Source: Rusavskia elegans (taxonomy: Eukaryota > Ascomycota > Lecanoromycetes > Teloschistales > Teloschistaceae). From it: a DNA stretch of 64,000 nucleotides. Below, in pieces: positions 1-64,000 of the stretch. Made by a program: the position numbers and the translations under genes. Numbering within the stretch: the first letter of the stretch is position 1; each line of letters begins with the position of its first letter. The stretch spans positions 310,001 through 374,000 of the forward strand of contig SAUG01000072.1 in NCBI GenBank assembly GCA_011316305.1, read 5' to 3'. Below the pieces are notes generated by a model, which saw only the letters and a list, made by a program, of their open reading frames with translations, did no database searches and was not told where the DNA came from.

Positions 1-117
1 GTCATCTACGATTCAATTCATCTCTGAACGCTCGTTAGTCGTCTAGTCATTCGTTCGAATCTGTTGCCGCTCCTTGAAGCTCTCCCTCCACACTCGCTCA
101 CCAACATCCCAACATCC

Positions 118-118
118 C

Positions 119-153
<35 letters not shown>
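118..153. repeat. (CAA)12 trinucleotide repeat in 5' leader
   Basis: Twelve uninterrupted CAA units followed by CAGCAG, lying 145 bp upstream of the DUF7137 start codon and therefore probably in its 5' untranslated leader. Open frames across it are low-complexity artefacts. Confidence 0.9.
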
Positions 154-155
<2 letters not shown>

Positions 156-297
156 GCAGCGCGGCGGCGAACAGCAAACAACCATTCAAACCCACCCGCC
201 TTGACCTTTCTCATAGACAATTCGATCCTTTGGAGACTTCTCAGCACTATCGACTGAGTCGTTGTCCTTTCAAAGCTGCAGAGGCGCCTCGGCCACC

Positions 298-1260
298 ATG
301 AGGACATTCCGTGTCGGCCGTCTGTTGTCTGCACTCTTCCTTTTCACATCCTTGTCATCAGCATGGCCCTGGCCACCGTCAGTACAGGATTTGAACGGTT
401 TGATATATCGAAGGCAGGATAGAGGGAGCGGTGAGCACGCTCATGCATACCCTCTGAATCGTATGAGGCTGACCACTCTGTGCCGGTGAACAGCGTCCGA
501 TACTTCTCCAGCAGAGACCGCCAGACCCAGCCCCACCCCAGCAGATGACGCCGCCGAGTCACCTGCTCCCACAAAAGCTGCCGGCACCAAGAGTACTGGG
601 AGCACCAAAGCGGCAAAGGGCGGCACCTCCAAGACCCAGGATGCGGCCACCAAAACATCATCCGTCGATGCAAGGCTACCACCAGGCGGCGTCAATATGA
701 TCACTCCTTCCGCTCTCGCCCAGACCTCATACTACAAAGTTGGAGACTATGTAACATTCGCCTGGAATTATACCTCCTTGTCAATCAAGCCATCGAAGAT
801 TGATGTCTTCGTGTCCTGCCAGGCCAACAGCGCAACCTACACCATATCCAACAACGCTTCGTTCGAGCCCACGGGGAACGTCGTCTGGGATACTAAGCCT
901 GAAGCATCTGGCACAGCCCCGCTACTGACCGAGACCTACACCTTGATCATTCACGATGCCTCCAAGGAAGTCACCTCCATCCCTCAAGCAGGCCATCTGG
1001 GATCATACAATCAATTTCAATTCGGCATGTACACGCCCCAGCCGTACACGCCATTGAGCGGTAAGCTGCCATTGCTACCCGATTGTTGATATGTCACAAT
1101 TGGAACTGACACCTCGGCTACAGAAGGTTGGAAGTGCGCAACCTGCAGTGGAGCCCTATCGACCATGGATCAACAAGCGCTCAAATTCATGCTCGGAATG
1201 TGTATGATTACCGTCCTATCTTTCACCTGGTTCGCCGGCGGCTTCGGCGCATTGTTCTAG
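298..1260 (+). CDS. DUF7137-type secreted/membrane-anchored fungal protein
   Basis: Three exons joined across introns 431-493 and 1061-1123 give a 278-aa protein. The start lies in a strong context (GCCACCATG). Residues 1-23 form a signal peptide (LLSALFLFTSLSSAWPWP). A Ser/Thr/Pro/Ala/Lys-rich linker (about 45-110) follows and then a folded beta-rich region beginning near PPGGVNMITPSA that contains NYTS and NASF N-glycosylation sites. The C terminus has a CATC pair and one hydrophobic segment (MCMITVLSFTWFAGGFGALF). This architecture matches the uncharacterised ascomycete DUF7137 family, an Ig-like or cell-surface type of domain. Role unknown; a membrane-tethered extracytoplasmic protein is inferred. 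Family assignment is from memory of the pattern. Confidence 0.8.
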
Positions 1261-2226
1261 ACTATCACACGGCATGGGACAACGTGGCAATTCGGCAACG
1301 TTCTGCACATATCCTTTGGTACTTTGCATCTATCTGCATCATGGTTGGCGAACGGGTCGGGCTCTTCGGGTACGTCAAATTATAGCGGGTCGGGGACTGG
1401 GGATGTTTGTATAACGACGGCTTATAGCTCAAGGCTAAACGTGACGACTGGTAATGCGGCAATCAAGACAAAAGTACGCTAATAATTCAGGTATCAACCT
1501 CATTTCGCGCCCTTCCTTATGTGATGGATGGATCCCAATAACGTAAGTGCTCAAGTTCTGAGGTTCTTTTTTGGTTGGATGTGTTTGTGCTTGCCTCCAT
1601 TTGAATGGCTCGTTTACTTAGATTGGCAAAGAGCCAACCGGCAGTTTTCCGTGACTTGGGCAGCAACCAAATCTTCCCCCCTGCTCGGTTTGAGAGCGAT
1701 GTTGTCCGGCTTTGTAGATGGCAGATGAGTATGGAGTCATACAAACATTGTCTTTAGTGGAACATGCATATAAAAGGTTCAAGGAAGTCATGGGACGAAG
1801 ACTTGTTTACGAAACATCATCAGTATTCCTCTACATCATAACAACAACCCTCGTCCTTCACCAGTCCTAGGGTTTCCAGGACAGTCTCATACAAAGCACG
1901 ACCTGGGCGACTGTTCCCTCTTAAACAAACCTCAAGGCTTTTCGACAAAGCCAATCAGCGTCGATCGAACCTAACACCTCCTCTTTCTCTGTCGAGCCAC
2001 CTCGCCGCAGAACTCAGCTTTCATAAGGGGTGTCTGCAATACCCAAAAGACCAAGGCTGTCGCGACGACACCCAACCCACCACACAAACCAGTCATTACC
2101 GAACCGCAGCGCACCGACGCAAACTATCTACACAACATCTCTAAGCTCCACTTCATCAACACAATCACACTCGCATCTCCCCAACACAATCAAATCCACC
2201 GCAAACACACAATCGATCGAGCAAAT
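1261..2226. other. Intergenic region and probable long leader of the 61-aa gene
   Basis: No gene with coding character is visible. The right half is C/A-rich with many CACAA and CCACC runs, typical of a fungal 5' leader, and is preceded by a TATA-like element near 1769. Confidence 0.5.
1769..1777 (+). promoter_or_regulatory. TATA-box-like element
   Basis: TATAAAAGG sits 450 bp upstream of the small ORF at 2227. It precedes a pyrimidine- and CA-rich tract that looks like a transcribed leader. Inferred from sequence only. Confidence 0.35.
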
Positions 2227-2412
2227 ATGCCCGCCGGACAAGAAAAACCACCCGGTTGGACCGCCGCCATGACGGCCTTCCTCAAAAACGTGCTAGCCAA
2301 CGGCGAGGATGACAAGAGCGCGCTCATTTTGCTGGAAACCGAGTTTCCGATCATGGTGAATAAGGTGGAGTCGGGTTGGGTGGATAGGGTTAGGAAGGGG
2401 CAGGTTTCTTGA
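2227..2412 (+). CDS. Small hypothetical protein, 61 aa
   Basis: A short acidic/hydrophobic protein starting MPAGQEKPPGWTAAMTAF. It reads like an amphipathic helical domain (AFLKNVLANGEDDKSALILL) followed by a second helix with two Trp residues overall. There is no signal peptide or membrane segment. Coding support comes from its clean composition compared with flanking shadow frames, the CA-rich leader before it and a plausible purine at -3 (AAATATGCC). I do not recognise the family. It could also be the last exon of a longer gene, but no convincing upstream exon was found. Confidence 0.5.
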   Translation: MPAGQEKPPGWTAAMTAFLKNVLANGEDDKSALILLETEFPIMVNKVESGWVDRVRKGQVS

Positions 2413-3016
2413 GTAGCCTGTTGTGATTGAAGGGGGAAGGGGGAGAGAAGGTGGTAGGGAGAGGGGAGGGGAAGGTTTTCTTTCAGATGGGTCGTGAGGG
2501 GTTTGGGTGATGGGGATGGAGATGGAGATTGGAACTGGTAGGGCGATGGAACATGATGCTTGATGTATGACGAGTCAAAAAAGTGGGAATAAGGAGTTAT
2601 GAGATCCTTTCTTTTGTTTTGTTTTAATCAATGAGGAGCTTGCAATATTTGATGAAATGGTTACGACTAAAAATCTTCTAAGACATCATCGTTCGTGTCC
2701 GCTGAAATGATAATGTTTTTTCTTCCTTTTACGAGTACTTTGATCATGGCTCTGTAATAATGCCATGATTTGCTACATGCCTGGCCGTAAGTTTCATGTC
2801 AAAATGTGCCACAACTTGAGATGATGCCAGGCATTCAATATTCGGCTTTTGGTAGGCCCATATCATCATCATTTATCCACTCACGTCGAAGAGCTGGTGC
2901 TTCGCGCCGGGAAGTACATGCCGTCCGAAATCAATCGAACAGGATATACTCTTCACACCACACACCTTTCTCCTCCCCACTCCCACCAAAAACAAACCCC
3001 CCCCCCCCCCCCCAAT
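2413..3016. other. Convergent 3' region
   Basis: Space between the 3' ends of the small ORF (+) and eIF3l (-). It holds G-rich then T-rich 3'-UTR-like sequence and a poly-C run at 2997-3013. No gene is seen. Confidence 0.6.
2997..3013. repeat. 17-bp poly-C homopolymer
   Basis: Seventeen consecutive C on the + strand, i.e. poly-G on the eIF3l mRNA strand, three bases after the eIF3l stop codon. Such runs are prone to length variation and sequencing error. Confidence 0.9.
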
Positions 3017-4532
3017 CTAATACGTCCTGGCCAAATTCCTCAAATACCAATCCACCAACCTCCTGCCCACCTTCGCCTCACTAACATGGATTAAATCCCC
3101 CTGCACCGCATAATCCAACTCGCCCCCCAACACCACCTCCCCATCCAACAACCCCCCCTCACTCCACCGCACCTGCCTCGTGCGCTGTTTATTCACCAGC
3201 AACCACCCTCTCAGTTCCTCTTTGCCGACTTCCAGGAACGAAGCCAGTTTGTTGAGGTCCATGGTCGTGTAGAGTTTCAAGTACGATCTCACCGTCGGGT
3301 TGTAGAGCGTGTTGCGGACTTCATCCATGAAGATCGCGGTGTGGTGGTCTACGGGGTCGACGTTTAGCGCCGGGGAGGAGAAATCGGGTGGGGTCGGGGA
3401 GATGAATTTCGGGCATGCGGAACGGAATAGTTCTTCGAAGATGGGCAAGGCTTCGGGGCCGCCTCGTTGCAGGCGGGTGAGTGTGTCTCCGTATTTCTCG
3501 CGGAGGGCGGTATGGATGGTGTCGTCGAGTTTGGTGGGGTTGAAAGCGACGCAGATGGCGACGAGGGCATACATTTGGTCGTTTTTCTTGGTGATGCTGT
3601 CGAATTGGCCTTGATTGTTTTTCTGGAAGTTCTTGGTGCGGGAGACGTAGACGAGGATGTGGGAGAACATTTTGATGGCGTCGGCGTAGCGCCGCATCAT
3701 CATGTAGCAGAATCCGACGTAGTAGTAGGTTGTGAAGTGGGCGGCCATTACGCGGGCGAACATGGCTTTTCGGTTCAGTTCGATGTCGTCTAATGTTTTT
3801 AGGGCGAGACTGAAGTCGCCAAGAAGGCAATGTACGCGGAGGAGACCGATGATGCTGAAGTAGCCGAGCATGCGGTACAGGGGTCGGGAGCCGTAGTCGC
3901 CAGCTACGATGCTGGGGTCGGCGTTCTCTTTCATGGCTGCCAGTTGGGAGGTTATTTCCGAGCGTTGAATGAGGGAGTAGAGGACATTGAGGACGGAGTA
4001 GCAGCCCCAGGTATTGGGGTTATCGCGGAGGAGGGCGAAGTCATCGTCGCCGGTGGAGTTTTGCGCGGCATTGGGATTTCGGGCGATGCGGTGACGGTAG
4101 CGGCAAAAGGATTCAAATTGGTAGATGAATTCGTCGATGACATCCCAGGCCCAGAATGGCTGTAGTATGTCAACAACCTTGATATGACAAACACTGCTGG
4201 GAACAGCTCACGGAAGGTGGTTCGAGATCCACAGGGCCTTCAGAATTTAGGATGTAGTGGAATAAGTTGCAGTAGTTGTCATAACTGGCAAACTTGGTCT
4301 CCAGAGTTGCCTGGTACTCCAACGGCGTCGCAGCAGCGGCGAGCTGTGCTTGCATGTCCTGGAACTGACCTCCACCTCCGCCATATGAGCCTGCCCCATC
4401 CTCCAGACCTTCGTCAAAGTGAGCTTGTTCCTTGTAGTCGTTGACAAGCGCATCCTCCTCTTGGTCAGACTCGTTATCGTCAAGCTTTTGCCGATCCGCC
4501 GTTTGGTACGGAGCACGTTGATAGAGTGCCAT
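3017..4532 (-). CDS. EIF3L: Translation initiation factor eIF3 subunit L
   Basis: Two exons (intron 4160-4211, 52 bp) give 487 aa. eIF3l is a PCI-domain subunit of the eIF3 complex on the 40S ribosome in the cytosol; filamentous fungi keep it although budding yeast lost it. An acidic N terminus (about 1-70) precedes the conserved block FWAWDVIDEFIYQFESFCRY across the splice junction, then RPLYRMLGYFSIIGLLRVH, a TPR-like helical region and the C-terminal PCI winged helix (TTMDLNKLASFLEVG). The start was placed at MALYQRAPYQ; an in-frame Met 14 codons upstream (complement 4574) is possible but less like the family. It is divergent from the nitrilase gene. Confidence 0.95.
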
Positions 4533-4709
4533 GTTTGTGTTTGACAATGCGAAGACACGCTGGAGAAATTTCAATACTCAAGTTGAAGCTATTCGCTTAT
4601 CGTAGGGCTGACGGAATCATTGCCGCGATATGATAAATGCGCCCCGCAGAGCCGCTGGTGCCGCTGCGGGGAAGTCGTAAGTCGTTCAGTCTCGCGCTGA
4701 GCACTATCA

Positions 4710-4815
4710 TCTCATGCGTTGGTAGGGTATTCGATTGGCTGACAGTCGGGGTATCGGATGTCTACACCGCAAAGTCGAAGGGAAAGCCGCTGAGAGTGTA
4801 CGAACGGTTCTGCTC
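4710..4815. repeat. Dispersed repeat family A, copy 1
   Basis: About 105 bp related to 62979-63109. Shared blocks are TCTCATGC, a TTCGAT..GGCTG.CAGTCG core and a terminal CGAACG.TTCTGCTC. Differences are mostly transitions. It lies in the divergent promoter of eIF3l and the nitrilase gene. Confidence 0.65.
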
Positions 4816-4889
4816 ACTCTGAATTATTGCCCTATTGCATTGGGGACGGTCTCTGAACGAGCCTTGTCATCATCCCATGCTGGGTTATA

Positions 4890-5922
4890 ATGATGGCTCC
4901 TACATACAAGATCGCTGTCGTACAGCTTCACCCAAAGGTATCCGCCGTTACCACCAATCCACATCACTCAACATCTCCTTCCATTGACCTGCCGGTAGCC
5001 CATGGAAATCGAATCCAACTATTCCAAAGCCGCTAGCTTCATCAGAGATGCCGCAGGCAAGGGTGCTCAATTAGCAGTGTTACCTGAATACCATCTAAGC
5101 AATTGGCTTCCCAACGATCCTCGAGGAAGTGAAATATACAGCCAATGGGAGATCTATCTCAACAAATACCGTGCCTTGGCTAAAGAGCTAAGCATCTGCA
5201 TCGTTCCTGGTACAATCATCGAGAGACATGAGGATTCAGAGACGAAGGAGGAGCTGCTCCTGAATGTTGCATATTTCATTGACAATAAGGGCGAGATCCT
5301 GGGACGGTACCAAAAGAAGAACCTTTGGTAGTCACACCTACTCTTGGTTGACTCCGAAATGTACGGCTGAACGTGCGGTTCCGACAGGCACCCGGAACGA
5401 CCATATTTCACGTCAAGTACACACGAGCCTCATGAAGTCATTGAGACGCCCATCGGTCCTGTAGGTCTTTTAATATGCTGGGATCTGGCTTTCCCAGAAG
5501 CCTTCCGAGAGCTCATCCTGGCTGGAGCTAAGATTATCATTATACCCACGTTCTGGACGTTAAGCGACTGTAGCCCGTACGGCCTCGCGGTGAACCCCCG
5601 CTCGGAAGCCCTCTTCCTGGAATCGACAATCACTTCTCGAACGTATGAAAATACTTGTGCGGTAGTGTTCGCCAACGCTGGAGGTCCTGTTGGCTTCTCG
5701 AAGTCGAATTACGCTGGACTGAGCAGGGTGGCTGTTCCATTTCTGGGAGCACTCGGAGATGAGACTAAGGATAGTAGTGAAGAAGGAATGAGTGTTGTAG
5801 ATCTGGACATGCGGCATGTCGAAGAGGCAGAAGCCAACTATAAGGTCAGAGCAGATCTCGCAAGGGAAGACTGGCACTATATTTATTCGCGAGGAGAAAA
5901 TCTGGGTCGTACGAAATTGTGA
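4890..5922 (+). CDS. Carbon-nitrogen hydrolase (nitrilase superfamily)
   Basis: Three exons (introns 4938-4998 and 5328-5387) encode 303 aa, the usual size for a single-domain nitrilase-fold amidohydrolase. The Glu-Lys-Cys catalytic triad is visible: Glu46 in VLPEYHL, Lys122/123 in RYQKKNLWHPE (spanning intron 2) and Cys156 in GLLICWDLAFPEAFREL. The enzyme should hydrolyse a C-N bond of an amide or nitrile; substrate unknown. The KKNLWHPER motif is closer to aliphatic amidase/omega-amidase-like branches than to Nit1-type nitrilases. ATG-ATG tandem start: 4890 was chosen, 4893 is equivalent. No targeting signal. Confidence 0.92.
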
Positions 5923-6632
5923 TGAGGATTGTCGCCGGTGAGATACACGCGGACCATAATGTTTGACGATCTAGCGTGTGACCTATGGCAATGCTCCTTG
6001 AGACCTGCAAGACCTGATGATGCTTTCAAGATCATGGATCTTGGCAAATCATGCTTCATAATCGACAGTTGGTACCTCGACAGGCTGTCAATCGATGGAA
6101 CGGGTGGTGATTTCAAGATTCTGGTTGCAGAAGCTTTTCGAAATAGCTAAAAAAAAATATTGCATCGTAAAATACTCGCCTGGGTAATACACGATGGTTC
6201 AGAGGCCGTCATTTGTCAGACTTTTGCTACGCTGTGCAAAATCCATCTCGTTTGAACAATTACCTCCAGCTGCCCTGCCAATTGAGGAGACAACACGCTA
6301 CCTGCAGTTGATAAAGATTGGACATTACCAAGATATTATGAAAATAATTATGTGAGTAACAGACTATGTTCGATGATCCTATTCTGCGGCTTGAGGGACA
6401 TAGCGCCAATTCTGGGGTATCTCTGTTCAAACGCCAACATCATGAATGCCCAAAGGGTATCGTCCATAAAACCCTCAACCACCCCGTTACGCTATAATTC
6501 CCCCGAAGCTGGTAGCTCTAATATACTTCTGGGATCTTGGATCGAATGGTCCCAGCGCATGTTCCCCAATGGCAGCAATTCCGTCAAAGAGCGTCTGCAG
6601 CAGGTGTTAACGAAGACGCTGTTGTAAGTTCA
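5923..6632. other. Convergent intergenic region
   Basis: Between the 3' ends of the nitrilase (+) and RRM (-) genes. It contains a short poly-A run near 6150. Small open frames (e.g. 5929-6150, 6352-6627) lack family resemblance or coding texture. Nothing else is seen. Confidence 0.6.
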
Positions 6633-8229
6633 TCAAGCTGCAGCCGTTGAAAGGTCCCATTGAGGACGACGACTTCCTTTGAGTGGAGAAAAGCCCGTGG
6701 TCATCGTATCGTCTTCTTCATCTCCGAAAGAAGATCCGTCCTCTGTGGCATCATCATCCATGTTGAGCATCTGGAAGCGGTTGACCATCAGACTTGGCTT
6801 CGACTTCGGGGCAGGAGCCATCTCCTTCCGCGCGATATACTCCATCTTCGGTAACGGCAAAGCACACTCATCAGGATACCAGTCAATCTTCATACCCCGA
6901 TATATTGCTCGCGACATCATGCAGGTCCGAGCGAAAAGGGCGTTGTGAATCGAATTGAGCGACAGGTATACGTTCCCATCGACGAACGAAATACTGATGA
7001 TGACGAGGTTATGTATATGATCGAGATCTTCTCGGAGACGTTCTTCGGTGATGTTTGGCTTCACATTCCGGATGATGAGATTGCGGGTCGCTCCAATGCG
7101 GATCTTGTTTGCAACATGACCGGGCATGTAGAATTGACGCTCACTCCAGTCGAAAGTCAGCTGCAAATCACGTGTAAGCCCTGGCCATGTAATCAAGATT
7201 TTAACAACATACTCTGCGGCCGCGAACATAGACGCCATTACGCTTCGCATAGGATAGAAAGGCCTGAGCGGCTGAGCCATCAACGAACGAGACACTTGCG
7301 GATCTATCCTGAGTCCGAAGATAGACGTCTAAGAGCAGACCACCGCGCACGATATCCACAATGTCCTTGTGAGTCACTAGATCGGGAAGATTTTGTAAGA
7401 GTATGGTCCGCTGATCGTTCTTTCTGTCTGACTGGTCCTCGGGCTTTGCTGCATACAGAGGCAGACTTCCGTCCTTCCTGACATGCGAGGTGGCAAAGGA
7501 GCTCTTGTCAAGACAAGAGCTGGGGTGGTTGTAATGAAGGTCGCTGACATGAGAGGTCGTATGGTTGGGCACATCGAAGAATCGGTTGTCGGCTTCTTTT
7601 GCAAGAGGCTGGGTGATCCGTCCCCCACCACTTGAGCGCTGACCGTCTCTTGTACCGTTCACAGCTTCTCCAAATGCGTTTGTAGAATCGTTCAGGTCGT
7701 TTGGGCCTCTGATTAGGGTCTGGGATTAATATTTAGATGGATGGGACTTTTCTTTTTGAAGTAGCAATGGGTCATACCTCGAGTGTTTCCTGGGCAATCC
7801 CACCACGATGAAGAGCATCTCTGAGGCTCACTTCTTCATGTCAGTCGAATACTATGCATCAAATCGCAAGAGCCGGCCGTTTGCAACTCCTAAAGGATTA
7901 GGATTATGGACGCACTGTATTCATGAGCCATCTGCAACTACGAAACGTCAGCTTGTGAAGAACGTTTCCGACATATTCACTTACAAGATTGTCATGATCG
8001 ACCTTTGGAATGCTGACAATTGGCAGATCCAAAGGCGTAGAGAAATCTTGTCCTGAGACATGCTAGAAGTGAATGAGCGTATGGGCCAATTGCAAGCTGT
8101 CCCTGAACTGACGAATTCGGCTCTGATAATGGTTTAGCAACGTCAAGTATGTAGCAGCAGGAGTTGACTACCATACCGTCGAATCAATGTTTCGAAGTAG
8201 GACTTATCAATGGTCACTGTGGTACCCAT
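6633..8229 (-). CDS. Two-RRM RNA-binding protein, Nrd1-like
   Basis: My model has seven exons and 416 aa. Exons on the complement: 8177-8229, 8113-8122 (10-nt microexon), 7985-8062, 7916-7937, 7778-7830, 7213-7719 and 6633-7160. The N-terminal pieces give MGTTVTIDKSYFETLIRR, then IVSIPKVDHDNL, then MSLRDALHRGGIAQETLE, a repeated VTIxKxxxxxL signature I associate with fungal Nrd1-like proteins. RRM1 is near RTILLQNLPDLVTHKDIVDI, RRM2 near TRNLIIRNVKPNITEERL, followed by DWYPDECALPLP. The tail is acidic. A role in mRNA binding in cell differentiation is by analogy with S. pombe Nrd1. The C-terminal exons are firm; the microexon is inferred from frame and motif continuity. It is divergent from eIF3c. 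Confidence 0.82.
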
Positions 8230-8527
8230 AGTGCCTCTTGTTGTAAGCGTGGTAGCTTGGAGCGTCACAAAATCATGGCCGCGCGTGTGGAAATTGTTCG
8301 CGGGGTCGCGCCTACCTAGGTACCTGAGGCGACGGCATAGGGCTGGTGCAAAATATCGTCGAATGCTTGGCATACCCATCGACAGGCAGCCAATCTAGCC
8401 CACACCGGCTAATGTTCCCTCGATCGCTTATGATTTTCTGGCCCACCTTGACTCGCTTGAGTCATCTACAGTACTTAAGTCGCTTTTATCCTCCTTGCCC
8501 TCTCACCACACACCTATACACGTCACA

Positions 8528-11276
8528 ATGTCTAGATTTTTTGCAGGAGGCGACAGCTCTAGCGAGAGTAGCTCATCTGACGAAGAAGAGCTCTACAGCG
8601 ACCCTGAAGCGCAAAAGGACGACGAAGAGTCCGAGGAAGATTCTGAAGAGGAAGAAGAAGATGAGGAATCTACCTCTGATGAAGAAGGTGGGAAAGGTGG
8701 CGTTTCTAAATTCTTGAGGGATCAAGAGTCCAGTGAAGAGAGTGAGGACGAAGACAAAGTCACTGTTGTCAAGAGCGCCAAAGACAAACGCCTTGAAGAG
8801 CTCGAAGGCGTCGTGAAGCTAATTGACAATGCGAGACGAATCAACGATTGGAGTACCATTTCGACTGGTATGACGTGGTTTCTTCCCGTTATGAAAGGCG
8901 TGCGCAATACTGACAAGACCTACTCCAGAGTTTGACAAGTTGAATCGTCAAGTCGTCAAGATGGCCGCCCAAGAAAAAGTGCCCAAGATTTACGTCAAGA
9001 CCATCGCCGAGTTGGAAGACTTCATGAACGATACTATAGCTACCCAAAAGGTGTCAACAAAGAAACTTAATGCGACCAACGCCAGGGGTCTCAATGCCAT
9101 GAAGCAGAAGATAAAACGAAACAACAGAGAGTATACCACTGAGATTGAAAAATATCGGGCTGACAAAGAAGATTACATGATGTCGGAAGAGGAAGAGGAG
9201 GTTCAACCTATGGAGAAGGTCAAGAAACCAAAGGTTGTGTACACGGAAGGGGTCGAGGGAGCTGACGATGGTGGGGGATGGGGAATAGTCGGCACAGATG
9301 GTAAAGCCGTGCCATACACTCCAGAGAAGATCTTGAGTAACCTCCGATCTATCGTGGAATCACGAGGCAAGAAAAACACCGATCGGGCAGAACAGATTCG
9401 CATCATGGAAAAATTGCTGGAGGTTGCTGTCACCCCATATCAGAATATCCGTGTCTTACTCACACTGATATCAACCCGCTTCGATCTCACCACGTCTTCC
9501 TCGACGAATTATATGTCCCAGGAGCAATGGAAATCGTAAGACCAGTCCCCTGGAAGCTTAGCGAGAGTCTACTCCTCTGACGTTTATACCAGAGCTGAGC
9601 ATGAATTCGGCACGCTCCTCGGAATACTTGAAGCTAATCGGAATCTGGTTGTAGTGGAAAATGCTGAGGAATGGGAAGATGTTGAGAAGCCACCTCAGCC
9701 AGCCGCGGGCGAACTTCTCAAAATTCCCGGAAGCATTGTCTCCATTGCAGAACGCCTTGATGATGAACTCACTCGGTCGTTGCAGCACGTCGACCCTCAT
9801 ACTGCAGAATACATCGAGCGCCTCTCTGACGAGCAGGCGCTCTACAACAACATACTCAGGGCGTTGCTCTATGTCGAGAATCTTCAGACCATCGAAAAAC
9901 TCGAGACACCTCAGGATGCTGCTAATCGTATAGTAATGAGGAGGTTAGAGCACGTCTATTTCAAGGTATGTCACATACACCAGGGTTTTACAGAGCTAAC
10001 AGAATCCATTTCGTAGCCCTCACAGGTCGTGAGCATTCTTGAAGAAACAGCTTGGAAAGCAGTCCCTGCTGACCTCGACTCGAAAATCACACCTCGTAGC
10101 GGTCCACAGGACATAGCAACTCTTGTACAAGTTCTCAGCACATATCTCTTCAAGAACAGTATCGACATTATCCGGGCCCGAGCGTATCTTTGCCAGGTGT
10201 ATTATTTTGCTCTGCACGATCAGTACTACCGTGCCCGGGACATGCTGTTGATGTCCCATCTGCAAGAAACCATTACCAATTTTAACATCAGCACGCAGAT
10301 CCTCTTCAACCGGACTCTGGTCCAAGTGGGATTATGTGCGTTCCGAGCGAGTCTTGTCTACGAGGCTCAAAATACCCTGCAGGAAATTTGTGGCAGCGGC
10401 AGACAAAAGGAACTTCTCGCGCAGGGCGTCCAGCTCCAACGGTACTCACAGGTCACACCTGAACAGGAGAAGTTAGAGCGACAGCGGCAATTACCCTTCC
10501 ACATGCACATCAATCTTGATTTACTGGAATGTGTGTACCTCACATGTTCTATGCTCCTTGAAGTCCCTTTGCTTGCTCAAACGGGGTCCTCACCAGACAT
10601 CAAGAAGCGGGTGATCAGCAAAACCTATCGCCGTCTCTTGGAATTCCATGAGCGCCAGATCTTCACCGGACCGCCCGAGAACACTCGCGATCACGTCATG
10701 CAAGCTTCAAGAGCATTAGCTGCCGGCGAATGGAAGAAAGCTGCAGATCTTATTTGCTCAATCAAAGTCTGGGAGCTGATGGCCAATTCGGATCAGATCA
10801 AGAAGATGTTATCGGAACAGATCCAGGAGGAGGGTCTTCGGACATATCTCTTCACCTATGCTCCGTTCTATGACACCCTCTCTGTCAACACCTTGGCGGG
10901 AATGTTTGATCTCACGGAGCGTAAAGTCGCCGCGGTTGTCAGCAAGATGATCTCGCATGAAGAGCTTGCAGCTGCCTTGGATCAAGTAAACAGCGCCATC
11001 ATATTCCGAAAAGGCGTGGAGCTATCGAGACTACAAAGCCTCGCTCTTACGCTTAGCGACAAAGCCAGTGGTCTTATCGAATCCAATGAGCGTGTGCTCG
11101 AGCAGAGGACCCAGGGTACAGCTAACGCGTTCGAACGACAAGGCGGACAAGGGGGCCGAGGCGGTCGTGGCGGACGAGGGGGCCGTGGTGGTCAACGCGG
11201 AGATAGAGGCGGCAGCCGTACGCGCGGGGGCCAGCAATTCGGAGGAGGCGCTCTCGGCGGTGCGATCAAGGTTTGA
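8528..11276 (+). CDS. NIP1: Translation initiation factor eIF3 subunit C
   Basis: Four exons (introns 8868-8928, 9536-9592 and 9966-10016) give 859 aa, as expected for eIF3c, a core PCI subunit of eIF3 that contacts eIF1/eIF5 on the 40S subunit. The N terminus is [20 protein letters not shown] followed by a long acidic, Ser-rich casein-kinase-like stretch. The conserved eIF3c block [20 protein letters not shown] is present, and the C-terminal PCI winged helix ends near [16 protein letters not shown]. The last about 45 residues are an RGG/GGR-rich tail ([14 protein letters not shown]), an RNA-binding and arginine-methylation type segment found in fungal eIF3c. The promoter is shared with the divergent RRM gene (298 bp). 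Confidence 0.96.
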
Positions 11277-11438
11277 AAGTTAGTTGCTTCGGTCATTGCA
11301 TTCTGCATACCAAGGAGTCGGGTTCTGGTTTGGGCTTTTGAGCAACCAACAGGCGTCCACCTCGTTTGCTGTGCATGTAACTAAACAGGGTATCTCATGT
11401 AAAGGCCGGTCTAAAGCACCCTTTCAAACATTGACCTT

Positions 11439-12218
11439 TCAGAGGTCATCTAATCCCATGGAAGAGGGAGACCAATACTCCTTCTCTGGAGATTGTGCAT
11501 CAACCCAGATCAGTGAATCTGTCAGCAAATCCTGTATAACGGTCTCCGATCTAGCATTGCTCCATCCCAGATTGTCCTCCAGCATTGAGCATGTTACGTA
11601 TCCGAGTACCTGGATGGCCTCAAGAACCGTCGATTGATCGGTGTTCAATTCTTTAGGAACCGACCGTATCATCTGCCTACTTCCCACTGTAACGACAGAG
11701 AAGCCTGAACCCAGCGGATCGAGTGATTTGACAGCCCGCAGAACATCATCGTCGCTGATATCCATACCACCACCAATGCCCTTCCCTTTCCCTACCATTT
11801 CCCTGCATTCCTCCACCCCGATCAATCCACCATTTTCACCTCTCGTGGCCCTACATAACTCCACAACCCTGACCGCCAATTCAAAGTAGAAGTCATTGAC
11901 ATCTCCTCCGAGCGTTTGCGCCCACCAGCTCCCCTTGCCTTTACTGCCGCTCTTGCCCTTCATATTGCTACCAGCCAGGGGATCAACCCCAATAGCATTG
12001 CACATGCGAGCAAATTCGGCGCGGAACGTAGGATCTGATTTGATGGTATCGCCATGCTGGATGGCGAAGTTGTGGAGAAGGGATTGAAAGACGGATAGCT
12101 GGTTTTGTAAGGAGGAGGCGTGGTTTGAGCGGAGGGATGCGCCATGGGAGGCATACTGGGTGGAGAGGGCAGAGCGGTTTTGAAAAGCGGAGAGACCAAC
12201 ACCGCGGCGAGAGGACAT
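11439..12218 (-). CDS. SNF8: ESCRT-II subunit Snf8/Vps22
   Basis: A single exon encodes 259 aa, the family length. Vps22/EAP30 forms the ESCRT-II core with Vps25 and Vps36 and sorts ubiquitinated cargo on endosomes. The N terminus MSSRRGVGLSAFQNR matches the Vps22 start, followed by an N-terminal helical hairpin (QLSVFQSLLHNFAIQH), the FARMCNAIGVDPLA block and two winged-helix domains (LAVRVVELC..; VLGYVTCSMLEDNLGWS). A Gly/Lys-rich insert (KGKSGSKGKGSWWAQTLG) precedes FYFELAVRV. The start was set at 12218; an in-frame Met at 12269 would add 17 residues with no family support. It is divergent from RPL7. Confidence 0.95.
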   Translation of the reverse strand: MSSRRGVGLSAFQNRSALSTQYASHGASLRSNHASSLQNQLSVFQSLLHNFAIQHGDTIKSDPTFRAEFARMCNAIGVDPLAGSNMKGKSGSKGKGSWWAQTLGGDVNDFYFELAVRVVELCRATRGENGGLIGVEECREMVGKGKGIGGGMDISDDDVLRAVKSLDPLGSGFSVVTVGSRQMIRSVPKELNTDQSTVLEAIQVLGYVTCSMLEDNLGWSNARSETVIQDLLTDSLIWVDAQSPEKEYWSPSSMGLDDL

Positions 12219-12442
12219 TCTGGAAATAAGGGTTCTGATCGAAGTGCATCCGAGGAAGGCAGGAATCAAGGTGACAGAGGTCTTGGCAATCTGTTCTAAA
12301 TGGGGGTTAGTATAAGGTAGAGTATGCTCCCGCTCGCTTAACGTTAGCGCACTTTAACCACACAGTCGCGAAGACTTCACTCCACGCTCTTCAACGACGA
12401 CTAGACAATCCTGCAGCACGACAAGAGTCTACCACCGCCAAC

Positions 12443-14013
12443 ATGCCTCCTAAGAAGCACCAAGCGCAAGTCAAGACGTATGAAGCCCGATGGTTCTTTT
12501 CCACCCTACGCATCCATACCGCAGCAGCATAATTCATGTCCCAGTGGCCGGCTCTCTGGGTTCATCGATGAACCAGATCCAGCTCGATCAGTCCCAAGCC
12601 TGCCGCTGATGGAATTTCTGTTTCCCAGAGAGTCCGTCAGTAGTTTGGCAATGGGGTCTTGAGGTTGAAGCTTCAGCCTTCTCCTTGAAATTTAGTGCCG
12701 CATTGGACCTTCAGACTGCAGCTTGTCCAGTCCCGTCAAGTCACTAGAAGGCTTCAAATACGCGTGCATGTTTCTCGAGCTCCGCTTGAGGTCTTGTCGA
12801 TTGAGGCTTTTAATGTCGATTGGAATCGGCCGTCTTGAAAGAGACCGCGACCAATAGTCACATCAGCCTCATCGGTCAAATTCATTTCGTCGAGTCAATG
12901 TCCCAGTCCGAGAATGCTGCGCCTAAGCTGCAATTCTATACTCGACGTTATGTATCTATAACTTCAGGCGGACAGAATATGCTGACCTTCTGCCCCTTTT
13001 GGTGCCTACAGATCCGTCCCTACCGAGGACCAGATCCTCGTTCCGGAGACCTTGTTGAAGAAGCGCAAGAGTCAAGAGAAGGCTCGTGAAGAGCAGTCCG
13101 CCGAGCGCGAGAAGAAGAAGAAGGTAAGAGATTACCATGGTGGCTCCAATTTAGAAGCGGCTTGCTGTCGACGATGGTGATGACATTACAGTTTACGCAA
13201 CTAGACCTTCGGGTCGATGCTGTTGTAATATAATCATCTTTCGGGTCTGAATCGTCGTGCAAGCTGAAGCTATCTCAGCGGTATACTTGACGAAATGCTG
13301 ACTGTATATTGTGAATAGGCTCGAAAAGAGCAGCGTGGAGTCATCTTCAAGCGCGCCGAATCCTACGTCAAAGAGTACCGCGATGCAGAGCGTGAGAAGA
13401 TTCGCCTCACACGCCTGAGCAAGCAAAATGGCAGCTATTACGTTCCTGCTGAGCCCAAGCTTGTCTTCGTTGTCCGCATCAAAGGGTATGTCTTACTACT
13501 ACCACTCTCGCGGTCAGCCGCCCGTACCTCATGCTTGTACTCATAATCCCCAGTATCTCCAAGATGGCTCCCAAACCACGCAAAACCCTCCAACTCCTCC
13601 GTCTCCTCCAAATCAACAACGGCGTCTTCGTCCGCCTCACAAAAGCCACCACGGAAATGCTCAAGATTGTCGAACCCTACATCGCCTACGGCTACCCCAA
13701 CCTCAAGACCGTCCGCGAACTCGTCTACAAGCGCGGCTACGGCAAGATCGACAAGCAACGTATCCCCCTCACCGACAACCAGATCATCGAGGATCATTTG
13801 GGGAAATACGGTATCGTGTGCATGGAGGATCTGATCCATGAGATCTTCACCGTTGGGGCCAATTTCAAGCAGGCGAGCAACTTCTTGTGGCCGTTCAAGC
13901 TGAGCAATCCGACTGGAGGGTTCAGACCTAGGAAGTTCAAGCACTTCGTGGAGGGTGGTGATTTGGGGAATAGGGAGGACAAGATCAATGCTTTGATCAG
14001 ACAGATGAATTAG
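12443..14013 (+). CDS. RPL7: 60S ribosomal protein L7 (uL30)
   Basis: Four exons (introns 12478-13011, 13124-13318 and 13486-13553) give 257 aa. L7 is a large-subunit protein with a basic N-terminal helix ([30 protein letters not shown]) and an L30-fold core ([27 protein letters not shown]-like [13 protein letters not shown]; the [11 protein letters not shown] tail). The first intron is 534 bp, long for this genome, and follows only 11 codons, as is common in fungal ribosomal protein genes. The second intron contains a C/D-box snoRNA (separate entry), in line with yeast RPL7 genes that host snR39/snR59. Confidence 0.97.
13169..13257 (+). ncRNA. Intronic C/D-box snoRNA (snR39b-like guide)
   Basis: Lies wholly inside RPL7 intron 2. 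C box GTGATGA (13177-13183) and D box CTGA (13247-13250) are enclosed by a perfect 7-bp terminal stem: CGACGAT at 13169-13175 pairs with ATCGTCG at 13251-13257. The 12 nt directly 5' of the D box, CATCTTTCGGGT, are complementary to the conserved LSU rRNA stretch ACCCGAAAGATG. By the D+5 rule the target is the G of ACCCG, which I equate with yeast 25S Gm805, guided there by snR39b. Structure and complementarity are read directly; yeast numbering is from memory. Expected role: 2'-O-methylation by fibrillarin. Confidence 0.88.
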
Positions 14014-14299
14014 AGGGAGCAACTGTAGGAGGAAGTCGAACGTTCGATCGAGCAAATTCATAGAAGCAATACGAGGTCGTGGCTTTGCCAACATCATTAC
14101 CACCGTTAGCACATTGAGCTTGACTGAATTTTAGTCCACTCCATAAATGCAATGTGTCATCATTCGAATTGTCTTCGCTCAAGAAAGTATGAAGACCAGT
14201 CCAGTATACCCAAACGCAATGGAATGCTTCTGGAAACCAGTCAATCAACCACCATCCCCACTGATGCCAACCCCCTTTCCGTCTCCCTCTCCCTCTCCC

Positions 14300-17200
14300 T
14301 CACCTCAACATAAACGCAAACAACCCATCCATCTGCACCCACACCCTCCCACACTTGGCCAAATACCCCTCCACACACCCCCTACAAGTCTCAAATCTCT
14401 CCCTATTCCTCTCCCCCACAACCTTCGTCTTCTCCCTTTCCCCTTCCTCCACCTTCACCCCCTCACTCTTCACCGCCTTCACCTCAACATCCCACAACCC
14501 CCTAAAATACAACAACTGATTATACAGCGCTCGTTCCGAGAATTCATACTTCATCCTTCCCAAACACCCCTCCGCCCTACCTCTAGGGCCCAAGCATCGA
14601 TGTCCGTAGACACTCATCTGCCGTGTCCGGTTCCCGCAGCTGGGATCATCGCACAGGAGCCAGTTATCGTAGTAGCGATTCGTGGCGGAGCGGATGGCTG
14701 TTTCTAATTGACATACCACCGACAGCGTTGGGAGAAGTTTTCCACAGCCTTCGGCGGGACATTGTAGACCCTCTGCAGTGATGTGGTTGAGGTTGGGTAG
14801 CAATCCTTTGAAAAAGAAGGAGTGTTTGCAATACCTGCACTTTAGTGAGAGGCGAGTGCAATCTTTGAAACGGACTGAATCCGGGATTTGACTTTCTAGA
14901 GGGCTGATGTCCTCGATACCCCTTCCACCAGCACCGGATGAGGCGGATGTCCCTACGCTGTATTTCCTCGTGTCGAGACCGAGACATTCGGCCAATTGCA
15001 CTGCGCTGGTCCCTGGTAAGGGCGCACAGAGCCGTTCGATGGGCGGGAAGATTTGTTTGTGGAGGTACCAGTCAATATCCGGCATCAAGGTACTGTTGGG
15101 ATTGCATACCTCCTGTGGAGCGAAGGCGCGTTTCGCTGAGTTCTCACTGGCGGAGACGGAGCAAGAGGAGGAAGAGGTGAGGATGTAGGATATGACATCG
15201 TTGATGCGGACTGTTTTGCCGGCGGCGAGGGCGCGGAGGGCGACTTGGACTTGGGGCATGCAGTCGGGGTTGGGATAGTCGCGGGGGTTCTTGCCGAGTT
15301 TCTGTTGTTTTGTGGGTTAGTTTGGGGGAAATCAGAACCGAGAAAGGGGGACGTACGGTGTAGATGATGTATTTCGTTTTGGGAACCTTCTCTCCTCGCA
15401 TCTTGGATGAAAGCTCCCGGAGGTATTCGTGCACCTTGCTGATGACGACTTCAGGGTCTTCGCCTGATAGAATCTCATTCAGGAGACGGGATGAGGCTTC
15501 TTTGGACAAGGCACAGTATTCACGACGTTTCATATCGAGGCCTTTGACTTCAAGTTTGTCGACGTATTTGCCGTCCACCTCTAGCATGTTAATGGCGGCA
15601 TATTTTTTCTTCGCGTGGAGTAACAGTCTGCGGAAAACATTGTCGATGTCAATTTCTAAAAGCTTGTAACGCTCGTTGACGGAGCGCTTGAAGTCGTTAC
15701 CGACTTTGAGGGCCTCTGCGATGTTGTCGACGTTGGTGTTGATCATGACCGAATCGGTGTCTCCATAAATGACTCGGAGTTGCGTGCTCTCCGCAAGGTC
15801 TTTAGTGCTGCGTAGAATTTCGCGACCCTTGAATGTGGTGAGCATCGCCAAAGGTCGAGCGTAGAACCGTGACTGCGTATATCCAAGACAACCGTACATG
15901 GAATTGGCGGTAAGCTTCAGAGCAAGTTGTTTAATGTCCCATGTTGCAAGCTGATCAGGGGTAGCCTTCTTGTCTTTCATGAGGCTCTTGACTTGACGTC
16001 GTCGGCTGACAAGTGTCGCGATGAGCTTCGGGAGAATACCTTGATTTTGGTCTGTAGGTACTTCGGGGACCTTCTCTTCATCCTCAGTCTATGTATAAGT
16101 CAGCTTTCTATGAAATCAAACGCCGAGTGGACCGCAGACTGACCTGCTCTGATCGATCAACGGTGGTAAAACAAATATTGTACTCCTGTATGATACTGGG
16201 ATACAAGCTGTTGAAGTCCATCACAAGGATGAACTTGTCGTACAGCCCCTTTTCCGGCTCGAAAACGAGGCCACCCTTGAATTTATCCTTCTTCTTCACA
16301 TCCACCCCTTCTTCGCCATCTGGGCTCTCTTCTTCTACCTTTGGCTTGCCCTTGCCCCATATCTTGTCTGGGCAGATGTATTTGTTTCGGTGAAAATCGT
16401 GCAACAGGATGTACTCATTGCGTTCGGCTCGAGTGCCACTCAAGGTTCTTGCCCAAGAATTGCCGGCTAGATTGGTCAAAACTTTACTCAGTGGAAGCAT
16501 CTGGACCTTAAGAGCAATCGCAGCGATGAAGTAGGTATCTGCTTCACAGTGGTTGACATAGTTCAGTAGACCTTCCCGGGTCTTTGCCCAGGATTTGAGA
16601 GCCTCTTCGCTATCGATTTCGCGACGCTCGGGAACATTTGGCAGATACAATTGGCTCATTTCCGTCATACTCCACGATTGACATTTCGTCATAAGCGACT
16701 ACGAGCGTTAGCCGAGCGTCATATCAATCTCGGAAAGCCTTCAACGTACCTTGCCCATATCGTTTGCTATATCGCATATAAGGCGCCCTGAGATAAGCTG
16801 TCTTTCCGAAAAGAAGCTGCTGCCACCTTTGCCCATGTTCTTGGGCCATTCGCCTCTTTTCATCCTTCCGATACGGTGCCAACCGGGCGTCTTACGCTCT
16901 CGCATTCGGCTTAGTAGGATAGGATAATCGACGTCCTGGAGCTGATGTCCCATAAGTACGTCCGGGTCAGTCCTCTCGAGTAGAGCGACGAATTTGGACA
17001 GGAGCATCTGCTCGCTTTTCTCGGTCATGATTGTCCCTCTCTGCTTCTTAGTCAGGGTCTCGAATCCGGTAGGATATGCAGCCTCCGCGGGTCTCATCAT
17101 AGTATATGTCTTGCAAGGAAGGTCCTCTGTAGAAGTCATATCTGTCAATGAAATGTTTTCATATACACGAGCACTGGCGACCAAGATCTCTTGCTTGTTT

Positions 17201-18943
17201 TCCTTAACGTTCAATATGGTCCGTAGTGAGATACTCATGAAGGTCAACGGTGGTGCATCCAGATTGTCCGATTCGCTGAGCACGGTGACGGACTTGGGCG
17301 AGGTGACCTGTACCTCAAATTTGCACCAGGAAGCGTTGTTGACGGGAGTCAGATCGGCTTCGTCGATCTTGAGCCAGCATGGACCCATAATTCTTTTCCA
17401 TAGTACGAATTGCTCGAAAAGGGCGGTGTTCGTACCGAACGCGTGAGAGAAAGTCTCCCCTTTCAAGTCGAAGGGCAACGCCGGCTTATCGTAAGGGTAC
17501 ATGAGTTTAAGGTAGTCTGCTTCTCTGGGAATGTCCTGCATTTCGAAAGCGTATTTCCGTGAGCACGGTTTGATCTTGTGCATGCCGACACGGAGCCTGG
17601 TCATCAACTCGTCCACTTCTTGGTAGATGTCTGCCATCTGGATCTCATCTGACGTATCGCGACCATGCCGTTGCCGATAAGTCCTTGGGAGAAAGAACAG
17701 CTTCCGAAAGATGTTGTCGATCTTTACGAAGGCGCTGACATAATGGTTCGAACTTTTGTCTTTTACCTTACCAAAGAGACAGAGACTTCCATTGACTTCG
17801 GTGTAGTCGGTCCAAAACATGCGCAAAGTACCGTCTCCCTCGACGGCGTCATCAATTTTGACTTTCCCAAAGCTCGTAGTCTCCGGACCCTGGCTGCTCA
17901 AGACGTTTAGCCTAGACGTCACATCATTCCACGCCGCTGGGTCCACAGTGTCAGCAGGCGGTCTTGTGGGGGAGGAGCTCGCAGGCGATGGGTAAGGAGT
18001 CTCTTTCTTGACTATCTTTGGTGCAGGACGTGAGCCAGACATATTCACACTGGCGGATTTGAGGTCCTTGCTCGCAACTGCTTGGAATACTTCCATGATG
18101 TCATCATCATCCTCCTCTGCTTCGACCTTCATGGGACCCTTTCGCTCTATAGCTTTCTCGATTGGAGACGAAGGAGGTGGGTCGCTCATGGGGACATTTT
18201 CATCCTGAAAAGTTGGCAAGAAATCATCATAATCGTCGGTTATGTCCAATGGCGGTGTGTACATCGCCGGTCTCTCCTTTGACTGTTGCTTGGGAATACG
18301 GGCTGTCTTTTCTTGAGACATAGGTGGTGAAAGAACACGTATTTTGCGTCGATTATCGTTCTTGAGTGTTTTCATTGGCTGCCGTGAGGGTATATTGGTG
18401 TCCACTTCACCTAAAAGATCCGCCATGAACGCAGCATCCTCGGCAGTGGCAATTGGCTGATTGAGTCGTTAGAACGTATCATCCTGAAGGGAGTGCTTCA
18501 TACCTTGGGCTTGGGAGCGGAAGCAACAGGACCATTGCTAAAGTACTTATTGATGTTGTTGTTGGTCTTCTCTGTTTTCTCCCGATCCTCCTCACGCTTC
18601 CTTTTCGCTGGGTAGTATTAGTGACAGAAGTTGTCGCAAGCATGATATGTCTCTGCTAACCAGCTTTGCCCTTTAGGGGCAACTCCCCGTCGCTGCCGCT
18701 GGCTGTGTTGTAGCCTCTTTCGTCCATCCATTCCTCGCGGCCGTCGTCGGCATACCCTTCGCCATTGTCGTCGACAACAAAGTCATCTTGGTCTAAGCGG
18801 GCTCGCACCACTTTCTTATAGCCCTCCTCGTCGACTTCTTCGTACAAGCTCTCGGGTTCTTCTTGGACTTGGTAAGTGGAGAGTCGGGTTTTTCCCGAGG
18901 CACGAAGAGCTCTGAGCTCAGCAAGTCGAGATGCTCTCGACAT
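14300..18943 (-). CDS. POL1: DNA polymerase alpha catalytic subunit
   Basis: Six exons (introns 18608-18660, 18457-18503, 16699-16749, 16089-16143 and 15302-15356) join in frame to 1460 aa, typical of fungal Pol1. It is the B-family polymerase of the primase complex that initiates Okazaki fragments in the nucleus. The N-terminal region is disordered, acidic and Lys-rich. Motif A is [15 protein letters not shown] (about residue 860), motif [15 protein letters not shown] (about 940) and motif [11 protein letters not shown] (about 990). The C-terminal zinc modules show CRYCKH, CPAEGC and CDDPSC...C patterns. No inactivating change is seen. An inverted ACGCG element lies 75-87 bp upstream. Confidence 0.97.
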
Positions 18944-19932
18944 GGTGGATTGGTGTGAACGACTGTGGTGTTCGTTTGCTCAAATCATATCGTGCAAGAA
19001 TGATCGACGACTTGGAGACGCGGATCGCGTCGAAGTCGCGACCACGCTAACTGCAGAGCCTTGGCATTCGTATTCGTTTACCCTGCACTGATTCCATTTC
19101 CATATCTCTTGGGCGCCAGCTTTCGGGATAAGTATCAGTAATCAAATAGGGCTGCCTTGTGCAGCCGCCATTTGAGAATTTCTCTCGATCTTTGCCTTGA
19201 CTGTGCAGTCATACTGCTGCTCGGCATCTTTTCGCCCTGAGGTGGGTGGCAGAGGCGTCGGGTCCTAAAAAGCTGTCTTCGGAGTATCTCTACAGAGAGC
19301 ACAAAAGGGCCGAAAGGTAGAGGACAACTTAAGTCTCGACCAGCCACTCGAGACGTTCCTTCCATGCTTCATAACCAGCCTATACTGCGTGTACTGCGTA
19401 TGACCGGCCAGAATGGTATAAAGGTTTGTTGGAGCTCTCAATGGCATCTTCGTTTAACGTCAAGTACTTCGCCGCAACTTCGCAATCGTTTGTGTTAGCT
19501 GTTTTCCTCTGTACCTGAGCTTGCATTCTCGCAGAGTAGAATTGGTGTTCGGTGTATTGGATGTGGGATCTCAATTGCACGAGTACATACCTATTATCTC
19601 TTTCCAGGACCGATCGATCGTAAAGCATGGATGTCATCTCGGAAATCTACCCGAGTAGCGCGTACAGCCATCGTATGATTTTGTCAACGATCTGCGTCAA
19701 CCGCGGAGACGTTGTACTGTTGTAGATGCATGCGGGGCTGCAATGCAGAATCTGGACAAAGTGCGGGGGTGGTGATGGTAGGTTGGAAGGCAAGTTGCTC
19801 TATGCGAAATTCCTTTGATCCGCCATCTTGGCTAGATCGTATAATAGTGTTCCTTTCTTGTGTTCTCGATGATAGCACTGTGGTACTCTTCACCGATTGT
19901 AGATCCACAATACCAAATTATCTTCATCCAGT
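18944..19932. other. Divergent intergenic region POL1 / monooxygenase
   Basis: 989 bp serving as promoters for POL1 (-) and the FAD monooxygenase (+). Apart from the ACGCG inverted element at 19018-19030 no feature is convincing; the open frames here are short and compositionally random. Confidence 0.55.
19018..19030. promoter_or_regulatory. Inverted ACGCG pair (MBF-like site) upstream of POL1
   Basis: ACGCG-GAT-CGCGT, a perfect inverted repeat of the ACGCG core recognised by the MBF/DSC1 G1-S factor in yeasts. It lies 75-87 bp before the POL1 start, where an S-phase gene would carry it. Function is inferred. Confidence 0.45.
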
Positions 19933-22004
19933 ATGGCTACTGCTGCTGTTATTCCGTCTTACAACAGAGTCGAGCCAGGCTCTAATCAATTGAAACCAGC
20001 AAGCTATCCGGATACTGGTGTTATCTCATCAGTGGATGCTAATGCCGTTGCCACCGGTTGGGTGGATGAATTCAATCGGGCACTCTCAAGTCAAGATCCC
20101 TCCGCCGTCAAGCAATTGTTCCTCCAAGGCTCTTGTTGGCGAGACCAACTTGGACTCTCATGGGATTACCATAGCTTGTATGGGCCCGATAAGATTGTCT
20201 CCTTCCTCAAGCTAGCGCCAAACGGTAGTCGGGTAATTTCCATCAACATCGATAACAGTAATCCCACCCGCAAGCCGTCAATTGCTGCTGTGGATTTCAT
20301 GGGCAAAGTCAATGGGGTAACATCTTTCTTGACAGTCGAGACAGATGTAGGAAGAGGACGTGGCTTAGTCAGATTACTTCAAGACACTCAAGACAACAAC
20401 AAATGGAAGGCGTTCACTCTCTTTACTGCTATGCATGAGCTGAAGCGCCATGAAGAGACGATCGGAAGCAACAGGCCGCATGGCGTAGATCACGGGGGCC
20501 ATCCAGGGAGGAAGAATTGGCAGGAAAGGAGAGTTGCAACTGAGAACTATGAGGGGGATTTGGAGCCAACAGTCTTGATCCTTGGTGCTGGACAAGGCGG
20601 GCTCACCGCAGCAGCACGTCTGCATCAACTCAAGGTCCCGACTTTGATCATTGACAAGAATGCCCGTGTAGGCGACAATTGGCGCAACAGGTATGTCTGG
20701 TTACCGTTCGTGACACCGAGGTCCATGGATCCTAACGGTCTTGATATGCAGATATCATCAGCTCGTTCTCCATGATCCCGTGTGGTACGACCATCTCCCA
20801 TATGTTCCTTTCCCATCCCATTGGCCAATCTTTACACCAAAAGATAAGTTAGCAGAGTGGTTTGAGTCCTACGCCCGCATCCTTGAGCTCAACGTATGGA
20901 ACTCCACCGCGCTCACCGATGCCAAGTGGGACGATGAAAACCGCCAATGGACTGTGACCCTTATCCGCAAGAAGGCCAGTGGCGAGGAAGAGACCCGAGT
21001 TCTTCACCCTAGACACGTCATTCAGGCTACTGGACACTCTGGCGAAATGAAGATGCCGTCAATCAAGGGTATGGACGGCTTCAAAGGTTACCGGTTGTGC
21101 CACTCCAGCCAATTCAGGGGAGCCGAGAAAATCCCCGAAGGTCAAACCAAGCGCGCCATAGTCGTAGGCTGTTGCAATTCGGGCCACGACATTGCCCAAG
21201 ACTTCTACGAGCATGGGTACCATGTCACTATCGTGCAGCGCTCGTCTACTTATGTCATGTCCTCGAAGAACGGGTTGGGTGTCCTGCTAGGCGGGCTCTA
21301 CGAAGAAGGGGGCCCTGAGACGGAAGACGCGGACCTCATGTTCATGAGCATTCCTAATGCAATGCTGAAGCGTATGCATCAAGACGCGACAGCTGAGATC
21401 ACCAGAAGGGATGAAACGATTCTCAAAGGCCTTGAGAAAGCTGGATTCAAATTGGACGACGGTCCTGATGATGCTGGTTTCTTTATGAAGTACTTCCAGC
21501 GAGGCGGAGGATACTATATTGATGTCGGGTGCTCGCAGCTCATTATCGACGGCAAGATCAAAATAAAGCAAGGGCAAGAGATCGAGGAGGTTAAGCCGAG
21601 CGGGCTATTGTTCAAGGACGGGGAGATGCTCGAGGCTGATGAAATTATCTTTGCAACGGGTTACGAGAACATGAGAGGAACAGCGAGAAAGATATTCGGC
21701 GACGAATTGGCGGAGCGGGTCAAGGTATGCATCTTTCGCAGTTTGTCGGGAGACTCGAGGCTTACACAGCACAGGACGTTTGGGGCTTCGATCAAGAAGG
21801 CGAGTTGCGGACAATGTGGAGGTAAGAAAAGAGGCTCCATCTACTGAGACTAACTTTCATTGACGTTTGAATTTCAGGCGTACTGGACATCCGGGCTTTT
21901 GGTTCTTCGGTGGAAATCTAGCGCTTTGTAGATACTACTCGCGGATGCTGGCTTTGCAAATCAAGGCCATGGAGGAGGGCATCATGAAGTATGAGGACCC
22001 GTGA
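19933..22004 (+). CDS. FAD/NADPH-dependent monooxygenase with N-terminal NTF2-like domain
   Basis: Four exons (introns 20691-20751, 21725-21774 and 21822-21877) give 634 aa. Residues about 35-160 resemble a SnoaL/NTF2-like fold (GWVDEFNRALSSQDPSAVKQ). The FAD Rossmann motif is GAGQGGLTAAARL (about 218), followed by RVGDNWRNRYHQLVLHDP. A second dinucleotide motif, GCCNSGHDIAQDF, would bind NADPH, and the late FATGY signature (IIFATGYEN) is present. This is the plan of fungal flavin-containing monooxygenases related to YUCCA/indole-3-pyruvate and Baeyer-Villiger-like enzymes. Substrate cannot be told. The C-terminal RRTGHPGFWFFGGNLAL block is characteristic of the family. No targeting signal. 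Confidence 0.92.
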
Positions 22005-23483
22005 AGACCTATGCGGAGGAGTGGCACTTGTATCCGGTTCAGGGGTCAGTCACGTTGCCTTTGAAACCCACCGTACCCTTCTACTTCACTACTCAATCAA
22101 TCTGTGAACCTTGGCATGTTGATCGAGTAGTAGATTGGTAATATTACTCAAGTAACCGTTAGAACGACATCCCATCGAGGTCCCGAATGTTATATACACC
22201 CTTCATCACGATTGACTATGAACATGACAAGCCGCTGAATAGGTGGGGGTATTTAATACAGAAGTCCATACGTCAAACAAAGTGCGGTCTAAGCCTACTC
22301 CGAGGTACATACATGCACACACACGCTTTTGATCTCGGAAGCGAATCAAGAAGGGACAAAAGCATGGAGAAGTTCACGCGCCTCTCGCAGCGCTACGCAA
22401 CCATCTTGCAGGACGCTATCGAGTCCGTTGGAATTCAGAGTCTGTCACCCAATGACGGGCAATCGTCACACTTTGCTCCATCACAACGGCCGAACTATGC
22501 CGACTTGTCTTCTCTCCGGAAGCTATTGTTGCACACGAATTGAAGTTGCGAGTCAGGCTATCGGTGGCAGGCAGTGCTCGCATACGGAAGGATTGGCTCG
22601 CATATCGACCAAGATGAGCCTTCAGCTGCCAAGTAGTGCATTTTGATACGTTTCACAAAAGTAATCCTGGATAGATCGGGATCCGATGCGCAGAGAATGC
22701 TATGACGATCACAAAGAACTTCTTGGAGGCGGGGAAAGACAAGAAGCTCATAATGACACGCGATATAGAAGACCACGGAGTATGGTGTTAGCTGATCCAT
22801 AGTGGATGTACGCAGACGTTGAGGCTACATCGCCAGGGGCGGATGTGTTGTACGGCGGACCTCCGATCACCACCCTGTCTTGAGTCATCGATGAGAGGCG
22901 TGATTGATTTCGCGGGGATCTGACAGAGTGGTTGTTTCCCCGGACAAGGGATTGTTGTTGAGTGTGAATCACTCAATTTGCCTCGTCCCCAAAGCGGACT
23001 AGTGCCGCCCGTCGCCGCGAAACCTTAGCCTCCTTAGCCTCCTACCCGGCTCGCCTTACAAAAATTTCCACCCTCTCCTGCCGATTCTTTTCCCTTACAA
23101 CATCCACCCAGGAATCAGATACCCTTGGATTCATCCGGGTCATCGCACTTACTAACCACACATCTCTATAGACCTGGTCGCTCAGGCTCATCGCTCCTGA
23201 GTAGCCACTCCTCCATCCGCCAACGGTTGGCTTGTCAGGCCTGCAAATTCTGCAAGGCTCTGCTTATCTTCCGACTAACCCATCCTACCTCTCGCCATTT
23301 CAACCAAATCGTTCTCACCCACACGAGCCATTCAACCAAATCTCCACTCAACCGCTGTCAATAATATCCAAACGCCTCGGATCCGAGATTCGTTGCCATC
23401 CACAGCCTGTCAGAGCTTTTACACTCACCATCTTCGGCAAACTTCGAACCTACCGTCAGCCACAATCATCATCCTGCTTTTCA
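22005..23483. other. Intergenic region and eIF4G leader
   Basis: Monooxygenase 3' flank followed by the eIF4G promoter and a C/T-rich leader. An in-frame stop-free stretch from 23232 to the eIF4G start is discussed as a finding. A 118-codon frame at 22187-22543 has no recognisable family. No other gene is seen. Confidence 0.5.
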
Positions 23484-26400
23484 ATGACAAGCATCTCTCA
23501 ACCCGTTCTACCACCACAGCCATCAAACAACGCACCCCAAACCGCCGCCGCCCAGCCGCAATCCAACCCGACGTCGCAAAGCGGGAGGACGCCGCCTCAG
23601 GCCGCCGGTACGGCACCACCCCCTGCCAGAAGTTACGCCAGCGCGACCAAGAAAAACTCATCGCCCACATCCGCGACGAATCTTTCAACCTCATCTTCAG
23701 CAGGAGGCGCTGGTCCGGCACAAAATGGCAAGACTGAATCAGCATCGACGGTGAATGGCAAGGGACCTATCACCCCTGCTGTTCCAGCTGTGGGGGGAGC
23801 GCCCACCATCGTCAATGGCAACACTGCCCCAATCCCTCCCTCTGGTCCAGCAGATCATGGTCGCAAGGCCTCAATCACCGTTACACCCGCAGGCACGTCA
23901 GTTTATCTTCCCAATGGAGATCAGGTTGGAGCGAAACCGCCAGGCGGGACCGCAATTAAATGGGGATCTTTGAACGCAGATGGCTCCCCCGCCCTGGCGA
24001 ATGCAATTCCTCATCCGTCACAATCCACAAACGCCTTGGCTGTGAATCCATCAACGAACCCACGTGTCACATCACCCGCCGCGTCCCCCTCTCCAATTCC
24101 ACAGCCGGCTGCGAGTGGTGGGAGACCACCGTCAACATTCCAAGGCCAGAACAATGCTATGAGCTTTGGAAGCATGCCCACTGGTGATGATCCAAATGTA
24201 AGTACACACAATCATGAGCTTAAACTCAGATCACTAAGACTGTACAAGCGCCAGATGCGGCCAGGTATGCCTCAATCGAGTTTGGGCCCAGGTCCGCAAT
24301 CTGCACACCTCCGCCGTGAGTCGTCACAATCTGCGCACAGTGAGTACGGTAATCCGGGAATGGGTCCGGGTGCGAATCGCGGTGGATATCCCCCGCAAGG
24401 CGGACGTGGCCGAGGAGGTTTCAATGGGCAATATCAGCAGCAGCAGCAAATGGCCTATAACCAAGGGCCCAACTTTAGAGCCCCAAGCCAGCCCCGTGGT
24501 GCTCCCAACGCGCCCTCGCCATACCCACCTAGACCGTCGCTCGCCGCCCCGTATTCAAATTCACCTCACCAAGCGAACAGGAGTCCTTCTCTAGCACCGT
24601 CGCAGCCCGTACAACACCCTCCGCAGCATCATCCACAGCCGGGTCAAATGCCCATGCCAAGCTCTTCTTACATGGCATATGGTCAATATGCGCCTCCTAT
24701 GGCGCAGTCACAAGTAAACCCTCAATCTTCTTCATATTCCTCTCACAACCCATCCCCTTCTACCAAGAAAGATTTTCCTTTCTACTCTTTGGACAAGCCG
24801 CGGGCTGTTCAACCCCTAGACTTGGCACCCAACACTGGTCATTTTGAGCAGTTTCTGACAGAAGTGAAACAGAACCAGCATGTCGTGGCTCCATACTACG
24901 ACCCATCAGTTTATACGGCTGCCTACTACCACCAGCAGCAAGTCATGTATCAGGGTGTCCCGCCCTACATGCAAGGCATGGCTCCAAGTTCTCCGCGCCC
25001 TCAGCAGCAAATTCCTCAAGGGCTTCAGCCGCAGTACGTTCAGGGACAATACAGTCATCCGTCGCAACCGCCTTCAATGTCTCGAACGTCATCCGCCATA
25101 TCCGTACCCGCCGAACGGCCTCCATCCAGCATGAGCAAGTCTCAGACTCCAATGCCGAATCCTGCAGCAAGCAATACGCCAATATCAAGTCGACCTACTA
25201 ACAGCCCAGCTCCAAAACCCGCATCAAGCTTTAAAATCCCCGCAAAGAAAGGCGCCATCATTGTTATCAGGGATCCGACTAGTGGCGCCGTCAAGAGTTT
25301 TGATAAGAAATCCCCATCTCCAGCTCCAGCAGCTCAGTCTCCAGCAATTGTGTCTAGCACTCCAACTCCCCCCCCACCACCTGCAAGTGTTACCGATGCT
25401 CAACATGGTAGGTCCGAAAGCAAGAGTGCGAAGACCAACGAGGAGAAGCGGATGGATATGAGAGATGCGATTGCCAGGAAACTCGAAGAAGATAAAGCTG
25501 TGGAAAGACGCAGGAAGGAGGAAGAAGAATCAAAAGCCTCAGCCGAGAAAAGAGAAGCTGAAGCGAAGCTGCTGATAGAGAAAGAAGAGGCGGAAGCTAA
25601 GGAGCTGGAAGCCGCCAAGGCCCAAATAGAAGCAGAAGCTGCGGCGTCAAAGGCGAAGGCTGAAGCTGAAGAAGCGGAAAAGGCCGCTGAACAAGCCAAG
25701 ATCGATGCCGACGAAGCAGAGCGGAAACAACGTGAACAAGATGAAGAGATTGCTCGGTTCGAGGCCGAGTTGGAGCGAAAAGAACTAGAAGCCGAGGAGC
25801 TTTATCAGAAAAAGAAGAAAGCCGAGGCAGAAGAGAAAGCTCGGAAAAAAGCTGAAGCTGCCAAGTCTGCTGATGAGGATATGAAGAGACAAGAGAGGGA
25901 AGCCGAAGAAGCGGAAGAAAACCGCTTGAGAGCCCTTGCAGAAGGCGAGGGCGACGCTTCCCAAAAGGAGAACAAGGATCTCTTTGCAGCACTCAAGAAG
26001 GATGGCGTTCTCACGCCTTCAAGCGCCACTCCTACAGTCGCGGAGACCCCTATTGAAAGTGGTACTCAGACGCCCGCATCAGAGGCCTCTGCTGCTCCAC
26101 CAAAGTCGCTCAACAGCAAGCAAAAGCCTGCAGCGCTAAAGCTTGAGACCACAAAGACTGTCGAGCCCCCACAGCCAAGCGCACAACTTCTCTCCCTTCG
26201 ATCAGCACGGATTCTGACTTCTCTCAATGACATATCATATCCCGCAGCAATCGCCTCACCAAATCCAGCCCTGAACACTACCGCTCCCATGGGTAAATTC
26301 AGATATGACAAGAACTTCCTTGTGCAGTTCCAGTCCGTGTTTGTGGAGAAGCCGTCCGAAGATTGGTCCAACAAGATCAAGGAGACATTGGGCGCTGGGG

Positions 26401-28504
26401 ATGAACCTGCATCGGCTCGTACAGGCTCAGCACGCCCTGGCGGATCGATGGGTTCGCGCGCCCCGTCCAAGACTGGTCCGGGCATGCCCCCAATGGGTGC
26501 CATGGGTAGCGGCGTGGGCGGTGGAATGGGTAGCTTCAATGCGCGACCACCTGTGCCGATGGGTAATACTTCTGAGGCCCGATTCAAAATGGCAACACAG
26601 CAGCTTGCGGGGGGCCAGCGCTCAATGCAAAATCCGTTGGCACCGTTCGTCGGAGCCGGTAGGCCTGGTGGGTTTCCAATGGGTGGACCACAGAAAATGG
26701 AGCGTGTTCCTTCATCCACCTCGATGGGACCACAACATTCACCTCGTGGCAACGCTAGCCAACGAGGTGGCTCTACAGGTCGTGCCAGTAAAGGTGGCCG
26801 TACTCGTGAGAACGATAAGGACGCAAAGTCAATGCCGCTCACGGCAGGCTCCACATTGAAGCCTATCGAAACCAGTGAGAAAGGTTGGAAGCCCTTATCC
26901 GTTGGATCCAATGCCTTTGGAATGGCTGGTCCTGCTCCCGGCGGCGACGGTCACATGGCACCTGATGTCGTGCAGCGAAAGGTCAAGTCGAATCTCAACA
27001 AGATGACGCCCAATAACTTTGACAAGATATCGGATCAGGTCCTCGCCATTGCGTCGCAATCCAAGGATGAGACTGACGGACGAACACTTCGGCAAGTCAT
27101 CCAGCTCACGTTTGAGAAAGCCACGGATGAAGCACATTGGGCCGAGATGTATGCTCAATTCTGCAAACGTATGCTTGAGTCAATGAGCGCCGAGATCCGG
27201 GATGAGAGCATTATCGATAAAAAGGGCGTGGTCACTGGCGGTGCCTTGTTCCGCAAATACTTGCTCACTCGCTGTCAGACCGAATTCGAACAAGGCTGGA
27301 AAGTCAATCTACCAGACAAACCGGAAGGAGAATCGGAAGAAGCAGTAATGCTGTCCGATGAATACTACAAAGCTGCCGCCGCCAAGCGACGCGGCCTCGG
27401 ACTGGTCAGATTTATTGGTGAGCTCTACAAGCTGAATATGTTGACAGAACGGATCATGCACGAGTGTGTCAAGAAACTTGTGGACTACGAGGGCACGCCG
27501 GATGAGGCCGAAGTCGAATCACTCACAAGCTTGCTCAAGACCATCGGTTCCAATCTCGACAGCTCGGAGAAGGGCCATCAATTGATGGACATCTACTTCA
27601 ACCGGATACAAGTCATGATCGACGCGCCGAACCTGGCGAGTCGACTGAAGTTCATGCTCATGGTACGTGCACTGGTTGTAATCATAACGAGATTGATGCT
27701 CATTTCTGTTTAGGACATTAGCGATATGCGCAAAAAGAACTGGAAGTCTACCAAAGCGGGAGCACTCAAAGGTCCTGCAACTCTAGATCAGGTCCGAGCA
27801 GATGTATGTTATGATGGTTTGCGACTCCGTGGCCATCCTATTGACCTTTTGAACAGGCTGTCGAAGCGGAACGCCAGAAAGATCTCCAACGTCAAGCTGA
27901 CGCTGGAGCACGCCGAGGCGGAGGCGGTGGCGGCGGTGGTGGACGTGCGCAAATGGGCCGTGGTGATGCTCGCCAATTCTCTGGGGGCGGTCAATTCGGC
28001 ATGATGCCACCGCCTGACTACCGAGGAAACACTGTCGGCATGGACGACCTTCGAAGACTTGGCCGCGGAGGATCTCGACAAGCCTCATCAACAGGTGCTA
28101 CGGTGCTTGGCCCTCCTTCCATGTTTGGTCCACGAGGATCCAACACTCGGAAACCATTGGGAGCGGCTGGCATGGGCAAGGCCAGTGAAGATTCCGGTGC
28201 CTCGAGTCGGACAGGCACTCCTCCAGCGCAGAAGGAAAAGAAGGAGAAAGAGGAAAAGGAGGCGGCTGCTAAGAACGCAAATGCTTTTAGGTGAGTGGAA
28301 TTTCCGACTGATCCGCATGCTGTTAGCTAACAGAATCTCAGCGCTCTCGAAGGACTGGATAATGCTGGCGAGCCTGCGGATGCCGCTTCACCTCCCTCTG
28401 CTGCCTCCTCGCCCCCAACGTCAAAGCCAAGTCTTGCACAACGTCAGAGGTCGAAATCGCCACTTGGCCAGAAGGACGACAAGGCCGAGGGAGAAGCCTC
28501 ATAG
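23484..28504 (+). CDS. eIF4G: Translation initiation factor eIF4G
   Basis: Five exons (introns 24198-24254, 27663-27713, 27804-27856 and 28291-28341) give 1602 aa. eIF4G scaffolds eIF4E, eIF4A and PABP at the mRNA cap. The start MTSISQPVLPPQ precedes an ASATKK block (about 48), long Pro/Gln/Ser-rich disorder, and a Glu/Ala/Lys coiled coil (about 720-890). The eIF4E-binding motif YDKNFLV (Y-x4-L-hydrophobic, about 922) is present, then Gly/Arg-rich sequence and a MIF4G domain from NKMTPNNFDKISDQVL. The C-terminal tail is RGG-like and Ser/Pro-rich, with no MA3 domain, as in other fungal eIF4G. Intron 1 is 57 bp and stop-free, so retention would keep the frame. Confidence 0.96.
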
Positions 28505-29124
28505 CTCTGAAGGTCCAGCAACCGTACCGGGAGTTATCGATCGCCTCGCACTCCAGCAATATCTACAGCATAATCCTTTCCTTGAGTACGTCCAGCATCT
28601 GCGTGCGAAGATGTTCACTTAGACCATGTGTTATAAAAGTCGGCTTCATATCATTCCGTCGGGCGTTGGGGAAAAGGAGGGATCTCGAGCTTCAGGACGA
28701 GGCTTTTCCGTCAAGCGCCGAGGAGAGGACAGAAGGGAATCTGCCGGCTCATTCTTGCTTTTGCATAATCATCATCATTTATGCCTTTCCCTTTCCTCAT
28801 TCCTCTGTTCTCAACAAAACTTTGGTATTCGGGAGCATGCATTATCACCTTGTGTTTTGTTCCTTCTTCCTTTTTTTACACTTGAACGTGAACTCTCTGA
28901 GCGGGGCTGGCTCTGTAAGGGATGGAATGGAATGGAGGAAATCAAAACTCCGGAAGATCTTTTTTTAATTTGGTGGTTTTTCCTTTCTGAGGGGAAGGTG
29001 GAGGGTGGAGGGTGAAGGAGAGAGTTCCAGTTGAGTGAGTGAGTGCTGAGGTGGTGGTGGGATAAGATGTCCTTGTAGATAAATACCCGAATGAGAGAGA
29101 TTCCTACTGCTTTTAATTATTTGC
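28505..29124. other. eIF4G 3' flank
   Basis: T-rich 3'-UTR-like sequence after the eIF4G stop. No gene is seen. A tandem repeat begins at 29125. Confidence 0.5.
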
Positions 29125-29575
29125 TATCTTGTATCTGTCTATAATGAAATGGGTTGTATGTCAGGTTTTTCTGTCAGGACTTCCGTGACTGGACTGTGAA
29201 TAAAATGACATCCTTTCTTGTGATATCGATGGAGATTAATCGCAAAAAGGGGCGTACGGCAGTCGGTACCTCGATATCGGGTTTCGTTATTACGAGGTCA
29301 CTATGCAGCTGCCAGCGTATTTCTTTTGAAGTTATAAGCGTGATACCAATCTACATAGACCTTTAAACCTTCTGTATCTTGTGCCTGTCTATCCTGTAGT
29401 TGCATGCCCATGATTTGAGTTGGATATTCAGGACTTGGCTGGTGAAAAGAATGATACCTCTCTTGTGATATCGATGAAGATTTAATCGAACGTACAGCAG
29501 TAGGTACCTCGATTCAAGACTTTCATTCTTGAGAGGTTACTCCGGATACCGTTCCCTTAAAAACCTGTAGCATTT
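29125..29575. repeat. Diverged tandem duplication, unit about 245-250 bp
   Basis: Two direct copies, about 29125-29365 and 29375-29575. Shared landmarks in order: TATCTTG..CTGTCTAT; CAGGACTT; CTCTTGTGATATCGATG or TTCTTGTGATATCGATG; CGTAC.GCAGT.GGTACCTCGAT; GAGGT.ACT. No coding capacity is evident. It lies between the eIF4G and USP 3' ends. Confidence 0.75.
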
Positions 29576-29728
29576 CCAATGATAAACATAAAGGCACGGA
29601 ATAGCGTCAAGAGTATAGAGTAAATTCATTTCCATTTCCATTTCCATTCACACAAAGCATCGTACAACTTATATACGTCTCCCCTTGCTCCTCAAAAGGA
29701 AGAATCAACCCTCGACTCACAAACTAAA

Positions 29729-31365
29729 TCATCCACCGGCGCTCTTCCTCCTCTTCTCCGGAAACACAAACCTCTTCGCCCCTTTCCTCTCCCCTCCTCC
29801 TCCCCCACTAACACCACCATGACTCATCGTCCTCCCCCTTCCCCTCATCTCCTCACTCTTCTCCTCAACCTCCTCATTACCAACATCATCATTCTCCTCC
29901 TCCTCCTCCTCCTCCTCCTCACTCATCGCCGGACTATCCAACGGTTCCATCTCGGGACTATTCCCTCCACTCACCACATACGCTCCCGTCGGACTCGGGC
30001 TATCATTGCCTATGCTAGTCGCGTTTGTATTCCCGCTGTGCGTTCGAGCCAACGGCGCGCCTTCATCCTCCGGGGCCGGCGTAGGTCTCCTTGACCCTTC
30101 CAATCGAGACAGAGACCGCGGAATCCCGATCGCGGCGGCGACGGCCTGGGCTTCTTTCTCCGTGGCGCCATTGGCGGCACCCGCGATTTGGATATGTTGT
30201 TCCATTTCGTTGTGGTTGGTCTGCAGGACTTGAGTACTACCTCTGGCGCCGCTGAGGTGGAGCACACCCCGGTAGTTGCGGCGTTTTTCGTCGGCGAGCC
30301 GTTTTGCTTTTTTGGCGAGGCGTTTTTTGTTCGGGCGGACGACGATGCAGGGGACGGGGGAGTTTTGGAGGCAGTAGCGGGAGACGGAGCCCGTGACGAA
30401 GGAGGACATGCCGCCGGGGGATTTGCCTTTGGTGCCGACGATTAGGCAGGCAGGGGCGTAGACGGAGATCTGGGGTGGGCTGTCAGATTGATGTGTGCTG
30501 TCGATGGTTGATGGATGTAAAAAATGACTAAATCGGTAGGTTGATGGGGGGAGAAAAGACATACCATGCGTTGGAAGACTTCGGGTACCTTCCCCACGGC
30601 AAATTCGATAGCCAGAACTATAGCCTTTTCCTTCTCATCCTCTCTGTCTTTGTTCTTGTTCTTGATCTTCTCTAACAATTGCTCGGCTTCCTTCTTGTAG
30701 GCGCCATTGCGCAGGCTGGAGTCGCTGGCGAACTTGCTGTCTTTGTCGACTACGCGCAAGCATATGATCTCATCCCCATCTTCCACTAATTCCTCAATGA
30801 GCCACTCTATGGCGTCGTAGGAGTAGTCATTGTCGTCAGTGCCGCAGAGAAAGGTTCGCGATCGTTGGGTGTATTGATAGTCCTTGTGTTTGGTGGCTAT
30901 GTGGAAAGAGTAATCGGTTGCATCGCGGTTGTCGAAGGTGTTGAAGGAGACTCGGCGCTCGTATTTTCTTGGACGATGTTAGTATCAGAGGCGCACGGCA
31001 TCTACCAATGATGGTGACAAATAGTGAAAAGGCCGTTCCACTTACGATGGTGGTGGAGGAGAACTCAGTCTCCTCTGGACCATGGGTAGTCGAGCCTTGG
31101 GACTGCCCGTCGGCTTCGGACTTGAGGTGCGATCGTCTTCGCCCGTCCTTGAAGCAGGCGCAAACTGCACCGACGGACGTCTTCCATCGCTGGCACCGGC
31201 GAACGCGAGCTTTGGTCTGAATGGGATGGTTTTTGGGTCGGCATTCTCGACGCCCAGAGTGTCCTGGCTCGCGGGTGAAAGCGACGACGGATGGATCGGT
31301 GGTTGCGGTGGGGCATGGGACGTGGACCGAGGGGAGGGAGTTGATGTGGGGGACGGCGATGGCAT
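29729..31365 (-). CDS. Universal stress protein (UspA-domain) family
   Basis: Three exons (introns 30968-31045 and 30470-30564) give 487 aa. A Pro/Ser-rich N terminus (about 1-105) leads into a UspA alpha/beta domain: RTFLCGTDDNDYSYDAIEWL, EDGDEIICLRVVD, then the C-terminal nucleotide-loop pattern ACLIVGTKGKSPGGMSSFVTG with SRYCLQNSPVPCIVVRP, a good match to the G-2x-G-9x-G(S/T) ATP-binding signature. The tail (about 300-487) is low-complexity with a run of nine Glu and a basic end (FVFPEKRRKSAGG). Fungal members of this type are large and function in stress responses that are poorly defined. Splice acceptor of intron 1 is AAG, weaker than usual. Confidence 0.93.
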
Positions 31366-32312
31366 GTTCGAGTAGGATGTAGCCCTATTATCCAGGGCGC
31401 TGGAACGAGACAGGGATTATGGAGCTTAGTGGGATGAGAAGGCCGTATGTGATACGGGGAACGGATGAGGGTTGGGTCTTGGGATCAAGTGATTCCGATA
31501 GCCGGACGATAATAACAATGAGTGTCATTATTCTACTCTGGTCTTGTGCGGTGATGACGATATCATTTACGGAGTTCGCTCTTTGTCGAAGTGGGGAAAT
31601 CATACTCCAGGCTACCAACAATGCCAATACTCTTGGACTTGGGGACTAGGTCCTCTCTGCTGCGAGTGTGGTCGTCCGCAGCAAACAATCGACTTGGCAT
31701 TATTATTGTAGTTCTATGATTGTGTGGGTGCTGCCTAAAAGCATGTTCGCTTGCAAGCGACATCCGATAAAACTGGGAAGCAAGCCCAAGCCCTGCATAA
31801 ACCCGTCGGAGATTGCAGGCATAATTCACCGTATTCGGACTGAAATCATGCCGATGAATTTGTCTGCGGGATGATCGCAGACGCCCACGTGGAGACAGGG
31901 ATCATCGCTCCGGCAGTCCCGAAAAGGGTGATGTGACGCGACGAGTGACTCAAACGAATCCGCCATGGATGAAAACAGTCATTCGCTAGAAGACAGGTCC
32001 ATGCATAGATGGAGTCACTAATAGTTCTCACGTTGTACCAGGCACAAGCACATTGCAAGCGATGGAAATGTAGAGTAATTTGACATTTTTGATATTTCCT
32101 AGTCTCGACCTCTTACTGAGGGAGAACCAAACCACTGAGTAGAGGAGTATCCATTTGTGACCATCTCCCAAATATGACTTTTCCCAAGCCATCTTCCAAA
32201 AGGAAAAGCAAACTTGCATGCGGAACGCTCAACGCTCGCTATGGGTATCTCAATCGCTATCGTAGAAGCAAACATAAAACCATCCCAATCATGTCCAGAC
32301 CCGCGGGACTGC
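31366..32312. other. Intergenic region
   Basis: Promoter side of the universal stress gene and 3' side of the acidic hypothetical gene. Short frames only; no recognisable gene or RNA. Confidence 0.55.
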
Positions 32313-33146
32313 CTAAAAGGCAGAGACGTGGGGTGCTTGTTGCCGCCGAGGGATAAAGAATCCCTCCTCGAAGAATGATGTTTGTTCTTCGACTGATGTG
32401 ATGGCTTCGTGTTTGGGTTGGTAGGAGTCGGTCGTGGCGATGGCTTGTCGTTGCTTTTCTGAGAAGGCGTCGAGGGGGAGGTCGGGTTGCGGTGGTGATG
32501 GAGGCATGTCATCGTCGGATTCCGAGTCGGACTCATGGAGGAGCTCGGGTGGTTGGTTGGAGTTTGTACGGGTGAGGGCGAGTTCTTCGTCGTTGTCCTC
32601 GTCGTCCGTCATCTCCTCATCGGAGTCCTCCTCGATTGTCACTATGGGGGTTGGTGCAACTTCTTGCCGTAGACGGCGGGCTGGGATCTGGGGGATTTGT
32701 TCGACCTCGTCGTCGGAGTCGGACTCGTTGTCGGAATACTCATCGTCGTCTTCAATGGCTTCCTCGATGCTGTCGGCCCATTGGATGTGACGAGGTGACT
32801 CGGAAGCTTTGGTTGCTCCCTTGACGGTCTGATTGAACCAGCTCTCCTGCTCCCGCTCGGCATTGGCAAGATCGAGCATCAGACCGTCGAGAAGGTTGGC
32901 GTGGCCGACCAGGCGGCGGAGGTTGTGGTCGGCCTGGGCAGCCTCCTTGGAGAGCTTGCCCCGGGCGGTGTGGGCCAAGTAGTAAGTTTGAGTAAGGCTC
33001 ATCTTCTGCTTCTTCTGGGGTGGTGATGGTATTGTCTTTCGAACAATGGCTGATGTCTCGATGGATGAGGGGGGGACGGAATTCCTGAGGATGGAAGGCA
33101 TCTTTAACAATGAAGTGGAGAGAATGGACTTTGGTGAGTCAGGCAC
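32313..33146 (-). CDS. Acidic conserved hypothetical protein, 277 aa
   Basis: A single uninterrupted frame. Residues about 49-110 form a compact, probably helical block (SLTQTYYLAHTARGKLSKEA; LRRLVGHANLLDGLMLDLAN; EREQESWFNQTV), which looks like the conserved part. The rest is disordered and strongly acidic (EDDDEYSDNESDSDDEVEQ; EEDSDEEMTDDEDNDEE), ending in TSFFEEGFFIPRRQQ. I recognise it only as a conserved ascomycete protein of unknown function. The true start may be the internal Met at MPSILRNSVPP (residue 16) or MSLTQTYYL (residue 49). No signal peptide or membrane segment. Confidence 0.75.
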   Translation of the reverse strand: MPDSPKSILSTSLLKMPSILRNSVPPSSIETSAIVRKTIPSPPQKKQKMSLTQTYYLAHTARGKLSKEAAQADHNLRRLVGHANLLDGLMLDLANAEREQESWFNQTVKGATKASESPRHIQWADSIEEAIEDDDEYSDNESDSDDEVEQIPQIPARRLRQEVAPTPIVTIEEDSDEEMTDDEDNDEELALTRTNSNQPPELLHESDSESDDDMPPSPPQPDLPLDAFSEKQRQAIATTDSYQPKHEAITSVEEQTSFFEEGFFIPRRQQAPHVSAF

Positions 33147-35939
33147 CCGGATGACGAGTCCTAGGCAGTCAAATGGCTGCCAGAAGCGGTCTGGTTGACG
33201 AGGCTAGTGCGTATGGGGATAACACGAGCCCGGTAAGAGAAGGTTTGAATCGAACTGGAGGGATGTGGGATTGAGGTTGAATGTCTTGCAAGCTGAGTTC
33301 ATGTGGGTGAGTTTCAGAGTGCTTGTGTTTGAGAGGTGGGAAGATCATGGTGGATGAGGATACTTATGTTACAGCAAGCAGTGCCGTGCTGCTTACGGAG
33401 ATGACATGTTCCGACGGCCCCAGCTTGCCCGACCGCACCCCTGTCGTCCCTCGCTTTCGGACCAAATGCATCCATCTGCGATTGGTCGATTGCATAGGCT
33501 GGAAGCGGATTTAACAAGCCTCTACTCTAGGGCCGTGTGTCTCTGTTCCTCGTTCCTCGTTCCTCGTACGGATTACGAATCGTTCCCAGGCTGACTCACC
33601 GCTGTCGAAGCCAAATTCTTCCAAGCCACCGAATGGATCACTGCGGACGAATTATTAAAACCAGACAACTTTCCGCGCCTACCAACCGCAAAAGCAGTAT
33701 GACGAGTACACGATTGCAGGTGCCTTGGTCACCGCTTGGTGACTACAATGTTACGCCCTGCATCTCCTCTCTCTTCGCGGCATCACGACATGAGCATCAT
33801 CATCGCATCTGTGTGATTCACCGATATGTAATCTGGATATCGACTCATCAGGACACTGCATTGTTCTTACGGCCAGTCGGCACAGAAGCTGCAAGTGGTG
33901 TTGGATTGCTAATGCACGGGGCCTAAGACCTCCATCGTACCTTTTACTTGATCCGGGAAACCCATGGATCGTGATGACCAGTTGATTCAAATGTCAAATC
34001 ATGACCGCCAGACCATCCGCCAAACACAATTCAGTTTAGTGGTACAATTTGTTGCAGCCTACCTTGGACGGGGATGGATTGCGACCTTGGAACGCGTCGC
34101 CCCGCACAAGCTTACAAATGCACAGCCAGTCTTCTCGGGTAGTTCGTCGTACCGCCCAGCCCAGCAGTATGATTTGCCAATTGACTTCCAGGGAGCAATA
34201 TTTGTTATCAAACCGCGGTCTGCACGATTTGGGGGTTGCAACAAGGGACAGCAACCCCACGACGTGCAATGCACCGCATTTCCTTGTTGGGGAAGTTCAG
34301 GCGCTGTACAGCAACGGTGAGCCTTACAATTGTCACAGCCTCCTGCACGATGCACATAGTGCCGCCCCTGAGAATTCTTCTAGAAGGATTATTAAGGAGC
34401 GGTGAAGCCATGAGTGCTGCCTGCCCTGCTGCAGCGGCACATGGCATGCTCGTACAGTCAGCCACAAATACCACCCAAGGTGCCTCTTGCAACGTAACGC
34501 ACAAATCGAAGATGACTTCTCCTTCATCTACCGTGACAACTATCGTCAATTGACGTGCTGCTTGTCAAGTCGTCTGTCGTTCATGACATCAACCATAATT
34601 GCATAAGAATGCCGAACGGACCAAAGCCCGGCCGAGCGCATTTAACGGACAAAGTTGTTCGGCTCCGAGCAGTCCACGTTCGTTCCAAGATGCTAGTGCT
34701 CGCGTCAAGTGCCCCGTTCGGTACGATTAGCGAACAAGCTAGCACCAACCCGGCTTATCTTATGTCCGACCAACCGATCCAGCAACGTCGTATCGTCATG
34801 TTTTTTTGAATAATAATGAACAGAGCTACCTCCGACTCTGATGATTAGATCCAATGGAAGTTACTGCTTTACGAGCTAGCCAGGGTGTTTCTCCTTCAGC
34901 TCTCAGGGCCGATCCGGCTGCCTGGCAAGGCGGGATGCTGACACGGACTCGTCAAGCCCTACCGTCCAGCGAAGGATTCAGCTCACCACTATACAGCACA
35001 TCAATTGGCTGTCCCCTTGTCAAATCACTCGCCGAGCCACGTTTCGGCGTGACCGACAGACTGGTAAGCCCTTGTCTAATACCAATTGTGAGAATCAAGC
35101 AATCCACTGCCACGTGCTTACCCCTACTCGGGATATTGCAGCGATCGTTAGAATACGTGGATGTTGTTTCCCGGCTTGACCCGTTTCGTTCTTCCTGCCT
35201 TCCATTATTTCGCGGATGGTATTGAAACCCGCTTCTGCGCATGGGAACACCCTAGGCATCCTGTGATGGATCTCACTCATTTACGGACATGTGTCTCCTT
35301 CTCAGCTTATGGTAATGTCTCCGTTGACCAATAGGATTTCCGAGGAGTAGCTTGACGAGCAAAGTTACAACCCAGCCTTTTGCCGATGCTCAACGGTTGC
35401 ATATGCGTTCACTGTGTGAATAGGGGGTCCTCGCAGATGGAGAAATTCACCACCGCCACGCCCCGGCCTCCATTAGGGTTTGGCACATCTGGCACACTTA
35501 TACTGTGAAAAATGGCACCAAAGACGATATCATACCAAGACGAAGGCAGCACGGATGGATATCAAATCCTTCCATGTCGAAGACAAGTATTATGACCAAG
35601 TAGCGTTGGTTTCATCCCTCTCTCTGTCAGCTAGCATCTACCCTCGACCCTGCCAGTCAATCGGTCCCCTCGCTAGAGTCACTTGTATACTTACATCTAC
35701 ACCTATCAGCCAAGCAATCGATAGAACAATATCTTTCATCGAGGTAATGATTGTTATATATCTCTTATTGCGATTGGTCTGTGAGATGACGTGACATTGA
35801 TATGACATGACACAACGGGTCTAGTATGGGGATTCCACTCGAGAGTGGTTGCCGGATTCCAAATGACGAAGTCAAGAGACTCCCTACTATTTCCTACCCT
35901 CAGAACTTAACAGACTACATTACTCAGCAAAGCATTTAC
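33147..35939. other. Gene-poor region
   Basis: About 2.8 kb with no gene I can support; all open frames are short and mutually overlapping on both strands. It contains a TTCCTCG triple repeat near 33545-33567 and dispersed repeat copy B1 at 35671-35781. It could be decayed transposon or gene remnants, but no domain is legible. Confidence 0.5.
35671..35781. repeat. Dispersed repeat family B, copy 1 (A/T-shifted)
   Basis: 111 bp collinear with 51002-51111. The core GCAATCGATAGAAC and TTGCGATTGGTCTG blocks are identical. In the 68-bp core I count about twelve transitions, one transversion and one 1-bp gap, and eleven of the twelve transitions leave A or T in this copy, a repeat-induced point mutation pattern. 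Confidence 0.8.
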
Positions 35940-38011
35940 TCAACTCCCCAAACTCCCACTCTCCCTCTTCAGCCTCTCCCTCACAATGCTCTCATCCTCC
36001 AAAAACCGCTCCTGCTCCCTCCGACTCCTCTTCAAATCCACCCCCCACCCCCGCACTCAACGCGCACAAAAATTAAAACGGCGCCGAACTATTCCCCGTC
36101 GGCGACGCATCAATAATCGCGCTCGAAACCAACGGCCCGATAAACGACGACGTTTTCCCAATGATGGAAAACAGTGAGAAGAAAAGGAATTCCTTGCCAC
36201 ACGGCGTGACTTCAGAGATCATGATCTGCGAGTAGGAATACCAGGTGCAGACGAAGAGGCCGTAGAAAGTTTGATAGAGCCAGACTTCCCAGACGTGGAA
36301 AGAGCCGAAAATATCGGCGTCCAGACGCCGATCATGCCCCAGGCGTCGAGGACGATGATGCCGATCATCGCGGCCGTGAACATGGTTTTGGTGCCGAAGG
36401 CGATTTTTTTGCTGGATCAACCAGAAGGCGTAGATGCCGACGGCTTGGGCGGCGATGCCGACGAGGAGGAGGTAGGTTGATGTTAGGGTGTCGTATTCGA
36501 CGATGCTGCTTTGCAGGGTTGCGATGACGGTTACGGTTGTGTTGAGGGAGTCGCCGAGGAGGAAGTAGCCGATTAGGTATAGGAGACTCTGTTTAAGACG
36601 CCAGATTTGGGTGGTGGCACGATAGAGTTGCCAGAAGCCTGCAGTGACGATATTCATGTTTGGGGGGATCGGTTCACCCGGTTTTCTCTTCTCGATGACG
36701 AACCAAGCCTGACTCCGGTGGCGGATGCGATCAGGACACTCAGACCCCAGTTGTTGTTGGCTTCACTTGCTCTGATGTCGACTGCAAAGAGGACTCCGAC
36801 GATGACAGCTAGAATGACTAGTTCGCCGCACGACCGGATGTAGAATGCCATGTTCGCAAGCCGGCTTCGCTGCATCGTGTCAGCGTGATCATAGTCATCC
36901 CTGGTGATGGTGCCGTCGTTGTATTCCTCGGCTTTCATCCGGAGCTGTGGGGTGTTTCTTGCGAGCCCCGGAAAGGCTGCGGTCCAGAAGGTGAGAGTAG
37001 TCTGGCATGCAAGCACTGTAAGAGAACGTAAATTTGAAGATCAGACCATATAGATCAAACAGCCTTGTCATGTCAAAATCAATCACAATTGGGTTATACG
37101 ACAGTCGGTACCCCGATGTGGGATCTCGACATGGCGATTGCTTTGACAAGCGTGTGCTTACTCAATGGAGCAATGACCGGGGATAGTGTAGGAACGGTAC
37201 TGGATACCTTCGGTGTTGGCTGGCCCAAGTTACGGATGATTTTGAACACACCGAGACAGCTAGCAACACTGTCCAACATATATTGAAGAGGGGGTTCTCG
37301 GTCCTTCATTCCCCTTTGCTACCGAGAGCCACGAAAGATGGTTGCAGCGGAGCGAGTGATCCACGGAAAACGCAGTCTGACCGCGACTTCCCATTTGTTC
37401 GCCGTGTGAACACCTACCACCTGAACCAATACCAAACGCTACGACTGACGGCACAATGAGGATATTGGATCGTGAGCTGCCAAAATCTATGCACATCAGT
37501 CTTTTCGTTCACGGGCCGATCGAACTTCTATACCTGCATAGCTGCCAATGACGAGGAAGATCAAGACCTGGATTGCGAAGCTGATACCGTTGGCCAGTAG
37601 GACAATATTATTATTGATCGTCCGGTCTCGGCCTGGGAAATGCAATACTTCGGCATCGCCAGCAGCTTGATACAACAAGTTCTGAAAAGCTGTGGGAGCG
37701 AAGTTGAAGAGCGTCAATCCATTGTCGCCGATATAATATGCGTAGTAGGCCCATATCTCCTTGGTCGTTGTTTCATATATCGGATTACATTGATCCGGAG
37801 CAACAGGTCGATCGTTTCCATGAGGATCAATGGGACCCTCTGGTGGGCCTTCGGCGGTTGCACAGGCGCAAAGCCTGGGTCGTTGGAAGCCATGGAGGAG
37901 CTTTGCTGCGCCGGCCTGGATATTCCTCGACGTACTCAACGAGCAATGGGAGGTCGTCCGACGGGAAGCATTCCGACGAAGGTCAGGACGATTAAACTGC
38001 ATGGTGGCCAA
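35940..38011 (-). pseudogene. Decayed Atg22-like vacuolar transporter
   Basis: Pieces of one MFS transporter of the Atg22-like family appear in order but in shifting frames: ETTTKEIWAYYAYYIGDNGL and FNFAPTAFQNLLYQAAG (about 37700-37830), FLVIGSYA (37530), LTFWTAAFPGLARNTPQL (36960), NNNWGLSVLIASATG (36740), AGFWQLYRATTQIWRLKQSL (36610), MFTAAMIGIIVLDAWGMIG (36350, other frame), FHVWEVWLYQTFYG (36280) and a KRSRREQERFLEDE tail (36000, other frame). Disablements: frame loss near 37420, a net deletion with frameshift near 36695, indels at a T7 run (36404-36410) and near 36310, a stop codon at 36073 and a final frameshift. The family exports amino acids from the vacuole after autophagy. Too many breaks to be functional. 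Confidence 0.82.
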
Positions 38012-38460
38012 TTCCGTTATTGCGATTAACGGCCTCGAGTTCCCATGCTGTACCTTTTGTGCTCAAGCGTGGGATGGAGCAGTTGCACCCCGCCAAGGCT
38101 CCTTCCTTGATTGGCCGATATTATCAATGCTGAAGACGTCACCGGCCATCCGAGTGCTGTTATTGACTGTATGTGTTCGCACTGCGCATGTTCTGTCGTC
38201 ATTTAGTTGAGGACTCGGTGTGATCGACCCCCGTCATTCCCTTATGACGAAACAGATATGGCCGTGGATCTACAACGGATCTTGGCATTTGCGATATACT
38301 GTTGTATAGCAAACAAAGTCACCAAATTTGATTGTAAGCCGAAAGGCTTTCTAGAACCCCTATGGATAGCCGAATAGTGCAAAGATCTAATACTTGGCTT
38401 GGGATGCTGCCAGCGAATCATGCTCATCAATATCACTAGCAATATGTTAGACAATCCAGA
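38012..38460. other. Intergenic region
   Basis: Between the pseudogene 5' side and the XPT1 3' end. Nothing is recognised. Confidence 0.5.
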
Positions 38461-39266
38461 TCAATGAACGGAAGCCATGTGTGTATACGTAGCCTCCCAC
38501 GGATAACAGATCCACACATCCGATACTGTCCTGGCCGCCAGATACCGTCCATCGTCCATCATGTCTTGGGGCAAGTGACCCTTCTTAGTCTTGTCCTTGT
38601 TCTGACGTTACGTTGCGCAGCATCAGCTCAGAAGCGTTCCGGAGATCATTGCGGCCAGAAGTGAGACTCACATGTAGCACGAAAATACTGAACTGGGTCT
38701 TCTCGTCCGTGCCCAGTTTGTCGGCTGCCGTTTGGACATCCTTCTGGAGTTCTTTGACGGCGTATTCGAGCGTTGTTCTCGTGTCATCAACCTCATCGAC
38801 GATCAAGATATTCTTGCCGACCAGATTGGCCATTTCAAGTGACGACAGATCGAGCCATTGAGTCCGAGTGACCTTAGTGCCCGGTGTTTCGACGGGGTTG
38901 GACGGATTCGACGAGGGCAGTTGTTCGTAGAGACTCAAGCCAATGGCCTGGATGGGGATGTTTGGAGCAGCCGGGCGCTTGAGGAAGGATCTACTGCATA
39001 CTGAGTCTTTTGTGGTGTGAGGGTTGTGGGCGTTGTATGATGCGGATGTAGCAATTACCGCAGTATCCTGGCGGGCACGTAACCACCACCTCCAATCGCT
39101 ATCATCAGATTGGGGGTGAAATCGTTGAGGATGCGGTCGGCCGAGGCCTGACATAATTTATGCACCTGTAACCATTAGCTTGCGGAATTCCCTGGCTATC
39201 ATCCGGGAAATAGGGTTCCAGAACAGGCCCTACCTCATTGTACGTCACATATACTTTTTGGACCAT
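38461..39266 (-). CDS. XPT1: Xanthine phosphoribosyltransferase
   Basis: Four exons (introns 39166-39233, 38991-39058 and 38602-38671) give 199 aa. Purine salvage enzyme of the type I PRTase fold that transfers phosphoribose from PRPP to xanthine or related purines in the cytosol. The N terminus MVQKVYVTYNEVHKLC is the Xpt1/Hpt1-like start. Also present are DFTPNLMIAIGGGGYVPARI, the PRPP loop ILIVDEVDDTRTTLEYAV with the paired acidic residues, and the C-terminal PQDMMDDGRYLAARTV and DVWICYPWEA blocks. Exact base specificity versus Hpt1 cannot be settled by eye. It is divergent from the Grg1-like gene. Confidence 0.9.
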
Positions 39267-39500
39267 GGTGCTAACGTCAATGGCTGGTCAAGGACAGAAC
39301 CACATGCATTAACTTTCAAGTACGACAGAATTGAAACGCTCGACTGGATGACACGCATGTATGGGGTAATGTGGCAATTGAAATTCATGTGGGGGTGGGT
39401 GGCTTGTCTGAGCCGGCCCTTTTCCCTGCATATAAAAAAAAAAAAAGGTGACGGGACCCTGATGACGTGAATCCCCTCGATCACGAGTTCAATAAGTTTA

Positions 39501-39525
39501 CCCCTCAGTGATTTTGCCTATTTAA
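39501..39525 (+). promoter_or_regulatory. STRE-like CCCCT and TATA-like element of Grg1-like gene
   Basis: CCCCT at 39501-39505, a stress-response-element core, followed by TATTTAA at 39519-39525, about 125 bp upstream of the ATG and just before a CAACAA/pyrimidine-rich leader. Consistent with strong, stress-inducible expression of this family; inferred. Confidence 0.4.
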
Positions 39526-39649
39526 TCCACAACAACTCGCGTTGTCTTCTTTTTCATCAACAATCCTACCTTTCCCATCCATCAAATCCATCCAGCAAGA
39601 ACACATTCCATACCCCAATTCCAATACAAACATCTAACTTATCCTCGCA

Positions 39650-40024
39650 ATGGAGACCATCAAGTTCGTATCCTAGTCACCTTCCCACACGCAGGATGCT
39701 CACTGATTTTTTTTTCAGGAACGCCGGCAGCTCCGTCCTGGAGAGTGTTCAGGGTACCGGTGCCACGGCCCAGAAGGAAGGAAACAAGGGTATGACACCC
39801 TCACCATCACGCTCAATTGCAGGAGTCTAATGGATGTTCCAGAGGTCGCCAAAGACAGCAACCAAGGCATTGGCGAGCGTGCAACCGCAGCAAAGGATGC
39901 TGTTGGAAACAAGATGGACGAGACTAAGCATGAGGTAGGCATCCTTCCCTGCTACTTGTGATCCGTCGTTAACATCACTCCTCAGACCAAGTCCGAAGCC
40001 GACAAGCAGGCTGCCAAGAACTAG
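39650..40024 (+). CDS. Glucose-repressible/clock-controlled small protein (Grg1/CCG-1 family)
   Basis: Four exons (introns 39664-39718, 39790-39842 and 39935-39985) give a 71-aa hydrophilic protein: METIKNAGSSVLESVQGTG, then GNKEVAKDSNQGIGERATAA, then KDAVGNKMDETKHETKSEAD, ending QAAKN. Spacing of VLESVQG, EVAKD and KDAVGNK matches Neurospora grg-1/ccg-1, an abundant transcript induced by glucose starvation, stress and the clock. It has a LEA-like helix-forming composition; molecular role unknown. The first intron uses a GTTCGT donor, unusual but required by frame. Confidence 0.9.
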
Positions 40025-41942
40025 ACTCGGGAAACCTCTCGCCAGTCTTGACACGACGCCTCGCATTGACGGCAACCATCCACTTGAGAGCACATGGCAC
40101 GGGTATTACGAATGGCATGACAGGAGGAGAATATATTCAAACCCAATAGCATACCCTATGTAGCCTGAATAGACTACTATCCACCCCGATCTATTCTATT
40201 GTCGAGAATATTGTGTGATCGAGACTTGACCCGACATCGATTTTTCCATGACACACGAGGGCTTTCATGGTGACATGCACCATCCAACAGTTTTCAGCTA
40301 TCAGTTCTAGTTGGCACTCTTACATTGAGATCGAAACCTTTGCCACGGTGACCAGTCTCACAACCAGGCTCGCCATGGCCAGAGCCAGATAAGTTCCGTG
40401 AATTCCTGCGTGTTGTCAAGTTCGGCGATGCCGCGATGGGGTATCTGCACGATCTTCTCCAGCTCAGGATTAGAGTTCGAGCTCAACACCCCAACGATTG
40501 GAGCCTGTAACAAGAACCAGGGCATGACTCTCAGCTATCGGCGTCCGGGACTGCACAGCTGTGCGACCCTGTGCCATATGGCTACCTGAGATCGATCTCG
40601 GGCAAGGACAGACTTCTGCAGCCTGCATTGGCCGCGTAGGGAAGACAAAGACGCCTCATTACAACCTGCATAGGCGTCTGGGAAATTGGCTACAGCCAGA
40701 TTCTGCGCGCGATTTGATTGATGCACCGGTCAAAGTCTAACTCCTGCAGCACAAGGGAAACGACCATTAATATTATTGACATGGGCTGCGAGCTGGCTGA
40801 TACTTGTCGTCAGCGGGCCCAGGCTTATTACTGTCCGTTTACATCTGCCGAGACTGGCTTCCATACTCATAACAATTCAGGCGCTCCACGACACATGAGG
40901 CTCTCGAGTCCTGACCGCGGCCAACGTCCCCAATTCCAGGATAGCGGTTGGCGAACGGGTTAGAAGCCAAACAATAATCATTCTGCCAACCTTCTTTCAG
41001 ATCCCTGCAGCCTCATGGTCATGATCCCTCCATCCCGCCAGCACGAGTGCACCACTGGTCTGAGCGTGTCTTGCTAGGCGAGAAGGGTTAGATGATGGCT
41101 GCTCCGCTAAGCCAAAGAACACACCAGAAGCCGGGGACCCCCGAACGTCGCATCCTCTTCTGACTTCGCATTGCTCGACTACCTTACTGTCAAATACCAC
41201 CCTCCACCCGGAACTCATGAACACGCATACGGAGACGATCCGTTTTAGATCCGAGGCACTCCGGAGGACCGTCGCGCCCTTTTGTTGCTTCCGCCTCGAC
41301 AGACCCAGCTTCGCTCTGCTCTTCCCCACCGCAGCTCTTTGCCGATCTCTTCCCCTGATCGTCCACCTGGTCCAAGCTTTTGGGCCGTGCATCAATATCT
41401 CGATCGACGGCACTTGAATCTTTCTCTTCCCGCTCTCAGGTGCTGCTCAACCCCGAGAGCCTTCCCATCTCCATCTTGAAGGTCCAAGTTTGCGCATACC
41501 ACAGCGTTCGTCCTCCGCCGGAAGGCAGCATACCCTTCGACAAAGACATCACGATCGGTTAATTTTGTCCCCCAGCGAATCGACCATTGCTACTCCGAAC
41601 CATGAGACACGCGCTCTGACTACTTGGATCATACGGATCACCTACCAGTAGCTCATCCGATAGCTACGACATCTATATTGCATCCATCGTTCACCATTCC
41701 CGAAACACGAGCCCACTCCCACCCTCAAGCCGTAGCCGCATTCGATTTTCTACGCCCATATAGGAGACCCCCGCTGTGCAAACCTGGCCCTCAGGTGGAC
41801 ACCTTTCCTTATTTAGGACCACATTCTCCAACTCCAAAGTCCTACATTGGAATAGAAGAGCTTTTTATCGATCGGTCTTGACATTTATGGGCATCAACGA
41901 CTCGGGCTCGGCAGCGGTCTTGCCTTGACAGCTCCTCCGTGA
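40025..41942. other. Long upstream region of SFL1
   Basis: 1.9 kb without a supported gene. The right third is C/T-rich and probably a long transcribed leader of the SFL1 gene, as is common for fungal developmental regulators. Short upstream frames exist but none stands out. Confidence 0.5.
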
Positions 41943-43936
41943 ATGATAATCCAGGGTCCATTCATGGCAGACAGCCATCAGCGCAGGCATGGCACTGTTC
42001 CAATATTACCATCATCTTCCCGAACAGGAGGCGGACACCCTTCCGAGACGCCTAACGGAGAGCCAATGGATTTGACACCGTCAGCATCAACCACTATGGG
42101 CCCCCCAAACAGCAGCCCAGAAATGGATCACTCAGGCGGACCAGTCAACGGCATGTACGGCGACGCATTACACGGGCATGGTGGCCCTGGAGTAAATGGG
42201 CTGAGTGCAGCCGCGGCAACATCATCACAACATCCCAAAGTGGTGCAGACCGCTTTCATCCACAAGCTATACAAGTATGTCGGCCCGAAGTATCATCTCA
42301 ATGGGAAGGCTGACAGGTTGTAGTATGTTGGAAGACTCAAGCATACAGAACCTGATATCTTGGTCGAGCAACAACGAAAGTTTCGTAATGTCGCCTTCGG
42401 CCGATTTCTCCAAAGTCCTTGCGTGAGTCTTAAGGAACGTCACTACAGGGTGAATCACGCTCACATTTAGCAGGCAATACTTCAAACACACCAATATTTC
42501 ATCTTTTGTGCGTCAGCTGAACATGTACGGATTCCATAAAGGTAGCAGCCAGTACATGATCCAGTTCTGGGGTGTTGCACTTACCATCAGTCAGTCAGCG
42601 ATGTATTCCACACTGGCTCTCCGGATTCTGCCCTATGGGAGTTCAAACACGGCAACGGCAACTTCAGGAAAGGCGATCTTGCAGGACTTCGAGAAATCAA
42701 GAGACGAGCTTCAAGGCATGCTTTGATTCATCGAGATTCATTCTCTGCCCACCACAAGCCGAGCGTCTCTCAGCCTGGAACACCAGCTGAGCCCGTGCCT
42801 GAACTCAGTACCGACGCTAGAATCGCAAACTTGGAGCATAGTCTCTACGAGCTGCACACCCGGCTAGTACGCACTGAAGAGAGCAACACCGTATTAAGCT
42901 CCAAGTGCCAGGCTTTGAGTGACGGCGTTACCAAGTGCCATCAGGTTAGTCAGTCCTGGAGCCACAGTGTCAAACAGAATTTGACGTATTCTAGTGGAGC
43001 CATGACATATCGCATTTTCTCATCTCTCTGGTTCCGGATCAAGACAGTTCGATACGACGGGACGGTAAGTTTCAAGCCTTTCAATGCTTTAGACACAGAA
43101 CCTGACTGAGATATGTTAAAGTGTTTACTATGCAGCAAGACATTGCTCGGCAGCTCGAAATGATGCGCCATTTCGATGATCCTCACGAATCACTATTGTC
43201 GGGCCGGCAACCGCACTTTTCGAACATGGCTCTCGACGCACCTTTGTCGCCTCGTCAGACTATCAATGAAGAGCGCAGACCCTCATTTCAGAGTATGCCA
43301 CCAAAGCCTAACGGCTTTCGACCACCCATTCCGTCGCATTTCACCACCTCACCACGTCGATATGGCTCGATTGGCACTGCAAATCCGCCGCTACCGAACT
43401 ACCACCGCCCTGTCCAGCCTCATCCGCAGCCTCATCCACAGCCTCATCCACCGCCCCCTCAGCATCCCTTAGCATTTGTCTCGTCCCCAGGAGTCAATCT
43501 GGGACGGCGGCATACATCTGCTGATATCCGAGTTCCAGGGTGGCCAGGCCACCAGGACCCAAATTCTCCCACAGCATCAGTTGACTCTTCGGCTCACTGG
43601 CCGTCATCCCCGCACCAGACGCCTAACACCAGCGATCAACATATACGAGACAGTCTAGCCTCGTACGAGTTCGGGGCCCCTCGCAAATCTATCGGTTCCC
43701 ATCAGGCTACACCTCCTCTAACCAGCGATACGACGCCATCTGCGTTCAGTGGTGAAAGCGGCTGGTCCTTCGGAGCCTCCAAGTTCCCTCCGAGGCATTT
43801 GGATTCGGCACCACAAACCAGGCGTTCGAGTATGGCAAGCAACGTGCATTCTCTACTCAACCCGGCAGAGACTGCGGAGCGGGATGAAGAGGATCCATTA
43901 GGGCCTGACGACCGGAAAAGAAAGAGGATGCAGTGA
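41943..43936 (+). CDS. SFL1: HSF-type transcription factor Sfl1
   Basis: Six exons (introns 42275-42323, 42423-42473, 42542-42594, 42945-42994 and 43065-43121) give 577 aa. The HSF DNA-binding domain (about residues 97-225) is assembled over four exons: KVVQTAFIHKLYNMLED, NLISWSSNNESFVMSPSADF, YFKHTNISSFVRQLNMYGFHK, then VSDVFHTGSPDSALWEFKHG and GDLAGLREIKRR. The VFHTGSPDSALWEFKHGN wing is characteristic of Sfl1 rather than canonical Hsf1. A coiled coil (RIANLEHSLYELHTRLVRTE) follows. The C-terminal half is Pro/Ser-rich with a PHPQ repeat and ends in basic KRKRMQ. Sfl1 proteins repress adhesion and filamentation genes. An alternative start is Met at 41964. Confidence 0.93.
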
Positions 43937-44302
43937 TGATGAGATATCGAGAGCGATCTTCAGTGGTAAATTTCATGATGTACAGCCCCTGCAAGACGTA
44001 AATCTTGTAAATCTATAATAAATAATGTATATATTATGACATCTATGCCTGTCTAGCAAGGTCCAAGCAACTTAGTGCTCAATGGGAAGAACTCCAGATA
44101 TAGTTATCGGTCGCGTTCGTGTAAGAACACGTGGGTGGAAAGCCGGACATACCGGAAGGTATACTCAAGAGTTTGTAGATGTTCAGCGGCGTTGTGAATC
44201 ACTGAAGCCGCTGGCGTTTTGAAGGCGAACGTTACGACTCCATTGCGCTGGGCACATCATTCTTAGTGATTGGGTATCGGCAGCATCCTTACTGCATTGG
44301 AG
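43937..44302. other. Convergent intergenic region
   Basis: Between the 3' ends of SFL1 and the DUF3245 gene; includes an AATAAATAATG polyadenylation-like stretch near 44018. No gene. Confidence 0.6.
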
Positions 44303-45031
44303 TTACTTTCCTTCCTTCTCCTTTTTCTTCTCGGCCTTGTGCTTCTTTTCTTTTCTCTTCGACAGCACCTCATCCAAATAATTATTCGCCTTCTTCGAAT
44401 GCTTCATGGTCGCTTGCCGCTCATTCCCAGGCTCTTCCTTGTTCATTGCGTCCTCAATACATGTATCTTTCTCGGGTCCTACAGCCTCCGCAGGCTTCTT
44501 CACTTTCTTCTTGCCCAACGAAGCTCTTCCACCTTCATCATCACTGTTTCCATCCTCCAATCCCCGCTTGACCGGCGTAGGTCGAGGTTTACTACCAATC
44601 GATAGAGGCGGTCCAGCATCTCTAAGGGCCGTTCGGTCGTGACGGACTTTGCTCCGTAGCTTCGCGTGATCCTTCCCTAGTAGTTGCCTCCGAAGCTGGT
44701 CGTTCGAGCTCAATTTCTGCCTTTTCACATCCCAATCCTTGAGATCTTCAGGAAGCTTTGCACCCAGCCCAAGCCTAGTATTCCGTTAGTATTGGATGAC
44801 TGATTGACGATACACTCTGCCTTCTGTGAGAACTTTCTAACGTACATACACTTCAGGCACCGGCGTAAACATTTCCTGCTCCTCTTTCTCGATCTGTTCT
44901 TCGGTCTTGGTGTTCTTGAGCTCATCGTCTGTGCGTGGGAGAAGCCATGATGCTACCAGGCGCTGAGATTTTGCAAGGGCGACGTTCGCACGATTGAATA
45001 TGATGTCGGCTTCGCTTGGATGGGCGGTCAT
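44303..45031 (-). CDS. DUF3245-family protein
   Basis: Two exons (intron 44775-44849, with a perfect TACTAAC branch point) give 217 aa. The N-terminal block FNRANVALAKSQRLVASWLL followed by an acidic KTEEQIEKEEQEMF and VPEVLGLGAKLPED is the DUF3245 signature. The rest is Lys/Glu-rich with a highly basic tail (KRKEKKHKAEKKKEKEGK) suggesting nuclear or nucleolar location. Function unknown; small basic proteins of this kind are often tied to ribosome biogenesis, but that is only a guess. A 170-bp divergent promoter is shared with the succinyl-CoA ligase gene. Confidence 0.87.
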
Positions 45032-45201
45032 TGTGTAATGTTGCTCATCATGTATGAATCAGCTGTAGATTGAATCTGGTCGAAAGGACGGCAAGAGCAA
45101 GCGGCCGCGGCTAAAGCTGCGCCTTGGCAACTCTTGACGCTATTGCATGGTAGCTCGGTAGCTCTCCCGCAACAACAGCGACCTTTATTACCGCCTTCGA
45201 G

Positions 45202-46950
45202 ATGCAGAAAATCGTACGCAGTAAGCCTTTGGCTGCTGCTTGGAAGGGGTTACAGGTGAGGAGAACTCACAGCTAGCAACAGCAGGGCTGAACACTCCGT
45301 AAAGCAACAGCAGGCACCTGTGACAAGGCCATTCCAACAACAGAAGCGATTCCTGTCTATACACGAGTACCTCTCCGCCAACCTGCTCAAAACCGTACGT
45401 GAATAGTTGGAGAATGGCGTTGGCAAGGACTCATATGACATAGTATGGCATTGGTGTACCGAAAGGCGAGGTTGCCCGCTCCGCGGCAGAAGCTGAGACG
45501 ATAGCAAAATCGATCGGTATGTACAGTTTCTTCCATCACCTTACACCAAACGATAGCATTGACAGCTTATACAGGTGGAGATGACATGGTCATCAAGGCA
45601 CAAGTCTTGGCAGGCGGAAGAGGGAAGGGAACCTTCGACAATGGCTTGAAAGGAGGTGTCAGGGTGATTTACTCGTGAGTCTAGCTACGCTACGTTGCAT
45701 TCGAGCTCACCAACTGATTCTCGGTAGACCGACCGAAGCAAAGATGTTCGCGGACCAGATGATAGGCCATAAGCTCGTGACCAAACAAACCGGGGCAGCA
45801 GGCCGCCTCTGCAACGCCGTCTACATTTGCGAGCGGAAATTTGCCCGCCGAGAATTCTATCTCGCTATTCTCATGGACCGTCAATCACAAGCTCCGGTCA
45901 TCATTGCCTCATCTCAGGGTGGAATGGATATCGAGACCGTAGCCAAAGAATCGCCCGAAGCCATCAACACAACGAACATTGATATCCACAAGGGCGTCAC
46001 GGATGAGATGGCGAGGAATATTGCAACCGACCTTGGATTTTCGGAACAGTGCATTGAGGATGCTAAGGACACGATACAGAAACTTTACAAGGTTTTCATG
46101 GAGAAGGATGCGACACAGATCGAAATCAACCCGCTTACGGAAACCTCCGACCATCAGGTTCTCGCGATGGATGCCAAGTTGACTTTCGACGATAACGCAG
46201 ACTTCAGGCAGAAAGAGGTTTTCTCATGGCGAGACAGGTCCCAGGAGGATGCGGATGAGGTCAAAGCTGCAGAGTATGGCAATCCGGTTTTCGCGATGGA
46301 TCTCAATAATAATTTGCAGGCATGGTCTTAACTTCATCAAGCTAGACGGCGATATTGGCTGCTTGGGTATGTAAGGGGATTCTTTAGGTTTGTATGTCGC
46401 TAATTCTATCCAGTCAACGGAGCTGGTCTTGCAATGGCCACTATGGACATAATTAAGCTCAACGGCGGCCAGCCTGCCAATTTCCTTGACGTTGGTGGTG
46501 GAGCGACACCCCAAGCTATCAAGCAAGCCTTCGACCTCATCACGAGCGATCCCAAAGTTACAGCTATATTTGTCAACATCTTCGGCGGTATTGTTCGATG
46601 TGATGCTATCGCACAGGGGCTGATATCGGTGGTCGAAAGTATGAACCTACGGACACCAATCGTGGCAAGGTTGCAGGGTACGAACATGGAGAAGGCGCAT
46701 CAGCTGGTAAGTCGAAGTCGTCAGCCAAAGTTTCGAGTAGCAGAATTAACATGACATGCAGATCAACGAGTCGGGTTTGAAAATCTTTTCGATTGAGGAT
46801 TTGCAAAATGCGGCCGAGAAGTCGGTGCAGTTTTCAAAGGTTGTAAAGATGGGTGCGCTCCTCAGACTTACCCCTACCACATGTTGCTTTACTAACGGCC
46901 GTATAGCGCGTGATATTGACGTTGGCGTTGAGTTCAATCTCGGGTTGTAG
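45202..46950 (+). CDS. LSC2: Succinate--CoA ligase beta subunit, mitochondrial
   Basis: Nine exons (introns 45221-45272, 45395-45443, 45517-45574, 45675-45727, 46274-46319, 46367-46413, 46707-46761 and 46853-46906) give 444 aa, the family length. The TCA-cycle enzyme couples succinyl-CoA cleavage to nucleotide triphosphate formation with the alpha subunit. A Gln/Arg/Ser-rich presequence (MQKIVRTSNSR...[10 protein letters not shown]) targets mitochondria. The ATP-grasp domain shows [14 protein letters not shown] and [10 protein letters not shown]; the CoA-ligase domain shows [20 protein letters not shown] and the signature [16 protein letters not shown]. Exon 1 is only 19 nt of coding sequence. 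The splice at 46274-46319 restores [13 protein letters not shown]. Confidence 0.95.
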
Positions 46951-47313
46951 TATCTAGGATCACCAGACTAGCCTAAGTATAAGTGGTCTTTTCCGCAAGA
47001 TTCTCTTAGAGGATACAGGCTTTCCCAGCCAGGTTCCAGCAGCTCGACAATGCACAATTGGTCTCTTGCATGTTCGCACTCGTTACAACGTTGATCAGAC
47101 TATAGGTTAATGACAATCAGTCGAACGTCATCCTCTCGTACTGACACCAATACTACCACGAAGACCGACCTCTCGGCGGAAATGAGCGAATGAGCCACAG
47201 CAATGCTGACTACCTACACTTTTTGCTGGCGACTGTAAGTCGTGGAATACGTAAAGGACTGAATGCCACCGCCAGATTGCTCGAGTGGGAAAATGATGCA
47301 GCTATCCTTCCCT
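46951..47313. other. Convergent intergenic region, left border of the metabolite cluster
   Basis: 363 bp between the 3' ends of LSC2 (+) and the oxoamine synthase (-). No gene is seen; it marks the switch from housekeeping to cluster genes. Confidence 0.6.
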
Positions 47314-48849
47314 CTAAACATCGGCCATCAATGCATACACCTGCTGCGCAGCTTTTGGCACTTTTAGTCCCGCCTCACCACTCTCTTCAATCTCGATCAT
47401 CTCCTGGGCGAAATCGCAAATGATGGACACCAAAGTCTCAACCTCCGCCTCGGTATTTGCACCGTGGAACATGAGTCGGATCCTGCTCTGCCCCTTGGGA
47501 ACAGTAGGGTAGTCGATTGGGAATGCACTGACGCCAGAAAGTTGCAGATGAAAGACGAGCCAATAGTTGTACCGCTGCCGAGTCCAAAGGGGCACGCAGT
47601 GCGCCAGCCACTCACGCGAATCCCAGTCTTCGCTGACGGGGATGGACAAGATGCCTATTTCTGTAGCTTTGTTCCAGACTGGCTGGGAAGTTATGTTCTT
47701 GAAGAAGTGCTTGACGAGATGCTGAATGTTATCTTGCAGCTAACCAATCTGTTATCCTTCGATGGCCTCGATATGGATGGTACAGCCTCGGATTTGAAAG
47801 ACGGAAAGGAATGTTCACTTACTTTCTGCGTTGCACCCGTCTTCAGCAGATCGTATCCCGCTCGGATGCCCGCCACAAGTGGAAAGGAAGGCGCAGTTGT
47901 GTAGATGACGGAGCGGGCAAAGTTCATCAGTGAGTTTCGCACTGTCGAGTTCCCAAGGATAACAGCTAAACAGAGCGAGTTAGGGATTGTGTTCTGCCAT
48001 GGACGATTGGTGATTCTTACCACCTGTCGAAGCCATTGCCTTTCCGCAAGTGTGGAGCCGAATTGCAATTTCCTTCTCGAGTCCGAGGGCACTGACAAGG
48101 CCAGCACCCTTCGGGCCCAGTACGCCAGTCCCATGGGCTTCGTCCATACAGAACACGACATTTCCTTTGGGGCAGACCTCCTTCGAAACCCCAAGCAGCT
48201 CTTCGATAGGGCACGTATCGCCGTCCATACTATATACCGACTCGACGGATACAATGATGGAGCGCGAACCTTGTTTTATTAAGGGCTGCGAATCCATAAC
48301 GGACACCAATGTGTTTCGGAATGAATCAACATCTTGATGGCGAAAGGGCATCTTGCACAGGCACAAGCTATGTTGCATGCCGTCATGTGTACTTGCATGG
48401 ACGAGCTCGTCATATACAATCGCATCGCCGGGTCTCGGGATGGCAGAGTAGATGGCACCGTTGGCTTCATAGCCTGAGCCTACGATGAGGGCGGTCTCAG
48501 CACCGTGGAAGTCAGCAATCTCTTGCTCGACTTGCTCGATATACTCATAGTTCCCATCCATTAAGCGGGAACCTCCACTATAGAGAGGGAAGTTGGGATG
48601 TCGAGAAAGCTCCTCGAAGAAAGCGGTTCGTATTTGCCCCGTCTTTCCCAGTGAAAGCAGATCGTTAGAGCAGAAGTCGATGGCCTGTCCCGTTTTCCAT
48701 GCGCTCTTGTATCGTGTATACATTCCATGGTCGGCTCTGCGAAGATCAAGGGCCTCTTCAAGGTTTCGATCAAAGACCGAAGCATCCTTCATCCCAGGCC
48801 CCTTCAACTTCTGGTTCTTAATCCACGACGCTAGCATAGCCTCAGCCAT
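47314..48849 (-). CDS. PLP-dependent alpha-oxoamine synthase (BioF/KAPA synthase-like)
   Basis: Three exons (introns 47966-48020 and 47740-47822) give 465 aa. This aminotransferase-fold family condenses an acyl thioester with an amino acid, with loss of CO2. Visible: DFCSNDLLSLG, YSGGSRLMDGNYEYIEQVE, GSGYEANGAI, the PLP-ring pocket MDEAHGTGVLGPKGAGL, and the Schiff-base lysine (about 270) in HTCGKAMASTGGAVILGN. Overall similarity is to 8-amino-7-oxononanoate synthase, but no C-terminal peroxisomal PTS1 is present (it ends ALMADV), unlike fungal BioF. It is divergent from a 3-ketosphinganine-reductase-like SDR and close to an HR-PKS lacking a release domain. I infer that it offloads the polyketide, as Fum8 does in fumonisin synthesis. 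Biotin synthesis remains the main alternative. Confidence 0.88.
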
Positions 48850-49392
48850 TGTCGAACGATAATGTTAAGAAGTGGTTTGTGAAGGTGAAGGTGTGGTATG
48901 TTGTACCTGGTCTGAAGAGGAGGTGTGTCGGAAGAAAAGTGAAGGTGGCTTAGATTCTCCTGATTCAAGCAACGTCTTGTCTGCGACACGACTCAAGCAG
49001 GAATCCTCAAATAAGAACCATCTCTTATCCAACAAAGCCACATCTGTGTGGAAGTCGTCGAAGAACGGAACCTTGACCCTCGGGGCCCCTTCCGAAACGC
49101 TGCTCAACACGGAATCCGGGCGCCGGAACCCGCCCCCCCTGCTGGCGAACGAACCCACTTGATCAATGTCGACGGCCGATGGTCTAGACTACCTTGGTCA
49201 GGACCATGCATTCAGCCAGAGGACGGTGTCGCCTTTCAGCTATTCACATGCGTGCCGGGATCTGCAACGCAAGTGACGGACGATAAGGAATACCCTTCGC
49301 CATCAGCTGGTTAGACTATCAGTCTAAGACGTTCGTATCTGTTACCTAGCCAAACCCATTGTACCATCCACGCTCTTCTTGCTGTCGGCAGC
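48850..49392. promoter_or_regulatory. Bidirectional promoter with two CGG-AAY-CCG motifs
   Basis: 543 bp between the divergent oxoamine synthase and SDR genes. CGGAATCCG at 49110-49118 and CGGAACCCG at 49124-49132 lie 14 bp apart. CGG-N3-CCG is the layout bound by dimeric Zn(II)2Cys6 activators. The same motif recurs upstream of the PKS (51400-51408) and MFS gene (60079-60087). Confidence 0.5.
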
Positions 49393-50633
49393 ATGAATGT
49401 AGCACATGATCTACACAACAAGGTGATTGCTCTTTGGCCGAGATCCCTAGCAACGATTTCATCGTCGCCAATCGTTCTGATATCAGAAGTAGACCATATT
49501 CGTCACAGGGGGTTCCGGAGGGTTGGGTAAAGCGATATCTAAAGCATTAGCTGCCAGAGGTGGGTGTTCATCAACGATAGATCCTTCCTGGTTAATTCAA
49601 CAGGGGCCCACGTTACAATATTCGCCCGTCGGCCGGGTCCTCTTGAGGACGCTAGAAAAGAAATCATGGCAACTACTTCGACGGCGAAGCAAGAAATCGG
49701 CGCGGTAGTCGTTGATCTCGCCAATGCATCTGAGGTCCAGTTTCCAAGGCCTCGATTAGGTTGGCGTGAGGAAGTGGACAAGGTAGCTGACCTCTCATCA
49801 GGTTACCCGAGCATTCAAGACGCAGCCTCGCATTGCAGATATCTTATACTGCGTGGCTGGGGGCAACCATGCTGAAAACGGATTCCTCGTGGACATCGAG
49901 GCAAGCGACCTGGACAATTGCATGAAAAACAATTACTTTGCCTCCGCGTACGCCGCGCAAGCGATGCTGAAGATCTGGACGGAGGACGATAAAGTAGGAA
50001 TGACGCCGGGTTTGGGATCCCGGCTTCGGCAGATCATTTTCATCAACTCTGCGGGAGCATTCCTAGGACTGCCGGGGTCCATTGCCTACACACGTATGTG
50101 CTTCACTTTGCGGTCGAAGACGGGGGCAGAAGCACTGACGGGAATGTCGAAAAGCGGCCAAATGTGCCCTGCGTTGCTTGGCTGATACTTTACGAATGGA
50201 GGTCCTACGGTACACATGCCCGACATCTACCTACACCATCCACTGCGCGTTCCCCGCCGATTTCATCTCGCCTGGATTCGTGCTCGAGCAAGAGACGAAG
50301 ACGCAGCTGACCAAACGCATGCAAGGGTTAGCGACGAAGAGGAGTATTTCGGAGCTCGAATCTCGCTTCCCGTCGTCGGAGACGATTGCTTCGCTCACCA
50401 TTGCAGCGGTGGACAAGGGCGATTTCATGATTTGCCCTGGCTCCATGGCTTCGTCGATGCTGTTCACCAACATGGTTGGGCCTTCACCCAAGCGGGGACT
50501 CGGTATCGTCGACTCTCTATCAGGTATCATTGTGGGATGGTTCGTTTGGCCAGTTCTGAGACGGAAGTGGGAGGCGATGTGTAGGAAAGACGGCGAGGAT
50601 TCTAGAAGGGGTCTGTCTGACCTGACACGCTGA
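49393..50633 (+). CDS. 3-ketosphinganine reductase-like short-chain dehydrogenase
   Basis: Five exons (introns 49423-49492, 49560-49603, 49735-49801 and 50094-50154) give 332 aa, the size of KDSR/Tsc10. The start MNVAHDLHNK joins to TIFVTGGSGGLGKAISKALA, the NAD(P)-binding TGxxxGxG motif. Also seen: RIADILYCVAGGN (NAG-like), IIFINSAGAFLGLPGSIAY with catalytic Ser, and YTPAKCALRCLADTLR with Tyr-x3-Lys. The C-terminal hydrophobic segment (VDSLSGIIVGWFVWPVLRRK) is the membrane anchor typical of Tsc10/KDSR and Fum13. It should reduce a 3-keto-amino lipid-like product at the ER. The first exon (30 nt) and the GTCCAG donor at 49735 are inferred from frame continuity. Confidence 0.87.
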
Positions 50634-51634
50634 AGTGGGCGTACGATCGGGTGCAGGCCTCGCCGTCATCCCTGTCTTCTCGATGTGGCCGATGGTGTCG
50701 TGCTAACACTTGTGTAAGTGAATCAAGCTGATGTAGAAAAGACGCTCGAGGCAAGGTTGCCATGGAATGATTAGTATCTGCTTCAAACAGACCAAAACCT
50801 TTGAAGGGTATGCATGTTGGTTAACGAAGCAAGCCAAATCGACCATGAAGTAGGGTAGGTCGTGTTGCTGCTCTTCTACGTTTTACGCGAATTAAGCTGA
50901 GAAAAGAATACATGATTCGATGCCGTTTTGGCGAACGCAAAGCTGTCTCTCCTATCCCTCTAACTGATAGCGTATTAATCTTACCATTCAATATTCTCCC
51001 CCGCCAGAGTAGCTTGGATTTACACGTCTATGCCTAACGTCGGAGCAATCGATAGAACGAGATCCTTTATCGAGGTAGCGACTGTCGTAGCCTCCCATTG
51101 CGATTGGTCTGACGAGTCTGGTAGGGCAAAGGAAACACGCATCCTAGCAGACGGAGAGATAGCCGGGATAACCTTGTCCCATACCAAGCTTCCCAGCAGT
51201 GCACTCCCGGCTGATCATGGTGTCTGGATTTGGACTGAGGGTCGGTGATATTCAGCCTCTTCAGCGACTGGTACCGTATGACAACCTTTGAATGTTGCGC
51301 TATCCTTTACGTCAACACTGCAATAGGACTACGAAGGACCCAAGGCATCCCGTCCCGTCCTCTGTATTTCGACAATGGGCCTGGAGACGACCGGTGGGCC
51401 GGAACCCGTCAGCCGCGACGGGGCGATTGGATCCGATGATGACAGGGTTCCGTGATGTCCACAGAGTTACCTTACATCCTGCTCAAGATAGCGGTGTGCA
51501 TTTCCATCTTAAAAGCGGGTGTGCATTGCAGAGTCTTGTGGAACAAAGTCGCCGCAGCACACCGTCACCCCATCCCTAGCCACCTAATTCTTGTTCAGCT
51601 AGCTTTGTTTCAATTCAAAGACCTGCTCTACATC
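50634..51634. promoter_or_regulatory. Upstream region of the PKS gene
   Basis: 1.0 kb between SDR and PKS. It contains dispersed repeat copy B2 (51002-51111) and CGGAACCCG at 51400-51408, 227 bp before the PKS start. A stop-free in-frame stretch runs back to 51452 but has no family support. No gene is seen. Confidence 0.45.
51002..51111. repeat. Dispersed repeat family B, copy 2
   Basis: 110 bp matching 35671-35781. This copy keeps G/C where the other has A/T, so it is the less mutated member. It lies between the SDR and PKS genes of the cluster. Confidence 0.8.
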
Positions 51635-54600
51635 ATGGCGCCTCCCGGTCTATCTGTGGTCGACGGCGCGAACGATGATGGTCATCCGTTCACCAATGGC
51701 AATGCCAAAGCAATCACGAATGGTGTGACGCTCAATGGACACGCTGAGCATCAGCTCAACGGCCACCGCACTACCAATGGAACCACACTCAATGGACATT
51801 CTGCGAGAGACTATCCCCCTGTCGACAAGTTCGTCAATGGGAGCAGCAGTGACGGAGAGACCCCCATCGCCGTGTGCGGCATGGCCGTTCGCCTTCCTGG
51901 CGGAGTGACGACGCCTCAGCAACTATGGGACTTCCTGCTTGCCAAAGGCGATGCACGAACGCGTGTCCCCGAGACCCGATACAACATATCCGCCTATCAT
52001 TCCACCACACCAAAGCCTGGCACCGTCGCCACAGAGTATGGATTTTTCCTGGACGAGAGTGTCGATCTGGGAGCTTTGGACACCTCTTTCTTCACCATGC
52101 CACGGACGGAGGTAGAACGTGCAGATCCGCAGCAACGCTTGATGTTGGAAGTCGCGAGGGAGTGCATCGAGGACGCCGGGGTGACCAACTGGAGAGGAAA
52201 GACCATCGGCTGCTATATCGGCAGCTTTGGCGAGGATTGGACCGAGATGTTCGCCAAGGAGTCGCAACAGTATGGTATGCATCGCATTGTTGGTTATGGA
52301 GATTTTGCACTCGCAAACCGCGTCTCTTATGAGATGGATCTACGTGGCCCAAGGTATGGCGTGGCTGCATACCGAAACGCTTCGATGCCTTCGCTAATGC
52401 CTGTTAGCATGACTCTCCGTACGGGCTGCTCGGCAGCCCTCGTGGGCCTTAACGAAGCTTGCATGGCCATTTCCAGGGGCGACTGCGAAGCTGCACTCGT
52501 TGGCGGTGTAAATCTAATTATAGGCCCAGGCATGACGACTGCTATGACAGAGCAAGGGGTGCTGTCCAAGGACGGTTCATGCAAGACTTTCTCCGCCGAT
52601 GCGAACGGATACGCCCGCGGCGAAGCAATCACAGCCATTTATGTCAAGCCGCTTAGTCACGCTATCAGAGATGGCAACCCAGTTCGAGCGGTCATTAGGG
52701 GAACCTCCACTAATGTTGATGGAAAGACTCCTGGAATGTCGTACCCCAGTACGACGGCTCAAGAAGCAGTGATGAGACGAGCATACAAGATCGCCGGTAT
52801 CTCGGACTATGGACTAACCGCCATGGTCGAATGCCACGGCACGGGTACTCCTGTAGGAGACCCGATTGAGGCCAATGCTGTTGCCCGGGTGTTTGGAGAG
52901 GCCGGTGTATATATTGGTTCAGTCAAACCTAACTTGGGACACGCAGAGGGAGCATCAGGGCTGGTGTCAGTGATCAAAATGATACTTGCCTTGGAAAACC
53001 GCATAATACCCCCGAACATTCGGTTCACGGATCCTAACCCGGCTATACCTTTCAAGTCTGCCAAGTTGACTGTCCCTCTTGATCCCATTGCATGGCCACA
53101 GTCACGTCACGAACGTGTGAGCGTAAATTCGTTCGGTATTGGTGGAGCCAATGCTCATGTAATTCTGGATTCTGCCGCGAGCTTCAACGCATTACCTGAA
53201 ATACCGGGAAGACCGACAACACCCCATTTATTATTGTACTCGGCAAATTCTGCGAAATCTCTGAGCAAAATGACTGCGAATTATCAGCAATTTGTGGAAC
53301 AAAACCCAGACAGCGTGGCTGATCTGGCATACACTCTGGCTAACAGGAGGGAGCATCTACCGCATCGGAGTTTTTCTATAGTCAACAATGGTGTCATGGG
53401 CAACATCGCACCACCTACAAAAGCTGGCCAAAGACCTAGCCTCGTGATGGTGTTCACAGGCCAGGGAGCACAGTGGCCATTGATGGGCCGGGAATTAATC
53501 CAATCCAGCACGACCTTCAGAGACAGCATTCGATCTCTGGACCGCTATCTGAGCAAGATGGTGCGAGACATACCGTCATACTCGATTGAAGAAGAACTTC
53601 TGAAGCCAGGAAAGAAAAGTCGATTGAACGTTGCAGAGCTGTCTCAGCCCCTTTGTACTGCAATTCAAATCGCACTGGTTGACACCCTCGATGCCTTAGC
53701 TATCGCGCCTGATGCTGTCGTTGGTCATTCAAGCGGTGAAATTGCTGCAGCATATTGCGCTGGCGCTCTTTCGGCCGAAGAATCGATTATGGCGGCTCAT
53801 CACCGTGGAGCCGTGACCAAGAGACAAACGAGAGTTGGTGCCATGGCAGCTATCGGAATGAGCTGGGAAGAAACTGAGCCATACCTACTTCCGAACGTCA
53901 CGATTGCTTGCGACAACTCATCCAAGAGCGTCACCATTTCGGGCGACGCTGACGCGGTTAAAGCTGTTATTGTCGGTATCCACAATGCACGTCCGGATGT
54001 CATGGCAAAGCTACTCCAAGTCGACAAAGCTTACCATTCCTATCATATGGCCGAGATTGGCGGGTATTATCACTCTTTGATCGATCCGAACATAGGTGGA
54101 AAACAACCCACGAAGCTTTTCTTCTCCAGTGTGACAGGCAGCCTTTTGACCGAAGAACACAATCTTGGTGCGAGATACTGGCAGGACAACCTGGAATCTC
54201 CAGTACGATTCCGCGAGGCGGTCACAAGTATTCTACAGCACGAGGTTGGAAAACATGCCGTCTTCCTCGAGATAGGACCTCATTCAAGCCTCGCGGGTCC
54301 CCTGAGACAAATCTTCACCCAAAACTCCTCTACCGCCCAGTACGCCTCGGCTATGGTCCGCAACCAGAATTGCACGGAGTCTTTACTAACGGCTATGGGA
54401 AAGCTCCATTCGCTTAACCTCCCGATTGACTTGGAGTCATTATATCCTACTGGCTCTTGCCTTCCGGACTTACCCAGATACCCCTGGAATCATGAGGACA
54501 TCTATTGGTATGAGCCTCGAGTTTGTAAAGAGTGGCGATTCCGGAAAAATCCGTATCATGATCTCCTGGGCGTCAGACTGCCCGAAAGTACAGATATCGA

Positions 54601-57600
54601 GCCTATGTGGCGAAATCTACTTCACCTGCAGAACGTTCCTTGGATTCGCGATCATAAAGTTGCAGATGACATTGTATTCCCTTTCGCTTGTTACATTGCT
54701 CTTGCGGGCGAAGCGGTAAGGCAGGTCAGTGGTATCGATCAGGGGTTCAGTCTCCGGAACCTCATTGTGAGCGTGGCGCTCGTTCTACCTGATGGGAAGC
54801 CAACTGAGATCATGACCACGTTTCGGCAGCAGCGCTTGACCAATACTCTTAATAGCCAATGGTGGGAATTCTCAGTTGCCTCTTACAATGGACATGCGTG
54901 GACCAAACACTGCACAGGCGAGGTAACAGCACGGTCCTCAAGTCTTGGGCCGGCGTCGGAGCTCGAGGTTCTTCCGCGCAAGGTTGGTGCACGAAAGTGG
55001 TATGACACCATGCGACGTGCCGGTCTCGAGTTGGGGCCATCTTTCCAAACGCTTGAAACCGTTGACACTTCGACGAACACGGAGAACCGTGCCGTGGGAA
55101 AGGTCCTTAATGGTCGGCAGGGTGACGAGGCTAACTACCACATACATCCAACGGTTCTGGATGGAACATTACAGCTTTTGGGCGCTGCTTGTGTGAATGG
55201 ATACTCACGCAAGTACAAGAACTGGCTTCCAACTAGTATCAACAAGCTCAATATCTCTCGCAGTACTTCGACCATGGTCTCTTGTGTTTCAGCCAGAGCA
55301 ACAGGCAACTCGTCAGTTGTCGGTGAGGCACGTTGTATCTCTGACGGCGTGGTCGTTGTGGAAGCCTCTGGCATACGGACCTCCCTTGCGGAGGCTTCCC
55401 TTTCGTCTGAAACGAAGGATACTCACGCCGCAGGCCGATACGAATGGGGCCTGGACCTTGACTTTTTGGATGTTGGGACACTCACTAGGCCGCCCACAAA
55501 TCATGCCCCATACATGCCTCTACTCCATGAGTTGAGCGATCTTTGCTTGAGATCATCGCAAAAATCGTTGGCTGGTTCAAAAACAAAACTCGATCATATG
55601 CGAAAGTACGCAAATTGGATCGACAAAGAGGCTCAAGCGGTGGCTCTTTCGAGGCCTTACAACCTCTCCGGAGATACCGTTTCTGCCAGAATCCAAGATC
55701 TGGTGCAGCGTCTCTCTGATACGCCAGCAGCCAGTGCAGCAACTGTCCTTTACGAGATTTGTGCTAAGACCGATCGCCTCATGTCGGGCCAGACGCTTGA
55801 AGGTATACTTTCCGACGAGACGCTACGAAATCTCTACAGTTTTATAGATCAACGTGGTAGAAGCAAATTCGTTCAGCACTTGGCTCATTCCATCCCTAAC
55901 ATACGGATTCTCGAGATTGGGACCGGAAGGGGCTCATCAGCGAGGGAGATTTTGGCAGATCTCACCCTCCCCGGCGGCGAAATCCGTTGCTCAAAGTACA
56001 CTCTCACTGCGACGGGCTTTATCTCGGCAAAAGATCAGCAAAAGCTGTTCCCAAATATGGAGTTTACCACTCTTGATATTTCTCAGGATCCGTGGGAGCA
56101 AGGGTTCGAGGACCGCCAATATGACTTAGTTGTTGCAACGAACGTTCTTCATACCACTAAAAACATCCAGAGAAGTCTGGTGAACATCAAGAAACTCCTC
56201 CATCCGGCCGGTCGACTGTTATTGCAGGAACTGTGTCCATCGTCCAAATGGGTCAACTACATCTTTGGAGTCCTGCCAAGCTGGTGGTATGGTAATATGG
56301 ACAACAGGGTTGATGAACCGTACATCGGCAGGGAACGCTGGGAGTCGGAGCTTTGCGCTGCCGGTTTCGATCCAGTAGAAGGAACGGCCTTGGATTCGGA
56401 AGAGCCATATCATCTGAACGCCATCATGGTGGTAAGGCCATCCTCGGTGAAGAAGGCCAGAAAACGAGTGACGCTACTCTGCCGTGACCGAGGAGATGAT
56501 GGCGATGCCACCCAAATTCGATCGCAGCTGGTAAAGAACGGACACGAAGTCGACACGTGTACTATAGAGGACACGCCCCCACCCGGGCAAGATGTCATCT
56601 CTCTGTTGGACAGAGACGGGCCATTCTTCGAGACGATGGACTCTGCCCGCTTCCTGGCATTCAAGCATTTCCTGCTCAACCTTGGCGATTCTGGCGTGCT
56701 GTGGATTAATCCTCTTTGCCAGATAGGTTGCCAAGATCCCAGGTACGCACAAGTCATAGGCCTCGCAAGGACTATCCGCACCGAGATGTTGATTGACTTT
56801 GCCACCTGCGAAGTTGATGATTTGGCTTCGTCATATGAAGCAGTCATGCGGGTCTTCACGAAATTCCATAGGAGAGAAGACAATGACAAGCTGAAACCGG
56901 ATCTCGAGTACGCAGTACGCAAAGGAGAAGTGCATGTGGGAAGGGTTTATCCGCTCGCATTACATAAAGAGCTTCTTATTTCGGAGCCAAGTGACAAAGC
57001 TGTCCTCGACATCGGCACACCAGGTCGTCTGAACACTCTGCATTGGTCTCGACAGGTAATCCCTGAACTTCAAGCCGATCAAGTGGAGATCGAGGTGTAT
57101 TCTGTGGGCTTAAACTTCAGGGTAAGGGGCATCATCATCGCTCGGATTCTCCGCTAACAACGGTGTCAAGGACGTTCTAGTCGCTATGGGCATAGTTGAG
57201 CTCCCTGAACGTGTATTCGGCCTTGAGGCGGCCGGGATCGTACGCCGCACAGGGCCCCAAGTGAAAGGACTCAAAACTGGTGATCGGGTTGCGTGCTTGG
57301 AGCGGCATGCTTTCTCCAACCTCATCAACAGCTCTGAGTTGCTTTGCGTCCAGATCCCCGATTCTCTAACATTCAACGAAGCAGCGACCATGCTCATTCC
57401 ATATGCTACTGTCATCTATTCCCTGATCACCGTCGGAGGCCTCGCGAAAGGACAGGTATGTGAAGTCCATGCCCTGTTGCGTTCATGCTGATCGAGTGTA
57501 GTCCATACTTATACACAGCGCGTGCGGTGGAGTAGGTTTGGCCGCTATACAAATCGCACAGATGATAGGGGCAGATATCTACGTGACCGTTGGCAATGGC

Positions 57601-59387
57601 GAAAAGAGAGATTTCTTGACGCAAAAGTTCGGGATCCCCGGGAATAGGATCTTCAATTCAAGAGACAGCTCGTTTAAGGAGGATATCATGCGTGAAACCC
57701 AAGGTGATGGTGTCGATGTGGTACTCAATTCTCTTTCCGGCGAACTGTTGCACGCTACCTGGTCATGTGTTGCAGCTTTCGGTAAGATGATCGAGATCGG
57801 TAAAAGGGATTTACTCGGCGGTGGCAAGCTCGACATGAATACCTTCCTAGCCAATCGCAGCTATTGCTGTGTCGATATTGATCAATTTAGGAAGAAGCCC
57901 GAGGTTTTGAAGCAGTAAGTTGCGGAGCGAGGAGCATGATGCCCAAGGAAAGATGACTTTAACTAACCATGGCATCTAGGCTCCTCGACTCGACCATGGA
58001 TTACTTTAGGAAGGGATCTATAACCCCCATTCAACCAATCGAGATGTTTAATGCGGCCTCGGTCGAAGATGCATTCAGGTATATGCAAAAAGGTCAGCAC
58101 ATTGGCAGAGTCGGTGTTTCACTACAGGATTCACCGGCCATTGCCGAACCAGCCATTAAAACCGCAGGGAGGGTGCAGACAATCACATTCAACAGTTCCG
58201 GGTCATACCTCCTCGTCGGTGGCCTGGGTGGCCTTGGTCGCGCAATATCCACATGGATGATTGATCACAAGGCTCGGGAATTGATCTTCCTCTCCCGACG
58301 CGCAGGCACGGGTGTCGGGGACGAAACTTTCGTCAACGAGCTCAATAGCATGGGTTGTGAAGTCAAGCTAGTCCAGGGGGACGTCACGAATTATGACGAC
58401 GTGACAAAAGCAGTTGCAGCCGCGAACTTTCCCCTTAAAGGAGTCCTTCAGATGACCATGGTTCTTCGTGATCAGAACTTCAGAAGTATGACACTCGAAG
58501 AATGGAACGCGGCCACTATGCCCAAGGTTCAGGGGACGTGGAATCTCCATAACGCCACCGTGTCCGCTGGTGTCGACCTTGATTTCTTCATTTTTCTCAG
58601 TTCCCTGTCGGGCCTATTCGGACAGCCGGGTCAAGCGAACTATGCCAGTGCGAACGCCTTCTTGGACGCATTCACTCAATACCGAAGGGGACTGGGTCTT
58701 CCAGCTTCGGTGATCGATCTTGGCTCGGTCGAAGATGTCGGCTTCCTTTCACTGAACCAAGGGTTGATGGAGCAACTAAGAGTCGTCGGCTTTACAGGTG
58801 TCACGGAGCGAACTCTTCTCGACGCCATGACAGCAGCCTGTACGCCTTGTCGATCCATGCACAAGAAGACAGCGGTAGCATCCACGGATTCCGGCTTCGT
58901 CGACGGCAACGCTTTCGTCATCGGCCTCGGCTCCGCAGTGCCCCTGAACAGCCCCAGCAACCGCGCTGTCTGGAGGAGAGACCGTCGTATGGCAATCTAC
59001 CACAACGAAGGCCACGGCGGCGCGAGCGGTGACACCCGGGCAGCCAACGAGACGCTGAAATCGTACTTGAACGATGCCAAAGCGGACCCTTCGCTCCTCA
59101 AAACGGCGGAAGCTTCCAACCTCTTCGCGATGGAAATCGGAAGGAAACTGTTGGATCTCTTGCTGCAGCCGCAAGAGGAGCTGAACATGGAGCTGCCGCT
59201 GGTCGACCTCGGATTGGATTCCCTGGTGGCGCTCGAACTGCGGGCGTGGTGGAAACAGGTGTTTTCGTTTGATATCAGTGTACTTGAGATGTTAGGGATG
59301 GGGTCTCTTGCTGCGCTTGGGCAGCATGCTGCTGATGGTCTCATGGCAATTGCGCTGGAAGAGAACGGCAAGATCGGATCTGCATAG
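51635..59387 (+). CDS. Highly reducing type I polyketide synthase
   Basis: Five exons (introns 52354-52407, 57122-57170, 57456-57501 and 57915-57979) give 2512 aa. After an Asn-Gly-rich leader: KS (about 77-510; Cys247 in [10 protein letters not shown], His in [13 protein letters not shown] and KPNLGHAEG); AT ([12 protein letters not shown] about 588, Ser in [10 protein letters not shown] about 678); DH (His in [12 protein letters not shown] about 987, Asp in [10 protein letters not shown]); C-methyltransferase ([12 protein letters not shown] about 1406); ER (GTPGRLNTL to [15 protein letters not shown], about 1770-2080); KR (GGLGGLGRA about 2123, Ser/Tyr in [19 protein letters not shown]); ACP ([13 protein letters not shown], Ser about 2455). 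No TE, R or C domain follows the ACP, so release must be in trans. The start MAPPGLSVV was preferred over an in-frame Met at 51452. DH carries Ala where this clade usually has Gly. Confidence 0.96.
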
Positions 59388-60264
59388 CTGTCTCTGGCTA
59401 TCGGTGATTGGGACTGGACAGCGAGCTATATGCGGGCGGAAGTGGGAGGCCGAGTTTCAGTGTGAATCATGCATTTGTATTTACTTAAAAGGCAATATTT
59501 TAGACATCAGCTGTCTGTTGCCAGCACGGCTTGTGATTTGAGTAGCTCTCTGAAGGGTACCGGTAAGGTACCTCTGTGCTTTTGTTATGGCGACGTCCTG
59601 TCGCAATAGCCGTACCATATCGTCTAGTGCGTGCCAAGAGATTAGATTCGCACATGCCAGGGCCGCTCCCGTTGCATTTACCAACCGCCTGGGACAATGG
59701 AAGGCAAACAGCGCTCGGAAGATTACGCCCATGACAGCCATGCACACCGCATTTCTTCGCTCGGACCATGAGAGGGGTGATCTTCACAAGCCTTAGGTCA
59801 TTTCCGCCGAGGAGAGGCCCTTCTACTCCTTGCTTACCATGCATGCTGAATCTGACAACCCATCGAGCCGGTGCGCAGTAAAGAGCATTACATCAAGTAG
59901 GACGTGGTCTTTGCAGTAAGTAGGTCTCTTGGTTTCTTTGGTGCCGATGTTTCACTACTTATCATCATGTCTGTGCTGCGGTATTGTTCGAAAGACCTGT
60001 CAACTGCCCTTCATTTCAACATCACTACTGTCTAGTGCATCAATGGATTTGTACAAGTAAGTCATGCTGCGCGGCTGCCGGAATCCGAAGGGACACGGCC
60101 GGGACCCTGACAGCAGGACGAGCTCAACAGTCAACATACCCTTTGTCCCACCGAAATGAGGTGAACTGGAGATCCATCAAAGCTAGGGCTATTGTTCTCG
60201 CGTATTACCATCACAGAGTGCTTTTGCCCGGCCATCTCATTAATCCCACGGAATCACTTTCAAC
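59388..60264. promoter_or_regulatory. PKS 3' flank and MFS promoter
   Basis: 877 bp. CGGAATCCG at 60079-60087 lies 178 bp upstream of the MFS start and is the fourth copy of the cluster motif. No gene is seen. Confidence 0.45.
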
Positions 60265-62290
60265 ATGGCACCTTCGATCAATGCACAGAATGCTAATCAA
60301 CTGCGATCCGATGCGTCGGCGCAACAGGTCAACCATGTTTTCAGACCCAGGAAGTCCTTCATCCTTGCCTTTGCTTCCATCTGCATCATCACTCTAGCCG
60401 CAGCTCTTGATGCTACCTCTCTGAGCATCGCCCTTCCAGTCATCACCGAAAGGCTCAATGGTACCGCCCTCGAGGCTTTCTGGTCGGGAACCTCCTTTCT
60501 CGTGGCCTCGGCCGTTGTCCAGCCCGTCATTGGGGGATTAAGCCATGTGTTTGGGAGAAAGCAGGTAGGATCCCCCAATGGATGTTGCTTGGGGAGAAGC
60601 TAACCCTTACCATCGTCTCATTCTAGTTGGTGCTCATCTCGGCTTTTCTTTTCGCCAGTGGGTCTCTCATAGGTGCCCTAGCTGTCAATTTCGCCATCTT
60701 GTTGGTCGGCATCCTCAGAAGCTGGATTCAAGCACATGCTGACCATCTCAGACTTGGTGGCCGCACTGTTCAAGGTCTGGGAGGCGGAGGAATCTTGGCT
60801 CTTGGGGAGATCCTCACCACAGACCTCGTCCCCCTGTCTGTTCGAGGTTCATGGTTGGGCTACATTGGTATTCAATCTCCATATCAGCCTCACCGTCCCC
60901 CAGCTCACTTCTTTCAGGTGGTATATGGGCCATCGGGACTGTCTTGGGACCTCTGACGGGTGGAGGTGAGCGTTGCATACCTCATGACTGATTAATTTCT
61001 GACTTTCCAAAGCCTTCGCCCAAGCCTCCCACGCAAGCTGGAGGTGGATCTTCTGGATCAACTTACCCCTCATCGGTATCGGGACCATCGCGGTTGTCTT
61101 CTTCTTGAAGATTCAAAGACTACAGGGAGCGATATCTCTCAAAATTCGTAGGTTCGATTGGGTCGGATCTACCATCTTCATCGCTTCTGCAGTCTCCTTT
61201 TTGATACCCATAACGTGGGGTACGTACATCGTCGATAAACCGCTAAACCTGCCTTTCCCACTTACCATCCCGATAGGCGGTGTAATGTATCCATGGGACT
61301 CGTGGCACACTCTCGTTCCGATCTTCATTGGGGCAGCTGGACTAGTAGCATCAGGTTTCTACGAGTACAGTCTCTCGGCCAAAGCGTTCGACGCAGAAGG
61401 GAACAGCCTTCCCGGGAACAAGATACAGCCCATCTTGCGATTCAGCATTTTCAACAATTGGACATTGAAATTGCTCTATTTCCAGACACTGATCCACGGG
61501 ATGATCCTCTGGTCACTGTTGTATTACCTTCCTCTCTACTACGAGGGCGTCCGAGGGTACACGCCCATCATCGCAGGTATCGCTGTCCTCCCCGAGACCG
61601 TCCTCATTGCCCGTAAGCCCTAATCCACAAACCCTCAGAAATGAGCACTGAAAAGTTCCAGCAATATCAATATTGATTGGGGTTGTAAGTTCCAAAACCG
61701 GGCGATACAGATGGGCGATTTGGATTGCGTGGGCAATGACAACCGTCGGATTCGGTTTACTTTATCTCCTCGATTCGAACACCAGTATCCCCGCTTTCAT
61801 CTTCCTGAACGTCCCCGTAGCCATTGGAACTGGCATGGCTTTCATTTCCATGTCGCTAGGCATCCAAGCTGCCGGCAGGCCACAGGATGCGGGTCATTCC
61901 ATCACCTTCTACTCATTTATTCGCGTCTTTGGTCAGTCCCTCGGCGTTGGCGTTGGAGGAGTTGTTTTGCAGAACCAAATGCGAGAGAACCTGAACAAAT
62001 ACACATTGCTAGCTCATTCGGCTGAGGAATACAGCAGAGATTCGACCGTGGTCGTTAGCATTATTCAGGGGATGGAGCGGGGGATCGAGAAGACACAGCT
62101 CGTTCAGGCGTACGCGGATTCTATCAAGACGATCTGGCTTGTCATGGCTGCTCTGAGTGGAGCGGTCTTCATCTCTACTCTATTTGTGAAAGGGTATTCT
62201 CTGGATCAGAAGCTGGAGACCCTTCAGGGACTCAACGACGGGGATAGCGAGAAGGCGGAGGAAGGAATCGAACAAGCAGCCGTTACTTAA
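60265..62290 (+). CDS. MFS transporter, probable metabolite exporter
   Basis: Five exons (introns 60565-60626, 60868-60917, 60966-61012 and 61613-61661) give 605 aa. The family is the fungal 14-span drug:H+ antiporter type often found in metabolite clusters. TM1 carries ALDATSLSIALPVITERL (motif D1-like). Also seen: GRKQLVLISAFLF (motif A loop), GRTVQGLGGGGILAL (motif B with Arg and Gly run), IGTVLGPLTGGAFAQ (antiporter motif C) and SWRWIFWINLPLIG. Reading through exon 2 leaves about 17 extra residues (ILRSWIQAHADHL...) just before GRTVQG, where relatives are continuous. No good GT-AG intron removes them, so this spot may hold a non-canonical intron or insertion. Presumed plasma-membrane export of the cluster product. 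Confidence 0.92.
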
Positions 62291-64000
62291 GATGCAGAGT
62301 TTGCATAATCGATGGCCGGTGTAGATGCTATGGAGCATGTGATACTGAGACTGAGAGTCTTGATACACCAATGTGTAATGGGAGTCTATGCACAAAGTTC
62401 CAGAAGCTGACTTTTTTGGATGGTTCTTTGTTTGAGGCTCTTCAAGAAGAAGGACGCGCTCCGTTTCGATTCCATTCGGGAGGATGGGCCGGTATGTGTG
62501 CCTGTGGGTCCCACTTACCTTAGTTCTACTTGCATGGCAAATTAATGCGTCGGACACGGAACCCAGGCAGAATATTGCGACAGTTCTCAGACCTCATACA
62601 CCGTCATCCAATCTTACAAATAGTAAAACATCTCGCGCTGTTTATCCTCTGACTAAGATGACTGCGAACTGTATGGAGTGCACGTGACCCGTAACTTCCT
62701 TGCGCATCTGCTTTTGGATCCCGTCACAATGCCGGTGACGTTGAGAGAACCGTTGTGGTAATGATAAGACAACCCCTTGGCAGATCGGCGAGGCTAAAAA
62801 GTGACAGCTCCCAACTAGGACAAAGGTAAGGTAACGGCTGGGACTCTGGCGCCAAGACCAAGGTAAGAGCTCAGAGTCAGAGCTGGTTAAGCTGAGACGA
62901 GCTAGCTGCATAGAGTATGTTGTACGTGAGTGGCTCGCGGTGAGCAGAACAACCCGGACACTATCCGTAAGCATATAGTCTCATGCATTAGGTTGGCAGG
63001 GCATCCGATTTAGCTGGCAGTCGTTGTTTCGAGTGCCCAATCCGGCATTCGATCTGGCTGGCAGTCGTGGTTTCGAGTGCCCAATCGAAGTGTCCGAACG
63101 ATTCTGCTCGCCGCGAGCGTTACTACGTGCCCGTCGCCATCTCGGACCGAGATGGCCTTCGCAAGCTTGCTTACCTTACTCAAGCCACTCTCGGTTCTCT
63201 GATATCATATGGTTGATTACCTTAACGTGCCACCATTCATTGACCTACTGGTCGGTGCAATCGAGGCCCAAGATGGCCTCATGAAGCCTGATCGAATCCG
63301 GCAGGGTGAGACACACTGTCTTTTGCTGACAGATATTCTAGGCGAACTGACCACAATATAAGCGGTGTGCGGAGTTTCACGCACATTGGGCGCTGGTCTC
63401 GCTGTCACCGCTGCTCACAGCCACTCACAGAGCATCCGTAAGAGCAGCTCCAGTGCGGCGGTCAAACTAGCTAGCGGATGAAAACGCGTACACAGAGGCC
63501 TACAATACTTGGTGGAAGACCTTACCGACTGCAGATCACGAAAGCATCTCGCAACAATATGTCTCCGGCCCGTTACTCTGACCTCAGCGCAGCTGATGCG
63601 TCCATGGTTCGTTCGATACTGTCAGCCTCGTTGGTGCCAGTAAATTTGTTTCCATCCACACAGCCACCCCAAATACCCTGCCTGTGCTTTCACCACAGGA
63701 GCACGTTTCGTGACGGAGCGCTGGGTATGTGAGGCTCCGGTCCCAAACCTGTGGTTAAATACGGTCGCTGCAATATTCTCAGAGAACCCTTGGATGCTGG
63801 AAAGGTTGTTTGGCATGCCAATGTTGTATTCACTTGGCCCTGCATAACCGCATCTTTTGAAGGAACAGCCAAATCATACATGCGGTCTTTACAATGGTTC
63901 ACAAGCTTTCTAGATCTTCGGTGAATATTCAGTCTTGGTAATCTGCTCGGCAGTATGAACTGATATTTCCCTCGCCCGGCTCAGCAGCGACCAGGGACTA
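62291..64000. other. Right-end region without recognised gene
   Basis: 1.7 kb. It contains repeat family A copy 2 (62979-63109). Short frames on both strands have no recognisable domains. Further cluster genes, if any, must lie beyond the window. Confidence 0.5.
62979..63109. repeat. Dispersed repeat family A, copy 2, with internal 44-bp tandem duplication
   Basis: Relative of 4710-4815. Units 63001-63044 and 63045-63090 share GCTGGCAGTCGT.GTTTCG and AGTGCCCAATC and differ mainly by C/T and A/G changes. The end block CGAACGATTCTGCTC matches copy 1. No coding capacity. Confidence 0.7.

What the first reader, a model, noticed from the sequence alone, without database searches (positions are those of the whole stretch)
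47314..62290. Compact cluster with sphinganine-analogue logic: oxoamine synthase, 3-keto reductase, HR-PKS and exporter
Seen: four neighbouring genes encode a BioF-like alpha-oxoamine synthase, a Tsc10/KDSR-like SDR with C-terminal anchor, an HR-PKS ending at its ACP, and an MFS transporter. Established: fumonisin (Fum1 PKS, Fum8 oxoamine synthase, Fum13 reductase), AAL toxin and sphingofungin pathways use this trio to make 2-amino-3-hydroxy long-chain products that mimic sphinganine. Inference: the cluster makes a methyl-branched amino-alcohol lipid analogue. It differs in having a stand-alone 465-aa oxoamine synthase closer to KAPA synthase than to serine palmitoyltransferase, and in lacking any P450 here, so the product may be simpler or new.
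Basis: partly seen in the sequence, partly recalled or inferred. Interest (0 to 1): 0.88.

Follow-up and report, generated by a model that had tools for sequence, protein, structure and literature searches.

The report
Lichen fungus sphinganine-mimic gene cluster
A fungus that is probably a Xanthoria-like lichen former carries a small gene cluster whose three core enzymes are close relatives of those of the antifungal sphingofungin pathway; it likely builds and exports a simple sphingolipid look-alike, which makes it a new member of a known kind.

Summary
In detail: 47314-62290 holds intact, spliceable genes for a 465-aa alpha-oxoamine synthase (AOS), a 332-aa ketosphinganine-reductase-like SDR, a 2530-aa highly reducing PKS ending at its ACP, and a 588-aa MFS transporter. 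A Zn2Cys6 regulator lies just past the window end.

The nearest solved structures of the AOS are the SphA-type chains 9dos and 9pep (700 and 682 bits; next best 143). In trees of selected homologs all three core enzymes fall in the clade that holds the sphingofungin and Fusarium SAM1-type proteins. A stand-alone BioF-like AOS is therefore normal for this kind. No bioB match was found in the genome, and a separate Tsc10-like gene exists.

New here: both solved SphA chains, and 5 of 120 listed homologs, carry five changed pocket residues (His-Ala-Ser to His-Phe/Leu-Ser, and four more); the window enzyme keeps the ancestral-type ones. It is predicted to use an ordinary amino acid, alanine favoured, rather than aminomalonate. 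No P450 or dioxygenase was found nearby.

The three-gene combination was published in 2020, Lecanoromycetes included. The product is unproven.

The parts
47314..48849 (-). Alpha-oxoamine synthase, SphA/SAM1-clade, 465 aa; exons 48021-48849, 47823-47965, 47314-47739; PLP lysine K270, H151-A152-S153, S94 at the ALAS-83 position
   Evidence: Splice model; Pfam PF00155; SphA-type chains 9dos/9pep at 700/682 bits; trees; residues
49393..50633 (+). 3-ketosphinganine reductase-like SDR (SphF/Tsc10 type), 332 aa; exons 49393-49422, 49493-49559, 49604-49734, 49802-50093, 50155-50633; TGGSGGLG and YTPAK motifs; C-terminal hydrophobic segment
   Evidence: Splice model; Pfam; only close solved match TSC10 8jat; tree; C-terminus aligned with SphF-type proteins
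51635..59387 (+). Highly reducing PKS KS-AT-DH-MT-ER-KR-ACP, 2530 aa; exons 51635-57121, 57171-57455, 57502-57914, 57980-59387; no release domain after the ACP
   Evidence: Splice model; Pfam; catalytic residues conserved; tree
60265..62290 (+). MFS transporter, 588 aa; exons 60265-60564, 60627-60700, 60752-60867, 60918-60965, 61013-61612, 61662-62290; cluster membership by adjacency only
   Evidence: Splice model; weak per-exon MFS_1 matches, each under the Pfam cut-off
45585..46331 (+). Left neighbour: ATP-grasp (succinyl-CoA ligase-type) exon, taken as outside the cluster
   Evidence: Pfam PF08442

Best explanation
This is a compact SAM1-clade cluster, related in its three core proteins to the sphingofungin pathway, that is predicted to make and export a simple sphinganine-like amino alcohol. 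Mechanism: the iterative PKS would build a reduced long acyl chain on its ACP (inferred from its domains). Having no release domain, the PKS would hand the chain to the stand-alone PLP enzyme, which condenses it with an amino acid and frees a 2-amino-3-ketone (inferred from SphA). The membrane-anchored SDR would reduce C3 to the alcohol (inferred from SphF/Tsc10). The MFS protein would export the product and the Zn2Cys6 protein next to it would switch the genes on (adjacency only). Because the AOS keeps the family His-Ala-Ser motif and lacks the five-residue SphA signature, the amino acid is predicted to be an ordinary, decarboxylating one, alanine favoured because Ser94 sits at the ALAS-83 position. 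With no oxygenase found nearby, the product would stay a plain 2-amino-3-hydroxy lipid.
For: Clade: AOS nearest solved relatives 9dos/9pep, 700/682 bits against 143 for the next; 42 of 70 rows, with the window AOS, P0030 and P0036, form one group, SH-aLRT 99; careful tree, 13 of 28 rows, 99/97; PKS in a 31-of-45-row group with the A. fumigatus and Paecilomyces PKSs, 99; SDR in a 25-of-36-row group with the A. fumigatus SDR, 100. Identities: AOS 65% and 64% to P0030 and P0036, PKS 60% to A. fumigatus P0270, SDR 62% to A. fumigatus P0158. Linkage elsewhere: and consecutive locus tags such as ABKA04_008795/008796/008797. Precedents: SAM cluster logic and deletion of the AOD PKS (PMC7376913); SphA and SphF act as SPT and 3-ketoreductase (PMC10936153). 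Active sites: PKS catalytic residues; AOS Lys, Asp, His, Thr, Arg. Pocket: window S-HAS-D-H-K-R-Y; SphA signature in 5 of 120 hits and in both solved chains. Own housekeeping genes apart: Tsc10-like C83, ALAS-like C61 and LCB2-like C185 (read by eye). No P450 or TauD/2OG/PhyH match near.
Against: No expression, chemistry or genetics. The Ser83 rule also gives alanine for SAM1 enzymes in general, yet A. fumigatus SphA uses aminomalonate, so that rule alone is weak. Loss of His-Ala-Ser is not confined to SphA: 6 further hits have HMS (2), HAN, HPS, HTS or HKS, so HAS alone is no substrate code. MFS and regulator were not tested for linkage in other genomes. Chain length and methylation cannot be read from the sequence. 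The trees used selected homologs, and the outgroups are long branches.
Confidence: 0.72

Rival explanations
1. A reduced sphingofungin pathway: the AOS uses aminomalonate and the product is a presphingofungin-like 2-amino-3-hydroxy acid.
For: The three core enzymes are 60-65% identical to the Aspergillus ones and lie in one clade with them.
Against: None of the five SphA signature residues is present in the window AOS; in the trees the signature-bearing proteins form a nested group away from it.
Confidence: 0.12
2. A second route to ordinary sphingoid bases: AOS and SDR support the fungus's own sphingolipid synthesis, with the product a self-protection or membrane lipid rather than a secreted inhibitor.
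For: SphA has SPT activity in vitro and SphF complements a yeast tsc10 strain; both lessen myriocin toxicity (PMC10936153). The AOS keeps the ordinary pocket.
Against: The genome has its own Tsc10-like and LCB2-like genes; the AOS and SDR travel with the PKS in other fungi.
Confidence: 0.12
3. A biotin-pathway BioF that happens to lie beside a PKS.
For: BioF is the best-scoring NCBIfam model for the AOS.
Against: 238 bits against the bioF cut-off of 426; no bioB match in the genome; SphA-type chains score far above BioF chains; AOS and PKS homologs share contigs in other fungi.
Confidence: 0.02

Closest known systems
SAM1-type clusters (Fusarium SAM1 and relatives; PMC7376913)
   Same: PKS + class II aminotransferase (AOS) + SDR; all three proteins in the same clades as proteins that I take to be SAM1-type from taxon and position. 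Lecanoromycetes are already among the classes in which SAM clusters were reported.
   Different: Fusarium SAM1 also has a dioxygenase and a P450, and the Metarhizium one a dioxygenase; neither was found near here.
Sphingofungin cluster (SphA, SphB, SphF; Aspergillus fumigatus, Paecilomyces variotii)
   Same: Stand-alone AOS of the same size class, HR-PKS and ER-type 3-ketoreductase with a conserved C-terminal segment.
   Different: The window AOS lacks the five-residue SphA signature; no counterpart of the P450 SphH was found; SphC and SphE counterparts were not sought by sequence.
AOD cluster (SAM5, 2-amino-14,16-dimethyloctadecan-3-ol)
   Same: Core three enzymes without known further enzymes; product is a plain 2-amino-3-ol from alanine.
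   Different: The PKSs of two AOD-producing Fusarium species (P0354, P0358; taken to be SAM5) fall outside the 31-row group and keep GAGTGG in the methyltransferase, where the window has GTGRG.
Fumonisin cluster (Fum1, Fum8, Fum13)
   Same: Same chemical logic (PMC7376913).
   Different: Many further tailoring genes there. Fum1 and Fum8 sequences were not fetched or placed in a tree.

Membership tests
Fungal SAM clusters (PMC7376913) | PKS, aminotransferase and SDR genes together | tested here: met
Fungal SAM clusters (PMC7376913) | PKS related to SAM PKSs (reducing clade III near Fum1) | tested here: met
   Met for grouping with Fusarium and A. fumigatus SAM1-type PKSs; closeness to Fum1 itself was not tested
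Fungal SAM clusters (PMC7376913) | Sphinganine-analog product | not testable with these tools
   Needs chemistry
SAM1 group | AOS, SDR and PKS each inside the SAM1/sphingofungin clade | tested here: met
   labels of the Fusarium and Aspergillus proteins are inferred from taxon and position
SAM1 group | Dioxygenase and/or P450 in the cluster | tested here: not met
   such genes vary between published SAM1-like clusters
Sphingofungin cluster proper | AOS with the SphA pocket (F/L152, T156, N266, G294, N298) | tested here: not met
   solved chains. The signature is my own definition, from 5 hits and 2 chains
Sphingofungin cluster proper | P450 SphH counterpart | tested here: not met
   by the Pfam P450 model
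Fumonisin cluster | Fum1/Fum8 clade membership | not tested
   Sequences not fetched
8-amino-7-oxononanoate synthase (biotin) | Score over the bioF equivalog cut-off | tested here: not met
   237.9 against 426.45 bits
3-ketosphinganine reductase (Tsc10/SphF) | Sequence kinship to Tsc10, SDR motifs, C-terminal membrane segment | tested here: met
   8jat 75.5 bits, next best 40.8; motifs and hydropathy

The most novel reading that the evidence does not exclude
The lichen cluster preserves the older, simple form of the SAM1 pathway: an alanine-type AOS with the family His-Ala-Ser pocket makes an unoxidised, exported 1-deoxysphinganine-like amino alcohol, and the sphingofungin head group arose later by a five-residue change of the pocket in one branch of the same clade.
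Probability: 0.42. Interest if true: 0.6.

Novelty: new member of a known kind. Interest (0 to 1): 0.4.

Why it matters
It puts a complete, minimal sphinganine-analog pathway into a probable lichen former, where a secreted sphingoid mimic could act on the alga, on rival fungi or on grazers (speculation). It also gives a testable reading of substrate choice: the review PMC6148460 calls His-Ala-Ser strictly conserved in the AOS family (passages), both solved SphA-type chains break it, and this relative does not. If the lichen enzyme uses alanine, the sphingofungin head group can be traced to a small set of pocket changes.

Tried and rejected
Rejected: biotin BioF; sole housekeeping Tsc10; a sphingofungin cluster proper. 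Considered: horizontal transfer from Hypoxylaceae, because their AOS is 71-75% identical to the window AOS while some other lichen AOSs are about 60%; not supported by the AOS trees, where the lichen Xylographa is the sister (92; 99/91), and not seen in the PKS tree, where the Xanthoria pair is sister to the rest of the group. No formal test was run.

'Methyl-branched' could be neither confirmed nor excluded. The window PKS keeps G-x-G-x-G with Arg, His and Glu; 34 of 90 aligned rows (window included) have G-x-G-x-G with His and Glu; A. fumigatus P0270 has Arg, and P0283-P0286 of P. variotii have Tyr, at the His. That the His and Glu are catalytic, and that sphingofungins are unbranched, is recalled, not from a call.

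Counts dropped before trees: 67 of 120 AOS hits, 23 of 120, 44 of 120 PKS hits (about 1000 N-terminal residues), 34 of 120 SDR hits. 89 of 120 PKS hits, those over 1700 aa, went into. Of 4936 AOS, 133 SDR and 6957 PKS proteins found, the tool lists 120 each.

Literature: searches. No held paper joins Teloschistaceae and sphingofungin; two hold lichen, sphingofungin and gene cluster, seen as a listing only. 'Presphingofungin' is in no held paper. Supplements could not be read, so which Lecanoromycetes PMC7376913 lists is unknown to me.
Full report
WHAT IS THERE. The window lies in a 44.16-Mb genome of 217 contigs, at C191:310001-374000. The AOS's best hit is 96% identical, from 'Xanthoria sp. 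2 TBL-2021', and the PKS's best full-length hit is 87% identical, from Xanthoria steineri, so I take the organism to be a Xanthoria-like lichen former; that is inference. The four genes splice cleanly. Just beyond the window, L009:2285-2368 (285 bases past the window end) encodes a Zn2Cys6 motif and L009:3325-4017 a Fungal_trans domain: a likely regulator. Left of the AOS lies an ATP-grasp, succinyl-CoA-ligase-type exon. To the right, further out, are AAA-helicase-type reading frames.

THE AOS. NCBIfam's best model is bioF at 238 bits, far under its cut-off of 426. Among solved structures the best chains are 9dos (named 8-amino-7-oxononanoate synthase by its depositors; SphA-type by sequence) at 700 bits and 9pep (named SphA) at 682; the next is an ALAS at 143, the best BioF 122, the best SPT 93. 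In a quick tree of 70 rows the window AOS sits in a 42-row group (SH-aLRT 99) that also holds P0030 (A. udagawae), P0036 (P. variotii), Metarhizium, Hypoxylon and Fusarium proteins. A careful tree of 28 rows, with the genome's own ALAS-like and LCB2-like proteins as outgroup, gives the same group (13 rows, 99/97) and pairs the Xanthoria proteins with the lichen Xylographa (99/91). The outgroup branches are very long.

THE OTHER TWO CORE ENZYMES. The PKS and its X. steineri relative are sister to 29 rows that include the A. fumigatus PKS P0270, the Paecilomyces PKS and the Fusarium/Metarhizium pair; the 31 rows together have 99 support. That Fusarium groups with Metarhizium is as reported for SAM1 (PMC7376913 section 8); the labels SAM1, SphB and SphF for individual hits are inferred from taxon and position. 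The SDR falls in a 25-row group with the A. fumigatus SDR P0158 (100), and its C-terminal segment GLGIVDSL...PVLRRKWE is shared with SphF-type proteins; a C-terminal helix-loop-helix of SphF directs it to small vesicles (PMC10936153 section 8).

LINKAGE ELSEWHERE. 44 of 112 AOS hits share a contig length with a listed SDR or PKS hit, 16 contig lengths with both; shifted controls gave 0-1. Locus tags are consecutive or nearly so in Annulohypoxylon (ABKA04_008795-8797), Psora (Q9217_000116, 117, 119), Nemania (ONZ43_g6088-6089), Monosporascus (DL770_004839-4840) and others, but further apart in Pseudocercospora (AC578_4896, 4908, 4918). Some of these pairs, Psora, Circinaria and Icmadophila among them, lie in sister groups outside the 42-row AOS group.

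REFUTATION TESTS. bioB: no match in the genome (the control rang in 13 of 14 prokaryotes, over the cut-off in 7). The genome has two more BioF-like genes or remnants. Tsc10: a second, diverged SDR at C83 whose only solved match is TSC10 (75 bits). So neither 'the only BioF' nor 'the sole Tsc10' holds. Co-expression: not testable here.

POCKET. PMC6148460 (passages) says that His-Ala-Ser, whose His stacks on PLP and contacts the substrate carboxylate, is strictly conserved in the family. In 121 aligned rows (window + 120 hits) HAS occurs in 110; the 11 others are HFS 4, HMS 2, and HAN, HLS, HPS, HTS, HKS one each. Five hits (P0030, P0036, P0038, P0039, P0069) share F/L152, T156, N266, G294, N298; both solved SphA-type chains show the same letters in the printed alignments. 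The window has A, D, H, R, Y there. A. fumigatus SphA condenses aminomalonate (PMC10936153), and swapping in the P. variotii enzyme changed the head group (PMC9603476, passages). Ser94 aligns with E. coli BioF Ser76, the ALAS-83 position, for which PMC7376913 predicts alanine in SAM1. Since SphA has the same Ser, the alanine call rests on the whole pocket and is a prediction.

PKS. KS Cys/His/His, AT Ser, DH His/Asp, KR Tyr and ACP Ser are in place. The methyltransferase keeps GTGRG, His1506 and Glu1532; the PKSs of two AOD-producing species keep GAGTGG. Methylation is left open.

TAILORING. The only P450 matches listed on the contig start at C191:443579. TauD, 2OG-FeII and PhyH models match elsewhere in the genome, none on C191. 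These searches read exon by exon and can miss short exons.

PRIOR KNOWLEDGE. PMC7376913 (abstract and sections 5, 8, 9, 10, 12, plus passages) predicted exactly this three-gene combination, found it in 43 non-Fusarium species of four classes, Lecanoromycetes included (26 of the 43 with an SDR), and tied SAM5 to AOD by PKS deletion. PMC10936153 was read in abstract and sections 3, 7 and 8. PMC11051388 was seen in passages.

VERDICT. A new member of the SAM1 kind, minimal in its enzymes, with a non-SphA pocket. Family and general chemistry are well supported; substrate, chain and biological role are predictions.

Noticed in passing
G000:C167, L031:6270-7742 (+), L032:7177-9999 (-), L033:713-1978 and 3201-4298 (-): A second BioF-like AOS beside PKS reading frames (read by eye), an AflR/Zn_clus regulator and an MFS gene; a further AOS + HR-PKS locus in the same genome, outside the SphA group in the trees.
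   Followed up: partly
G000:C113, L028:3266-7457: Remnants of a third pair: the start of a KS, and KR and ACP pieces of a PKS with the middle missing, and only the C-terminal part of an AOS. Looks decayed; a relative with a full-length AOS exists in Xanthoria sp. 1 (P0047, by eye).
   Followed up: partly
G000, whole genome: No bioB match: the fungus may depend on outside biotin, for instance from its lichen partners.
   Followed up: no
P0038 (Trichophyton), alignment position 270 of the window AOS: This SphA-signature protein has Glu where the PLP lysine should be; it may be inactive or misannotated.
   Followed up: no
P0052 and P0054 (Hypoxylon, Xylariaceae), P0064, P0071: Other AOS homologs that break His-Ala-Ser in other ways (HMS, HTS, HKS); substrates unknown.
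   Followed up: no
window 20714-21844 (+): FMO-like flavin monooxygenase exon, about 25 kb from the cluster; taken as unrelated.
   Followed up: no
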